A stretch of DNA of 64,000 nt from positions 1 through 64,000 of the forward strand of contig JANBPT010000037.1 of assembly GCA_027575765.1 (NCBI GenBank), in the 5' to 3' direction. The DNA comes from Tieghemiomyces parasiticus (Eukaryota > Kickxellomycota > Dimargaritomycetes > Dimargaritales > Dimargaritaceae). Position 1 is the stretch's first letter. Every line of letters begins with the position of its first letter. Positions 1 to 64,000 of this stretch are shown one piece after another. The notes below the pieces were generated by a model. It had not been told where the DNA came from. It was given only the letters and a program-made list of their open reading frames with translations, and did no database searches. Position numbers and translations under genes: made by a program.

Positions 1-226
1 GACACCCCGTTGCAGCTTATATCGTGCCATCTTCTCACATGGCGGTATACGGTTTCGGCTTCCTAGTATAGTCCACATCCTAACAGTCCACTTCATGCGA
101 ATACGACGGCGTTTTGCTCAAGCTACTGGGCTACTATTAGTGGTAAATCTTAACGCACTGGGCATCTAACCTGTTTGCAAACCCCGGTTGTCGCCGATTG
201 CCTCCATCGTACATTCTAAACTATAG

Positions 227-1342
227 ACGCTCAGCGAATTGGACCTTGCCAACGGACAGTCCAACTATGGGAAGCCAATAGATGAGAAATCTAGTATCCC
301 CCATATCATCGCCCATGTCAAACCGTACTCTGATGTCTTCGAGGCCACTAGGACTTACGAAATTGTAGCAAGGAATAATACTGAAGGCTTGGATCGTACT
401 CACACAGGCATCAGTTACACCAGTACCGATGTTTACAATACGTTCGTGCGCTATGTTGGTGACCGTTTCCGCTATATCGACCTGAGCGATTTTATACCGC
501 ACGTTCACGGGCCAGTCTACCCAATCCTTCTGGCTGCGTACCAGGGAGAAACCGAGGAGATCTCAAAGTTCATAGGACGGTTTAAGAAAGCAACTTTAGT
601 TCGAAAAGTGGCTCATAGCCTTGCAGACCCATATTCTTTCATCCTCATGACTCGGGACGCTTGCTTATATTCTATGAGGACAACCGAGCCGGATATTCAA
701 TCCGTCGTAAGTAGCGTACTAATCAGGCAAGTAATTGCCTTCATGATCAAGGAGGGGCGTCTAGATCGTCTGGTGGAATTCATCAGGTCAGAGCAAGTCC
801 AGGGTACATGGTGGAGTAACCCATACTCGCAACTGATAGGCGTGCTACTCCTCGAGGCTGGCTACGTGACTACCACTGATGACCAGCCAACGGTCCCCCA
901 ATGGCCATCTTCGAACACCTTACCCATGAGGGATGGGACCCGTCAAGCGTTAAACTTCTGCTTGAAATCGGTACTTGAAGATTTACCTCCATATGAAGTC
1001 TGGTGCGCAGACACACTCGGCCTAGCTACGGCCCACAAAGTCCTCCGGCGGGCTTATCCGGATACTGCACATAGGAAATCTTTCGGGTGCTCGGCTGCAT
1101 TCTACAATACCCGTTATTTTTATTTTGCGGGTATTGGCGACAAGATACGCTTTTATGTGCGTACGAACACGGACGGCCTGACCAGCGAGCAAAAGAATGG
1201 CTTGCAGTCAGTGGACAGTAGCACCGTCCCTGACTACGGATTCGGTCCCACCGGTGCTGATTTCCCGATCCCGACGGAGCCGTTCATTGTTGATAAGGAT
1301 CTTGTGGAGCAGCCCGCACGCAGCATTCTGTTTGGATTTTGA
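227..1342 (+). CDS. Unrecognised protein, 3' exon (5' part not resolved)
   Basis: An open frame of about 371 codons runs to a TGA stop and has no in-frame ATG near its start. It opens directly after CTATAG, preceded by an ATTCTAAAC branch-like sequence, so it reads as the terminal exon of a spliced gene whose first exon lies in bases 1-200 or outside the window. I do not recognise the family. The protein has no signal peptide or membrane segment in this part. The middle, about residues 95-210, looks alpha-helical, with segments such as VYPILLAAYQGE and RLDRLVEFIRSE. The last 100 residues are richer in aromatic residues and strand-like. Codon use is less GC-biased than in the housekeeping genes downstream, which fits a lineage-specific or fast-evolving gene. 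An uninterrupted frame of this length suggests it is real. Confidence 0.5.
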   Translation, partial: TLSELDLANGQSNYGKPIDEKSSIPHIIAHVKPYSDVFEATRTYEIVARNNTEGLDRTHTGISYTSTDVYNTFVRYVGDRFRYIDLSDFIPHVHGPVYPILLAAYQGETEEISKFIGRFKKATLVRKVAHSLADPYSFILMTRDACLYSMRTTEPDIQSVVSSVLIRQVIAFMIKEGRLDRLVEFIRSEQVQGTWWSNPYSQLIGVLLLEAGYVTTTDDQPTVPQWPSSNTLPMRDGTRQALNFCLKSVLEDLPPYEVWCADTLGLATAHKVLRRAYPDTAHRKSFGCSAAFYNTRYFYFAGIGDKIRFYVRTNTDGLTSEQKNGLQSVDSSTVPDYGFGPTGADFPIPTEPFIVDKDLVEQPARSILFGF

Positions 1343-4300
1343 AGTTTGCCAGTCCACCAATGGCCCAAACTTACCCTTTATTGTGTTGTAGCAGTCCTTT
1401 ACGGTGTCCCGGGATTGTCAAAGCATCCTGATGATCATTCCGGCATTTCTGGTATGGCAATGTCTATCAATAAATTTTTGGCAGTACCCTTGACACCGCC
1501 CCTATGCCTGGTTGGCTTGGCAAACAATGAGGATAGCCATGCAACGTGCGCCATGAGAAATGCGGATAGCCTTTCCTCAGGGAAAACACCAAATCACACT
1601 GAAAGTTGGCGGTGTGGTCGTATTGGGTCAGGCATGTAATATGGTAGAGTAGGCCACGGCATTTCTAGGTTAGCGTCCAATGCGCTCCATAGTCTAAGTG
1701 AATTCAGAGCGCCCTGGTCTGTACAGAGACTCCCTCCACACACGATTCTGTAATGAGTCAGGTGTAAGTAGCTGCCGGGCAGCTTAACTTAGATGACATG
1801 GCGGATGGACGGAAGGCGTTCAATTAAGCAGAACCACCACCGAATATGATGGGTTGTATACCCTTGGCTGTGCATAGCTGCAACTCGACCACCACACCAG
1901 ATATACTGGATGGATAAGGGGTATCGGGAAGATCCTTCCGGAGGCCTACCCCTTGGAGATCCTACAGCACCAATGAACTAACGGAAGATGGAGGGGGCAG
2001 AACGGCGGCCATGGTATTGTAACGGGGTGTGTGTCCCGAGGGGAGAGGGCAACTAGTAAAGACCGAGGGAGGGTCGCAGGCGAGCAGGCCAGTTAGAAAG
2101 TTAATACAGACATTTATTACACACTTGATGAAATAGACGGTTATGGCTGGTTTGCCGCCTTTAAATATGGGTGGTTGAGGTGATGACGCGAAACCGTTTG
2201 GTGTATCTTAGGCGCTGCAATTAACGACCTCGATTATAAAAAGTGAGGTCGCCAAATCAGGTCAAGTTTCCTTCTCAAATCTGAAGGCCGCCTCCTTCTT
2301 TGTTTTTAATGGAAGGCGCCTGATTGATTGTGGAGGCGTCCATTTTCCATCATGAAGGTCGGACCTAAATAGAGGCGGTCTTCTTGGAAGGGAAGGCCTC
2401 TTGGGGGGCCGCCTTGGTTACACTACCAATACCAATTTTCATTAATACCGGGCTTCGGATGGCTATACTTGGGACCATCCTAGCCAATCCAGGAATAGAG
2501 CAAGTATAAAGCGTCATCTTTTCCATGTACGATTATGTGGTATACATCACTTCCACCGGCACACCTCCGTATACCATACATAGAACGACCCCAGTGGCAT
2601 TCTACTCATTTACACCATCCTCATTTACATTATTGCCCCACGTAAATTGGCCTACCATGTGTTGCCTGGTCTACCCCAGTTATACCTGCGGCCATATCAT
2701 GAGAACCTCAGCTGATGAGTTTTGCGAAAACACCACTGTAAACGAAGCGGGACAGCCTACTGGGCCTAGTAAATATAGGGTGATAGCTGTCTTCCACAGT
2801 CTGTCTATCCGATGTCCCTACCCTGTCTGTCCCAGTGAATAGTGAAACCTTCTGATGCACCTAGCTACTAGGTTCTGATCCACTCGGTCAAAAATAAGGG
2901 TGCGGGATACTCACATAAACTCTTTTAGCCAGATAATCACCGTCTATAATTTCGATTATGCTTTCAGTTTGAAATATATAATTATCAAGATATTGTGGTG
3001 GGCAAAACCCCGATGGATGGGTTTATTGAAAGGCAAGCATGATAGAGAAAAGCGATCACGAAGGTAGTAGCGGTTAGGTTTATAGGCTTATATAGCCGGG
3101 AAATGTGTAGAGAGTTGGATCTGGTTTTCGTCTTGACAGTTAGTCATAAAGAGTTCGCGGTGCGTTTGCTATGGCCAATCGTTATCATTAACATGCGCTG
3201 CTTGTTCCTGTATGGCGTTGCAGTGGCTTATAAGATTCAGTGGGACGCCGACTTTTGGATACCGACAGATTTTTCGTTGTTGTTTTGGTTGGGGCCCGAA
3301 CACCCGCAACTTATTTATACAAAATATGATGGCACAAATTTCATTCAAACTAACCGCCTTTCAATGAGATAGACTTGGTGTCTATCAGACTAGCCTTCAC
3401 CTACGTCAGTGCTGGGGGCGGTAGGTAATTATCTATCTTATTGGCCATGATTTATCTTGCAGGCGCTAGCCACAACATGGTGGTTGATTGTGGCGTATAT
3501 TGGGCTTTAAAGTCTAATGACAGTTCTATGGTATTCACCTTGGTGGCGCCACTCTTTTTCTCGAACACTTTCTACCCTTTGAGACTTCGATCCGATATCG
3601 ACACTTTTCCCTGCTACTACGGAGTTCAAAGCTGCATATTCCTACACAATGTTTGCCTCGGCTGGTAGAGCACCGCTACGTATTAACTGAATAGGTAGCA
3701 ATTCCCCCAGACTGATTACTATTACTTAGGCTAGGCCATTAGGGCTCAAATCAGAATAACATAAAATACCCCTGAGCTACACACGGGTTACATTAACAAT
3801 GCGTATCAAAAGGACATATGCGGCTATTGAATAGTGTTGGTAACTGATCTCCCCTTGATGATAGGTAAACCGAATTTACTCTTCGACTATCTACCTACTT
3901 GGAGCCTATTAACATCTATAAAATTATGGTAGTCCAAAACCCTGCCCCCTTGATCCGTATCCCAAGTGAGGCCAGCCAGCTGCCTCTCCATCTCAGACAG
4001 AGCCATTCAGCCTTGATGGCTGCGCATTATAGTTGTTGGCTAATGGAAAGTACACCTACCTATTCGCACAGTGGCCTCACCCGTCCATCGCCAGTCACTA
4101 TCCAAACAGGGTGCCGCCTTCAATTCCTCCCAGGGCCTTGTCTACTTTATTTCTTTATTCCTGTTAATACCCGGCCCTGCCCGTACTATTATCCTGGGGC
4201 TCTTCTAGGTCCAGCCAAGTAGCCGTTGTGAATGATACCGGCCATTGTTTGAGCTTATAAGACTTACCGGTTACTATTCAATACATGCCAGTCCTCACAC

Positions 4301-4694
4301 CGTCTACAATTCGCACCACCAGTTGAGTTTAACGGCTAGTATTCATTACTTATCAGGCTCACGCCTACCACACAGTCTAATTACCTGGCTTATATACTTC
4401 TAGATTTCACATGCAGCGCCAATTCCGGCCACCTACAGCTTAGCCACCTCGAAACATCTTGGGCTACCTATATAGCTGGGCTGACACTAGGCGACACCCT
4501 CCTGAAACGTTGCGTCACACTGGTTACGTCAGCTCGGAAGCTTCTCAATAGGTCAGCGTCTCTTAGGCCTGTATCATACCGCCGGTTAAGACCACACAGC
4601 TTTCGGATCGCTTTTCAGCTTGTATTAGCCGGCCTTCGTTAACACACAGTGTATATCACCTGATTCACAACATCTCACTCGACGCATTCGCAAC
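1343..4694. other. Intergenic region, no recognisable gene
   Basis: This 3.3 kb holds only short open frames of about 75-107 codons without homology I can recognise, coding-like composition or convincing splice signals. It is more AT-rich than the flanking genes and contains scattered GGCC and TAGG words. A short segment with recurring GAGGC/GAAGGC words is listed separately. Confidence 0.5.
2225..2425. repeat. Cluster of degenerate GAGGC/GAAGGC-type words
   Basis: Within about 200 bases the words GAGGTCGCC, GAAGGCCGCCTCC, GGAAGGCGCC, GGAGGCGTCC, AGAGGCGGTC, GGAAGGCCTC and GGCCGCC recur on both strands. Several pair with each other as inverted repeats. There is no fixed period, so this is not a clean tandem array. 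It could be a cluster of protein-binding sites, a decayed repeat, or chance clustering in GC-richer sequence. Confidence 0.3.
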
Positions 4695-5384
4695 ATGGGC
4701 TCTATTGGTTCCAAGGCAGCCCGCCATTACCCCCAGGCCGCCGCAACAGTCAAGGGCAAAATCACCCGCCCAACGGCATCCAACGGGCCTGCCAGTTATC
4801 CTGCCACGAGACCCGCACCCCCCGTCGACGAGAGCAAACTGGGCGCCAACATTGAGCAGGAACGCCAAATCAATGAGCAGATCCGAGATAATCTGGGCAT
4901 CTTCTTCCGGCCGCAAGAGAGCCATATCCCAGTCAAGCGGACCGACGGCACGAAGGTAAATGTGAAAGGCATGTGTTCGACAGAATATTGGCCCCCTTAT
5001 CCTACCTTTGGTCAGGCCAAGGTTGCGCTGTACTCACCCTCTTCCTCCTCCTCGAAGGCTTGGCTAATATTATCCACGGGTTACCTTCACGTCCTTCCGA
5101 TGCATTTACATTAGGCCAACCATCCTCATACTGCTGTCAACTCCCTTGAGAACCGTAGCCCCGAGGATAATGTTGAACAGGTCCGTGTACGGAATAAGCT
5201 CAACCCGGGTGACATCCAGGCGCTCCTGGCCGACCTGAAGCCGGAACATGGCACGGGTCTGCCTCCGGCGCAGCTCTCTGCCAAGTACAACGTTGACGAG
5301 AACATTGTACGTACGCTCGGTCGGTATCATTCGCCAACGTTCATACCGCCGCAGCCATCGTCAGAGACCCCAGCAGCTTCTTAA
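4695..5384 (+). CDS. NDUFAF4-like complex I assembly factor (tentative)
   Basis: Two exons, 4695-4955 and 5115-5384, are joined in phase 0 by a GTAAAT...TTAG intron and encode 176 aa. The length matches animal NDUFAF4 (about 175 aa). The protein starts MGSIGSK, a possible N-myristoylation signal as in NDUFAF4. A basic, proline-rich segment follows, then a helix-prone stretch (NIEQERQINEQIRDNLG). The C-terminal block, LNPGDIQALLADLKPEH followed by LSAKYNVDENIVRTLGRYHSP, resembles the NDUFAF4 C-terminal pattern in which a short helix-turn-helix precedes a final hydrophobic-proline stretch. NDUFAF4 acts in mitochondria in assembly of the complex I peripheral arm. The match is by pattern and length only; it could be another small mitochondrial protein. 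The splice model is well supported because exon 2 alone has no ATG and continues in phase. Confidence 0.55.
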
Positions 5385-6444
5385 ATATGAGCTTGAATGA
5401 ACCCGCCGTAGCTGGTATGTACGATGGACGTTTACAAGTCATCAATAAACTGGCTGCGGGTTGACCAGTGCTGGTCCGACGGTGGGTAATCATGATGGAA
5501 TCTTGGAACCGGAAAGTTACGTTCAGTATAGGAGTTAACCCCCCAGCCGCCTACGCCATCGGATGCTCAGCCACACTGGTCTTAAACTCCCAGTTGTGTC
5601 GACTGGCGTGCACGTGACTTACCAGCGCTATTTTGGCGCGTAGTTAACTGGGATTGGTGGAAGCCTTCTCCGTTTCCTATGCTTGACCGGGATGACCACC
5701 ATTGGTCCCATCATGGGGCTCCTACCCTATTCTACATTCTAATGCGCCTTGGTTGGCCAGTCAGCCAGTGTTGCGGGTTGATCCCCGCTCAAATGTAAAC
5801 AAACTTCGCTTGGCGGTTGCCACCTTTCACGCTGGGTTCATGATGCCATGTAAAATGCTTAGCTATTCGAACCTGGCCAATGATTCTTCCGGTGTTGAAA
5901 GTATAGATTTTTTGAATAAATCATTTCTTTGGCGAAACACCTGGAGGACCCTCCCACGAGTGACGAAACCCCCCGGCTCCAACCCGAAAATACAAAGGCA
6001 CCGCAACGTTGGCCCCCTGCACCCGCTGAAAGAATCAGAAATTACCCACCTTGCCCCGTTTACCAAGTCAACGTTGCCGGAATTTTCCCCCGTATTACCA
6101 ACCCGGCGCTCCCTTGTTTATGTGTATGCTCATTCCGCAAGTCGTTTCTCGTCCATGCTTCTTAAACGTTCAATATATTTTATACGTAGTACTGCACACC
6201 TATTAGGACCTTTCCCTTACCAGCCTCAATCTGCATTGTCACTACTGTACCAACCTACCTGTTCCCTCTACACCTCGCATTACCACCTCGCTTCATAGCG
6301 ACAGCTCTTCATTCAACGAGAATCTAATTCTGCCACCACCTCATAAACCACAAAAGCCGATTCCGTGAGCGTAACGGAAAACCGTGCTAAAGAACGAGCC
6401 TGACTTCTTTTCTCGCTCCTTCTGGCCGTTCCCCTAGTGCCGCC
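5385..6444. other. Intergenic region and DSN1 upstream sequence
   Basis: A 198-codon open frame (5702-6298) is present, but its composition and residue pattern look random, and I treat it as non-coding. The last 150 bases before 6445 are C/T-rich, as in the leaders of other genes in this window. A TTTTGGCGCG word lies near 5630, about 800 bases from the DSN1 start. No other site is convincing. Confidence 0.4.
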
Positions 6445-8024
6445 ATGTCAAAACGAGTCTCCAACGACAGTGATGACGGCTGGGGCTTTGGCAACGCCGT
6501 CAGGGCCTCATCCAAACGCACTAGAGTCAAGACCGAGGCCACCCGTTCACCTTCCACGTTGATACCCCAGGTTGTTGTCAAGGTAAGTTGGGTGCTGCTT
6601 GAATCTACTGGCTGTACCGACACGACAGACCTACACTTTGGGTCGCTCACAGCCATCAGAGGCTGGCTTAACGCTAACGTAACGCTGGCACCGCCTACTC
6701 ATGTTTCTACTAATTTAAATTGCAGAAAAAGTCGCGTCTATCGAAATTCCCTACCGATTCTGTCTACCCCGTATCGCCGCCGCCCCCAACCCAGCTACCC
6801 ACCCCACCCGTCGATGAACCAGAGCCGGTGAGAGGACCGCCTCGCCAGGGCCGGAGTGCCGTCGGCGGAGGGCGTGTCATTGACAGCGTTGTACCCGTTA
6901 AAACCCCTACGAGCCACCGTCGGCCCACGTGCCCTGACATTACGGACGTGCCGACCGCCACAGGACCGTCCTTGTCCCGCCAGTGTCGCCGCTCGTCTGG
7001 GATTCGGGGCCAGCGTCGTCGGTCCTCCATCGCGGCCAACGGTACCATCCTCACCCCACACAAACAGATTCCCAGTCGCGATTTTTACAAGCACATCTCT
7101 CCCGACGAGCCTGAACCACTCCGCATGCGACAATTACTCGCCTACGCCATCCCCAAAACCCGCGTCCGAACCCCCAAACCGTCCGCCTCCGGCCCGGACA
7201 CGACCGCGATTGGCAATATCATGGACGAATTGGTGAGGAAGTTTGAGCGCGCCATGACGCGCGGAGATGTGCCCACTTCGTGGTACCGGCTCGCCGAGGC
7301 CGTCGAGGGGGCCCGCGCCGCCGAACCGCCTACACCGCACCCGGCCAACGAGCCCCTACGCGAACGAAAGGAAGGTTTGGAGCGCAGCTTGGTGCGGTAC
7401 CGCAAGGAGCGGGATTTATGGGGCCGGCTGCTACGGCAGGCGGAGCCCTCATCAACCGATTTGTTTCCTGCATGGCCGACGGACACTGCAGCAGACCCTA
7501 TTTTGCAGGATACTATGTCACCCTGCACGGCGGTCATCAGGCAAACGCGGCGACAACTCAGCGACGGTGGAGACCTGGCATATACCGTGGATCAATTGGC
7601 CGACGCCGTCTACCTCTCCCATACTTTTCAACGCAATGCCAAGACCTTTATTGACCGACTGGCGCATGACCTTATCGTTTCCTTCCAGCGGCGGCGGGGT
7701 CTGGCATATCTCGCCTCCGACCCGCGTTTTACGATTGTCGAGACAGATGCGGCTGCGACGGACGGACATGATCCCGCCTTGGACTACCGGATACCGCGTT
7801 GCGCCGAGCAGGACCGGCGGGCCGCTCGGTTAATTCAACGGACAGCAGCCACAGACCTGAGCAGGGCCCTTGCGACGCTTAAGTCAGGTCAGGTTGACCA
7901 GCAGATGGACGGACTAGGCAAGGCCACTATGGCCAGCGCAGCCGACATCGCTGTCGAACCCATCGACCCCCACCTGCTGCTCAAGGCCCTTGCCCGAATA
8001 CCACCTTCCTCCTCGGCGTCATAG
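6445..8024 (+). CDS. DSN1: Kinetochore protein DSN1/Mis13 (MIS12/MIND complex)
   Basis: Exons 6445-6582 and 6726-8024 (phase 0, GTAAGT...TTGCAG) encode 478 aa. DSN1 is a subunit of the four-protein MIS12/MIND complex that links centromeric chromatin to the Ndc80 microtubule-binding complex. The diagnostic region is about residues 136-200. Two basic serine motifs, CRRSSG and RRRSSI, are followed by FYKHI and by PEPLRMRQLL, the signature block of the Mis13/DSN1 family. In yeast and animals the paired RRxS sites are Aurora B/Ipl1 targets that relieve autoinhibition of CENP-C/Mif2 binding; that role is inferred here. The C-terminal half is helical with several basic/acidic heptad-like stretches. 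The N-terminal 130 residues are disordered and Pro/Arg-rich. Start choice: first ATG, followed by a frame open to the splice donor. Confidence 0.88.
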
Positions 8025-8399
8025 CAGGGAAGGGAGACAACCTCTTCCTGTGCGCCCACTCGGGCTTGGCCCAACCTCTCCCTCCCTTGAAACCGCTGTA
8101 CAGTTTAGACCGCTGGCCAGGACTCTCCTTCCCAAGCAATGATATTTGGCCACCCCCTTAGACTGTATTGGTAAGGCCATGTAAAGCGAATATAATATAC
8201 TTTTTATTATTTAATGTGTGTATATATCAACAGGTCGCTTTTGGGCCGTTGGTGGCAAACTTTTTGGGGGTGAAGCTGTAATGACAGCTAGTCTAGTTTA
8301 ACATACCTACGCTTCGGCAGTCTCCTACAGAATGTTGGGGCACAGGTCTAAAAGAAGCTTTGGAGAACCTGCACGAGGTTTTGCTCAAGGATTCTGGCA
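8025..8399. other. Convergent 3' flanks of DSN1 and the DUF4748-like gene
   Basis: This 375 bp holds 3' untranslated sequence for two genes meeting tail to tail. A short AT-rich stretch near 8190-8225 could serve polyadenylation. No gene is visible. Confidence 0.4.
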
Positions 8400-8675
8400 C
8401 TAAGGTCCATCTGGTGGACCTTCCGCTCGGCCCTTGTTGTGAAGTGACTCGGTGGACCCACCGATAGGCCGGACCTTGTTGACGTCGGCCTGGCCGGCCT
8501 TAGCTTCGGCCTCCTGCTGCTTCACCTTGTCCTCCCAGGTCAGGCCGGTGGCGTTCCAGTTGACAGGCTGGGTGCGGCGGCGGGCTTCAATGTCCTTCCG
8601 GGCATAGTAGAAGGCGACGCCGGCGGCCGCGATTAGCGCACCCCATCCGTATATGACCGAGCCCGGGGTGTTCAT
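8400..8675 (-). CDS. Small single-pass membrane protein, DUF4748-like
   Basis: A single exon encodes 91 aa. Residues about 8-26 (IYGWGALIAAAGVAFYYARK) form one hydrophobic segment with a glycine- and aromatic-rich pattern, followed immediately by KDIEARRR. This GW..LI.AGG.AFYYA+..I..RR layout is that of the small fungal DUF4748 family of probable mitochondrial inner-membrane proteins. The rest is hydrophilic (QEAEAKAGQADVNKVRP) and probably faces the matrix or intermembrane space. Function of the family is unknown to me. ATG at 8675 is the only in-frame start before the hydrophobic segment. A GTAAGC-like word upstream on the minus strand may mark a 5' UTR intron. Confidence 0.6.
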   Translation of the reverse strand: MNTPGSVIYGWGALIAAAGVAFYYARKDIEARRRTQPVNWNATGLTWEDKVKQQEAEAKAGQADVNKVRPIGGSTESLHNKGRAEGPPDGP

Positions 8676-9531
8676 GATGGGGATGGAATACTTGCGGGGG
8701 GATGTTTGCGAGTAGGTAGGGTTGGTAACAGAGAAGGTGCTTACCGCAGAGATTCAGCGAAACGGGGCGAGGGAAATCAAGAACGAGATGGGTAGCAGTT
8801 GACTCAGAGGATAGAGAATAGGGGACAAGTAAGATAAGGGCGAGGGCAAAGTGACACGCGGCCTATGGCATAGTGGAGCTAGGTGTGAGAAACGGCCACA
8901 GAAGTCGGAAGGGAAGAGGGGGTGCTACCCGGGCTGGTCCGACAAGTGAAGGCTTAGCGTGTGTGGCAAGAATGGCGGGCCAAGGATCCCCAAGCCCGTC
9001 TTAACGCCATCCAACGTCAGAGAGCTTGCGGTAGGGAGGGCGTAGCCCTTATCTAATTACTTGGTGTTATAATTGTCCGGTCGGGCGGCATAAGCGCGGA
9101 AGCAGAGGGGTTCAGGCCTTCAGCTCACACACGATACGCCTTTTTTGAACGACCGTGTAGGCCGCCCCAGATCGGATCTAGCTGGCCTGTATTATGTACA
9201 CCTGGCCAGTTAGTCTTCAAGGTGCAACCAGTCACCCCCAAACTTTCCCCATCCGATATCTGCCCTAGGCACGAAGCGCTATTGAGCCTTACACGCCTAG
9301 CAAGGTTGCTTGACACGGACTAGTCTCACACCGGCCCCTCTTTTTTTCTAGGCTACGCAACACGCAGCTGTTCCGTTCACCAGGGTGACATGTACTTGTC
9401 GAGTTTGGTCGTCCTTTGTGCTGACTGACTGCCATTGGGGCTCAACCATCATTCCACACCTGCTTGGTCATCCCACTACTTGGCCACCTATCTTGCCATT
9501 GCCCCCCACTCTCTATTCTGTACATTTTACG
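8676..9531. other. Divergent upstream region of the DUF4748-like gene and MED16
   Basis: This 0.86 kb lies between two divergently transcribed starts. The MED16-proximal side is pyrimidine-rich (about 9330-9530). The frame upstream of 9532 is open but contains no ATG, so it is probably leader. No defined promoter element can be assigned. Confidence 0.4.
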
Positions 9532-12500
9532 ATGGCGGGTACCACTGCCTACGCTACGATGCGCTCGGAATCGTCTGCAGCAGTTACTCCCCCGGAATTG
9601 CCCTCCTATTTTCAATGCCCGTCCACGTCCGACCTCCCCTCGCCACCATCGAACGCTACAGGTGACCGGAGGGATGCCGCCCTGCCACCCCCGTCGCTCA
9701 AGCGTTCGGCCAGCGCCGGACCGGACGCTCCACTACTCGCACCCGACACCACCGACACTAAGACAATGGCTGATAAGGTTCCACTGCCCAAGCAACGACA
9801 AATACTGACTGCCGCTACTACAGGCGCGCCCCGGCCTGCCGTAGACCAACTCCAAAAGGGGTTCCTCTCCAATCGGTACCCGCACCCCAATCTCCCCATC
9901 GTAGCCGACGTAAGCTCCGTCGGCGACGTCCGGGTACGTTCGCAGGCGTCGGCTGATTCATATACCCTCGGCAGTAAAGATGGTTCGTCAACCATGGTAT
10001 ACCAGTCGCGCCAGCGCCAACCGGTCCTGGCCTTCCACTGGCTGGCCAGCGAGCGCGTCTACAATCTTCCAACTGCCGAGACTGCTGCCCAGAAAACCCA
10101 GGGTTACACCCCTGCGACCTTTCATCCGGACCTCCCGGCCGTCCGGCAACCCTTCCGGGGCCCGCGCAACATCTACGGTCCTCTGGCGTTCCTGATTGTC
10201 ACCGCTCGCAACGAAGTCCATCTGTACTACCAATACGATGGAGCCCTGTTCACGTCCAAGAGCGCCCCGTTACCTTGTGCCGGGCTGGCCGGCGGGGCCG
10301 ATTCGTTGGGCGCCGGTGGGGTCCAGCTCGCGCACTTTGACCAGGCCCCAGGTCCCGCAGGTCAGTATCTCCTGACCGTGGTGCGCCGAATGGATGTCCC
10401 CCATGTAGCTGTCTACGAGATTCGCATCAATTTTGCCGCAGGGGAGCCTACTCTTCGACCGCACACCCTCGGTGACTTTGCACTCGCGGCGCCGTCTGGT
10501 CTCTCAGGGTGCGGCACGTCGCCCTCCGGCGGTGGACATAACGGGGATTTCGCTGCCCAACAGATCGTGGCGGTGCGGAGGCCCGACCTTGCGGATGCGA
10601 CATTTAGCCTCGACGTGATAATCAGGGCTAAGCGCCTCACCGAGCCGCAGGCGACATCGATCATCCAGCTGTGGCAACTCCGTCGTCGGTCGACGAGCTC
10701 ACCCACCGCAGCAACCGGCGAGGATCATACTGAGGACCCGTACCTACAGTATCCCAGCCCCATCTGCACCATAGCTCAGTGCATCGCTACCGCCACGGGG
10801 TCTGTAACCGACTGCTGGATCGCGACCTACCTCCGCCCCACGGCTCTCCACCCAGGTAATGCCGTTGTGGCCATTTCCGCCGCCGGCCATGTACGCCTGT
10901 TCGATCCGCAAACACTCGCCGAGCACCCAGGTGGCTTCCATTGCGTGAATCACCCCGTAGCGGACGGTGACTTGCCGGACTCTACCCCTGCCCCCACATT
11001 CCGGCATGCGAAAGTGTCCTGTGGGGGTCTCATGGCCGCTCTGGTGACCGTCGAGGGAAACCAGGTGATGGTTCCAATGCTCCCTTGGTCTGCATGGCAG
11101 CCCGGTAAGTAGTGTGAAGCAGTCGGTTCCGTGCCTCACCCAGGCCACCATGCGCTTGGTTGGCCATACCACCTCAGCGCCTACAGCTAATCTAACCAGC
11201 TCTGTTGAACTATCCTTGGTCAATTACCATCATTCTCCCCTGTACTTCGTTAGATTGGCAAGTAAAAGTAACCGCCATGGTTGCTAACCGACTAGCCTGT
11301 ACCATCCTTAACCGAGGGGATAGTGACGACTGTACAACATTTCTTGGGTCCGTCCCACAGGCTCTGGAACACTCCACCCACCTCACCTCAGGGATCGTCA
11401 CCGCCGCGTACTGGCGCGTGCTGGCGAGCCTGCACAACTCGGATGTCCTCGACCCCACATCAGCCGATGCACTGGTGCTGGTGAAGGCCCTACGAACTAT
11501 GCGCGGCCTGTTCGCCACCCTGCCCAGCTACCACACAGAGTTGGCTGCCACCACAACCTTTCTCAAGGCCATGGACGTCACCCGAGCTTTGAACGACCTT
11601 GTGCCCCTCGACGAGCTAGCCACCGTCAGAACTGGTAAGTCACGGCGGATTGTCGGCTTTGCGGAAATGACTGTCGCCTACGGGCCCCGCCACGCAAACT
11701 GCGCAATTAGGTCTGCCCCGGCCAGCTGGGGAATCAATCCTAACCAGCAAACTTCCTCCCTCTCTACTGATATCTCCCTTCCACAGAGGCCAGCGAACGC
11801 TGGATGACCGGGGCCATCGTTGACCAGTTCCCTCGTACCTTAGCTCTCCTACGGACCATGAGCGACCTGGCGGTGGGGCTAGCCCGGGACGGATACGTGT
11901 TTTTCAACAGTTACGCCGTCGACGCCCACCGAAGCCATCTCTCGCGGGGTTGGTCCTCACCTGAGGGCCTCGCTCCCTCGGCCTTCGCGACACTGTTCCA
12001 CCCGCTCTACCGCCATTGTCTGCGCCAATCGCTACGTCTCGTGGACCTCATGGTGACCAACGGCGAGGTGGCCCTGAAACACCATCTGAACGATCAAAGG
12101 CAGCAGCCGGCGGCGAATGAGCCGCTTGAAATGGACACTCTGACCCTTGCCCTCCAGCACTTTGTCCGCCATGTCAAGACGGCTCTACCGTTACCTATCA
12201 GTCAGGTGGCCGCGTTCCTCGACCGTGTTGAGGTTGACATCCAGGCCGCCAACCCCGCGCCGAAGTTTTCTACGTCTGTACCATGGGACCAGCAGCCTTG
12301 GGTGCAAAGCCACCTGCTAGCCACCGCCCACCTCGGGTTCAAGCAGAACGGCCTCGTCCCGTACTTCACCGCACTTGAGACGTCAGCCCCCAACGTACCA
12401 GCCTTGCTGGCCAAGGTATCGACGGCGTTCCACGAAACCATCTTAGCTGCTACAACCGCTAATCGGCTCATATTTTACGCGTTGCGCACTGACGGTATGT

Positions 12501-12622
12501 CCGAATCGGGTGCCAGTGCGCTACAAGCGACAGCTCTGTCCCAAGTCCGGCTGGTCACACCCTACACGAATGGACTCACTTTGGATCCGCGCTACTGCAC
12601 TTCGGTTCGGGATACTGTATAA
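9532..12622 (+). CDS. MED16: Mediator complex subunit 16 (tail module)
   Basis: Exons 9532-11104, 11254-11634 and 11787-12622 join in phase 1 and encode 929 aa, close to animal MED16 (about 880 aa). MED16 (Sin4 in yeast) sits in the Mediator tail and relays activator and repressor signals to RNA polymerase II. The first 130 residues are Ser/Pro-rich and probably disordered. A beta-propeller-like WD region follows (about 150-525), with the family-like block GPLAFLIVTARNEVHLYYQ and then VAVYEIRINF. The rest, in exons 2 and 3, is alpha-helical: NRLACTILNRGDSDDCT followed by repeated leucine-rich helices, as in MED16 C-termini. ATG 9532 is the first in-frame ATG. The gene ends about 190 bp from the 3' end of BUB2 on the other strand. 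Confidence 0.8.
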
Positions 12623-12812
12623 CGTTTACATGCATAAACCGCTTGTTAAAATGTAAATTGCCCGCTCACCGTTGCATATGCATGTGATTGAGTTAGGGTA
12701 GTGTAATCCTCAAAGGAATCTGAGGTTCAGCACACCGATGGCCTCTATGAATCAATAGTGCTTGCATGGTTTCCAGGTGGGATTCATTATCATAGCGACC
12801 TCGCGACCCGCA

Positions 12813-14452
12813 TCAGCGTTGCATTGCCTTGTTGCCAAATTGCCGTGCGGTTTCGAGGTCATAGGTATGGTACACGAGGCTGTCGAATAGATTTTTCGGG
12901 AGATGGGACACCAGCTTGGTGGTCTTGCGCACCAGGCTGACAGCATCCAAGGAAGGTAATGCACGCAGGCAACTCATGGGGCTGTTCTCGACGGGGTCGC
13001 GCAAAACGGGGGGGGGGTGCAAAACGGTATGGTAAGTTAAGTTTAGTTAGGGTAAAACTGCAGTGCGTCTCATCCCAGTGAAGGGCAGAACAGGTAGGAT
13101 GGTTGAGTTTTAGCCCGCCTGAAGTGATCGACCCTAGTCCAGAGACTTACCTAGCCGAGCTCATGAGGGTGTCGCGGATCCCAATCAGTTGAGCGACGAT
13201 GCAGACGACGTTGAGGTGCACACCATACGCAAAATAAAAATCCCAGAGCCGAATAACCTGCTGGAGCGGCGGGGTACCGGCGGATAAGGTGAGCACGGCA
13301 GGGAAAGCATAGAGTTCGGCGCGCAGCCCTTTACCCCGCAGGGCCAGATAGAGCGGGTAGTCGAGGTACTTAAGGCACATATCCAGGAGGGTAAGGCCGG
13401 CATGGACGCCGATGAGGGTCGGTTGGACGTAGGTCGGGCAGTGTCGGTGGAGGAGGGTGTTGAGCGCATAGAAAGCGTCCAGTTCGTCCATGATGTAGAG
13501 GAAAGGTGCCGCCAGAACGTTCATCCCCGGGACGTAGGCGAACTGGAACTGGGCGGTGCCGTGGGTTTGTTCTTGAAGGGAGTGGGGTGGCGTGCGGCAG
13601 AGGAGTGATTAATGGGTTAGCTTGGAGGGGGGAGGAGGTCACCCTGATTATATGGTGCGTTGACACATTACGGGAGGGGTGGGGTGATGGAATGAAAGGT
13701 CCCCTACTCAACTTGCCACGCCCCTTAGCCGCTGGTCTAAACTTACCTTCGCTCTTCCATACAAAGGCATTCAATACCCGGCACAGCTGGTCCTCCTCGA
13801 CACGGCCCAGAAAATCCTCGTCGGTCGCCAGCGTCCGCGGGGTATCGTGCTTAATTTTGACGGCCAAACTGGATGGTCCCATCTCCACCCACCGGATGTA
13901 GTCCGCGGCAGAAACAGACTCGACCGCTAGGGTCAGTTTCCATAGCACGGATCGGATCTCATGGTCTATAAACTGACCACGTTCAAACTGTTGATACATA
14001 AAGTGGCGGAGTGTCCGGAGCGTCGTCTGTCGCTGCTGGTCGGTACGGTGCGGTAGGGCCAAGATGGCGCGAATGCAGGCGCTTTGTTCACGAGCAAGGG
14101 CCACCAGGTCACTGTGGGTATTGGGCAGATCTAACGTGGAGGCCATGAGCCGGGCAATGCGGGCTTCAAGCGTACCGCTCGTGCCCACGGGTGGGCTGGC
14201 ATGCAAGGCCGGAGGTGCGGCTGAGAAGGGCGAGTTGGCAGCGCTGGTGAGGGAACGGCACTGATTCGGGAGCTGCGAGACGGGCGAGTCGGTCCACTCT
14301 GCCCTGATGCGGGACAATGTGAACGGAGCCTGATTCTCAACGTCGTTGCTGTCGGTCTTGGGAGTAGCAGTGGTCCGGGCTCGTTCGCGGAGGCAATCTA
14401 GCGACGGCTTGTGGCCGGGCCGGCGCCATGACGACTTAGGGCGGGCAAACAT
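12813..14452 (-). CDS. BUB2: TBC-domain GTPase-activating protein Bub2/Cdc16
   Basis: Exons (minus) 14452-13747, 13571-13151 and 12981-12813 encode 431 aa; phases 1 and 2 agree across both introns. Bub2/Cdc16 with Bfa1/Byr4 forms the GAP for the Tem1/Spg1 GTPase on spindle poles, holding back mitotic exit or septation. The TBC domain spans about residues 150-420. It contains the arginine-finger motif IKHDTPRTL (Arg206) and the family-typical blocks NVLAAPFLYIMDELDAFYAL, CPTYVQPTLIGVHAGL and FYFAYGVHLNVVCIVAQLIG, and it ends with SPMSCLRALPSLDA, as in Bub2 relatives. Oddity: the second catalytic motif, YxQ (glutamine finger), reads YVPG with proline at residue 250 (codon 13528-13530). The N-terminus of about 130 residues is longer than in yeast Bub2 (about 300 aa) and disordered. 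Confidence 0.85.
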
Positions 14453-15151
14453 GGCGGAGCTGGTTAGACAGTTAGAAGTAACGTACTGACTGTTAGGGTG
14501 GAGAGTTCAGCTGCGTGGTTGAAAAAGTGGCGTCAAAGCGTTGGAATAGAAATGAGAAGGGCTCCCCTTGAAAAAGTAGCAGGTATGCCAGGAAACGTAA
14601 ACAGGCGCCCATTAGGCTGCGTTTACCATAACAATGGTTTGGCTTAACCCGTACTTCACTACCAGAACCCCCTTATCCTTGTGTAAATCCATCCACGGAA
14701 TATTATGGCGGAGTTGTCTGGAAGAAGCCAGCCCATGCAAAGGCCGGTGGCACGACCAGCATTATTAGGCGCATACTACTCGATCCCTCTTGTAATACCG
14801 ATTGTCCGGCTATGGAGGAGATGTGGCAAACTGTCATGTGGACCACACCACCAGTGTTCAACGTAAGGCAGTAAATCGGATTACACAGACCTACAATAGA
14901 AGATTTCTACGAGCCACTGTTCGAAAATTAACGTACTGTGGGGGCCAAACTACCATAGCCAAACAGGCTCAAAAATACATCCTATTTCACTCTCTGCTAT
15001 AAAGGAGGCTAAGATAAGCTAGCCCTGCCTACCACCTATCCTTCTGTGGGACAGCCAACCTACGATAGAAAAAGTCTTGCGAAATATTGGAATAGGTAAA
15101 GTATTACTTTGATACATAGTATATTGTATATAGTCCAAAAAATTTCATCGA
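14453..15151. other. Upstream region of BUB2 and 5' flank of tRNA-Ser
   Basis: This 0.7 kb contains no convincing gene; a 66-codon frame at 14802-15002 looks random. An AT-rich stretch with TATA-like words (about 15110-15135) lies just upstream of the tRNA and may help recruit TFIIIB. Confidence 0.4.
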
Positions 15152-15233
15152 GTCACTTTGGCGGAGTGGTTAACGCGCTGGCCTGCTAAGCCAGTTCCCT
15201 TTGGGAGCGCAGGTTCGAATCCTGCAGGTGACG
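15152..15233 (+). tRNA. tRNA-Ser (anticodon GCT)
   Basis: This 82-nt cloverleaf has acceptor stem GTCACTT/AGGTGAC with discriminator G. The D-arm carries the A-box GGCGGAGTGG, and the anticodon stem CTGGC/GCCAG encloses the loop CTGCTAA (anticodon GCT, reading AGC/AGT). A long serine-type variable arm (TTCCCTTTGGGA) and a T-arm with the B-box GGTTCGAATCC follow. There is no intron. The long variable arm and the discriminator G both agree with serine identity. Confidence 0.95.
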
Positions 15234-15242
15234 ATTGATTAG

Positions 15243-15248
15243 TTTTTT
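15243..15248 (+). terminator. RNA polymerase III T-run terminator
   Basis: Six consecutive T residues start ten bases after the tRNA-Ser 3' end, the usual Pol III termination signal. Confidence 0.8.
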
Positions 15249-15529
15249 GCATTTCATTATAAGTAACATTACTGGTGATCACTGGCAATATGTAAACCTT
15301 CTGCTATTTGGGGCTAATCCCAAAGGCCGCCCTTAATTCCGGCCATCTATAGCCAAGGAACTACTATCGTATTGAATAGCAGCCAGTCATCATAAAATCA
15401 TAATTATTTGGGCTGTTACGTATAAAGGAGCGATCCTACGGCGCACGCGAAGGAGGTTCAAGCAAAAGGAGTTAGCACGACACGAAGTAAGCATGGATGA
15501 GTGTAGTATTACCAATGTAGAAGGGGCGA

Positions 15530-18500
15530 TTAGGTGTCGGTGGAACGACTCTTGTGTTGTAAGGGGGATGTGGAGGCAGCTGGTTGGGCAACGGTGACAC
15601 CGTTACAATAGCCGTTATGCCGAGGCTGCGGGGCAGAGTGCGGGGGCGAAACGCCAGGAGTAGACATAATCGCGGGTCGCGACGAGTCAGCAGTATTGCC
15701 TAGGGGTGTACTGCCGGCCGACCGAATGCCACTGCCAGCGTTGCTGTTCCCACGACTGCGGAAGAAGTTGCTGAGTTGAAAAGAGATGGGAGGTTTACCC
15801 ATGGTTGAGCTGATGGTGGCGGAACTGACCATTCCGGCTCCTCGTTGGCCACGTGGGGATAACGTGGCTGCCAGGCTCTGTGGGACGGTAGACCGCGGGG
15901 GACTGTGGCGGCTATCGCTGCCCAGGCTCGTGGCACGGGAACGACTCTTGGCCTGGTGGAAGGCGCATGGGGAAGGTGAATAATAGTGATGATTTACCAT
16001 GTCAGTCGTTAATGGTGTAACCTAGGGTTTAGGGGAGCTGGTTGATACTTTGGCCGGCCTAAACGCCGGATATCACCTTCTCTGACTTACTGCGGGACCA
16101 GTCTTCGGAGTTGAGTGGGCCATTCCACTCGGAGGCGACGTAACCGGCGGTCGGCCGGAGCGCCCCCATGGTCCGGTCTTCGCCTTGATCCGGGCGGGGG
16201 AGATGCGGGTCCGGTTGGATGACTGAGGGGGGCGATTAGGAGTGGTCCCAGCCATCACTGTCGTACTTGCGGCCGCGAAAAGGGTGGCGGGGCTGCGCAA
16301 CTTGGTAGGGCTGAGCGGCTTGGCCTTGGTGCGAGTGGTGGTGATGGATCGGGCGGTTTCGTCGTCAGACGGATCGCCCTCAAGCGGACGGCGCACTCGG
16401 CGCTGGAAGATAGATTTATGGTCACGGACTAACTGAGCGGCAAACGAAGGGTCTTCCTTCTGGCGGCGCAACATTTCGTCAAAGTCGCCGGGGCGACGTA
16501 GGCTACGCATGAGGATGGGCGTGTAGAAACCTAAGAGGAAGAGGGTGCCATGCGCGGACTGGTATTAGAGGAGAGGCCAACATCAACCAAGGGACACCCG
16601 GTACACTCTGACCGACCAAGTCGGGATCAACCTATCGGTCTTGATGCTATAGGTATCATTAAAGCTACTTACTAGTGGCCGCCTTGGTGGAAGAGGTGGA
16701 CGGCGAACGGAGCGACTTGCGATGGGCACTCCTCGAAAAGTGACGACGTAACGGCGACGGCTTAGACATGAACGCCGGCGATAGACGACCGGGCCGGGGT
16801 GACGAGACGGGGCTTTTCGGAGCTGGTGGGGTGACCGGCGGCGGAGGGGAGGGGCTCCCCGGGCTCATGGGTTTGAGCGGGCTCGTACGATTGAGTGGAA
16901 AGGGGCTCGATTTCCTGACCACGAGGCGATGCGTACCGGGGATGCCCAGATCAGACCCCGGCAGGCATGTCGGTCTGTCTGCAGCGAGTTCCTTATCGGA
17001 TTCTGTATCCCGTTCGCGGTCATAGGCCTCATGGAAGGAACGGAAGGCGGCGGATGAGAAGGCACCCTTACCACCGCTACGCCGCCGCAGTTCCAACCAT
17101 CCCTGGAAATCGGAAGAACTCTGGCTGGGCAGTCGTGAGCGCAAGAAGACGTCCGAAAGACGCCGGCTCTCGCTCAGGCGGGGCGGGTTCAAACTATCGA
17201 TGGAGAGGCGTGTACTTAGGCCGCGGGCTAGGGCCGATACGTCACGGGAGGTGGCCGAGCCCACCGTCGCAGCTGCCCCAAGGTTACCCATGGAAGGCCG
17301 TGGAAGCAGTCCCGTGGTAGCGCGGCGTCCTAGGGCAGCTGTTGGTTGATCCTCCTCGGCCATTAAATCCGGCAGGGCCCGGGGGTTGAACTGGAATCCG
17401 AAGCTCTTGACCTCGGTGGGTGAAGCTATGGGCGGGAAACTGACGTGCGGGGAGTTGTCAAGAAAGGCCCAGTCCTCATTCTCGTCACATTCCCTGCCAC
17501 CACGCTGTTTTTCCTGGGCATCGATCACCGCAGGGTCGGCAACAGATGACACAGGGTCCCCGTGCCCCTGGGCTAGCACCGCGCCGAGATTGCCCCGACC
17601 GCCTACATCGAACGGGTTGACGAGAGGTGAAGTCGGGTCGGTGGCCAGGACTTGACCTAGCGAGGCAGGCATGCCGAAGTTAAAGTTGAATGTCGGGGAA
17701 GGTAGGCTCCCGGAGAAGACGCGACCGCGGTTGGTCGTCGGGGAGGTTGGCGTCGGTTGGATCGGAGCAAGAGTCGGGGTGGGGGAGACTGACCGACATG
17801 GATGGTAAAGGAAAGGCAACAGATAGGTGAAAGTCGGATTAAGACGGCAGCATTGTGCAATAGGGCGGTAATGATCCCCACGACTAGCGGGGTGTCGCCC
17901 ATCACGCGCACCCTCACTTACCTTGCGGCGGCGAGAACACGGAGGAGCCGTTGGGACTCATGGTCTGGTTTTTGAGTTTCAGGAGAGATTGTTCCAGTCG
18001 GGCAATGTACCTGGGGATGGATAGGGAGAGCGGGAATGATGACCGGACGATGAAAGTAGCTCAACAGGTTAGGCCCACTGCCATGGGGAATGCTGCTGGA
18101 GAGCTTACGCGGCGTACAATTTATAAACCGCTATTTGAAGAAGTGTAGCATCCGACTTACTGGGTCTGGTCCTGGTCCTTATGGACATAGCTGGCTGCGC
18201 GGATACCATAGCGGACCAGGAGGCTGCCATCGGGTGAGTGATAATAGCCTGCTTCATCCTGTACGAAAGGGACCAGGAGCGTAGGGGAGAGACAAAAAGC
18301 GTAGGGTTAGTCAAAAATTGGAATGCAGGCTGCGCGACAACGCTTAAGAGTATCCGGGATAGCCCCGATTATTAGTTACCCCGATCCCGCAATTGCTCTC
18401 AGCTGAAGGGGCCGCGTTGTGCTTACCAAATCATCCAGTTGGCAAATGTCCGTCACGCCGTGAGCCACGTTCTGGTAATACACCCCCGAAAAGGGGCGTT

Positions 18501-20332
18501 GCAGGCCGTGAATGGCGGTGTCCGGATGTATCTGTAGTCGCCGAGTTATTTAGGGTAAGTGCGGAATCAATGGCGGGGGAATGGGCTCAGTACGTACTCT
18601 CAATGGGTGGGAAAGGAGTGAGTCAGGACCTATGATAATGGGCACCCCTTGCCAGAACCCGACTGGGCCCATCGATGTTCTTACCAGCTGAATGGTACCC
18701 TGGTACTCGGCGGGGCGGTCGAACGTACGGCCCTTCATCATTTCAACCGTCATCGATAGCTCGGCGGCCCGGCGGTCTTTAAAAGGTAAGATCGGGGCAG
18801 TTGACAAATGCGTGTGACAAGATAAGGAACGTACCACTACTGGTTAGGCGGGCTGATAGGGCACTTTCGCAATCTGGACGACCCAGTCGCTAGCCCTCAG
18901 CATTTTATACAGGCCACTCGGTTGCATGACCTACCTACGAGCTCGATACGGAGCCGCCAGATGATGCCCGCGGCGAGAAACATGAGCCCGGTGAAGGGTT
19001 TGTTCCGAGATAGCATGAGTTGACTAGAGGGGTGGGGTCCGCATCAGAGCGCAAAGGTTAGCGCGGCACTAAATATAAATCAGACTCACATTTGCACGCA
19101 CGATGGCAGTGGTGCTAGACAAAATATGTTTTCCACAGTAATGGCGGACAGGGTCTACGAAGATGCACATGGCCTATAAGAATAATGCTTTGGCAGTACT
19201 TACCGGAAATGGGGGATGCGGACCATGTCGTACTCCATGACCGGTACGGGGACGTCGGTCCGGTCGAGCGTGGGTAGCGCACGGTCCGCCACGGACTGAA
19301 GCTCAGCCACGATCTGCGCAGTGGGCAGTTGGGATAAAAACGGCCGGTGAGGGCGAAAGTCAGTAGGTTATGTCAGGGTGCCACAACAACTCAGGCCATC
19401 AAGTGACTATTTCGTCCTCGATGCCAAGTCATGCCGCACGGGCAGCGGGGAGTAACCCGTAACCTCCTCATATCGCTTACATCGATGAGGCGCTCGTGTA
19501 GGGTCTCTTTATAGTGCACCAACTGGGTCTGCGTGTGCTGGTCGAGTATAGCCTGGGCCGTCTTCTGGGTACCGACGATGTGCTGCGCCAGTTCCTCCAG
19601 TGCCATCTGCTTTTCGTCTAGGGTAAGCTCGGCGGCATCCACGTCTTCGCCTAGAAGTCGTTTGTCGGCCTCACAGCGCGCGTCCAGGGCGGCTTCCAGC
19701 TGTCAAATGGGGAGATTAGGGAAGGAGAGGACAGGATCGGTTCTGGACCAAGTTAAATACAGGGAGGCCTTGATGGCTCTCTGCCCAACGACACACGATT
19801 TGATCCACGGATGCGCGCTGCCTTGATCGGGCTTTTGGGCTGACGACCTAAGTAAGGTCCAACGTACCTCGGCGCGCCGATCGGCGAGTTGTGATAGTTG
19901 GCCAGTCAGTTTGAACCGCTCGGCTTCGACCTGGGACCGGGTTAGCGCCAACTGATCGACCTGCTTGTGGATTTCGTCTAGGCTAGCGCGGTAGATGAAG
20001 TCCATTTTGTAGAAACTGTGGCCCCGGTGCTAACGATTACGGCGTCACAGATGTGCGTGTTACCGGAAGGGAGGGCGGTGTAACCAAGTGGGAGGTTAGC
20101 AGGGGGTTAGGTCTATCAATTTACCCCTCATCCTTGTACGCGTCAGTCGTAGTGAGCTGGTTTAGTGTGCAATGGCCTCGCACCGAGGGCGTGCTTCAGG
20201 GCTGGAATCCCCACTTACCTCGACGGAGAGCACGTCGCACTTGGCGCAGAAGGGTTTGCGACAGGTCAAGCAAAAGTAGGCTAGGCCTTCGCCCGTATGT
20301 TCGGGGCACGTATCGCCAGTAGCGGCGGCCAT
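15530..20332 (-). CDS. TRIM37: TRIM37-like B-box, coiled-coil and MATH protein without a RING
   Basis: Twelve exons (minus): 20332-20219, 20029-19868, 19699-19481, 19313-19204, 19023-18935, 18776-18685, 18531-18427, 18258-18161, 18010-17922, 17788-16673, 16530-16091 and 16021-15530. They join with consistent phases into 1041 aa. Residues 9-44 are a B-box zinc finger (C9, H12, C21, C24, C29, C32, H39, H42; CPEHTGEGLAYFCLTCRK). Coiled coil follows (about 50-165). A MATH domain (about 186-330) has the TRIM37 pattern: AGIIWRLRIEL, SMTVEMMKG, AEYQGTIQL, GYYHSPDGSLLVRYGIR and then QYIARLEQ. The remaining 700 residues are Ser/Pro-rich and disordered. TRIM37 is a RING E3 ligase; no RING is visible here, and the ATG at 20332 has a strong Kozak context (ACCATGG). 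E3 activity is therefore doubtful. The frame extends upstream to 20653 but encodes no cysteine-rich domain. Confidence 0.82.
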
Positions 20333-21556
20333 GGTCGAGGGCAAATGGCAATGGTCGAGGAGTCGGCGTGACGTAGCTGACGGGGAAAGATGTGAAAACG
20401 CAACGGCTGGTAGACAAGAGCGAAAAGAGGTGGTGGCCAGAAAGTCGACGTCAGTAACCGGGGTCGGTGCTGGTAGGCGGGATAAATGCCGTGAGCGTAG
20501 GTACCAATGGGGTCGAGCGGAGATTGAATCGCGGAGCGACGTCGGAGTCGTAACGACCGGTTCGAAGGCTCGGGTGTTCCCTCCGGCCTTATTTCGCGGA
20601 ACGCTGAGTGCCAGGTTGGGCACAACACTCCCCCTCCCTTTTTCCGCCGTCAATCGCTGTCAATTTTTTTACCTCCCAGCGGAGTAAGGTGGCGATCATT
20701 CACCGCTTCGACCCCAGTTCCGTGTGCACCTTCTTAATAACTAGGCCACGACCGCGCCATTGGCTGGGCCGATACCGCCCTGGGGCTCACGTGGGGGCCG
20801 CCATCCAGCCATCATCAATGTGTAAAAAAAACATATACCTGACCAGCCCCACTAACCACAAGGCCCCTTTCCTACCTAGCTTTATACAGTACTGCCCGAT
20901 AAGTCGCCTTTGGGATCCTCCCGGTGGTGGGGAGGGCGGCTGGCCCCGGAGGCCCGGGTAAATATCATTTGATCATGGCAGACAAGTAATGGCCCAATGT
21001 GGGGGATGTGCCAGCAATGTAAAACAGACTACTTTCCAAAGGCCTTGGCCCGGCTGGAGCCAAAATTACATCCGAAGGTGGCCAGCAGCTAAGGGCGGGA
21101 TCGGTGCGAACTATTTAATCTAACAGGTGTGACAGTGTCCAGGTTCATAGGTCCGGAAATCTTGGTGCCGCACTGTGTTACGGGGGCCCTCATCGTGCTA
21201 ACCCACTGGTATAGATGTCTCAAGGCAGTGGGAGGGCCGTGTGACTCCAGGGCGTTGGTGTATCGACCCTGTCGCTCACTCTCACCCTCTTACCCCTTCT
21301 CACTCTTTGAAACTCCTCCCCACTTCAACTCACCGTCAAGACTGTCCGTGCTGGCCTCTAAGCCGGTGCATTCTACAGGGCGGTCAACTGCGGCTAATGG
21401 CCAATGCACCCGCCACGCCTCAACTTCTATCCCCCAATTCAGTCCGACACTACCGTAACCTGTATTACTTATTGCGCAAGCCATTGTCTGCCTCATTGCT
21501 TTCCCGCTCGACCTCCCTAGTTATTCGGCATCCCTCGCGCGACCCTTCTGGCCAGT
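20333..21556. promoter_or_regulatory. Shared divergent upstream region of the TRIM37-like gene and SZT2
   Basis: This 1.2 kb separates two genes transcribed away from each other. The SZT2 side (about 21260-21545) is strongly pyrimidine-rich. Open frames here look random, and no RING-coding or other exon was found. Bidirectional control is possible from the arrangement alone; no specific factor site can be named. Confidence 0.35.
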
Positions 21557-24500
21557 ATGTCCAAGGCCACATCCGCGGCTGCCGCCAAGGCAAAACGCAG
21601 CAAGGTGAGTGGCGGACGGATGGGCGGTATGCGGTATCTGCAGTAATCAAAGGAAACCCCATATGCCACTCTCGAAGCCCACCTTTCGGCAAGTGGCGCA
21701 TTGACCCTTGCCGGTGCCTCATGGGCCCTATCCGCAGTGGCTAACCCTTAAGTATGACCCTTGCGCCGGCCATCACGTCCCCAGGCCGCTCAGGACCGCG
21801 AGTATCTGGCCCACGCCGTCCTCCTCGAGACCCGCGACATGCATGGTATGCAGCGGAATGATCACGAAGAGTGGATCATTCGCCACCTCTACCAACCCGT
21901 GTGCCCCGCGACGTTTAAGGTTCGTACGATGAGTATCTTGCAGCGAGGTCGAGAGGTAACGCCCGGGGCGTTTCTTCATCGCTCGGCCCGTTGTCCCTCC
22001 GCCTTCCCGATGTAAGCTCTCCAATCGCGTCCTAAACCTACGCTTTCCCCTCTCCCCCTCCACCCTAATGCCGCCTGACCCCTTCCCCCCCCCGTCGCTT
22101 CGACCCACCTAGGACCAAGATATCCGCATCCTTAATGTTGACCCGCGCAACGGATTTAACTGGCAGCAAACCTTGCGCAGCACTGGACCTGTCGTCCCGG
22201 GCACCACCCGACCTTCGTTTTTGCACCGCCGATTCCGCTTTACCAAGAAGACGACGTTCTACACTGTCCGCCCGCGCTACAAAATCGCTTTTATCATCGA
22301 CGGCAGCCCGTCCATGTTCACTGTGGACACCCAGGGCCGCGATATGCTAATCCGACAGGCGTTTCGTGTCTTCAAACGCTGCCTCAAGGGTCTACTGCAG
22401 GCCCCACCCTGGGACGCTCCCACCATATACGTCCGCTTCGCCGTAACGTGTCTGGCTAGCAACCAGTCCTTCGGGGACGGCCATTTAGATCCGGACCTCC
22501 CTCCGGCCCTTCTGCATGACTTGACCACGATGGAATTGCGACCTGATACCATCCACCATATCCTACAGAGTGCCCGCGAGACTCTCGACGCCCGAGCCAG
22601 TACCCTGGTCCACGATGACCCCTTCCTGGTTCCCCCGGCGGCGGCCCCCCGGTTCGATAGCCACATTAACTTTGCACTAGATGTGGCCGACTATCAGCTG
22701 GGTCTAATGCCCGACGACTGCGCTCCCGTGTTTGTCTTCATCAGCGACTCGGTGATTCGGTCCAACACGGGGTTGGACCAGCTAGGCAATCTGACCAGTT
22801 CGTTAAACCGGCTGGACACCAAGTGCCTGTTCGTCCAGGTAGGAAGCGGTCAGGGGTCCAATGTCCAGGCCAACTTCGGTTACCTCCCAGACAACAAAGC
22901 CTCACGCTTCCTAGCCTCCACCCTGGACGGGTCGTTCCTCTACGGCGACGACTGCCACGATCTACCCTGGTCGGCCTTGTCCCGAACCGACCCCCCGGTG
23001 GGCAGTCCCAGGGCGACGAATGACGCGGCCCTGGCCGCCGACGTCCCTAACCTCTACCACCAATGCATCCTCATCAAGGAGACTCAGCTGGTGCCGCCCG
23101 GCGGGACCCTCTCGCTCTACAACCTAGCCAACCGCGGTGAGCCCCGGTTCCTCGACGAACCCCGCGAAAAGACCAATAAGCTAATCAACCGGCATTTCGA
23201 CGTGAGCCGGTGGTTCGACAAGTTCCCTTGGAACCCACACAGCCTGCCACCCATGGTCGACCTGACACGAACACGCTGGCGCGAGTACATGCTCAGCGTA
23301 CCCCTGCAGATGATTATCGAGGGCCGGCTTAAGGAAGGTTTTTGCCTGCGTAACGTGATCCACCGCGCCGTGGCTGTTGACCAGAAAGACCGGGAACTTT
23401 TCATCAGTCTGGAAATGATCTATTACCCTAATGTGGTGATTCAATACCAGATCTCTCCCTCGCCGCTCCCGCTGGCCCCCACCGCCGCCGGAGGCGGAGC
23501 CTACCGCCAATACACCATCAACATCGATATCAAATCATTCAACACGTTCAGTATCGTGCTGGCCCGCGTCAACGACGCCGACGATTTCCATTCGCAGGCC
23601 CTGCGCGTGAAACTCGCCAGCCTCGAACGGTTCCTGGAACGCGTGGCCAAGCGTGACAGTATGCTCCGGACGCTGTCGGGGATCCGGCCTTACTACCTCA
23701 CAGCGGCCCACCCGTCGGCAACTCCGGCCACTAAGGCCCGGCCGCAGCCCAGCAAGGCCACACCCAGTGCTGCTGTTACCGACGTACCCGATCACGACCA
23801 AGTACTCACGCTACTCCAGGCCCACTGGGACGCGGACTGGGACCAGATGGCCTACTCAGCCAAGCGGCGGTTCAACTTCGCCGTGGGCTTCGTACCCGAG
23901 GGATGTCGCGGGGATGGGCCGTTCCCCGACCCAGCCGCCCTGGCCCGACGCGCCCACGCCAAGCTGACCGAGTTTCAACGCTACGTCATCTCCAGCTGGA
24001 AGGGCAACTCTCTGGGCGACCGGTCGTTCGTCAGCTTCTGGCCCGACAAACACAGCCGCGAGCAGCCATCGGTCAATTTCTGTGTGCATGAGTGGATCTT
24101 TGGCGGCAGCTGGGTCGTTTACGTGGATATATTCTTTTATAATTTGAGTTTGGCCGGCCGCCGCCAGATCACCGCCGACTTTGCGCACCGCGTACGCCAG
24201 TTCCGCGGCCAACCCGGCCGTGACGCCATCGTGCTTCTCAAGCGGCCCCTCTCGTTTAGCCCGCGGTCCCTCGACCACTTGAAGGTCGCCTACCCGCCCA
24301 GATATCTGGCCATGCACCGGGTCACCGCCCAGGCATCCGGTGCCTGGCGGTACCGTGTGTGGTCGGTGCAGTGGGTAGCGCTGGAGACTGGCGACGATCG
24401 ACAAAGTACCGACGATAAGGGGGCCGACGAGGGGACGGCGATAAATCCTGAACTGACCCCCGGTGCGCTAACGGTCAGACAGGTGGAAAGTGCGGCAGAC

Positions 24501-27500
24501 CCGACGCGGGACCATCTCATGGCCATGTACCGGCGGGCCTATGCGGGCGGCCTGGGCGGCGGCCGCCTCCTCATCTATCACACAGACCACGAGCTGACCC
24601 TATTCCAGGACGGCGACGCGACGCAGGGGATGCGTGAGATAACCACCACCTGTGACGTGACGGCTCGCCACCTCCGTGAGCGGGAGTGGGCCGAGCCGTT
24701 CCTGACTGACCCAGCCGTGCCCGTCGAGGACGAAGATAACGAGTCCGGGTCGGCCCAAGACCGAGCCCTGGCGGCCGTGATCCATGAGGAGCTGGGCGCC
24801 CCAGAGCCACTCACTTACCGCCTTCAAGCCGCCTACGCCACCTACTATGGTCTGGCGACCCCTGGGTTCGCCTTCCGCTACGGGTCCGGTTACTCCACCA
24901 CCCAGACCGAGCCGTCCGGTGGGGTCGTGCGCCAGTTCTGCCACCTCACCGCCCTTCTCCCGCGCAACGGATTCTACGTTCTGCACACTAATCCGCAACC
25001 GAGCGCCCGCGGGGATTTTGTGGGCGCCATGTCCCACCTGCCCGCGGAGCCAGCCCCTGACCCGGCCCTTGCCTCCCCGCCGATGCTGGCGGCTGTCGTA
25101 TTGGAGGCCGCCGAGCTACGGGCCTACGCGTCGGCGGGCGGGGATGCGGCACCGCCTTTGCCGGCCACAACCCAGGCCAAACTGGCTGCCCTGCGCATCC
25201 CCCTCCTACACGCCTACCGTGACGCGCGCTACCAGGTGGGGGCGTTCGGCACGTATTTCCGCTCGTGGGCCGCTGTCACTGACCCGGATGCGTTCCTATT
25301 CACCTCCGCCCGCGGGTTCCTGGAGCAGGCCCTCCTAGCCGATGCCGATGCCCTCATCGCTGTCCCACACGACCCCAGCTTCGATGCCCACGTGAGTGGT
25401 GTCCTCGCGGAACTCATGCGGGTGGCCCCGTCTGAACAGCGCCTGTCCTTTCACCGCCTCGTACTGACGCCGGCCCACACCGCCGGGCCCCGTCGCGAAC
25501 GCCTGTGGTTTGTACGCCGGCTGGAGGGTACCGATACCGTGCTACTAACCGCATGGGACGGTGTTACCTGCCACGCCACCGCCCAACCGGTTGCCCATTC
25601 TGCTACCCCGACCCCGTCTACCCCCTCGACGAGCAGTCGGACCAGCAGCGGGTTAGGCCTGGCCGATATGTTCGGTGAGGAAACCGTTGAAACGACTGTT
25701 GACTCCCCGGTTGACAAGGATGACAACGCGGGCGACAAACCGGCCCCGAAACAGGTCGGTACGCCCTACCCGATGGGTGACGGACGCCGAGCCACCGTAC
25801 TGGTTCAACCCGATCCCATGGCCGCAGATGTCACCTACGACCCTACCTCACCCCTAGCCAGCTGTCGGCTCCTAGTGGTCGAAGCTCGCGCCGAAAACCT
25901 CGCAGTGGAGGGACTCCTCCGCTACCACCGACGTGCCCCCGTGCTCGAGGTGCGCCCCCGCCACGACGAGGCCGACGAAATCGCCGGAACGAACCGAACC
26001 CCGTCCTGGTCTGTACATGTCCGCGGGGGTTTACCTTCCGCTGCTTCCGACACACGCGCCGCGGACACCCCGCCGCCGGCCACCTTGAACCACTTGCGCC
26101 ACCTTGCCGAACTTCAGCGGTTTGCTAATGCCCGGGCCGTGTACGGTGCCCTTCTGGCCGGTCATCCCGTTCCGGACGGAGCTGTGGCCAACATCTTGTC
26201 TCAGTTCCGGACCTTCTCCATCGATCTAGACCTCACCCCATTTCTCAAGACCCAGCTGCCCCTCCTTTCCGCAATGGGCGCGGGAAATCCCTACCACGCC
26301 GGGCTTCAGGCCGAATTCCGCGCCGCTCTCCACGCCAATTTCTCCCCGCTTGACCTCCCCGGTCATCCGCACTACTTTTTGTACCGACCCCCGCGAGCGG
26401 TGTACACGAATGTGGGCAGCCCGTCGGCGCCCACGTCGTCGTCGCGGACGCCTTCCCCTGCTCCAACGCCTCACCCGGAGGAGATCAACGAGGCCTTCCG
26501 CGCCTTTTTGGATTGCGCCCAGGCGCCTTTGTTTCTGACTCTAGCGTGTACCTACCGCCGCCGCACCCCAGCCACCCGAGGCACTGAGACCTGGACCATC
26601 CCGATGGTTGACCTCCCCACTTCATTCGTCTTTACTGACGCGGAAACCGGCCGCCTTGTCAACCTGACACCGAGCGACTCAGCGGCCAGTTTCGAACCTT
26701 CCCCGCCGACCGACGTACGCGTCACCCTCCACGTGCGATGTCTGGTCCTAGGCCACACGGAGCCTTCGAATCCGCCCCCGCCCTCCACACTGGCCCTCCG
26801 CCGCCCGCTTGCCAGCGCCAACCGACTCGCCCGGTTCCGCTGCGCTCTGGACCGCCACTTACCCGCGGGTCATGGCACCGACCTAGCGACCATCCTTATG
26901 ACCGCTCAGCAGCTAATGAATCGCGCCGTCTTGCACGGACTGGCTTATGCCTCACCACTTACGGCGCCCATGCTCCACCTGGCCGAGGCCCACGTTCGCC
27001 AGCGCCGCGCTTGGGACCCCGCCGGCTCCGAGTCGGTCCGTGAGTACGGTCTGGGATTTGTCCGCCCCGACCGCGACCGCATGACCCTCTTCATGGCCGA
27101 ACTACTCAAGGCCGACATAAGTCCTTACCGTTTCGTGGAGCGCGGAAAGATTGTCTATGTCACCAAGGATAACGACCCACTCGACGGTGACAATATCCCG
27201 CGGACCGCCCCCCGGCCGTTCTGGCTGCTCCTCACCTTTAACCGCCGCGCCCTCACTGTCCTGGCCTACGGCCCTTCGGCCCAGGCTGACCTTGCTGCCG
27301 CCGCCCAGGTCCTGCAGCCGGCGTTCAAATCAGTCAACTTTCTGACTAACCAGTTGCTGCTTCTACGTCACCTCGGGTCCACCCGCCGCGCCGATCACCT
27401 ACTGCTACCGGATGCCGCCGTAACGGCAGCGGCGAAAGTGGAAGCCGGAGCCGGGTCGGGCACGGGGTCGTCAGCCGACATGGCCACGGTTCACCGACCA

Positions 27501-30500
27501 TCGGGTATCTCCATTACCTCGTCACCCTCCCATGCATCCGCGTCGTATGGCGGACTTCCCTCCGCTGCGTCCACGAGCAGCACCGACAGTGAGGCCACCC
27601 CCAATGACGGCATCGACGATGATGAGGAAGGGCCCTCGCCCACCAGCGACTCCAACTCGGGTGACCGGACGGGAGCAATGCCCTGTGGTTCCGGTGGCTC
27701 CGGTAATGACAATGATGATGACGCATTCAGCCCGTTCGATCCCAACGAACCCGGTAGTTCCCAGGCCGAACGTCCTGTGTTTTTAGACCTGGGCCCGCAC
27801 CGCGCCTACCGTGCTGGCGAATTCGCGTGCCCCCGACTGTGCGAGCGTCATTTTGATTTGCACCCGCGGCTCTCCCCCGGCGCGGCCCTCAAGGTCTTGC
27901 GGGTCCGCTACAGCTCGCTACAGGTCCGTGGACGGGATAACGTGTTCTTAATCACCCAGCGCGATCCTGTATACTACGCCCGCATCGAGGAACGTGACTG
28001 TGAACCCGAAGAGGCCGGGACCGACGGGTCGCCGCCGCCAGGACCACTGCGCAGCCCTGGTGGCCTCAGCATCGGCAGCGATCCCACCACTCTCGGGCTG
28101 GCCCGCCGCCACTCCGATACCGCCTACCTACGATTTGGTCACACGAACGACGTTGGCGGGCCGCGCCCGCGACCCCGGCGACTCATGATTGAAGTATTTG
28201 GCGCACGGGCCGACACAGACCCTCGTATTGACGAGTTCCTGCGCGACGTGGGCGAATGTCTCGAGCACAAGGTCGCCCTTCCGGCCCTGCGCCAATACCT
28301 TTCGGCTTCCGGGGATGTGACCCGGGAAGATGTTCAGTTTCTACTCTACGCCCGCCTTGTCACCGCGCGTCGGTACCTCTTCAACGTCCACCCGGCGGTG
28401 TCCGAACCCTTCTTGCTGTTGCGCTACGTCCGCCAGCATCTGCTCCACTACCTGCGACCCCTGTCGGGCCCATGTCTCCGCTCGGTGTTGGCCGCCCACC
28501 ACCGTCAGGTTGGCGAACCTTCTGTCCTGGACGATACCCCCGGTGCCAGGCCATCCCACATCCCCCTGGAGGACTTTGTCTTTGTGTACAACGGAACCAC
28601 CAGCAGCGCCCCTGGGGCCACCCGCCTCCGCTTGGGCTCGGGCATGATCACGATCCACACGGCCTTACTAGACGCCGACGGCCGGCTGCGCGGGGAAACC
28701 CCTCCCGGCCCGGTAGCAGTCCCGACGCCCTCCAGTCTGGCTTGGTACCGTAAGGCCGCCGAGTTCCACGCGTTCCAGCGACTTGACGCAGTGGGCCCGG
28801 CCTTTCCGCTGGGTTCGGCCGTTGTAGCCTTCGACACGTGGACCGCCGGTAATGTCGATGCGGAGGCCGTACAGACTAACCTTTTACGCATCTACCGCCA
28901 AGCTGCTGGAGCCTACCTGGTCGAAATGGGCCTACGGATTGACGCCCCGCTCCCCGTACTAATGGGGCCGATAGGCCGTGAGGTCCTCGCTCACTTGGCC
29001 CGCGACTCCCCGCAGGCGTTCCCGTTCGGCCGCGCTGATCCGGACTTTCCCCTGGCGCCCGGCCCGGCCTCCGACACCTTGGCCGAGGTGGCGCGCACCG
29101 TGTTTTCATCCGAACCTAATGTACGCGTGCGGGCTTTCCAGGGTCCGGCGCCAAGCGAGGCCGTGGTGACCACAAACGAACCCTGGTCAGAGCTTATCCT
29201 ACCGTCACCCGGTGTCGATCCGACCGGGGAGAACGGACCGGCACCCCCATCGTTCACTGGCCAGATGGCACTAACCTACCTTCGCGACTACGCACTCCTG
29301 GCCTGGACTCCGCCGGAGGGTGATTCCCCTGAATCCACCGAGACCTCGCCCGTTCCGTTTGCGGTCTCCCCGCTCATGACGAATGCCCTGCGGCCCGGTG
29401 GCGGCGGCGGCAGTAACTCAGCTACGTTCCCCCGCCGTGGTGAGCGGCCAGCCTACCTGTCCGAACCCATGGACGCCGCCACAGCGTACACACCCCCGAT
29501 GACCAGCCCACGTACCACCGAGCCCCCGCTACGTAGCGTCGCCAGCTGGCGTGGGCTACCCCGCTTGTCCCCCAGTTCCGCGGACGCTATGGTCCGTCGA
29601 CCCAGTACTGTTGGTCTCCGTCGGGTGGGGCGGGCCAATTTCACCCTGCTCCACCTGACGCAGGGCCGCTGCACCGTCTATTTTTACAACCTTAAACCAG
29701 AACGCCAGCAGCACATTACCCGCCTCCTGGCAGGGCTGCACACGCGCCAGGTCGACCGTCGGCGACTCCTCTCGGCCTTTACGCTGTCGAAATTGGGACT
29801 CGGGTATATGGCCGCCGCCGAACCGGACCGCATCTTCGGCGATGTGCCTGCCGTAGTGCGTCCGGCCCACCTTCTCCGAGGGGATCCCAAGCCACTATCT
29901 GCCAATGCATTCTCGACCACAGCTCTAGCGTTAATCAACGACGCCTTACCGACCCCGCTACCCAGCCGCCGTGTTCGTCCACCTCAGCTCTCCCCGGACC
30001 TCCTCGACGTGGACAATGTGGCCCGCTGGCGCCCCCCGGCCGACCTCTGCTGTGATTACACGGCCCCCCTGGTCCCGTACTATCCGGTCGACGCGCTCCT
30101 GCGGAATGGTGGGCGCTACGTGGCTACCGTGTACGCGGACTACCTGGCTAGCGAACGGGTCCGCCGAGAACGGAATCTGTTCAGTCGGGCCGCCCGCCTC
30201 CACGCCCGTACCACCGGGTCGGATGGTACTACCACTCCTGCCGCTCCGCTGGCCATCACTGAGGACTGTGGAGGCGTGTTCGTCTTGGGGCCTTCGGCTC
30301 ACCGCTGCCAGGCCTTTAACCAGATCACCGGGGAGCTAGTCGTGCGCCCGCCCACCGAGGGGACGACAATCCATCGGTCCACCGAGTCCCTGGGCCAGTT
30401 GTTCGGCGTGCTGACCCGCGACGTGTCGGAACGCCTGCTCAAGGACTACGTAGGGTACATGGAGGCCCTGGGACTGCGCTGTCTCTTCACTCACGAGCGC

Positions 30501-32105
30501 CAACATCCGCGTCGGACCCGCACGGGGCTCCAACTGCGTACCGAGCTGTGGCGGTACCTCCAAAAACCGTTGATGGGCTACGCCCTCGGAATGACCCTCA
30601 ACGTGTCCCTCACGTTCGCGGCCACCGTCGCTATCGATCCGCGGGCCGCTGTAGTGACCGACGGCGACGGTTCGTCGAATGACGATTCCCCCAGCGATGG
30701 TGACACCACAGATGGCACGGTGGCCGGTACCGCCCGTGGGCCAGGGACCGAGACCGAACGCCAGGCCACCCGCCAGATCGTCGACCTAGAGTTCTCTAAA
30801 CTCAAGAATATGTTGCATGTACGGTCCTTCGTCTTGGACTGGCAGCTACGCGTCCTTCAGCAGCTTATATTTGGTGACGAGGCCAGCGTCCGAGAACTGT
30901 TTCCGACCTACGACCCTGACCATGGTCCGTTCACTCTGGATGTCCTCAGCTGCCTGCGCCGCCTGTGCGCCGACGGCGCGGACGGAATCAAGTTTGCTGC
31001 CCACGCCCCGCTTCACGACGCCGTACCAATTGACCCGAGCACTCAGCGGGCTACCTTGAAGTATCTATTTGACCACGCCGAAAAGTATGGCGCCGTACGG
31101 GCCCGGTCGTCCGGCGATACCCCAGTGTGTTGCTTTGACACCACCCATCCTCGCCTCCGGTTCGATCCCATCCGGTACCAGAACAAGTCGCTCTACATCA
31201 CCACCGTGGTGTTCTACCTACCTGAGTCCATGACTACCACTACCACCGCTCACACAGAAGACCCCGACGCCAAGGAGGGCCCCATAGAGCCCATCCCTTA
31301 CTACGCTATCGTGCGGGTGTACGACACCGAAGCTGACCGCCGCCGCCACCTACACAGTGTCCAGCGTCGCGTAATCGAGCGCCAGCAGCCGCAGTTCGTC
31401 CGATTCCACGACTGGTACGAACGGGCCAAGCGCTGGGAGGCCGACATGACCCGCTCGGCGCCCGTACTGGAGCTGGGCTCGCGCGAGCGTGACGAAGTTC
31501 GTGCCCTCGTCAGTCGCCGATTCCGCGATCATCTCAAGGACGCCGGTCTCAGCAAGAGCCTGCACGACGTATGGCGTAATCTGGCCGTCCCGGCGACCCG
31601 ACCGATAGGACCTAGTGGCACCAATCGCCACAGTAGGAATAGTAGTGCTGGGAGTAGCGGTGGTATTATCGGGACTAGCCGCAGCACCGTAGCTGGAATC
31701 GGTGGCGTCCCCCATGCGCTGACCTTCCCGAACCAGAGTCCGACGGACATCTGTCCGCTCGATTTTTTTACCCATGTGTGCCTCGACGACGTGCACCCGG
31801 AGGTTCACCGCATGCTCCGCCTACCCCTCAACCCGGACGGTGTTCTCGCCTTCCTCCGCGGCCGTTATCCGCGGTACCGGGTCGTCGTCAATCCCGGGGA
31901 AACCCGGTTGCTGCTGCTTAACCCTGACCATAGCGACTATTTGATTCAAGTTCTCCGCCGCCCCCGCCGCCCGCTTGAGATGTGCGCCATCGCGGGAGTT
32001 TCTCGTCATACCTTGCGCCCTGCCGAGCTGCCGTTCGTACGCCACGTTCTGGAGACCGTGGCGACGTATCTGTGGGCGGAGTGCGTGTCGAGCCTCTCCG
32101 TGTAG
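21557..32105 (+). CDS. SZT2: SZT2-like KICSTOR subunit (giant protein)
   Basis: Exons 21557-21604, 21785-21919 and 22113-32105 (phase 0 joins) encode 3391 aa; human SZT2 has about 3430. SZT2 is the scaffold of KICSTOR, which anchors GATOR1 to lysosomes so that amino-acid shortage turns off TORC1. Residues about 115-290 form a von Willebrand A-like domain with a degenerate metal site, YKIAFIIDGSPSM. Later come VFVFISDSVI and CLFVQVGSGQGSNVQANFGY, then LPDNKASRFLASTLDGSFLY, which matches the SZT2 pattern of FGHVP plus a conserved helix. The rest is long alpha/beta sequence broken by disordered, acidic Ser/Pro linkers (about residues 1160-1200, 1780-1890, 2390-2490, 2820-2860 and 3150-3190). The terminal exon of 9,993 nt is unbroken. 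Yeasts such as S. cerevisiae lack SZT2. Introns 1 and 2 use GTGAGT and GTTCGT donors. Confidence 0.8.
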
Positions 32106-32557
32106 TGTATAAGATGTGCAAAATAATAATATATATATATATATATTTGGCGGTGACAACGAGACTACTAGGATGTCTGTGCTTCTTTTTTATTTCAATT
32201 TTTTACAGGGTCCACCGCTTTACTTTATAGTCGGTAGATAATAAATATTGGCATTACTGATCCTGTGGCCGCCATGACCAGAGTATATTCCGGTAGTGGC
32301 ATATAGATGAAGGTGTTGTCGAAAGTTGAAATTGGTCGGCCTACCAGTCCGCTCCGCTCTCAGGGTCACATGATTGGGCCTTGAGCTCGTGGCACCTGGG
32401 GCCCAAGTTGCTGTAGATCCACTCCATACCCAAGGCACCAAGCTATGGCACTAATTACCAAACCCAATGCCTGATCAACCGACCGCATTGCGTTGTCAAT
32501 CCGCCACTCTCTCCAATCAGTTTCCTACCTGCCTACCCCATCACTTTCCCTTACACC
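32106..32557. other. SZT2 3' flank and S18m upstream region
   Basis: This 450 bp has an (AT)n microsatellite at about 32126-32147, just after the SZT2 stop, probably within the 3' UTR. A pyrimidine-rich leader precedes the S18m ATG at 32558. No other gene is visible. Confidence 0.45.
32126..32147. repeat. (AT)n microsatellite
   Basis: A simple alternating AT run of about 22 bases lies 20 bases downstream of the SZT2 stop codon. Confidence 0.9.
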
Positions 32558-33324
32558 ATGTGGAACCGTCTTACCCTTCACTCGGCCGTACGCGGTCTGA
32601 TTGCCCGCCCGATTGTTAAGGCCACTGCCACGGCTGCCATTCCGCTGCGTGCGGCACCATGCCGATTCCAGAGCGGCCGCGGCCCCTCGTCGCCCTTTTA
32701 CCAACCTGAGCACCTGTCTAGTATCTTGACTGCCAAGGAGGCTCACTACGTTAAGCGTTTTCATCTGGCCGAATATACTCAGAACTTCCCCCGGGGCACT
32801 GTAAGTTGACCCAACTACGCTGGCTGGTCCGTTGTAAGCGGGAACGGAGCATAGCATCTATGTGCTTTTACTAATGTTCAGTTCCAATGCGCGGTTTTAG
32901 TGTATATATATATGAAACTGCTGTTTCCGTCGCATCTCTTGGATAGTCTTTGAGACCACCACTCACCCCTACCGAATTTGCAAACCGCTTGGCTTTGAAT
33001 CTTACCTTACTTCCTCTTTTCACACGTAATGACACAACATAGGAATACAGCCCACGGGCCCTAGATGAGCGGCTACAGTACCGCAAGACACCGCGCGACG
33101 TGCTGCGGCGCAATCCGCGCGGCGACCGGTTCACCACGCAGGGAATTAACCCGCTGGACCACTACAAGGACGCCAACCTGCTTAGCCAGTACGTGACGGT
33201 GATGGGCCGTATCAAGCCTCGATCCCAGACCGGCCTGACCAACAAGAACCAGCGGTTGGTGGCCAAGGCCATCCGTCGGGCGCGGTCGTTTGGTCTGATG
33301 CCTATCACTTACAAGATGCACTAG
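32558..33324 (+). CDS. RSM18: Mitochondrial small ribosomal subunit protein bS18m
   Basis: Exons 32558-32800 and 33043-33324 (phase 0) encode 174 aa. Residues 1-38 are basic and Ser/Ala-rich without acidic residues (MWNRLTLHSAVRGLIARP), a typical matrix-targeting presequence. The C-terminal domain has the S18 signature: GINPLDHYKDANLLSQYVT followed by GRIKPRSQTGLTNKNQRLVA and then KAIRRARSFGLMPITYK. This protein binds 12S-type rRNA and neighbouring bS6m on the mitoribosome platform. The gene carries one 242-nt intron with a GTAAGT donor and ATAG acceptor. An AATAAA word at about 33395 is a likely polyadenylation signal. Confidence 0.92.
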
Positions 33325-33797
33325 ATTAGTAGTTGGGCGGGAGAAAGGAGTAGCCTGCTGACGAACGGTATATTTGTGGTGCATGATTTGCGCCGAATAA
33401 ACCAAACACCACGGATTGATGCAGTTCACATATAGCTGGCTAGCGTCGCTGCGAGGCGTACTTGGAATTGATTGGGTAGATCCAAGGTGCGATGGCCAAA
33501 CCTCTATTGCGGTATGTGTGTGTGGTAGACCTGGTCTGACTGCGGGCCTTTATTTTACATGCCCACAGATGAAATAAGGAAATTCGTTGAAGAAAATAGC
33601 GGTGATGTTTATGCTTTGGTTATTGGTAGAATATTCGCTATAGCAACGGAGGCATGGCGTGGCGAGGATTCCTCTTTTCGGTTGACTATTCTGTGGTGAG
33701 CGGGGGAGGGAAGGTGGCCACACCAGAGAGGAATATGTCTTTCCCGTCCTTCCTTCTGTGTCCTAGTCCTATCTTGATGGGTGGAAGGCATTCGAGT
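33325..33797. other. Convergent 3' region between S18m and a small membrane protein gene
   Basis: This is tail-to-tail intergenic sequence of 470 bp, with AATAAA for the plus-strand gene near 33395. I see nothing else in it. Confidence 0.4.
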
Positions 33798-34058
33798 CTA
33801 CTGGGTCGCCTCGGCCTCGGCGGCCAGCTTAGCCTCCCGCTTGGCGCGGTGGTCCATAACGGTACGGTACCGCATCTCGTAGAGCATCTGCTGTTCCTCC
33901 TTGAAGCCCTTGTACCAGATACCGCCCACGCCACCGAGCGCGATGTAGATCGCGTAGCCTGTGTAGGCCTCGAAGAAGGGACGGTTGGCCAGGCCCATAG
34001 CGTACATGCGACCAAAGAAGCCGAAGCCCATGCCAGTCAACATGTATTTGAAGACCAT
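33798..34058 (-). CDS. Small mitochondrial-type membrane protein, possible complex I NDUFC2/NUXM-like subunit
   Basis: A single exon from ATG 34058 encodes 86 aa; the upstream in-frame ATG at 34115 has leader-like sequence and was not used. Residues about 3-20 (FKYMLTGMGFGFFGRMYA) and about 31-50 (YTGYAIYIALGGVGGIWYKG) are two hydrophobic segments separated by ANRPFF. A charged helix then runs to the end (EEQQMLYEMRYRTVMDHRAK). Two short membrane helices split by an RP-containing loop, then a charged tail rich in E/Y/R, is the layout of complex I subunit NDUFC2 (NUXM in fungi). This is pattern resemblance only. Another small inner-membrane subunit, for example of ATP synthase, is possible. 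Confidence 0.55.
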   Translation of the reverse strand: MVFKYMLTGMGFGFFGRMYAMGLANRPFFEAYTGYAIYIALGGVGGIWYKGFKEEQQMLYEMRYRTVMDHRAKREAKLAAEAEATQ

Positions 34059-35627
34059 GGTAAGCGCAGGAAGGTTTACGGAGCAGGAAGGGTGGACGGG
34101 TAATGGAGTAGGCAACCGGAGCGCGACGAAGAACGGATGGGAGCGCAGGGAAATAAGAATCTAACTATCGGGGGGAGGTTGCAACGAATGAGACGAAACG
34201 GGATGCATCCGGTGGGTGGGCCAAACTAATCGACCGATAGTCGGAATCACAGTGTCTAGGACTGGAGCGTGCCCACCGATGAGCACTCAGCTCGTCAGGT
34301 CTCAGGGTGGGGGGGGGGGCACAACGTGTGTACAATGTACTTCAAGCCTGCGCTGCGGCCTGTCTAGTACCCTTATCCACCTTCCAGATAGGAGGAGGGG
34401 GTCACCACCCGGTAATGGGTACAGTCCGACAGTTTTGTAACCTGCAGCGCCGTGCCTGCCACAACAAGGGCCTACCTTGATGGGCAATGTTCATAGCGTG
34501 GCTTGACTTCAAGTTTGGTCTGGTTCTTAATGCCACACAGTCTGTAGACCCAATAGAGGTATGGTTTTGGCCCTACAGGCGACAGCATGATGACGGGGGG
34601 GGCATCAAGCCACATGTTGGTGTCGTTGGCCCAATACGACTACGGTCAAGCCAGGGGCCTAAGTTTGTTTGGCCGGCGGCCACTAAATGCTCGGCTAATT
34701 GTGGTGGTGAGGAGGAAGGTATTAGCCCACACTGCGGTTCTTCAGGTAACCCGCCCGTTAATCTCTCGGCCCTATCGAAGGGGCTAGCTGGCACTTCAGG
34801 CGGCGGTGTTTATATCCACGTGATTAGAGTTATACGACGTTGGGGTGGAGGAGAAGGGCGCTGGGGAGGGGGGACTGACCGCCCCATGGTGAGAGTTTAA
34901 ACCCCGTGACCCAAATTTAATCAAGGAGCGAAGACGACGTTCTGTGTGATGAAAAAATTAGACGGGCATTGATAAAAATTTTAGGGTTTTGATCGAGGGC
35001 CTTGAGAGCGCCTGGTGCTGTCCACCCGTCATCTCCAGGTCACGTTGACAGCTTAAGAGGACCACAGCCATCAGCACAGAGGCCGCTCTGGCCAGCACCA
35101 AGGGGGCCTAAATTGCACGCGGCTCTGGCCCCAACGTTGTATTCAGCCTAGGGCAAGGCTATGGGAGGAGGGACACCGTGCAATTTTTTATAGGTGGCCT
35201 TGGACATGCCCGACATCTCTGCCCCACCCAAGGCGTGTAAAATTTAGGCCTACAACATCTCCCCCCCCTTCAAAAAAATTCGCCGGGGTCCACTCGTCCA
35301 GGATTTTGCGGGGCAATACAGGCCTGGCGGATATCAAAGCAGGTGGGTGAAGGGGCCTTGCGAGCCCATCCAAGAGGGTCCCCCCCCGAAACCTCCCACT
35401 ACGGGAGGGCCCAGTGCTGGGCGGGGAAGGAAAAAGGGCGGGAAAGACGTAGGCCATAATAGCGCCCAGATCCGTGCACGATTCCGATCTTCCTCTTTTT
35501 TCAAATCTACCAGGCCAATAAGTTCGGTTGAGAGGATCGCAGCTCCCGTTTGGTTCCATCTCTTTCTCCCCTTCTTCCGGTTAAGCCCACTGAAGCTTAG
35601 TAGAAGTACCTCCCTTACTTACCCACC
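34059..35627. other. Divergent intergenic region before RPS9
   Basis: This 1.57 kb holds no recognisable gene. It contains a G10 run at about 34310-34319, several other poly-G/poly-C runs, and a pyrimidine-rich leader (about 35490-35627) just before the RPS9 ATG, as is common for ribosomal protein genes. An open frame of 137 codons at 34487-34900 looks random. Confidence 0.4.
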
Positions 35628-36197
35628 ATGGTTCCGCGCAATTTCTCCAAGACCTACAAGGTCCCCCGCCGTCCTTTCGAGAAGGAGCGTCTCGATCAGG
35701 AGCTCAAGCTGGTCGGTGAGTACGGCCTCCGCAACAAGCGCGAGATCTGGCGTGTGGCCTACACCCTCTCCAACATCCGTCGTGCGGCCCGTGAGCTTCT
35801 GACCCTGGAGGCGTCCGACCCCCGCCGTCTGTTCGAGGGTAACGCCCTGATTCGTCGTCTGATCCGCATTGGCGTGCTCGACGAGACCAAGGCCAAGCTC
35901 GACTACGTGCTGGGTCTCAAGATTGAGGACTTTTTGGAGCGCCGCCTCCAGACCCAGGTCTTCAAGCTCGGTCTGGCCAAGTCTGTCCACCACGCCCGTG
36001 TGCTGATCCGTCAGCGTCACATCCGTGTTGGTAAGCAGATGGTCAACGTGCCTTCCTTCGTCGTTCGTCTCGACTCCCAGAAGCACATTGACTTCTCGAT
36101 CACCTCGCCCTACGGTGGTGGCCGCCCCGGCCGCGTTAAGCGCCGCAAGCTCCGCGCCGGCACCTCCGGTGGTGACGAGGAGGAGGAGGACGAGTAA
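35628..36197 (+). CDS. RPS9: 40S ribosomal protein S9 (uS4)
   Basis: A single intronless exon encodes 189 aa, close to the usual 185-197. It begins [20 protein letters not shown], the classic eukaryotic uS4 N-terminus, and contains the S4 RNA-binding domain (about 106-170: [20 protein letters not shown], then [20 protein letters not shown]). The tail is acidic (DEEEEDE). uS4 binds 18S rRNA near the mRNA entry site and affects decoding accuracy. Codon use is strongly biased (CGT/CGC, CTC, AAG), unlike neighbouring genes, as expected for high expression. A likely AATAAA polyadenylation signal lies at about 36520. Confidence 0.98.
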
Positions 36198-36882
36198 ATC
36201 CTTTATTGGTCGTCCGCTTGTAGTTAGCACTACATCCCTCCCCTCCCTCCCCTCGCCCCGTCCCCTCCCTCCCCTCCCCCATCTAAACCCCTGTGCTGCT
36301 GAGCTCCCCGACCTTTCGGGACCCGTTGCTCTTGGGGGGGCCATCTTTTTATGCTCCACGCCGACGCTGGACGGTGGCTTCCCCAACGACGGTTGCATCC
36401 GGACCTCACCTTTCTCCGCCATGCAGCTTACGCATACCATCATCTGGAACCTGTAGTTGTGGCTGGCCCTGTGTGCAAGTCGTGCGGGCCGACGCAACCG
36501 TGGTGTTCGTTTACTCCCAAATAAATGTCTATGGCCGTTATTGGAATGGAGCTTTTTTTCACATTTTCACTGAATCAATTTGAACTCCGTTTATCGCAGC
36601 GTCAGGTTGGATTGGAAACCGCCAACCAGCGTCAATATTGCAAGGTCAGGCCCGGTGAATAGTGCGGCTATTCAGCTAAGATGATGCGTGCGGTAGGGAG
36701 GAGGGGTGTCATGGATGAATTAATAGAGGGCAGGGTATCTGAATAACCTGTAATAGATAGATTCCAGAAGTCCTCAAGGCATGCCCTCTGTCCGTCGCTA
36801 CTCCTTGATCGCTTTGTTACACATACATACACTTTCTCACTCGTTCATTGCAAACTACAGCCGATCGTTCGGAAGGCCCACG
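36198..36882. other. RPS9 3' flank and kanadaptin upstream region
   Basis: This 0.68 kb begins with a CCCTCC-rich 3' UTR (36235-36280) and carries an AATAAA near 36520. The last 100 bases form the pyrimidine-rich leader of the kanadaptin gene. No other gene is visible. Confidence 0.45.
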
Positions 36883-38899
36883 ATGAGCCTACCAGAGCAG
36901 AAGGCGGGCGCGGCAGGTAGGTCTGCGAATCGCGTGCTCGGCTGTAATGCATGCGAATCTGTTAGTCTGCCGAATCTCGTTTTATACGGCCAAGGGAGCC
37001 CTATTGACCTGCCTCGCTGACGTTTTATCTGCCTGGGCTGCTCTCTACCATTGACACCCTCCTGGAGTAGAACACCCCACGGCGCCTCGGTTGCCCTACA
37101 CGGCCCCCGAGGGGAGCCGCGCCCCGCCGAGCCCTAGCTACTATTTCGAGGTGATCAAAAGCGGTGTGTCGCTTGAACCTATTGACTTGGCCCTGAATGT
37201 GAGCTTTCTGGTGGTGGGCCGACTCCCTATATGTGATGTATCGCTCGAACACCCTTCCGTTTCGCGCTACCATGCCGTGATCCAGTTCTACGGTACTGCT
37301 GCCGGCCCAGCCCTGTACGACCTCGGGAGCGCCCACGGGACCTATGTGAATCGGCGGCGGCTCCCACCTCGTACCTACCAGGCAGTACATGTGGGGGACC
37401 ACGTGGTGTTTGGCGAGAGCACGCGGGTCTATGTGCTTCAATCGAGCCTGCCACCTGAGCCTTTCATCGAACCGCCCGTTATCGCCCTAGCACATCACCG
37501 GCCGCCTAAGCGTGAGGCACCAGTCGCCGCACCACCCGACGCTGCGGAAGCAGTAGCGTCAAGTAAAGTCCCTTTTTACGCCAAAGACCCGCGCCGAGTC
37601 CTACGCGATTTCCTCGAACGGTCAGGGTACGACGATGACCTCCGGTTCCGTACAGTTGACCCCGATCAGACTGGCGAAGACTTCGTGACGTATGTGGTCC
37701 TCCCACCGGAACTATTGACCGGCGTAGACGCCGAGTTTTCCCCAGGTCGGGACCGCAAGAAGAAGGCATCCCAAAGCCAGGCGGCGCTCCATGCCTGTGA
37801 GGAATTGACTCGCCTACAACTCCTGGGGGGCGGGCCCGACGGTGCTGGCGGTGAACCCGGGGAGACGGCGACGGAAGCCCGGCGGAAGCGTATTCGCGAG
37901 ATGTTTGGCGAAGAAGATGACGCCGATGAAAACGACCCCTACTACGACCGGACGGACACAGTGGTCAAGAGCCGGTGCCCGCGGAAAGATAGAACGACCC
38001 GTGGTACAAATGCGGACGTTGTTGCCAATTCTGCCCCGGGAACATCTGCCATCGTGACGCTGATGTCGCTCGAAACGAGCCACAGCCGGCTGGCGCAGCG
38101 GCTGGCCGAGATCCGCGCGGAACTGGCAAAGGCGCCAAGTGGCACAGGTCAGCAGGCGGCGGAGGGTAATGACGACGAGGACGACCTGGACGCTTACATG
38201 CGGCAGATCACTACCGACGTGCACCAGGGCCTACGCCTGGAGATGGCTCGGCTAGAGCAGGTGAGTTACGAGCAAGAGCCGCGAAGTCTGCTAGGCCAGG
38301 CTGACACATAGCACACACACACCCTTCATAGTTTGATTAATTCTGGTAGCCCCTCAACTTCATGGCAACTAACCCAGCACCCCTTTACTGTGTTCGCGCC
38401 ATCGCATCTATCAGGAGCGAACAAGTGTGGAGGTACAGTTAAAGGGGCTCGAACAAGCTAAATCCGGCGCCACTCAGCCACCGAGTAGGACGCCACCGCC
38501 AGCCGCTATCGCCAATTCTGTACCCTCCCCAGTGGCTCGTACCAATTCACCCGGCGTTACTACGACCTCACCGCTCAGAACGATAGCCACGGCTAGAGTG
38601 TACACGTTTACAGGCGGACCACCGGCTGATCCCGCACGTGATGCCGATGTTGAAGAGCCACAGGACCGATCCAGCGTTTGGGTACCGCCCTCTGGTCAAA
38701 AAGGTAGGCATGCCAACGTGAGTAGCTATGAGCTCATGGTAGGGGCCGATCGCACCCACGATTGGCCTTCCTATATTTTAAGGGTTTAGTTGACATACTC
38801 AATGTAGAAGCGCTAACTGCCAACTTAATGATGTCTACTCATACGTTTACCCTGTCAGGCGATGGACGGACCGCTCTCAATGACAAGTACGGTTACTAA
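36883..38899 (+). CDS. SLC4A1AP: Kanadaptin-like FHA and dsRNA-binding-type protein
   Basis: Four exons, 36883-36916, 37071-38260, 38415-38703 and 38859-38899, encode 517 aa with consistent phases. The FHA domain (about residues 35-130) has VVGRLPICDVSLEHPSVSRY followed by HAVIQF, then LYDLGSAHGTYVN, with the phosphopeptide-binding residues GR, SxxH and N present. A double-stranded-RNA-binding-like domain follows (about 170-255, VLRDFLERSGYDDDLRF). Next are an acidic stretch and the family motif DPYYDRT, then coiled coil. The last exon encodes only GDGRTALNDKYGY, which ends WVPPSGQKGDGRTALNDKYG, exactly the conserved kanadaptin C-terminus. Animal kanadaptin is a nuclear protein linked to RNA processing; the mechanism is poorly known. 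The first coding exon is 34 nt and the last 41 nt, so automated models could miss both. Confidence 0.88.
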
Positions 38900-41021
38900 T
38901 GTGATTAGTTGAGCTTGGAGATGGTGGTTTAGTGTACCAATAAGTCGAAATCTTCTCGAAAATTTGATCTATTTCTGTACAGTAGAACAATCAATTCCGG
39001 GGCAGATAAACAGACCAACATCGGCCATTATATCTAAATATAGACACGCTTTTATTTTTTGGGATGAATGAATGGGTCAGACGGCCGGTGGTGGTAATGT
39101 TACTAGCGCGACCCAGGGTCGTGGGGAGAGGATAATAGCGAGGCTAGGTTAAAGGGATCATACGAAAACGCCGTGCTGCTCCTGCCATGAAACCCTTCAC
39201 CTTGGCCGATGAGATTAGACTATGGCATAGTCGTCATGCGTTATTTGGTACATGCTAATACCTGTTCTATCCTATGCCAGTCTGCTATGGCAATCCACAC
39301 CAAATTGGCCAAAGTGCATATGCTGCTGGTAATACTAAATGCAAGTAGACCTGGCGCAGAGGCACAAAGGAGCGTATGGGTTGGTCTAAAGTCACCTTGA
39401 ATGCCTTACGGCTTCCCTGCGCTCATCTTCTAATTGGTTTGTTGTCTTACCTAGCTGCCGTTACCTAGGGCGCGACGTCTATAAGGAGTACGAGCCTATG
39501 GTCCGAAAGCGACATGACGACATGCTGGGTTCTCAGCTACGCACTCTTCGAGCAGCAGGAGTCGGTCTACGCAATGACCTTACTAGTAAGAGGTACAGGC
39601 AAAATTAAGAATGCCAGCGACGTTAATCTAGTAACGTCAGGATCGCATAGTTGTGGATAGCGTAGCCACTTCTCACGTACAGCCGCTCTAAACGTGTAGA
39701 AGGAGGCCCGTTGGGAAACCAAAGCCTACATACCATTTGTTTGCAACAGTTTCCTAAACGAACAGGGCGGTGGTCCCCATTTAGCCTGCCCTTCCCATCC
39801 CCTTCAATATATAACCAACGCGGAAGGCTGCATATTAGTTGCTGGGAGGAAGAGGGTTATGTTGAAGTCGAGGTGAATCAGTAGGGATTACAAGGGCGTC
39901 AACTCCCTTGTCCAGTGGCATCGAAGCGATGGCGCGATGTGAGACAAGCAAGGAATGTTCGTGCAGGCCCAATGGTAACAACAAATACAACCCCGCATTC
40001 CGAGTGGTTTCAGGGAATGGTAGAACCCAGGACGGTCTCAGATGCGCAACATCCACACCAGCTGGGCTAGGCAGTTGTCATGGGCAGCTAGCATCGGGAT
40101 GCATTCACGGGCATGTATAGGTGCCAGGAAGGCGTGCCGGACGATAGATTACAAGACAGCTGAGGACCACTTGCGACGAACCAGCTGGTAGACGACCGTC
40201 CATCGACAATGCAAGGGCCACTCCACGGTAATTAACGACTGCTTTATTTTAATGGCTAGCGTTCGGCTTGGACATGAGTACGACCACTTTTAGTTACCTG
40301 GACCGCTAATCCCTCCACCACTGCGTTGGGCCAAGGCACATTAAGACAAGAATGAGGAAGCGATGGAGTTAGAGCTGGTATAAGCAGGGCAAGGTAGTTC
40401 TGGTAAACTGTATCAGCTCGCATAGGAGCAGGGGGTAAGTGGGTAGAAGTGCTGTAGCGTGGAGCGGCCTGGGTGAGTAGGGGGGACGCCAGGTCTGAAG
40501 CAGAGATGGCTAGAGGGTTTGTGAGCCGCCCCGACCTGTAGGGCAAATAGGCCAAGGGCTTTGCTATATGCTTGGTTCCCTTCCCTTTGGGCCCCTAATA
40601 GCGTCAGCCCTGCCTACCCGACGGTGGTTGTCGACCAGATGCCACTCCGCCACTGCCTAACGTAATCTCCCCTCCCGCCCATCGCTGCGACCCTTAAGGC
40701 CCCCATTCTATTTAAGGGCGGGGGGGGGACGGTGGGTGGTTAATAAGCCTCACTCTACACTTCACTTCAACCAACCCTCAAGGCCGCACTAATACTGGCA
40801 CGCGAGCGCGTGCGTGCGGTCGCGAAAGCCTGCCTGCTTGCCCCCCCCCCAGCTAAATCCCTCCCCCCGTCCTTCTGTATCACTGGCCCGCTTATTGGTA
40901 CATTTCATAAGGCCTGAGCAAGTTTTCCCCATCCCATCCCACCAGCCCCGCCCCCCGACCTTGCTCTTTCATCCCCCCCGTTAGGCCTCGGGATGGGGAT
41001 GTGTGTGAACCCATCTACTCG

Positions 41022-41036
41022 CACACACACACACAC
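41022..41036. repeat. (CA)n microsatellite
   Basis: A simple CA repeat of about seven units is followed by CCCA and CATA variants up to about 41060. Confidence 0.85.
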
Positions 41037-41148
41037 CTACCCACCCACCCATACATACACCCGCTTATCCGACTGAACGGTCAGGGGCTCATCCATTCGC
41101 GGATTCGTCCCTCCGTTCTCCTCCCTCGTTCGCCTTTCCTCATTGGCG

Positions 41149-41157
41149 ATATATAAA
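41149..41157 (+). promoter_or_regulatory. Candidate TATA box
   Basis: ATATATAAA is preceded by the inverted CCAAT word CATTGG. It could drive INTS6 or an untranslated transcript; the distance to the INTS6 ATG (about 950 bases) weakens the assignment. Confidence 0.35.
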
Positions 41158-42111
41158 CGCCGGCCCCGCCCATCCCCAGGTGTCCGTTTCTGGTCCGCCG
41201 CAAACTCACAACATCCGGTGGTCACCTTATCTTGCTGACGCTCTCTCCAAACCCTCTACACTTGTTCCCCTCTACCTGTCTTGTATGCCAGACCCACCTC
41301 CTGCTGCAAGCTCTCACATGGCCTACCTTGCCCTTCATCCCAGTTCGCTCTGATACGTTGGCCCTATCTCTTTTTCTTTTTTCTTTTTTCTTTTCCTTCC
41401 CTCTCCCACCTCAGCAGACCTACAGCATCTGCACCTCCCACTGCCTTCCTTTTTTGATTTGAGCCACTTGGTGTAACTATAGGATCGCCTTCAGTCTTCC
41501 CTATTGTATCCCCCCTGACCCCCTACCACCGCCGCCCAGCCTCCCTTCTCTCGCTTCCTACCCCTCACTACGTTCCCGTTCCTATTTAAACCCGACTTCC
41601 CCCCAGCCTGTCCGCTGGCACTCGGCCGTCGCTTGCCCTATTGACTATTTAGATTTCGTTCACTGGGGCCGCCATAGACCGAGTTGACAGCTCTGGAGCC
41701 CCGTGACCCTGCGCCTCCTTTACCCACCACCGCTGTCGCTTATATATAGTATCGCACGCCCGCCCACACAATTGATTTTGAACCACCTGTGGTCCAGTCC
41801 GCACCTCTACTTAACATCTGCACGGGGCACTGACTGTTCTTACTCTGTCTAGCCCGCAAACTCCGCCCGCTGCTTGTGACGGCCTTCCACTCAGTCACGT
41901 GACGATGCGCCGCCGCGCCCCGTCCTTCGCCGTGACACCATTTCCTTCTTTTCCAGCCCCCAGGCCCGGTGTTCTCTGCCACGTGGCAGCACCGATATAG
42001 GAATCTGACTGTGCTGTGCTTCGGCCGTAATTGGTCCGAGTCGTTGCCCCCTATTTTTTACTACCCCATTCACGGGTAACTTTATAACCGGCTCCACCTG
42101 TGCCCCATCCT

Positions 42112-45100
42112 ATGCTATTTGTATTTCTGATTGATACCAGCGCGTCCATGAATGCGCTCATGGCCGACGGCCTGAGCCATCTGGACTGCGCCAAGTCGGG
42201 TGTCGAGTATTTTATCAAGGTAGGTTGTTCATTGCACCGAAAGCTCATGGTCTCATCCCTTATCCACCTCCCCGGCCTCCAGTGTACCACGGTACAGCAT
42301 GGGTTCCGTTGCATATTCCGTAGCTACCGTGTTCACCCCGGTCTAATGTCTGCTTCCACCGTCTGCTCCTTCTCCGCCACTGCACATCAATCCCGTGGGT
42401 ACGTAGAAGCGGAATAACCAGCGCGACGATAAGTATATGGTGCTAACCTATGCCGAAGGCACCGACTCCATTAAGGTAAGTCCGTATGCACTGCGTGGGC
42501 CATACCGGCGGCCGTCCGTCTCAAACGTCTCTCACTCGTTCTATCTTCTACCGTGTCTCCCCTACGAGTGGCTTACCCTATGACTTGATGTGCTCAGCCC
42601 TACCGAGTGATGTGCCACTTCATTGCTCTACCATACGCAAGAAGGTCGCTGGCCGGGGCCCATGGCTGCCCACTGCGCCATAGGTCGGACTCTGGCGTCC
42701 TATCGGCGGCAATGCACAAACATAGTGCCGATCGGTACGAGCTACGTAGGGTTGATCCGTCAGGCTTGCGTGTTGGGGTTTAGATTGCCAGTCTTGGGTG
42801 GGTCACAGGCAGGGGGGATATGGCTAGGTAGAAGATACGACTGGACGATGGCTTTGGTACACTAAAGTGCCAAACCTCGGGTCAGCGGATAACGGTGTAG
42901 CACCTATCTATATGCTACTAGTAGTGGGCCGATGGAGGCAGTGGCCTGTTCAAATTTACGCCTTGTAATTAGCGCTACGAAAAGGAGGGGGTGACAAAGG
43001 GATTCCCAGAACACGGTGACCATTGGCCATCCACACTGGTTGTTCGAAAGGTGGCGGACGGCTAAGTTGACCCGCTGGTTCCCTATGCCCTGCAAGGTCC
43101 CCCCTTCATTGGGGTCGGTCGGGCCATGCATATCAGCCCCCCCCCCACTCCACTCCCAGGAGCTTTCACGCACCTACTCAAGAGGTCACGTGATATATAT
43201 GTCTTCCCCACCTTATCATGTGATCTAACCCGCACACTCTGCTACCCATTACCTTTCACGCCTCCCACTCTGACGATCAGGCCCGGATACGAGACCCCAT
43301 GCCCTTTCTTCTCGAAAAAGTCAAGAACCTCTCCGCCCATGATATGTTTAACGGAGGTCTGGCCCTCGGCTCCATATTTGACCAGCTTGGACTCTACCGC
43401 ACCCTGCAGGACATGGATTCGTTCGGGTTGGTAAGTAGCATGGGTAGCTTAATAGCCAGGTGAAATTTACTATGGAGCCTCGGCCCAAATCTCGTCCCTC
43501 TCCGCTATCCCTCTACAACTGCCTAGCTAGGCCTTATCCTAACTATTTCCTTATCCGGTCCTACCCTACTCGACTATTCCCCTATTCTCGTATTCAGGGC
43601 CGGCGGCCCTGGGCTTCTGAGCCCGCTATCGTGTTCTGGTTCACTGACGGTGCGGCCATGCTCCAACCCTCCGGGGTCGGTGACAAGCTCAACATTCCAG
43701 GATGTGTAGCACCCGGTGCTGAGCGATACCTCGAACCCTTCCGTTGGGACTATCGCCTCTACACCGTCTACCTCGACGGTGCTACCCAAATACCCGACGA
43801 ACCCCAGATCAATGCCATGTGTGAGGTTATGGGCGGTGCGGCCGTGCACGTTGGATCGCTTCGGATTTTCCAGCAGTGCATCGATACAATGCTGGGCCAG
43901 GCCAAACCTAAAGACGCTCTCCCCGGCACCCCCTTTGTGGCGCAGCCCCACGGGGTACTGGTCAACTTTGACTGTCTAACGGGTACGTCCGGCACGTTTT
44001 ATTCGGGGGGTTCGCCTCCACCTCCCCACCTCAGGACTTATTTATCGAGACTGACACTGGCTAGTAGTTTAACTGCCATTTTGAGCTGCTAGATGTCTAA
44101 CACCTCTCCCCTTTCCATCTTCCCATCGCACGGACTCGCTTCCCCACTCAAACCTCCAATTCTACGACACACAGGTGACCAGTCCCGACGCTTTGGTCGG
44201 AGCTACCATAAGCTAATCAGTCTAGCCGGGGGTGGCGGGCGCAACGCCGGCTTCTTCCCCATCCCCGAGATGTACTGGCCTGACGATACGGCACCGGTAA
44301 GTGGGACTGCTTATTAATTATCCTACGCCCGGGATTTGATTTTGCGCCGCCACCAATATCACCGGCCAGGCCCCTTTCCTCCCCTTCCAACCTAACCTCC
44401 ATGCCGCTACCCCCTGTCACCCACCCACTTTCCACTATTCTCAGCCGCCACGCAAGGCCCAGCCCACGATCCTCTTCAACCCAGTACACATGCCCATCAA
44501 CATCCCGCAGGGGTTCCCCTTCGACAAATATGTGGTGGAGGTTTGCCCGCTGACACAGGAGCTGCTCAAGCAGCCGCCCAACGTGTACTGGCAGGTGTTC
44601 GTGCCCAACAGCTACAAGAGTCCCGGGGCCGGGTTTCCGTTTGGCTTCTTGAAGGCCAATTCACTACAGACCATTGTCAATCTGTACATCCTACCATATA
44701 ACTATCCGGCCCTTTTCATCTTGCTAGGTAAGTCCTCTCTAACCACGCACGTCGTATTATTAACACGGGTCGCCGTCTCTGACACTCCCTCGTGAGGTCC
44801 AATACCCTGTCGCTGTAGCCAAGTTCGTTTACTTAACTCTATTTAATCTACTCCCTTTTACCTTTTCTTACCACACTGCTTACCAGAGAATCTTAAAAAA
44901 TCCACCAGCCAAACCCCTAGCGCCAAGTGGTACCGCGACTTTGAGGAGTATCTGAACCACACACCCCTTTACTACCTCTCCTTCCTGCGCAACGCCCTGC
45001 ACCTCTATGGCTTGGCTACGGTTGCCAACATGCAATGGGGCCCCGAAATTGTACGCATGGTGAAGCGGATGGAGATGCTGCGCGCAGCCAGTCGGTCCGA

Positions 45101-46439
45101 CGCCGAACGCATGATTGTGGCTGCCAAGCGCATGTTCCTACCTTCGACCCGAGTGCTCAAGACAGAAATGGACGAAGGTGCAGTGGTCACTGCCAATGCC
45201 TTTGACGTTCCCCGCAGCGAATTGGTGGCCCGGTTATACCGTATCAAGGCGGCTTTCGCGCTCGACTGCGTAACACCACCAGCCCAGGCCCGCACGACGG
45301 AGGATTTGGCCGACGCCGATCGTCATAGTGTGTCCATCGCCAGTATGGGTAACTTCCAGACCATCATGAATCGCAACATTGAGCAGGAACTACGCGACCC
45401 CTTGGCCGACGAGGAGCAAGTCAAGTTACAGCGGCGGACTATGTTTGGTAACCCGTACGTGCGCCTCGACAAGCGTAGCGCCTTGGACAATGTGAATGAC
45501 GACATCACGCTGGACATTAGCGAGTCCCGCGAGAATGAGGCCCCGGCCCCGTCCCCACGGCCTGGTCGCACCCGCTACCGTCGGATTCGACAGCTCTCGG
45601 GCCACGGGGGAAGCGGTACCTTCGCTTGGCCGATCGCCGTCAATGGCCCCATTTGTCCGCCCATGAAATCGCCACGGCCTACCACCACGCCCGCCACCAC
45701 GACTACCCTACCACCCCCAACCCTGGTTCCCACGCGACCGCCGAGTCCACCTGACGTAACAATGGCAGGTCCGACGCCCAAGGAGCCGCCGACAAGGATA
45801 ACAACCAGTCTGCAGGCCGCCCCCGTCCCGATCGTCGCCACCCCGCTCACACCGGACGTGCCCACACCACCCCGCAGCGACCCGGGATCGCCTGAGGGAG
45901 GCGACATGGATATTTTATCTTCATGGAAGATGGCCATGTCGGGCACTAAGAAGGAGATCGGTACGATTGACCCCGCTATCGCACCACCACCGCGGCCCCG
46001 TTCGACTTCCCCGAGCCGCGTAACCGATGGTCCCGAGCCCCAAACCTTCCAGCGGAGCTCCTCCGCGCGGGTGGAAATGGCTCGACCAACCGCTGCAGCT
46101 GTCTCGGCCAGTAAGGGCTTCGCCCACCCTGCCCCGTCCAGCGCTCCACTACCACCAGGCCCCACCGCATCCACCGGCCCTTCCCTGGCATCCTCTGCCG
46201 CTGTGATTCGCGAAAACGTTAACGAGTTTAAAAACCAGCTCCTCCGGCAATTGAAGCTCGACCCGAAGCATTACAATGAACGCGCCGTGCTCCAGCAGCT
46301 CAGCCGGATGGAGGCCAGCCCGTCTTTTAGTTCCACTCAGAAGCTGACCATCGTAAACTCGTGTGTCATTGTGGCCCGCGGGCTTCGGCGGCGGGCCGTC
46401 GTGGAGAAACTGGAACGGATCCGGCGCGCCATTTCCTAG
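42112..46439 (+). CDS. INTS6: Integrator complex subunit 6 (INTS6)
   Basis: Seven exons, 42112-42219, 42407-42475, 43281-43430, 43598-43982, 44175-44296, 44445-44727 and 44887-46439, encode 889 aa with every phase consistent; human INTS6 has 887. The start MLFVFLIDTSASMN is the INTS6 von Willebrand A domain with its DxSxS metal site (about residues 1-240). It continues with LDCAKSGVEYFIK, DKYMVLTYAEGTDSIK, FWFTDGAAM, EPFRWDYRLY and MCEVMGG. The middle domain has PFDKYVVEVCPLTQELLKQP, VYWQVFVPNS and NLYILPYNYPALF. A Pro/Thr-rich linker follows. The last 75 residues (VNEFKNQLLRQLKLDPKHYN and on) are the INTS6/SAGE1 C-terminal helical domain. INTS6 recruits PP2A to Integrator, which ends promoter-proximal Pol II transcripts. 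Intron 2 is 805 nt, much longer than the others. Confidence 0.92.
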
Positions 46440-47239
46440 ACCAATACATATTTTTTGGGAGCCCCGGATGTAAATGTCGCACTGGACCCTTTGGCACCTT
46501 GCTCTCCTTTCTCCTTAACGCACCCAAACTTTCCACCTCTTTATTGCGCGACCCATCCTCCTTTAGGAGGATATGTATCCCCTACCTAAGTCCCCTGTGT
46601 ATTTTTTTTATAACCCCCCCCCCCATCCTCGCTTCTCCTTAATTTGCGCACAACCAATTTATTATTATACGTTTTGGCCACTCTGATTATGACTCCTTTG
46701 AGTATCGTAGAGATGTCATTTGTCGATTTGGATATAATATAATGTATGAAATGGGTTTCCAGTGCGTTAATGTGGCGGATTGTGACTCGCCCCTTGGATA
46801 CATCCCGCCACTCGCTGATAATAAAATAGGCAACTTGGCAATTAACGGGTTGACGCCATCGGCGCCCCCTTTATCGCCTCAAAATCGAAGGGTTCCCCTG
46901 TGTAGGCAATTTTATTCTATGCATTTATTTCGACTTAGGCTATGCGAGAGAACGTCAATAACACGGGTTGGAGATATGTAAGGGCGATACAGGGGGCCAC
47001 GGGAGTGTCTAGACAAACCTTGGAGGGGGTGTTTTGTTTGGGGGGAAAGGCTGCTTTAAAACATTGGATTTTAGGTATACTGGTTAACTTTAAGCGAAGC
47101 ACAGACACAGCATGGCATCAGAGTGGTGGCTGTTTTTTTTAAAAAAAATAATAATAATAAGTTGACAGGGAGAGGTGAGAGGATGGAGGCTCCCCCCCCC
47201 GGGTTGGGGGAGAGAGGGGCTTCACGTTTTCTGGCTCGT
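46440..47239. other. Convergent 3' region between INTS6 and the 11-mer-repeat protein gene
   Basis: This 0.8 kb is AT-rich in the middle, with poly-C (about 46614-46624), AATAAA-like words near 46822, and an A/T run with AATAATAAT (about 47137-47160). No gene is visible. Confidence 0.4.
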
Positions 47240-48757
47240 TTAGCGACCACTGATTTTCCGTAGCGTCCACTGCAGACCCATCATCAGGGTCATACCGATA
47301 CCGAACACTCCGGCGGCGCGGGCAGCCGACGGGTTCCGCTTCCACAGCAGAGCGGAGAGGAGGCTACCGAGGGCACCCAAGATCCATCCGTGCTGAATGA
47401 TTCGATGCGGGCAGAAGGGGGACACGGTACCATCTCGGGACGACGAGCGGCGACTACAGCCGCGGCGGCGACGGGGGTTGGAATCGGCGGCACCGTCATT
47501 GTTTTGGATATCATCATCGTTGTATTCTTCCGAGTCGGAAGGAGCGGTGATGATCTCGAATTCCTCGACAATCTCCGTGACTGTCTCATGGATGGCGTTG
47601 GCGGCCTGGGAGGCGGCCTTCTGGGCGGACGCAGTGGCCTGGGCTGCGGTTTGCTTAGCGGTGTGAGCAGCCTGGGCAGCCGACTGTTGGACGGAAGTGG
47701 CGGCGTTGGTGGCAGTCTGTTTAGCTTGGTGGGCAGTGGACCGCACCGATTCGGCGGCGTTATTAAGTACGGGCTCGGCCTTGGAGGCCACCTTCGCCTT
47801 GACTTCGTCGGTGAGCGGCTTGGCCTTAGCTTCCAGGGTATCTTTGGCGGCCGCCGCGGTCTCTTCGGCGTCCTGCTTGAGTTCGTTGGCCTTGGCGGCG
47901 GCGGCCTCGGCTACGGGCTTGGCCTGACGTTTCACCTCTTCGACAGCATCTTCAGTCCGGGGGGTGGGCTGCTGCTGACGGGGGTGGTCGTCAGCCGGGC
48001 GGGCCTGGCTCGACACGGATGGCTTGGCCGAAACGCTCGGGTCGGCCGGAGTAGTAGTGCTAGTGGGTACATCTTCCTCAGTCTTGGCCTCGGCCTTGGC
48101 TACTGCCTCGGGATCCTTGGTCACGTCGGCAAACGAAGGCATGGCCCCGGCTTCGATATCGTCCACGTCTGTGATGGTGGTCTTGAGGGCCTCCGCGCCC
48201 GGAGCGGCGGGCTCTGAAGGGGCTTCACCTTCGTTCTCCTCCCGGGCTACTTCAGCAAAGGACACAGGGAAGTCGACCGGCTCGGGCAGGTCTTTAGGAT
48301 CAACGGCGGGCACGATGGGCGAAACATTTTCCGGGTTGGGGAAGTCGGCGGCTCCCTCATCATGGTTCACCTCGACGGGGGGGAACTCCTCGGTATTGTC
48401 CAGGTCAACAACGGGCGCGTCGTTGTTGCCCTTGGCCTCGCCGGTGGACGACGATTCCTGGGCGGCCGCTTCAGCAAAAGACTTGGGCGGCTCAGTGCCG
48501 TCGTCCTGGTGCTTAGGGTTCACAGGCGGGATAATGTCTTGCTGGATACCTTCGGTGTCGGCGCTGACCGACAGGTCGGGAAAGGCGTTCGTGTCGTCAA
48601 GCTCCGGGGTACTGGACCCAGATTCGGAGCGTTCGGTGGTGCTAGGGCTGCGCTTGCTCTTGCCGTTCTTCTTCTTCAGCTTGGCGGGGCCAACAGCATT
48701 AGGGTCCAGGGTGGCGGCGGCGGCCATTTTGGCGTGACGTTTACTAAGCGGAGGCAT
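47240..48757 (-). CDS. Disordered protein with 11-residue amphipathic repeats and a C-terminal hydrophobic hairpin
   Basis: A single exon encodes 505 aa; I do not recognise a named family. Residues 1-270 are acidic and disordered, with three short related motifs, SFAEAAA (93), SFAEVAR (166) and SFADVTK (208). Residues about 272-396 are Ala/Lys/Gln-rich and helical. Within them 330-384 divides into five consecutive 11-residue units (for example TAHQAKQTATN, AATSVQQSAAQ, AAHTAKQTAAQ, ATASAQKAASQ). This period is that of LEA group 3, perilipin and synuclein helices that lie on lipid surfaces. A basic stretch (RRRRGCSRRSSSR) precedes two hydrophobic segments, about 457-472 and 479-496, with KRNPSAAR between them, which could form a membrane hairpin. 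Location on lipid droplets, ER or mitochondrial membranes is an inference. The start is the first ATG, in good Kozak context. Confidence 0.7.
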   Translation of the reverse strand: MPPLSKRHAKMAAAATLDPNAVGPAKLKKKNGKSKRSPSTTERSESGSSTPELDDTNAFPDLSVSADTEGIQQDIIPPVNPKHQDDGTEPPKSFAEAAAQESSSTGEAKGNNDAPVVDLDNTEEFPPVEVNHDEGAADFPNPENVSPIVPAVDPKDLPEPVDFPVSFAEVAREENEGEAPSEPAAPGAEALKTTITDVDDIEAGAMPSFADVTKDPEAVAKAEAKTEEDVPTSTTTPADPSVSAKPSVSSQARPADDHPRQQQPTPRTEDAVEEVKRQAKPVAEAAAAKANELKQDAEETAAAAKDTLEAKAKPLTDEVKAKVASKAEPVLNNAAESVRSTAHQAKQTATNAATSVQQSAAQAAHTAKQTAAQATASAQKAASQAANAIHETVTEIVEEFEIITAPSDSEEYNDDDIQNNDGAADSNPRRRRGCSRRSSSRDGTVSPFCPHRIIQHGWILGALGSLLSALLWKRNPSAARAAGVFGIGMTLMMGLQWTLRKISGR

Positions 48758-50838
48758 GGTTAGAAAAGATAGGCGCGGGAAGGGTGGGGTGAAGGGGGAG
48801 GAATGTGGGCCAGGTAATAGGTGAAAACAGTAATAGACAGGGGTCGCGGGTTAGAATTGTATACACGAGAGACGCAAGCGGGTGGAAAATAGGAACGATC
48901 AAAGTTGTAGAGGTGACGAATCAACGGGATCTAAGGACCAGAGAGTCTTGAAGGGTAAAGGCGGTGGCGACACGGTGGGCAAGTATGTCCGGGTTGTCAA
49001 AGGGCGGGAAGTGTAAATCGGCGTGTGGCAGGTGAAGACGACAGGGGAGGGCGGTGGGATAGAAAGCAGGGGAAGAAGGGTTGGCGGCCTGGCCAAGTGA
49101 AGAGGTGGAAGGCGATCTAGGGTGTAAACAGCGCCAGTGGTGACGAGTGTGTCGTACAGAGCGAAGGTGATGGGGAGGGGGGAGCGATTGAATAGGTCGG
49201 AGGCAAGGGAAAAACGCCGCCATAGGGCAAAGGGTATAACGAGCAGATCAAAAATAGGGGGGGGGGAGGATGACGAAATGAAAGAGGGGTCCACACCCGC
49301 CATCATCGACCTGGGTGAAAGTAAGAACAACGCCCGAAGGGACTGGTTGCCGTGCTAGGTTGACTTAATCAGTCACCGGGCTTGCTGCCGTGGTAGAGCT
49401 TCCGGTCATGGGTCCCCGCTGCTATGTTGGTGCCATAGAGGAGAGCCGCTTGCTTACCTATATCAATAAAAACAATGGGGCGGGGTCACTAGGGGGTTCA
49501 GAGGACCGGAGAGCTGAGGAGGGGGAGGCCGGAGTTATCCAGTGCGAGAACGTTCAATTGGTGGTGGGGGGTCAGTGTCTCCGAGAGGTACAAAGCACGT
49601 AGCTGAGTAAGGGGCGTTGTGGTAGGCGAAGAGAGCGGTCACGAGAGAGCCAACGCTACACCGCGTGGATGTATTATACAAAGGGAGCAGGCGGAGAGGG
49701 AAGTGAAGCAGTTACGACAGGGAAGGAAAGGAAAAGGTACGTGGTAGAGGGTTCATCAGCAGGTCAATGTGCCGCCACCTGGCAAGCCCTTTATATGCTA
49801 CGGCGCAGTCGGTTCCCGTGCTTGCAGCAACGTTGTTATAGGGTGGGGGGTTGGGTATGTGGAGGGCGGGTTAGGAGCAAGGCGCAACGGGCGGGAGGGG
49901 GGGAACGAGAAACTCTCGCTGGTCAACAGCCTCCCGCATACACCGTAGATGTAAGAAGTCGTAAGGGCCGAGGGAGGGTGGTGGCGACGTCATTGCAGCT
50001 TTTCTGGGGGGAGGCGCATGGAAGTTAGCCCATACCTTTCTGGGGATACCTCGGCTCTCTATGCGCATCAAGGGAAGAGGGCGTAATCCTTCTCCCCCCT
50101 CCCAATCACCACGAGCCCTGTCGGTGAGGGTCCTCTGTAGGTTCTGTGCTCGTATCCCCCGCTATGCAAGCAAGTGACGACACCCCCCTCCATCGTTCCC
50201 TACCTCACGTTCCGCATAATCACGTTCAGCTGGGCGGATCCGTAGTCAGCATCCGCTTCGAGGCGGTAGGCATCCTTGTCCTACTGCGTCAGGACAACTT
50301 ACCCTCGTCTTTCCTACCTCTGCCACGTATCCCCCGATACCACCAAATTGGGCCAAGCGAGCACAACCAGCCCCCGAGTGACGTAATCAAACTCGGAAGT
50401 CCAGTGACTATCTCCACAGGAACATTAGTTACCGCGCCCCACGAGATAGGACTCATTCCAGAGCCCAGCCCCGCCCCAACTCCCATTACTGCCGCCTCCC
50501 CACAGGCCAGGGGAATGGCTAGCGCCTGCTCGATAGCCCGGGCGCCGATTTGGTTACTCCATGTTTTGCACCCCCCTCTAGGTCTGATATATGTATATGC
50601 TGGTTTATGGTGCGGATAGGAGTTGGACTAGGGGCCAAACTATTTGATAAAGGACGGTAAAACACTCCTTCACAGTAGGATGGGTGAAATGCGGATGGGT
50701 CTAAAGGCGACCTTGACTATGCTACTCAATTAGGGGGAGGGGATGGGAAGTTAATGCGGCATGGAACGAAATAATTAAGTCAAGATAAAATAAAAGGTCA
50801 GGCTCCCCCCCCCCACTTCTTCCTGGACATTTTCCCCC
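48758..50838. other. Intergenic region, purine-rich on the plus strand
   Basis: This 2.1 kb contains the G/A-rich upstream region of the minus-strand 11-mer-repeat gene (to about 49350) and then sequence without a recognisable gene. Frames of 143 codons (48899-49330, minus) and 157 codons (50146-50619, plus) have low-complexity or random-looking translations. An (A)n/poly-C stretch at about 50789-50815 lies in the Kap123 3' flank. Confidence 0.4.
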
Positions 50839-53800
50839 CTAGTTCAGGGCTTGGAGAGTGGCGTGGACCTTGGCCTGCTGAGCTGGTTTAAGCTGCTCGC
50901 TAGCGTTGGCGGCCACCTGCTGCAGGATGTTCTTGAGCTGGGCGAGGTGGGGCTGGACGGCGGGGTTCCCGTCGGCAACCAGACCGCACAGGAGGTCGTA
51001 CACGGGCACGTTCTCCTCGTAATCGTTGCGGAGAGGGAGATGGCGGATCATACTGGCCACCATCTGCGGCAGTGGCACGGCCGGACTGCCGTTCCCGATG
51101 GACCGCAGGGCAATCCGGGCCAGGGCGCCGATGGCGTTATCGAGCAGGTTCTTGGTAGTGGTTGGGTTCGCCTCAGCGTGGGCGTAGACCGTCTCCAGGG
51201 CGTTGAGCACCTCCGGGTACTGCGCGGTGAGGTCGGTCGGCGTGTAGTAGATGAGGACTCCCATTCCGAACGTGGCATTGCTCCGCACTTCAGCGTCAGG
51301 GTCCGTGGTCAGGGCCCGCAGGAACAGAGCGTACAGCTGCTCCGTGAGCGGGGCCACGCCCTCCTTCAGACCCGACACGGCCTCACCCAGGCAGCCCACG
51401 GCCATGGACCGCTCCCCTTCGTCGTGCTGCGCGTCAGCATATCCGGTGATGAAGGGTACAAACACCGCGAAATAGCTGGCGAAGGCCGGGCCCAGCGCCA
51501 GGCACAGAGCGGATACCACATCGGCGGCTCCACCCGTCAGTAGCGCGTCACGCTTCTCCTGGCCTTCCTCGTCCAGGGCATTGTCCTCGTCCGCGTCGTC
51601 CTCTTGGCAGGGCGCCTTCTTCTGGAGGAGCTCGCCCAACTCATTGCACAGCTGGGTCAGGTTGGCCTCGGTATCGACCGCCGCCACCTCACTGGGCGGC
51701 GCCTCGGCAGAGACCGGGCCCGTAGCCTTGGGGTTGTACACGAGGAGGGCCGGGCCCATGGCCTTCAGGGCCTGCGACAGCTCGGCGAGGATCTGAATCA
51801 CCACGCTGACCTCCACCTCCTCAGACCAGAGCGTCATGACGGCCGGCATGATGGTGCGGATCAACATGGCCAGGTGCGGATCGACCGCGTACTGGAGGGG
51901 CAGGCCGGCGGTCCAGACCGGTTCCGGGGCGCCCGCCGTGGTGAGGCGATGGTACGTGACCAGGAATTTGAAGAGGGCGCCCACCACGGCCGTGCGCACG
52001 TTGTCGGCGTCGTGTTCGGCCAGACGGACCAGTTCGTTGACGGTCTCGAGGGTGTACGGCAGGAAGGCGCGGCCGGTGTGGTCAAACAGCTCACCAAGCA
52101 CGTCGGCGGCCACCTCCTTCTCGTCAGCCACGGCGGTGTTGACCTGTAGAAGGTCGTCGACCGACTCAATCTCCTCGTCTTCGCTGCCAGCCTCCAGGTC
52201 CTCCTCCTGGTTGCTGGGATCCATCTCAATTTGGGCGGCAGCGGCAGCCAGGGCCGGGGTGGTATGGCTGTTGGTCAGGTTATTGGGGTCGGCAAGCTGC
52301 ACTCCCTCGTCTACGCGGCAGCTGGCCAGGAGCGGTGGCACGACGTGTTCCAGGTAGGGCGCAAAGTCTTCGCCAAACACGCGGCTGATGGTTCCGAAGA
52401 AGAGAAAAGTGCAGTCGCGCAAGCGACCCGAGGGCAGGGTCAGGCCTTCAAAGGCCAAGCGCATGAAGGTGTCGAGGTGCGGGGCGAAGGTCTCCTTGCC
52501 CACGGTATCGGCCAGGACCCCCACGGTATCAATGGCGATGCCACGCAGCGAGTAGTCGTCGTCAGCGGTGGACAGGCCAAAGAGGGCGTGGACACGACGG
52601 ATCATGTCGTCAAAGTAGGGCCGGAAGGCCTCGCCACCGGCGGCGTGGGCGGCGCTACCCAGGGCAGCGGTCACGGTGATCTTGACCTTGACCTCCGGGG
52701 TAGCCAAGAGGTGGGTCAGGGCCTGCATGAGGTCGGCCAGGTAAGGCAGAACGTCGGACCCCATACCCTCGAGGATGGCATCCAGGGCATTGCACGCAAA
52801 CTTGATCACGTCCGGGTGCGGGTCGCGCATGAGCTGGAAGATGAGTGGGAGAAGACGGGCGTGCTGCGCGGCGATCTCTTCGTCAAAGTGCTCGGCAAAG
52901 GCGCCCAGGGCCATACAGGCCGCACGGCGCACCACAAACGTGGGGTCCTTGAGCCCGGCCTCCACTAATTCAATCAGAGCCGGAACCTTGCTGGCGATCA
53001 GGTCGGTGGACCACTCGATGGTCACGGCGAACCCCATCATAGCCGCCCGGCGGAAGGCAGGAGAGGGGTTGCTCATGTACTGCAAGACGAGGCCCAGGGT
53101 AGGCGGGAACACCACCGAGGGGGACAGGTGCGAGCTCAGGGCGCTGAGGGTGCTCAGCGCGGTCTTGTGGGCCAGGTCGGCGTCAAGGTCGTCATCTTCC
53201 TCGGCATCCTCATCCTCATCGTCGTCGCCTTGGGTGCCGGGGCCCTCGGCGATGATGGGGAACAGCTGCTGAATGATCCCGTCGACGAGCTTCAATTTCT
53301 GCAGCTTGTTGCGCTTGAACATGGCCGACATGGACACGAAGGACATGGCCATCCCACGCACCGAGTCTGGGTAGGCGGCATTACCGGCCACGGTCATGAA
53401 GAAGCGGATCAGCTCGGCAAAATGCTGGCTCAGGAGCGGGGTCTCGAGGACCAGCAGCGAATCAAACACGTCGAACCCATGACCCACGCCTTCCTCGTCG
53501 CCGTGGGCGATGCCATCCTCAATCACGTTGACCATGGCAGGCACCAAGGACCGAAAGGTCTGGACGTCGTGGGCATTTTCGGGCTCCAGGAACTCGGCTA
53601 CCTTACCCAGGGCACGCAGGGTGTGCACCCGCACGGCCCGGGACTCGGGATCGCGGATCGACTGGCCAAACAGGTTGAAGAGGTCGGGCAGGAACTGGCG
53701 CGGCGTGGCGGCCCCAGCAGCTGGCGAAGCGGAGGCGGCGGCCAGGTCGCCGTCGGTAATCACCTCAAACAAGGTGTAGAGCACGAACACTCCCGTCTCG

Positions 53801-54234
53801 CGGCGGTTCGGATCGGCGTTGGTGCTGAGCTCAAACAGGAACGGCAGTAGCTCGGGCCACTGCTGCTCTGGGAGGGCGATTTCGGCCACCGCCGAGATCA
53901 CCTGGGCCAGGGAGTGGCGCACGGTGGTATCCGGGTCGGCCACCACCTGCGTAAGAAGGTGCTGCTGGATCGCCTGCTGGGTCTCCGCCGGCAGCCGGGC
54001 CCAGAACGTGGACACCCGCTTGCGCAGCTCCACCGCCGCCAGCTGGCGCATCACAGGGCGAGACCCACCGTCGCCTGAGGCAAGGGCGATCTGGGCCAGG
54101 GCGGGTACGCACTCGGGCTGGTTGAAAAAGTTCTTGCGGAGAATGACCGTGATTTCTCGGATCTCCTGCGTTTCTTTGCTGCCCAAGTAGCGCTCTAGAG
54201 CTTCGAGGAGCTTGCCAAGGAACTGCGAGTCCAT
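50839..54234 (-). CDS. KAP123: Importin beta-family nuclear import receptor Kap123/importin-4
   Basis: A single exon of 1131 codons (yeast Kap123 has 1113 aa). It begins MDSQFLGKLLEALERYLGSK; residues about 60-75 (QLAAVELRKRVSTFWARLP) match the importin N-terminal domain of Kap123/IPO4. Tandem HEAT repeats fill the chain, for example VRHSLAQVISAVAEIALPEQ, SVRGMAMSFVSMSAMFKRNK and DPTFVVRRAACMALGAFAEH. An acidic loop near residue 340 (DDDEDEDAEEDDDLDADL), a typical cargo- or Ran-responsive insertion, interrupts the repeats. A second acidic segment lies near residue 680 and a third near 890. Kap123 imports ribosomal proteins and histones H3/H4 and releases them on Ran-GTP binding. Codon use is strongly biased to GC-ending codons, consistent with high expression. 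Yeast Pse1 and Kap123 are related; the N-terminus favours Kap123. Confidence 0.9.
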   Translation of the reverse strand: MDSQFLGKLLEALERYLGSKETQEIREITVILRKNFFNQPECVPALAQIALASGDGGSRPVMRQLAAVELRKRVSTFWARLPAETQQAIQQHLLTQVVADPDTTVRHSLAQVISAVAEIALPEQQWPELLPFLFELSTNADPNRRETGVFVLYTLFEVITDGDLAAASASPAAGAATPRQFLPDLFNLFGQSIRDPESRAVRVHTLRALGKVAEFLEPENAHDVQTFRSLVPAMVNVIEDGIAHGDEEGVGHGFDVFDSLLVLETPLLSQHFAELIRFFMTVAGNAAYPDSVRGMAMSFVSMSAMFKRNKLQKLKLVDGIIQQLFPIIAEGPGTQGDDDEDEDAEEDDDLDADLAHKTALSTLSALSSHLSPSVVFPPTLGLVLQYMSNPSPAFRRAAMMGFAVTIEWSTDLIASKVPALIELVEAGLKDPTFVVRRAACMALGAFAEHFDEEIAAQHARLLPLIFQLMRDPHPDVIKFACNALDAILEGMGSDVLPYLADLMQALTHLLATPEVKVKITVTAALGSAAHAAGGEAFRPYFDDMIRRVHALFGLSTADDDYSLRGIAIDTVGVLADTVGKETFAPHLDTFMRLAFEGLTLPSGRLRDCTFLFFGTISRVFGEDFAPYLEHVVPPLLASCRVDEGVQLADPNNLTNSHTTPALAAAAAQIEMDPSNQEEDLEAGSEDEEIESVDDLLQVNTAVADEKEVAADVLGELFDHTGRAFLPYTLETVNELVRLAEHDADNVRTAVVGALFKFLVTYHRLTTAGAPEPVWTAGLPLQYAVDPHLAMLIRTIMPAVMTLWSEEVEVSVVIQILAELSQALKAMGPALLVYNPKATGPVSAEAPPSEVAAVDTEANLTQLCNELGELLQKKAPCQEDDADEDNALDEEGQEKRDALLTGGAADVVSALCLALGPAFASYFAVFVPFITGYADAQHDEGERSMAVGCLGEAVSGLKEGVAPLTEQLYALFLRALTTDPDAEVRSNATFGMGVLIYYTPTDLTAQYPEVLNALETVYAHAEANPTTTKNLLDNAIGALARIALRSIGNGSPAVPLPQMVASMIRHLPLRNDYEENVPVYDLLCGLVADGNPAVQPHLAQLKNILQQVAANASEQLKPAQQAKVHATLQALN

Positions 54235-57200
54235 GATGATTAGAGGAAAGGGTGAAGGGTCAGGCGCAGACGGTGTGCTGGGAGGTGAGAAGGACCGCTC
54301 TAGTGGTGGGCCGGTGGGTCAATGAAGTAGCGTATGCGAATGCAGTTATGAGGGCGGCCAGAGGAGGGGGGCGCGGTGTAAGGTGCAATACCGAAGAGTT
54401 GAAAGAAAAAAAAAAGGTGGAGATGTGTAAAAAGATAACCAAAGTGGCTAGCGAACGAACGACAACTATGGTGACGGTTAGGGGGGGGGAAGGCAAGGGT
54501 CGAGGAGTGCGCGGCTAGTAGCAACCTACAACGGCCCCGGGCAGCCAGGGGGTGCCAAACGCTACGAGCGGAGCCCTAAACAGCAGCCTAGTAAAAAAAA
54601 ATATTCTAAAAGGGGCCCGCCAGGTGACCGCTGAGGGAAGGGAGGTCAGGCGAAATTTTGGCCCACTGCCAAATGGGAGGGGACTGTGGATCTGTGTGTG
54701 GTGAAGGGAGAGCGTATGAAGTAAGCGCAGGTGTGTGGGATTCAAAAAAGAAAAGAAAAAAACAGTGGGTGAGCGTATCAGGAGAGGAGAAAAAAAAAAA
54801 GGCAACAATGTGTCAACACTATAAACATTTAAGTACCCCCGACATCGGGCGAGGGTCTGGGAAACTTAAACTGGGATAGGCGGACCTGATAAGCCAGGAC
54901 AGCGGGGCAGGGTCAGAGTGGCTCACGCAGCATAATGAAACAGTCAGAGAGTGGGGAACACTGTGAACTACACGGATGTCACAGAGGTCCATGCAGGCTT
55001 GAATCCTATAAACATTGTTGGCGTCGAGAGCCTCAACTGCGTTGCCTTGGGCCCTTTATCGTACCGAGTCCTATGGTGGCCTACGCCGGTGGGCATCCTT
55101 ATCTACCTGCTTTCGAAGGTAATCCAGCTGGCCCTGTCTGATCAGTGCGGTAGGGGCTACCAGCCGCGCGAGAGTCTTTCGGTGCATCAGGCGGCAAGCA
55201 CCCCCCTCCCCCGCCATCCTATGCAGTCCAATGCCAGTGCCTTGTGTGCTGTCCATCGCACGCAGTCACCGTTGAAACACAGTGAGGTAGCCTGAGTGTA
55301 GAAAACTAGCGTGTGTGTGAGTAAGGGCCAGTCGGTAACAAGTACCGGTCGTTGAGGTTAACGTGGTAGAGCACCAGATGGGCCAAGACTCCATGCCACG
55401 CGTTTTCCTCACGAAGAGAGCTGGTTCACCGAAATACACCTTGAGCCCCTAAGTTACTGAACATAGCCTGGGACGTACCAACGAGGCTCATCTTCATCGG
55501 CCGTCTGGCTGACAGTTCAGCCTTGCTACGACCTACACTCTGCGATATCCTAAATTTATTAACTACACATCCTTGGTAAGGTTCGATACGACAGGATACA
55601 GTTCTGGCGAACGGTTAGATTAGGAGTGGTGACCAATCAACTACGTTGGAAAATAAAGAACCGGGAGGTGGACTCGCTTGGGGCAAGGAAAGACGTCAGG
55701 GTTTGTCAGTCAGTCCAGTACAGGAACCAGCTCTGTAGGATATGGCCTAAGGGAGGTAAGATATTATGAATAGGCTGAACAGGGGCGTCAATGGGAGTCC
55801 TTCGGAAGTTACTTTACCGCTTTATTTACCAACGGTAACCGCGCCAAGGGTCGAAGTTCTGGTTAGTTCTTTCTACAACTTTAGAACAAAAGGGTTGCGA
55901 TGAAGGGCTACTATTTTTTCCACCATTGTGAGATAATTGTAATTCTAACAAATTGTATGAACACACGACGCAGGAATGGTGGAGATATTAGTATATAGGT
56001 TAGCGGGGACGGTGCAGAGGGCGATTAACATGCTGAGCTGCATCCCAACACTTTCCATGGTGAGAGCCTGGCTAAAAACTTTTCCCTAGCCTAATAATCA
56101 TCAATGTGACGCCCCCAAGTCGCCACTTTTAATCGCAAAACGACCACGCCTTAGCTACTGCCTATGCTTGCCCATTTCACCTTCCATATTTATTTGCTTG
56201 CGTTCTACACACAACCACAACCGTAGGCACACGTGACTACGCGTCTCCTATCAACACCGCAACCAACCAGCCCACACTCGAAGAAAGGCAGTTTCAACCT
56301 GAGGGCCCCCGGCCCTTCAATACATATATATATATATTTACCTCCGCTTTGTCACCTTACTACGCTTGGATTTACCTGCTTGACCGTGCGTAGCACTCGC
56401 CAGCCCGTGGGCCCTTTCCATTACCCGGTCAATCCGCTTCGTCCCTACCCATTATTCCATTGGTGTCAACCGGTTTATTGACACCGCAGTCAACGTAGCC
56501 CACCAGGTTACCAAATTCGCTAGTAGAAAGACTCTTGTCCCTGTGAAGGTCGAACGAGCGAAAGTGGAGCTCGACCTATTTGAAGAATGGTGTGGTCCTT
56601 AAGTTGCATGATTACGTCAAAGATTCCCAGCACCCTACCTTGCTTGTTGATTAGGCACCGATCCAGGACTCCAGCGGCTTGCTTTGTATTCTTACTCCCT
56701 TCTCCTCCTGCTCAAGGTTCTCGATTTGATGCTGTAGGGGCAGTCAAACGGGAAGGTCGTGCTAATGAACAGCAGATACAGGCTTGTTACAGCTAACAGG
56801 GAGAAGAAGATGAGTCTCATCGGTTAAGTAAGTAGCGATGTCTGTCGGTGGAGAGGTAGAAGAGGAGTAATAAAGGGTAAGGTAGTTGACTAGGTACCCC
56901 AAGTTGGCGTGGAATTATAATGGGTTTGGGGTTTTACTGAGCGGGGGTGGCGGCAAGTGTAGACATTGGTTGGTTTTGGAGAGGAGGAGTCTGTTCAGCT
57001 AGTCCGATAGTCTAAGGCTAATCTCATTCGACTTCTGGCCACCAATTCCAAGTGCCAGATCTGCATTATATCGCTATAAATGTTACTATCCGATAATTTA
57101 GTAGCATAAAACATCCTCACCTGTGTTAGTGCCACAGAAGCGGGTAGGTTAGACCTCGAGCCGCATAGGGACTGGGTGAGGAACATACAATAGCATAGGG

Positions 57201-57785
57201 ATTTATTCTTTAGACCAGACTGCCGTGTGGAGAGGCAGCGGAAATGCGTGTTTATATGAAACAAAGAGAGGATGTGAAAGAGGCCGCGAGGTAAGTCTGG
57301 CCACTAGATGGGGGGGTCAGGTCAGGGACCTGGCGAGTGATCATTTTTCTCGGCCAATGGGAGGGGGGTGCTTTGCGGTCGCCTACTGTCACGAATATTC
57401 CCTGCCAGTTCACCAGCGTCTCCATGTTCTTATATAAAAAAAGGCCTATAAATGCCTTCTACCCTAAAAAAATATTATACATGCCGTCTCTGGCCATTAA
57501 CAAAAACTAATATGAGTATGAATAAGTATTGGCTTCACTATACTACATTATTTCCGTATGGTGAGGCCAAAAGTCGCCATTCAAGTTGCTATCGTTGCAT
57601 TAAAAGAAACACAATTAGGCCGGGGGATGGGGGAAAGTACACCAAAGGGAAATGATATTTCTCTTTGTGTTTGTATATTCAGGGAGGGGGAAGCAACGCC
57701 ACCTAGTTAAGAGTGTAGGAGGCGTAATAGAGGGTACAGTGCCAACTCCTCTGTTTTAAACAATTCCGATACACATCCCCATTAC
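54235..57785. other. Gene-poor region upstream of Kap123
   Basis: The first 600 bp are purine-rich on the plus strand (pyrimidine-rich leader of Kap123 on the minus strand), with poly-A and AAAGAAAA runs at 54400-54800. Two stretches have protein-like translations but no recognisable homology. One is 54951-55124 (plus), ending LIYLLSK before a GTAATC donor-like word. The other is about 56381-56602 (plus), ending VELDLFEEWCGP before a stop, and may be a decayed lipase pro-region (see findings). (AT)n occurs at about 56323-56338. No confident gene is present. Confidence 0.4.
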
Positions 57786-58491
57786 CCACGCTGGGATTGC
57801 TGGCCGCATATTTGACCCTTACTTCGATCCCATGGTGGAGGACTTCAAGGCTTTTTAAGTACTGAAATTACCTAATCAACACCTTCATCACAACATACTA
57901 CATAGTCCACCTGTCTATCTCCAGCTTCCTATCCGTCAACCATTGAGAATGTTGCATCACGACTGTACATCGCAAGGCCGAATATCAAGTGTCATCGACC
58001 TAATAGTACAGTTTCTCCTTTGCCCTGATTATCCCATTGGAAGCTTCTCACCTTCCCCACCAACCTGTCCGTTTTCATCTACCAGGGCCCCCCAAGTAGT
58101 CTACAAAACAATACCGCCCACCTCACGGCCGGCTGTCTTCAAGGCTCTGTAACGGTATTCGTACTGCTAGCTTGGACCGATTGATCACTCTCGGAGCGGC
58201 ACTGATGTCGGCCGCTTGGGCCATGAACTACGTGGTAGCCCGAGTATCTCGGTTCGGATATCAGCCCATCACCGTTAACTGACCACCCATTGGCAGCTAG
58301 GCCTTCGTAGCCCACTTTCGAAGTTCGGTTGATCAGGTCTCCCTACGACTGGTTCACCGTCAATAGTGACCTGGTCCCGTTCCACGGGGCCCACGCCGTA
58401 GAGTGCTGGGATGAGAACGACGAGGTCCGGTTGGCCAACTAAGATTCGATGACCCGCGTAGAAGGAACAATGTATGATCATGGGCTAGAAT
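57786..58491 (+). pseudogene. Degenerate class 3 lipase copy
   Basis: Fragments in different frames align with the intact lipase at 60.2-61.7 kb. Bases 57786-57855 encode ITHAGIAGRIFDPYFDP, matching MIHKGFKATYDAMP. Bases 58171-58279 encode ITLGAALMSAAWAMNYV, matching the region after the active-site GHSLGG. About 58300-58320 encodes AFVAHF (intact AFVDYF). About 58343-58437 encodes WFTVNSDLVPF and ENDEVRLAN (intact RFTIRNDIISR and ENNEVHLAD). About 58455-58490 encodes RVEGTMYDHGLE (intact RIEGSAYETGLG). TGA (58280) and TAG codons fall inside the aligned region. The GHSLG motif is broken: CACTCTCGGAGC lacks two bases of the CTCT run needed to keep His-Ser-Leu-Gly in frame. The 310 bp between the first two fragments may be an old intron or insertion. 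Confidence 0.65.
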
Positions 58492-60178
58492 TTGCTAGTA
58501 GGTCGTAGGTTGCCAACAACTTAAGGGCACCTAATAAGTTCATCGGGATGACGGCGTGACAGCCGGCTGCAGAAGTCTTAAACGCATTCGCTAGGACTAC
58601 CACCAGGCATTGGAGACTAAATATGAATTCGTTACTCTCGTTGGTACTCGATTTTCGACGAGGGGGCGTTAAGTGCAACGCAACACGCGTTGTTTTGGTA
58701 TATACGTTTGCATCTGGTTAGTGTATTAATCCGCCACGCTTACAAAATCCTACACTACCACTGCCGTAAACATCAATCTCGGAGCCTTTCGTAAACCTAA
58801 ACAGCAGGTATGTATTTACCCCGTTTATCCTCGTTCACTCACCTGCTTCATCGAAGGGAGGGTTTCCCGGTCTGCCTAAGTATGTGCCGCCATTCCTCAT
58901 CCGCCCGGTTTCCTACCCATCTTATTCTTTCTCCTTGGTATTATAACCTGACCATCAGATGCGTCCGTTTAATTTGCTAACTGCTTTCCAAATCCTACGC
59001 AGCCCACTCATACCTCTAGTTTTTCCGATTACACTGCTTATCAATAAATGCGTTACTACGAGGCTTTCGTTTACAGGAGCCAATGAAAAATATTACTTCT
59101 ATCACGCTCTCCCCTGTCCACTATCCGTCGCCTGGCACCCATCCTTTCATAACGTGGCGGCTTGAAGAAGTCTATCATTGCACAAGAAAAGACCATTGGC
59201 CGCCACAACTGTATCCTAGCGGCTAGTACTCTCTCCCTCTTTCTCTCTGCCTCTCACCCTAGTGCATCTTTTTTGCCGTACCAACTATTCTTTCTTTTTT
59301 TTCCTGCGTAACTCAGGTGACGCCTAACGCGTACACTGTACATTTTTCAACACCTTCCCCTCATAGGTTACTCTGCACACGTACCCTTATCCGCTCACTT
59401 AGACATATACGCATAATAAAGAGGGGGGAGGCAAAGTCCCAATCAATCAACCTTGCTAACTAGCCAGTGAGAGCGTACAGGGAAATGAGATACCTTTGTG
59501 GTTTGAAAGAGTAAAGCAAGGCCTATTCCGATTACAAAAGAGATTTGGACCGCCGACCCAAAGGCGGAAGGGGCCTACCCGCTCTATTGGACAGGACCTA
59601 TCGCCTTTAACCTCCCTTCCATTATCATGACTTCGTATCGCCCTCTTTGCCCTCCGTCCGGGTCCCGGCCATCCTTCCCCACTCCTCTTCCTTTCCACTT
59701 CTCTCCCCACACCGCTGCCTCTAATCGGTCACAGTCCACCACCGCTGCTCTGTATCGACCTCACGTCGTTCTGCTCCCTGTCGGGGCCTTTATTTTCACC
59801 TCGGCATATCGCTTATAAACCCGCACGTCCGTCGTATGAGTATCATGTCGACTTACATTGTTGCCACTCTATACTATTTGTCGCCTTATTTTGTTGCCTA
59901 CTGTTAAATTGTTGACATTCTAGTTTTATTTTTCTCGGTTTTTCTTCATCTTGGTTATTTTAGTAACTGGGTTGGCAGTTATTTTAGAAGCAGGCCTTCC
60001 GGAGTATCACCTCCCATTGAATTATCACTAAACCGACCCCTCCGTTTGAATACCGGCTATTACTTTGTCAGTTTCTACTCCACCCACCCTTATTCTTACT
60101 CGACCCATTTTCCTCGCCGTTGGGAATTGACGATCCTAATTACTTTCTTACACCCCGCCCGTTAACGCCACTATCGCT
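58492..60178. other. Intergenic region upstream of the lipase gene
   Basis: This 1.7 kb has no recognisable gene. It is AT-richer, with T/C tracts at 59228-59300 and 59880-59960. Open frames of 60-85 codons look random. It contains the probable promoter of the lipase gene, but no clear TATA box is placed at a sensible distance. Confidence 0.4.
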
Positions 60179-61707
60179 ATGAAGTTGGTAAGGACCCGTT
60201 GTTGCCGGTCGCGGTCTGACGACGCCCCCTCATACAGACCATACCTACAAAAGCCGCTAAAGTATTACAGACGCTAACTACCAACTTGACTACCTATATA
60301 TATCACTGAATTTGGTGCTTACCCACCCAGAACACGCTTTATGTAGTCGGCATCTTCCTGGCAGCGACCCCGCTGTATGGCGGCGCTAGGGCGACTAACC
60401 TTGACCCCAGCCAGGGGGAGGACCGCTTTGGTGTTACGTCAAACGGTGGAGACGTCGGTCATGTGGGTAGTAATAATGTGGCGATGGATGGGACGATGGC
60501 ACAAACTTCCAAGTTTAAAATAAGTATAGGGAATCTCAAGAAAATGTACCGGAAAACTGAGACCATAACAACCAACGTGCTTCAACATGCTATGGCTCTC
60601 AAAGCCATCTTTGATGGTAACGACAAAGCACCGACCCCACCCGGCGCAAAAACCACGGCGATAAACGCGCTAGAGACAGAACTATTTAAAACCAAACAGC
60701 GGTAAGTGTACCAGCAGTTAGTCATCACACGAATTTCACTGATGTAATGTTAACTGGTCATCCATCCGGGGTGTTCATTCGTCATTTCAGCCTCGAGCGA
60801 CATGAACTAACTAAGACCAAAAAATTCGCCCCCGTCTTTGCCATCTATAACCACCTTTATCAGGTACGCCTTCGACGTCTACTTTGACGGGAGCGGCGAA
60901 ACCCCGTTCGTGTTCAAATATTCCAATCCCAAGACCAACTCCCTGGTCGCAACCCTCTTTAATCGAGAACCCAAGGCCAATTCCCTGGTTACCACCTTTT
61001 ATAACCTAGACCCCTACATCGGGGGCTATATTGCGGTGAATCATAAGGAAAAGCGTGTCATACTCGTTTTCCGGGGTGCTGATCATCCCAAGGCACACTT
61101 CTACACGGCCCAGTTTCCCCTTGTTCCGTTTATTCCTAAAGGTCAGCCAGCCACGCCAGGAACCCCGCCAGCCCTTATGATCCATAAGGGATTTAAGGCC
61201 ACCTACGATGCCATGCCAGCCGAGGTAAGACCGACACTCATGGCCACGCTGAAAAAATACCCTGACTACGCGTTCTGGCTAATTGGCCACTCCCTGGGTG
61301 GCGTCCATGCCAGTCTTTTGGCCCTCGAATTACGCAACCTCCCCGGAGTAGGTGACCGTATGCACGTTACCACGTTTGGTCGGCCGCGGATTGGTAACAA
61401 GGCCTTCGTGGATTACTTTATTTCCGCCAAAATCAAGCACGACCGGTTCACCATACGCAACGATATCATCTCCCGGCTGGGCTTAAATAGTATGGGGTAC
61501 CAGAGTGAGAATAACGAGGTCCACCTAGCAGATGACGGTAAGATTTACCGTATCGAGGGATCAGCCTACGAGACCGGACTGGGTAACGCCAACACAGAGT
61601 ACGACATGCAAAGTATTAAGGTGCATAATGACTTTTTGGGGATTTCGATCTGGTATAGCCTCAAAGACCTGTTGGGTATAGTCATCGCTGCTGCCAAGAA
61701 ACTCTAG
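60179..61707 (+). CDS. Secreted class 3 (Rhizomucor-type) lipase
   Basis: Proposed exons 60179-60187, 60331-60701 and 60816-61707 encode 423 aa. The 9-nt first exon (MKL) joins NTLYVVGIFLAATPLYGGAR to form a complete signal peptide. A lysine-rich pro-region follows. The lipase domain begins near LPSITTFIRYAFDVYFDG, with GGYIAVNHKEKRVILVFRGA (oxyanion side), MIHKGFK, the nucleophile elbow WLIGHSLGG (Ser286), TTFGRPRIGN, FTIRNDIIS (catalytic Asp candidate) and IKVHNDFLGI (catalytic His candidate). Typical disulphide cysteines are absent. Two adjacent near-copies, TNSLVATLFNREP and ANSLVTTFYNLDP, insert before the GGYIAV strand. The acceptor for exon 3 is ambiguous: TTTCAG at 60790 fits the scanning rule but leads to a stop, whereas CTAAG at 60815 keeps the frame. 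An indel at about 60840-60870 would also explain this, so an early pseudogene cannot be excluded. Substrate is probably triacylglycerol. Confidence 0.78.
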
Positions 61708-64000
61708 AATTATGATTTACATCTACAGTGATCGTTATAAATAAAAATTGTTACTAACTTGCTCTTCTCTGGGCAAGTCTCTGACGATCGAACTGGTCTG
61801 TATCGATAACTCCCCCCCCCACTTTGGAGTTCACTGACGTGTGCCAATGGGCCGAGAGCTCCGGTTAGCAGAAACTTCCTCAGTTTTGGCTTGACAATCA
61901 TCGCGCATTCCAGCCGTACACAGCTTTTAGGCTCTTCATACCCTCCTCTCCTAGACATCGACACCTTATATGTATAATATATAAATTCTCGGCTTAGCCG
62001 GTGGTCGGTATAATCGGAGCCACTCATCGATTAATTGTGCTATACGCTACTCGTGTGAGTTATATTTATTGATAAGGTTGCTTGCGCTTACCCTTGTCGT
62101 CTTGTTCCGCTAATGCGCGTGTTAGCGTCCATTCCGTTCTGCCTTGCATTGTTTATTGCACATTCACGACGTCCTCGTCCGGTTCCGTATTCTAGTGCCC
62201 GCTGATTGTAATTGAAGCTTTTAACCTCAGTCACGTATCGTTTCTCACCCTTCTTGGCCCCTTACCTCTCTGTGTGGCTCGCTTCCGTTTCCTGTGCGGC
62301 AGTCACCATGCTGGTAGAACCTCACCTGGCCGGTGTCGGGCCGTTCAGGGCTTTTTAGGTACTTAATATACCCCTTGCCGCTGGTTTCTGCACCACTCCA
62401 CCTCACTGACCATCACCTTCTCATTAATTTGTGTGTGTGTGTGTGTGTGTGTGTACAGATCTATAAAATCTACCCCCCCCATTCGTGATCCCTAGAGCTG
62501 GGGATCTTGGCCTTTCTTACTCGTAAATGAAAAGAGGTGAGCCACAGCGCATACCCTGGTATACCTCACTCGAGCATTGGATGTCTCCCCAATGTACATT
62601 GTGTGATTATAGTATATAATTAAACACAAATTGAAAAACCTAGCCCTTCCTTTTCGTACACTATGCTATTCTAATGGGTGGAGAATGCTCGCCAAACTCC
62701 TCCCTACGAGCAAGGAATAAAAAAAGGGAGAACGAAAGCCGCCTGGTAATTTGTAATACTAAATTACAAGGTGTCCAGGGCGAAAGACATCGACCGTGGC
62801 TGAGATGGAAATATTATAACTTGAGCACTCTTTGTCCCTTGGATTGGGAGAGGGGCCAAGGCATACCCCTCCTAAACGACAAATGATTTTCCGATGACCA
62901 AACGGCCCTATTGAAGGGAAATACCTGGCGCCCACAAGTAACCTGCTTAAGCATTAAATTCATGTACCGTTTAAATTGACTATGTTTTATGTCGGCCCGC
63001 TTACCGCCCCTTTCCTTGACTGGCTCACCGCTTCGCTAACCCCTCTTCCTGGCCATCCCTACCACCACAATATAGCTTGAAAAAAGGCATTAGACAGAGA
63101 TAATCCGCGTCGCGGCGTTGATTGCCGCCCGCTCATCCGGCCAATCGAGCCTTCGAGGTTCAACGTCATTACCACCGCAAACTACTCAGCTGGTATAGCA
63201 AAGCCCCATCCCGTATCCACCCAATGGCGTGAGCATCCCAAGTTCCTGAAAATCATCGTGTACAGTTAGTTGGCTGTGGTCACTTTCTAGCACACTGGGG
63301 TCCGTTGCAGGTAGGTGGTGGGCGGAATGGAAAGCGGCAGCTAGCTGCTGTGGCGGCAGGGCGTGCAGGTCTAGATCCAGGCCCTCCCGCTCTCCATACT
63401 TACCCGACGGCTCGACAGCACCAACACTTCCGAAGCCAAGCCGATTTTGAGAATGGAATGCGTCTACATTGGTTTGCGCTTGATGTGGAGCAAGGATACC
63501 AGGATGCAAGGCAGGCCAGCAGCGGCATCGGTTGAGGAGCTGATGGGCGCGGAACGGGGATTGACGCTTCACCTTCCACCGTCGCCTCCCCAGCCTCTCC
63601 GCCACAGTCAGCAGTTATCAGCATCGCTCATCGGCTCTCCCCCATTCCACGCGCCTTTCATTCGAGGCCCACCCCCTCCCTCTTGCCCCGTTGTGGAAGA
63701 GCCATCCATGTAGCAGTGGATGCGGCCGAACGAGCCTATAGCAGAGGTGCCCAGTGGGATAAAATATAATTATGCCGTCGGTGATCCACAGTCGAAATGC
63801 AGGCCACAGTGGTGGTATGGCTGGCCACCTTGTAATTCGCTTGGCGAAGCGAGTGGTGGAGTGGTGGCAAGTCGCGTGGCCAACCAATTCCCGCCAATAC
63901 GTCCCAACTGGCCAATGGGCCCATGGGAGACCACCACGCCCATTAGTCTCGCTTGCATTCCCGCATCCAGCGCGAATCGCTAGGCCAACTGCCATCGGCC
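61708..64000. other. Region downstream of the lipase gene
   Basis: No confident gene was found. An ATAAATAAAAATT stretch just after the lipase stop may be its polyadenylation signal. A short frame at 62113 begins MRVLASIPFCLALFIAHS, a signal-peptide-like sequence. Bases near 62331-62356 share a word with the lipase pseudogene (see findings). A GT microsatellite follows. On the minus strand, 63620-63169 contains a strong GTAAGTAT donor (63403), a CTAAC branch word and a TTTTCAG acceptor (63246). These could join two small exons of an unrecognised gene, but the frame is undecided. Confidence 0.35.
62431..62454. repeat. (GT)12 microsatellite
   Basis: Twelve perfect GT units are followed by ACAG, so the run reads like an expanded polypyrimidine-free acceptor; no exon after it is recognised. 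Confidence 0.95.

Follow-up and report, generated by a model that had tools for sequence, protein, structure and literature searches.

An INTS6 gene and further Integrator subunits encoded in the genome of the fungus Tieghemiomyces parasiticus

The INTS6 gene and its fungal relatives

The window analyzed here, a stretch of 64,000 nucleotides from the Dimargaritales fungus Tieghemiomyces parasiticus, contains an intact INTS6 gene at 42112-46439 on the forward strand, encoding 889 amino acids in seven exons with a single, terminal stop and six introns of 148-805 nt, all bordered by GT..AG (Table 1). The initial annotation had given the start, end, strand, and product length correctly. The protein opens with a vWA domain (Pfam VWA_2, aa 4-127, E 3e-7, 31.5 bits against a cut-off of 27 bits), followed by the INTS6 beta-barrel (PF25462 on the protein, aa 261-377, 126.5 bits, E 9.4e-37). 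When searched across the genome, PF25462 recovered this locus only (104.7 bits). A phmmer search of the PDB (E 1.3e-83) matched three sequences at E<=1, all three named INTS6, whose chains align over aa 3-459 (267.5 bits) and aa 473-594 (19.1 bits); the latter stretch is covered by exon 7, which holds the region past the beta-barrel (gene model and PDB search). The N-terminal half is the best-conserved part, and the C-terminal domain (CTD) has no PDB match. vWA domains are common, which could suggest some other vWA protein; against the beta-barrel score and PDB matches to INTS6 chains only, this reading is vanishingly improbable, and we regard the identity first proposed for the protein, INTS6, as practically certain. 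As in animal INTS6/DICE1 (with its relatives INTS6-like and SAGE1), the vWA domain, beta-barrel, and NAFDVPR and FGNPY blocks follow each other in the same order; unlike animal INTS6, the window protein has a long Pro/Thr-rich stretch ahead of the CTD.

Table 1. Features of INTS6 (positions in the window) and copies of other Integrator and CPSF genes in the T. parasiticus genome
Feature	Position or copies	Strand	Content	Evidence
INTS6 exon 1	42112..42219	+	aa 1-36; vWA start, FLIDTSASMN	gene model; VWA_2 aa 4-127
INTS6 exon 2	42407..42475	+	aa 37-59; vWA	GT-AG borders; aligned with PDB INTS6
INTS6 exon 3	43281..43430	+	aa 60-109; vWA; 805-nt intron upstream	gene model; PDB alignment
INTS6 exon 4	43598..43982	+	aa 110-238; vWA end, EPFRWD block	gene model; PDB alignment
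INTS6 exon 5	44175..44296	+	aa 238-278; beta-barrel start	gene model; PF25462 aa 261-377
INTS6 exon 6	44445..44727	+	aa 279-373; beta-barrel	PF25462
INTS6 exon 7	44887..46439	+	aa 373-889 and stop; NAFDVPR and FGNPY blocks; Pro/Thr-rich stretch; C-terminal domain	
DNVNDD at loop position	45486..45503	+	aa 573-578; site of animal DEAD loop (human D629/E630)	
C-terminal four-helix domain	46197..46436	+	last 80 aa; likely INTS3-binding	AlphaFold2; Foldseek
INTS11	C503, C1051			812 bits to INTS11 vs 351 to CPSF73
INTS9	C1342, C759			158 bits to INTS9 vs 21.5 to Ysh1
INTS4	C280, C416			273 bits; 4/4 PDB matches INTS4
INTS2	C400, C1303			PF14750 241 bits; 1/1 PDB match INTS2
INTS3	C308, C465			PF10189 180.5 bits, PF24566 30.2 bits; PDB matches INTS3 in 3/3 and 6/6
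INTS7	C51, C1183			PF24436 210.6 bits; 2/2 PDB matches INTS7
CPSF73	C205			487 bits to CPSF73 vs 225 to INTS11
CPSF100	C333, C1253			CPSF100_C 73.8 bits on C333

A homolog search retrieved 202 sequences at E<=0.001, the best four of which, from Dimargaris and Dispira, share 50-55% identity with the window protein. Among the 120 listed of the 202, these are followed mostly by Mortierellomycota, together with Basidiobolus, Coemansia, Smittium, and chytrids, all members of the same family, and animal INTS6 proteins come lower. In a 30-row tree including animal, chytrid, and Balamuthia sequences, the window protein falls inside Dimargaritales, with Dimargaris and Dispira (100/100), and all 21 fungal rows lie on one side of a branch supported at 100/100; all rows come from the INTS6 search, and the tree thus tests placement within the INTS6 family, not against other vWA families. 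Long end branches in chytrids and Balamuthia, a long Basidiobolus stem, and eight rows with odd letter composition are the reasons why we make no claim on relations among fungal phyla. Contamination by animal DNA, a concern raised in the initial annotation, or a recent transfer from animals is rejected by these two placements. In addition, INTS4 of the same assembly matches a T. parasiticus protein at 100% identity, which leaves an animal source with a negligible probability. A fungal origin and vertical inheritance of the gene are supported. For the INTS2 frame, identity to another T. parasiticus protein amounts to 97%. No Tieghemiomyces INTS6 appears among the 120 listed of the 202 homologs, hence the deposited T. 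parasiticus gene set may be without a sound INTS6 model.

Integrator subunits in the genome

The search covered eleven Integrator subunits (INTS1 to 9, 11, and 13), seven of which are encoded in the genome (INTS2, 3, 4, 6, 7, 9, and 11). They comprise the whole cleavage module (INTS4, INTS9, and INTS11), the backbone proteins INTS2 and INTS7, and the INTS3 arm, the INTS3 protein including both N-terminal and C-terminal HEAT parts. Closer Pfam and PDB checks were made on one copy per pair (C503, C1342, C400, C280, C465, and C51); the second copies rest on family scores and, for INTS11 and INTS9, also on the frames seen. INTS11 retains the HxHxDH metal site as HFHLDH in frame. In INTS9 the metal motif is replaced by NHTQ (upstream exon frame, read by eye), and human INTS9 carries NYHC at this position, as given in the relevant part of PMC7980224. 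Judged by these motifs, INTS11 would be the active and INTS9 the inactive partner, as expected. The CPSF/CPA machinery shares the MBL/beta-CASP nuclease pair with INTS9/INTS11; CPSF73 and CPSF100 are encoded here by separate genes.

Homologs of INTS2 were limited to two proteins in the search, from Tieghemiomyces and Dimargaris. INTS4 matches spread widely in Mucor, Rhizopus, Phycomyces, and Mortierella; many come from Mucorales, a group with no name among the 120 listed of the 202 INTS6 matches.

Four subunits common to the metazoan Integrator-PP2A complex were not detected, in contrast to the seven found, each having been searched with one Pfam model. INTS1 (PF12432, the remaining backbone protein), INTS5 (PF14838), and INTS13 (PF10221, the sole member of the INTS10/13/14/15 tail tried) gave no candidate in the genome, and the single weak INTS8 candidate, C884 (PF25756, 14.5 bits, E 0.2 in the genome), fell below the cut-off. 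Among the subunits that the initial annotation had proposed looking for, INTS2, INTS4, INTS9, and INTS11 were therefore found, and INTS5 and INTS8 were left with no match over the cut-off. When the frame of C884 was scored by itself, it reached 16.3 bits (E 0.004) against a cut-off of 27, and the candidate was rejected as a TPR protein, for which the TPR_8 model scores higher; by eye, it presumably resembles EMC2. Second INTS7 candidates, C643 and C507 (18.5 and 18.4 bits), were also set aside, the C643 frame being coatomer gamma. In 14 control genomes no Integrator model gave a match, including the models of subunits found here, and the controls thus provide no measure of sensitivity. With one Pfam model each and such controls, the absence of INTS1, 5, 8, and 13 is unproven, and their fungal members may be too divergent for a single model. 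We consider it very likely that the Integrator core is retained in T. parasiticus.

The C-terminal domain and the acidic loop of INTS6

The SAGE1/INTS6 C-terminal domain had been recognized in the initial annotation from the sequence. Unlike animal INTS6, the window protein falls below the Pfam profile of this domain (PF15300), with no match even at E<=1, and nothing in the genome was found with it at E<=0.001; the control search with PF25462 did recover the window gene. Divergence and limited sensitivity as reasons for this miss were addressed by profile and fold comparison alone. AlphaFold2 predicts the last 80 aa as a four-helix domain with a mean pLDDT of 88.4. The two top Foldseek matches are domains bound to INTS3, namely 7bv7_C (INTS6 with INTS3) and 8hpp_C (SAGE1 with INTS3), both with prob 0.99 and with weak E-values of 0.24 and 0.30, respectively. 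HHalign comparison of fungal with animal CTD profiles gave a probability of 39% (score 24.1) in the first direction and 55% (score 26.0) in the second, compared with a maximum score of 18.9 and a maximum probability of 8.4% in 150 column-shuffled controls run in the first direction. For this comparison, 37 fungal rows were kept and 11 of the 47 listed fungal rows dropped, and the animal side comprised the 18 of 32 listed rows with the anchor pattern. A profile of 43 fungal rows including several mis-ended proteins reached 69%; the lower 37-row values are preferred. The domain initially recognized is missed by PF15300 and suggested by predicted fold and profile-profile comparison, and on this modeling it is likely an INTS3-binding domain.

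Such a domain, together with an encoded INTS3 bearing both HEAT parts, would also suit an INTS6 whose main partner is INTS3, within a SOSS-like complex for DNA repair, and which does not serve Pol II control. A passage of a 2022 review deems it likely that INTS3, INTS6, and hSSB1 act apart from Integrator (PMC9006982), and the lack of INTS5 and INTS8 matches over the cut-off, with one Pfam model each, points the same way. The presence of INTS4/9/11, INTS2, and INTS7 speaks against it, as does the conservation of INTS6 itself, strongest in the N-terminal half (267.5 against 19.1 bits, no CTD match), the part described in the same review, in the section concerned, as ordered in animal Integrator-PP2A structures (PMC9006982). 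We consider the repair role very unlikely and favor a subunit of Integrator.

In animals, INTS6 blocks the PP2A active site via an acidic loop, with D629 and E630 of the DEAD motif, according to the pertinent part of PMC11062913. In animal INTS6 the loop is conserved and regulatory; it is not family-defining in Pfam. In contrast to animal INTS6, the window protein carries DNVNDD at this position, and both the PDB alignment and a loop survey indicate that the acidic pair is not kept: D629 aligns with N574, and a one-residue shift would retain the first acid, not the second. The survey comprised 121 rows, namely the window protein and the 120 listed of the 202 matches, and scored the loop by a proxy motif, [IVL]DE[AE][DEN] within 32 residues from the last FGNP[FY]. 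Groups were assigned by hand from source names; rows otherwise unplaced, including the unnamed P0076, were counted as animals, and for the unnamed P0018 and P0077 the group was taken from their neighbors in the list. No difference in any other scored feature was seen in 80 of the 121 rows.

The motif is present in 35/36 animal and 41/42 Mortierellomycota rows, as well as in one of three chytrids (Geranomyces, not Zopfochytrium or Polyrhizophydium) and one of two unnamed rows. None of 37 rows from Dimargaritales (0/5), Kickxellales (0/29), Smittium (0/1), and Basidiobolus (0/2) shows it, both Basidiobolus rows being without the FGNP[FY] anchor itself. It is also missing from Balamuthia, the only amoebozoan row (0/1), and from one nematode. 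The rows are related, and these counts therefore reflect few evolutionary events. Tentatively, the loop may be ancient, given its presence in animals, Mortierellomycota, and a chytrid, and may have been lost or rewritten in the four groups without it; we hold this to be rather doubtful. The two motif-less chytrids, Balamuthia, the nematode, and the unnamed row argue against a simple story of an ancestral loop lost once.

The zero counts in Dimargaritales and Kickxellales and the undetected INTS5 and INTS8, searched with one Pfam model each, could indicate a reduced, nuclease-only Integrator that no longer binds PP2A and retains INTS6 as a structural remnant. The intact vWA domain and beta-barrel of INTS6, at 50-55% identity inside the order, oppose this, as does the use of one model per missing subunit, whose fungal members may be too divergent. 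The reduced form is unlikely, and an INTS6 with a role in the complex is preferred. If the loop loss is true, the Integrator phosphatase in these fungi would not be self-silenced, or the PP2A seat (INTS5/INTS8) would have changed, the nuclease module being kept in either case. Such loop differences offer natural variants to test INTS6 control over PP2A.

Proposed role and Integrator in fungi

We propose, with good confidence, that INTS6 is a vertically inherited subunit working in a retained Integrator complex of T. parasiticus. It would be seated on INTS2 via its N-terminal vWA domain and beta-barrel and hold INTS3 by its C-terminal four-helix domain. It would also help position PP2A against the tail of Pol II, with INTS11 cutting the nascent RNA at the same time. 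The complex would end early Pol II transcription and probably also serve snRNA 3' end processing; PP2A binding, RNA cutting, and snRNA processing are assigned to it from knowledge of the family. With the acidic loop decayed, PP2A might be blocked by another route, or not at all. Animal INTS6 is described in a section of PMC9006982 as contacting INTS2 and the shoulder, steadying PP2A, and binding INTS3 with its C-terminus; by analogy, the conserved parts of fungal INTS6 are compatible with the same INTS2 seat and the same INTS3 tie. INTS5 and INTS8 help seat PP2A in animals, as stated in part of PMC11062913. Neither gave a match over the cut-off with one Pfam model each, which leaves the PP2A arm less well established than the rest of the complex, and we only lean toward its working as in animals. 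The suggestion that at least the INTS6-PP2A arm survives in this lineage was accordingly too narrow in one respect, more being kept (INTS2, 3, 4, 7, 9, and 11), and too broad in another, in view of INTS5 and INTS8. As to the proposed action alongside Mediator, nothing found here ties Mediator to INTS6, and MED16 and BUB2 in the window are sub-threshold single-frame matches (Med16_N, E 0.12; RabGAP-TBC, E 0.15).

In a passage of the 2022 review, Integrator is described as confined to metazoans (PMC9006982). A passage of a 2025 paper argues from the absence of Integrator in S. pombe (PMC12624956), in agreement with the initial annotation. The strict metazoan-only view is not universal, given that a plant paper names DSP1 a homolog of INT4 in the part concerned (PMC6670113). 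The word 'integrator' is absent from the main text of PMC10406608, and no title or abstract on fungal Integrator was found among the open-licence literature matches listed. The presence of the INTS6 family in fungi is already on record through database names, many fungal homologs being called 'Integrator complex subunit 6' or 4. The main interest lies in the seven-subunit set, which puts Integrator in fungi, and in the possible loop loss. If yeasts lost Integrator, the question arises of what took over termination near promoters and the processing of snRNA 3' ends in them. Mucor, Rhizopus, Phycomyces, and Mortierella are workable in the laboratory, and the spread of INTS4 among them suggests tractable fungi for study.

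INTS6 and INTS4 across fungi

In most Kickxellales INTS6 homologs (Coemansia sequences, P0047-P0110), a similar stretch resembling REPRGPxNNVLARNPELSAKLGL comes after the FGNPY block, at the position where the acidic loop, the PP2A-blocking DEAD motif of animal INTS6, would be. These sequences thus share a putative replacement of the loop.

INTS4 homologs include many from Mucorales, Umbelopsis, Endogone, and Calcarisporiella (P0128-P0163), as well as Paraglomus (P0202), whereas no Mucorales names were seen among the 120 listed of 202 INTS6 matches. INTS6 may have been lost in these fungi, or they may carry a divergent form of it.

Gene copies in the assembly

Apart from INTS6, each of the six Integrator genes was found in two copies whose scores are nearly the same, and so was CPSF100. 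An assembly that left two haplotypes or nuclei unmerged would look like this. Single copies were found of INTS6 (contig C665) and CPSF73 (C205).

Locations of window features and paired genes
Feature	Location	Strand
3330-aa single open frame	window 22113-32102	+
MIS13 (Mis12-Mtw1) family kinetochore protein	window 6714-8021	+
Importin-5-like protein	window 50845-54318	-
INTS11 pair	C503/C1051	
INTS9 pair	C1342/C759	
INTS2 pair	C400/C1303	
INTS4 pair	C280/C416	
INTS3 pair	C308/C465	
INTS7 pair	C51/C1183	
CPSF100 pair	C333/C1253	

Other genes of the window

The 3330-aa frame gave no Pfam matches at E<=0.001 and no PDB sequence matches at E<=0.01. A vWA-like stretch, YKIAFIIDGSPSM, lies close to its N-terminal start, and the frame may presumably encode SZT2 of the KICSTOR complex. 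The MIS13 family and importin-5-like proteins are ordinary neighbours within the window.
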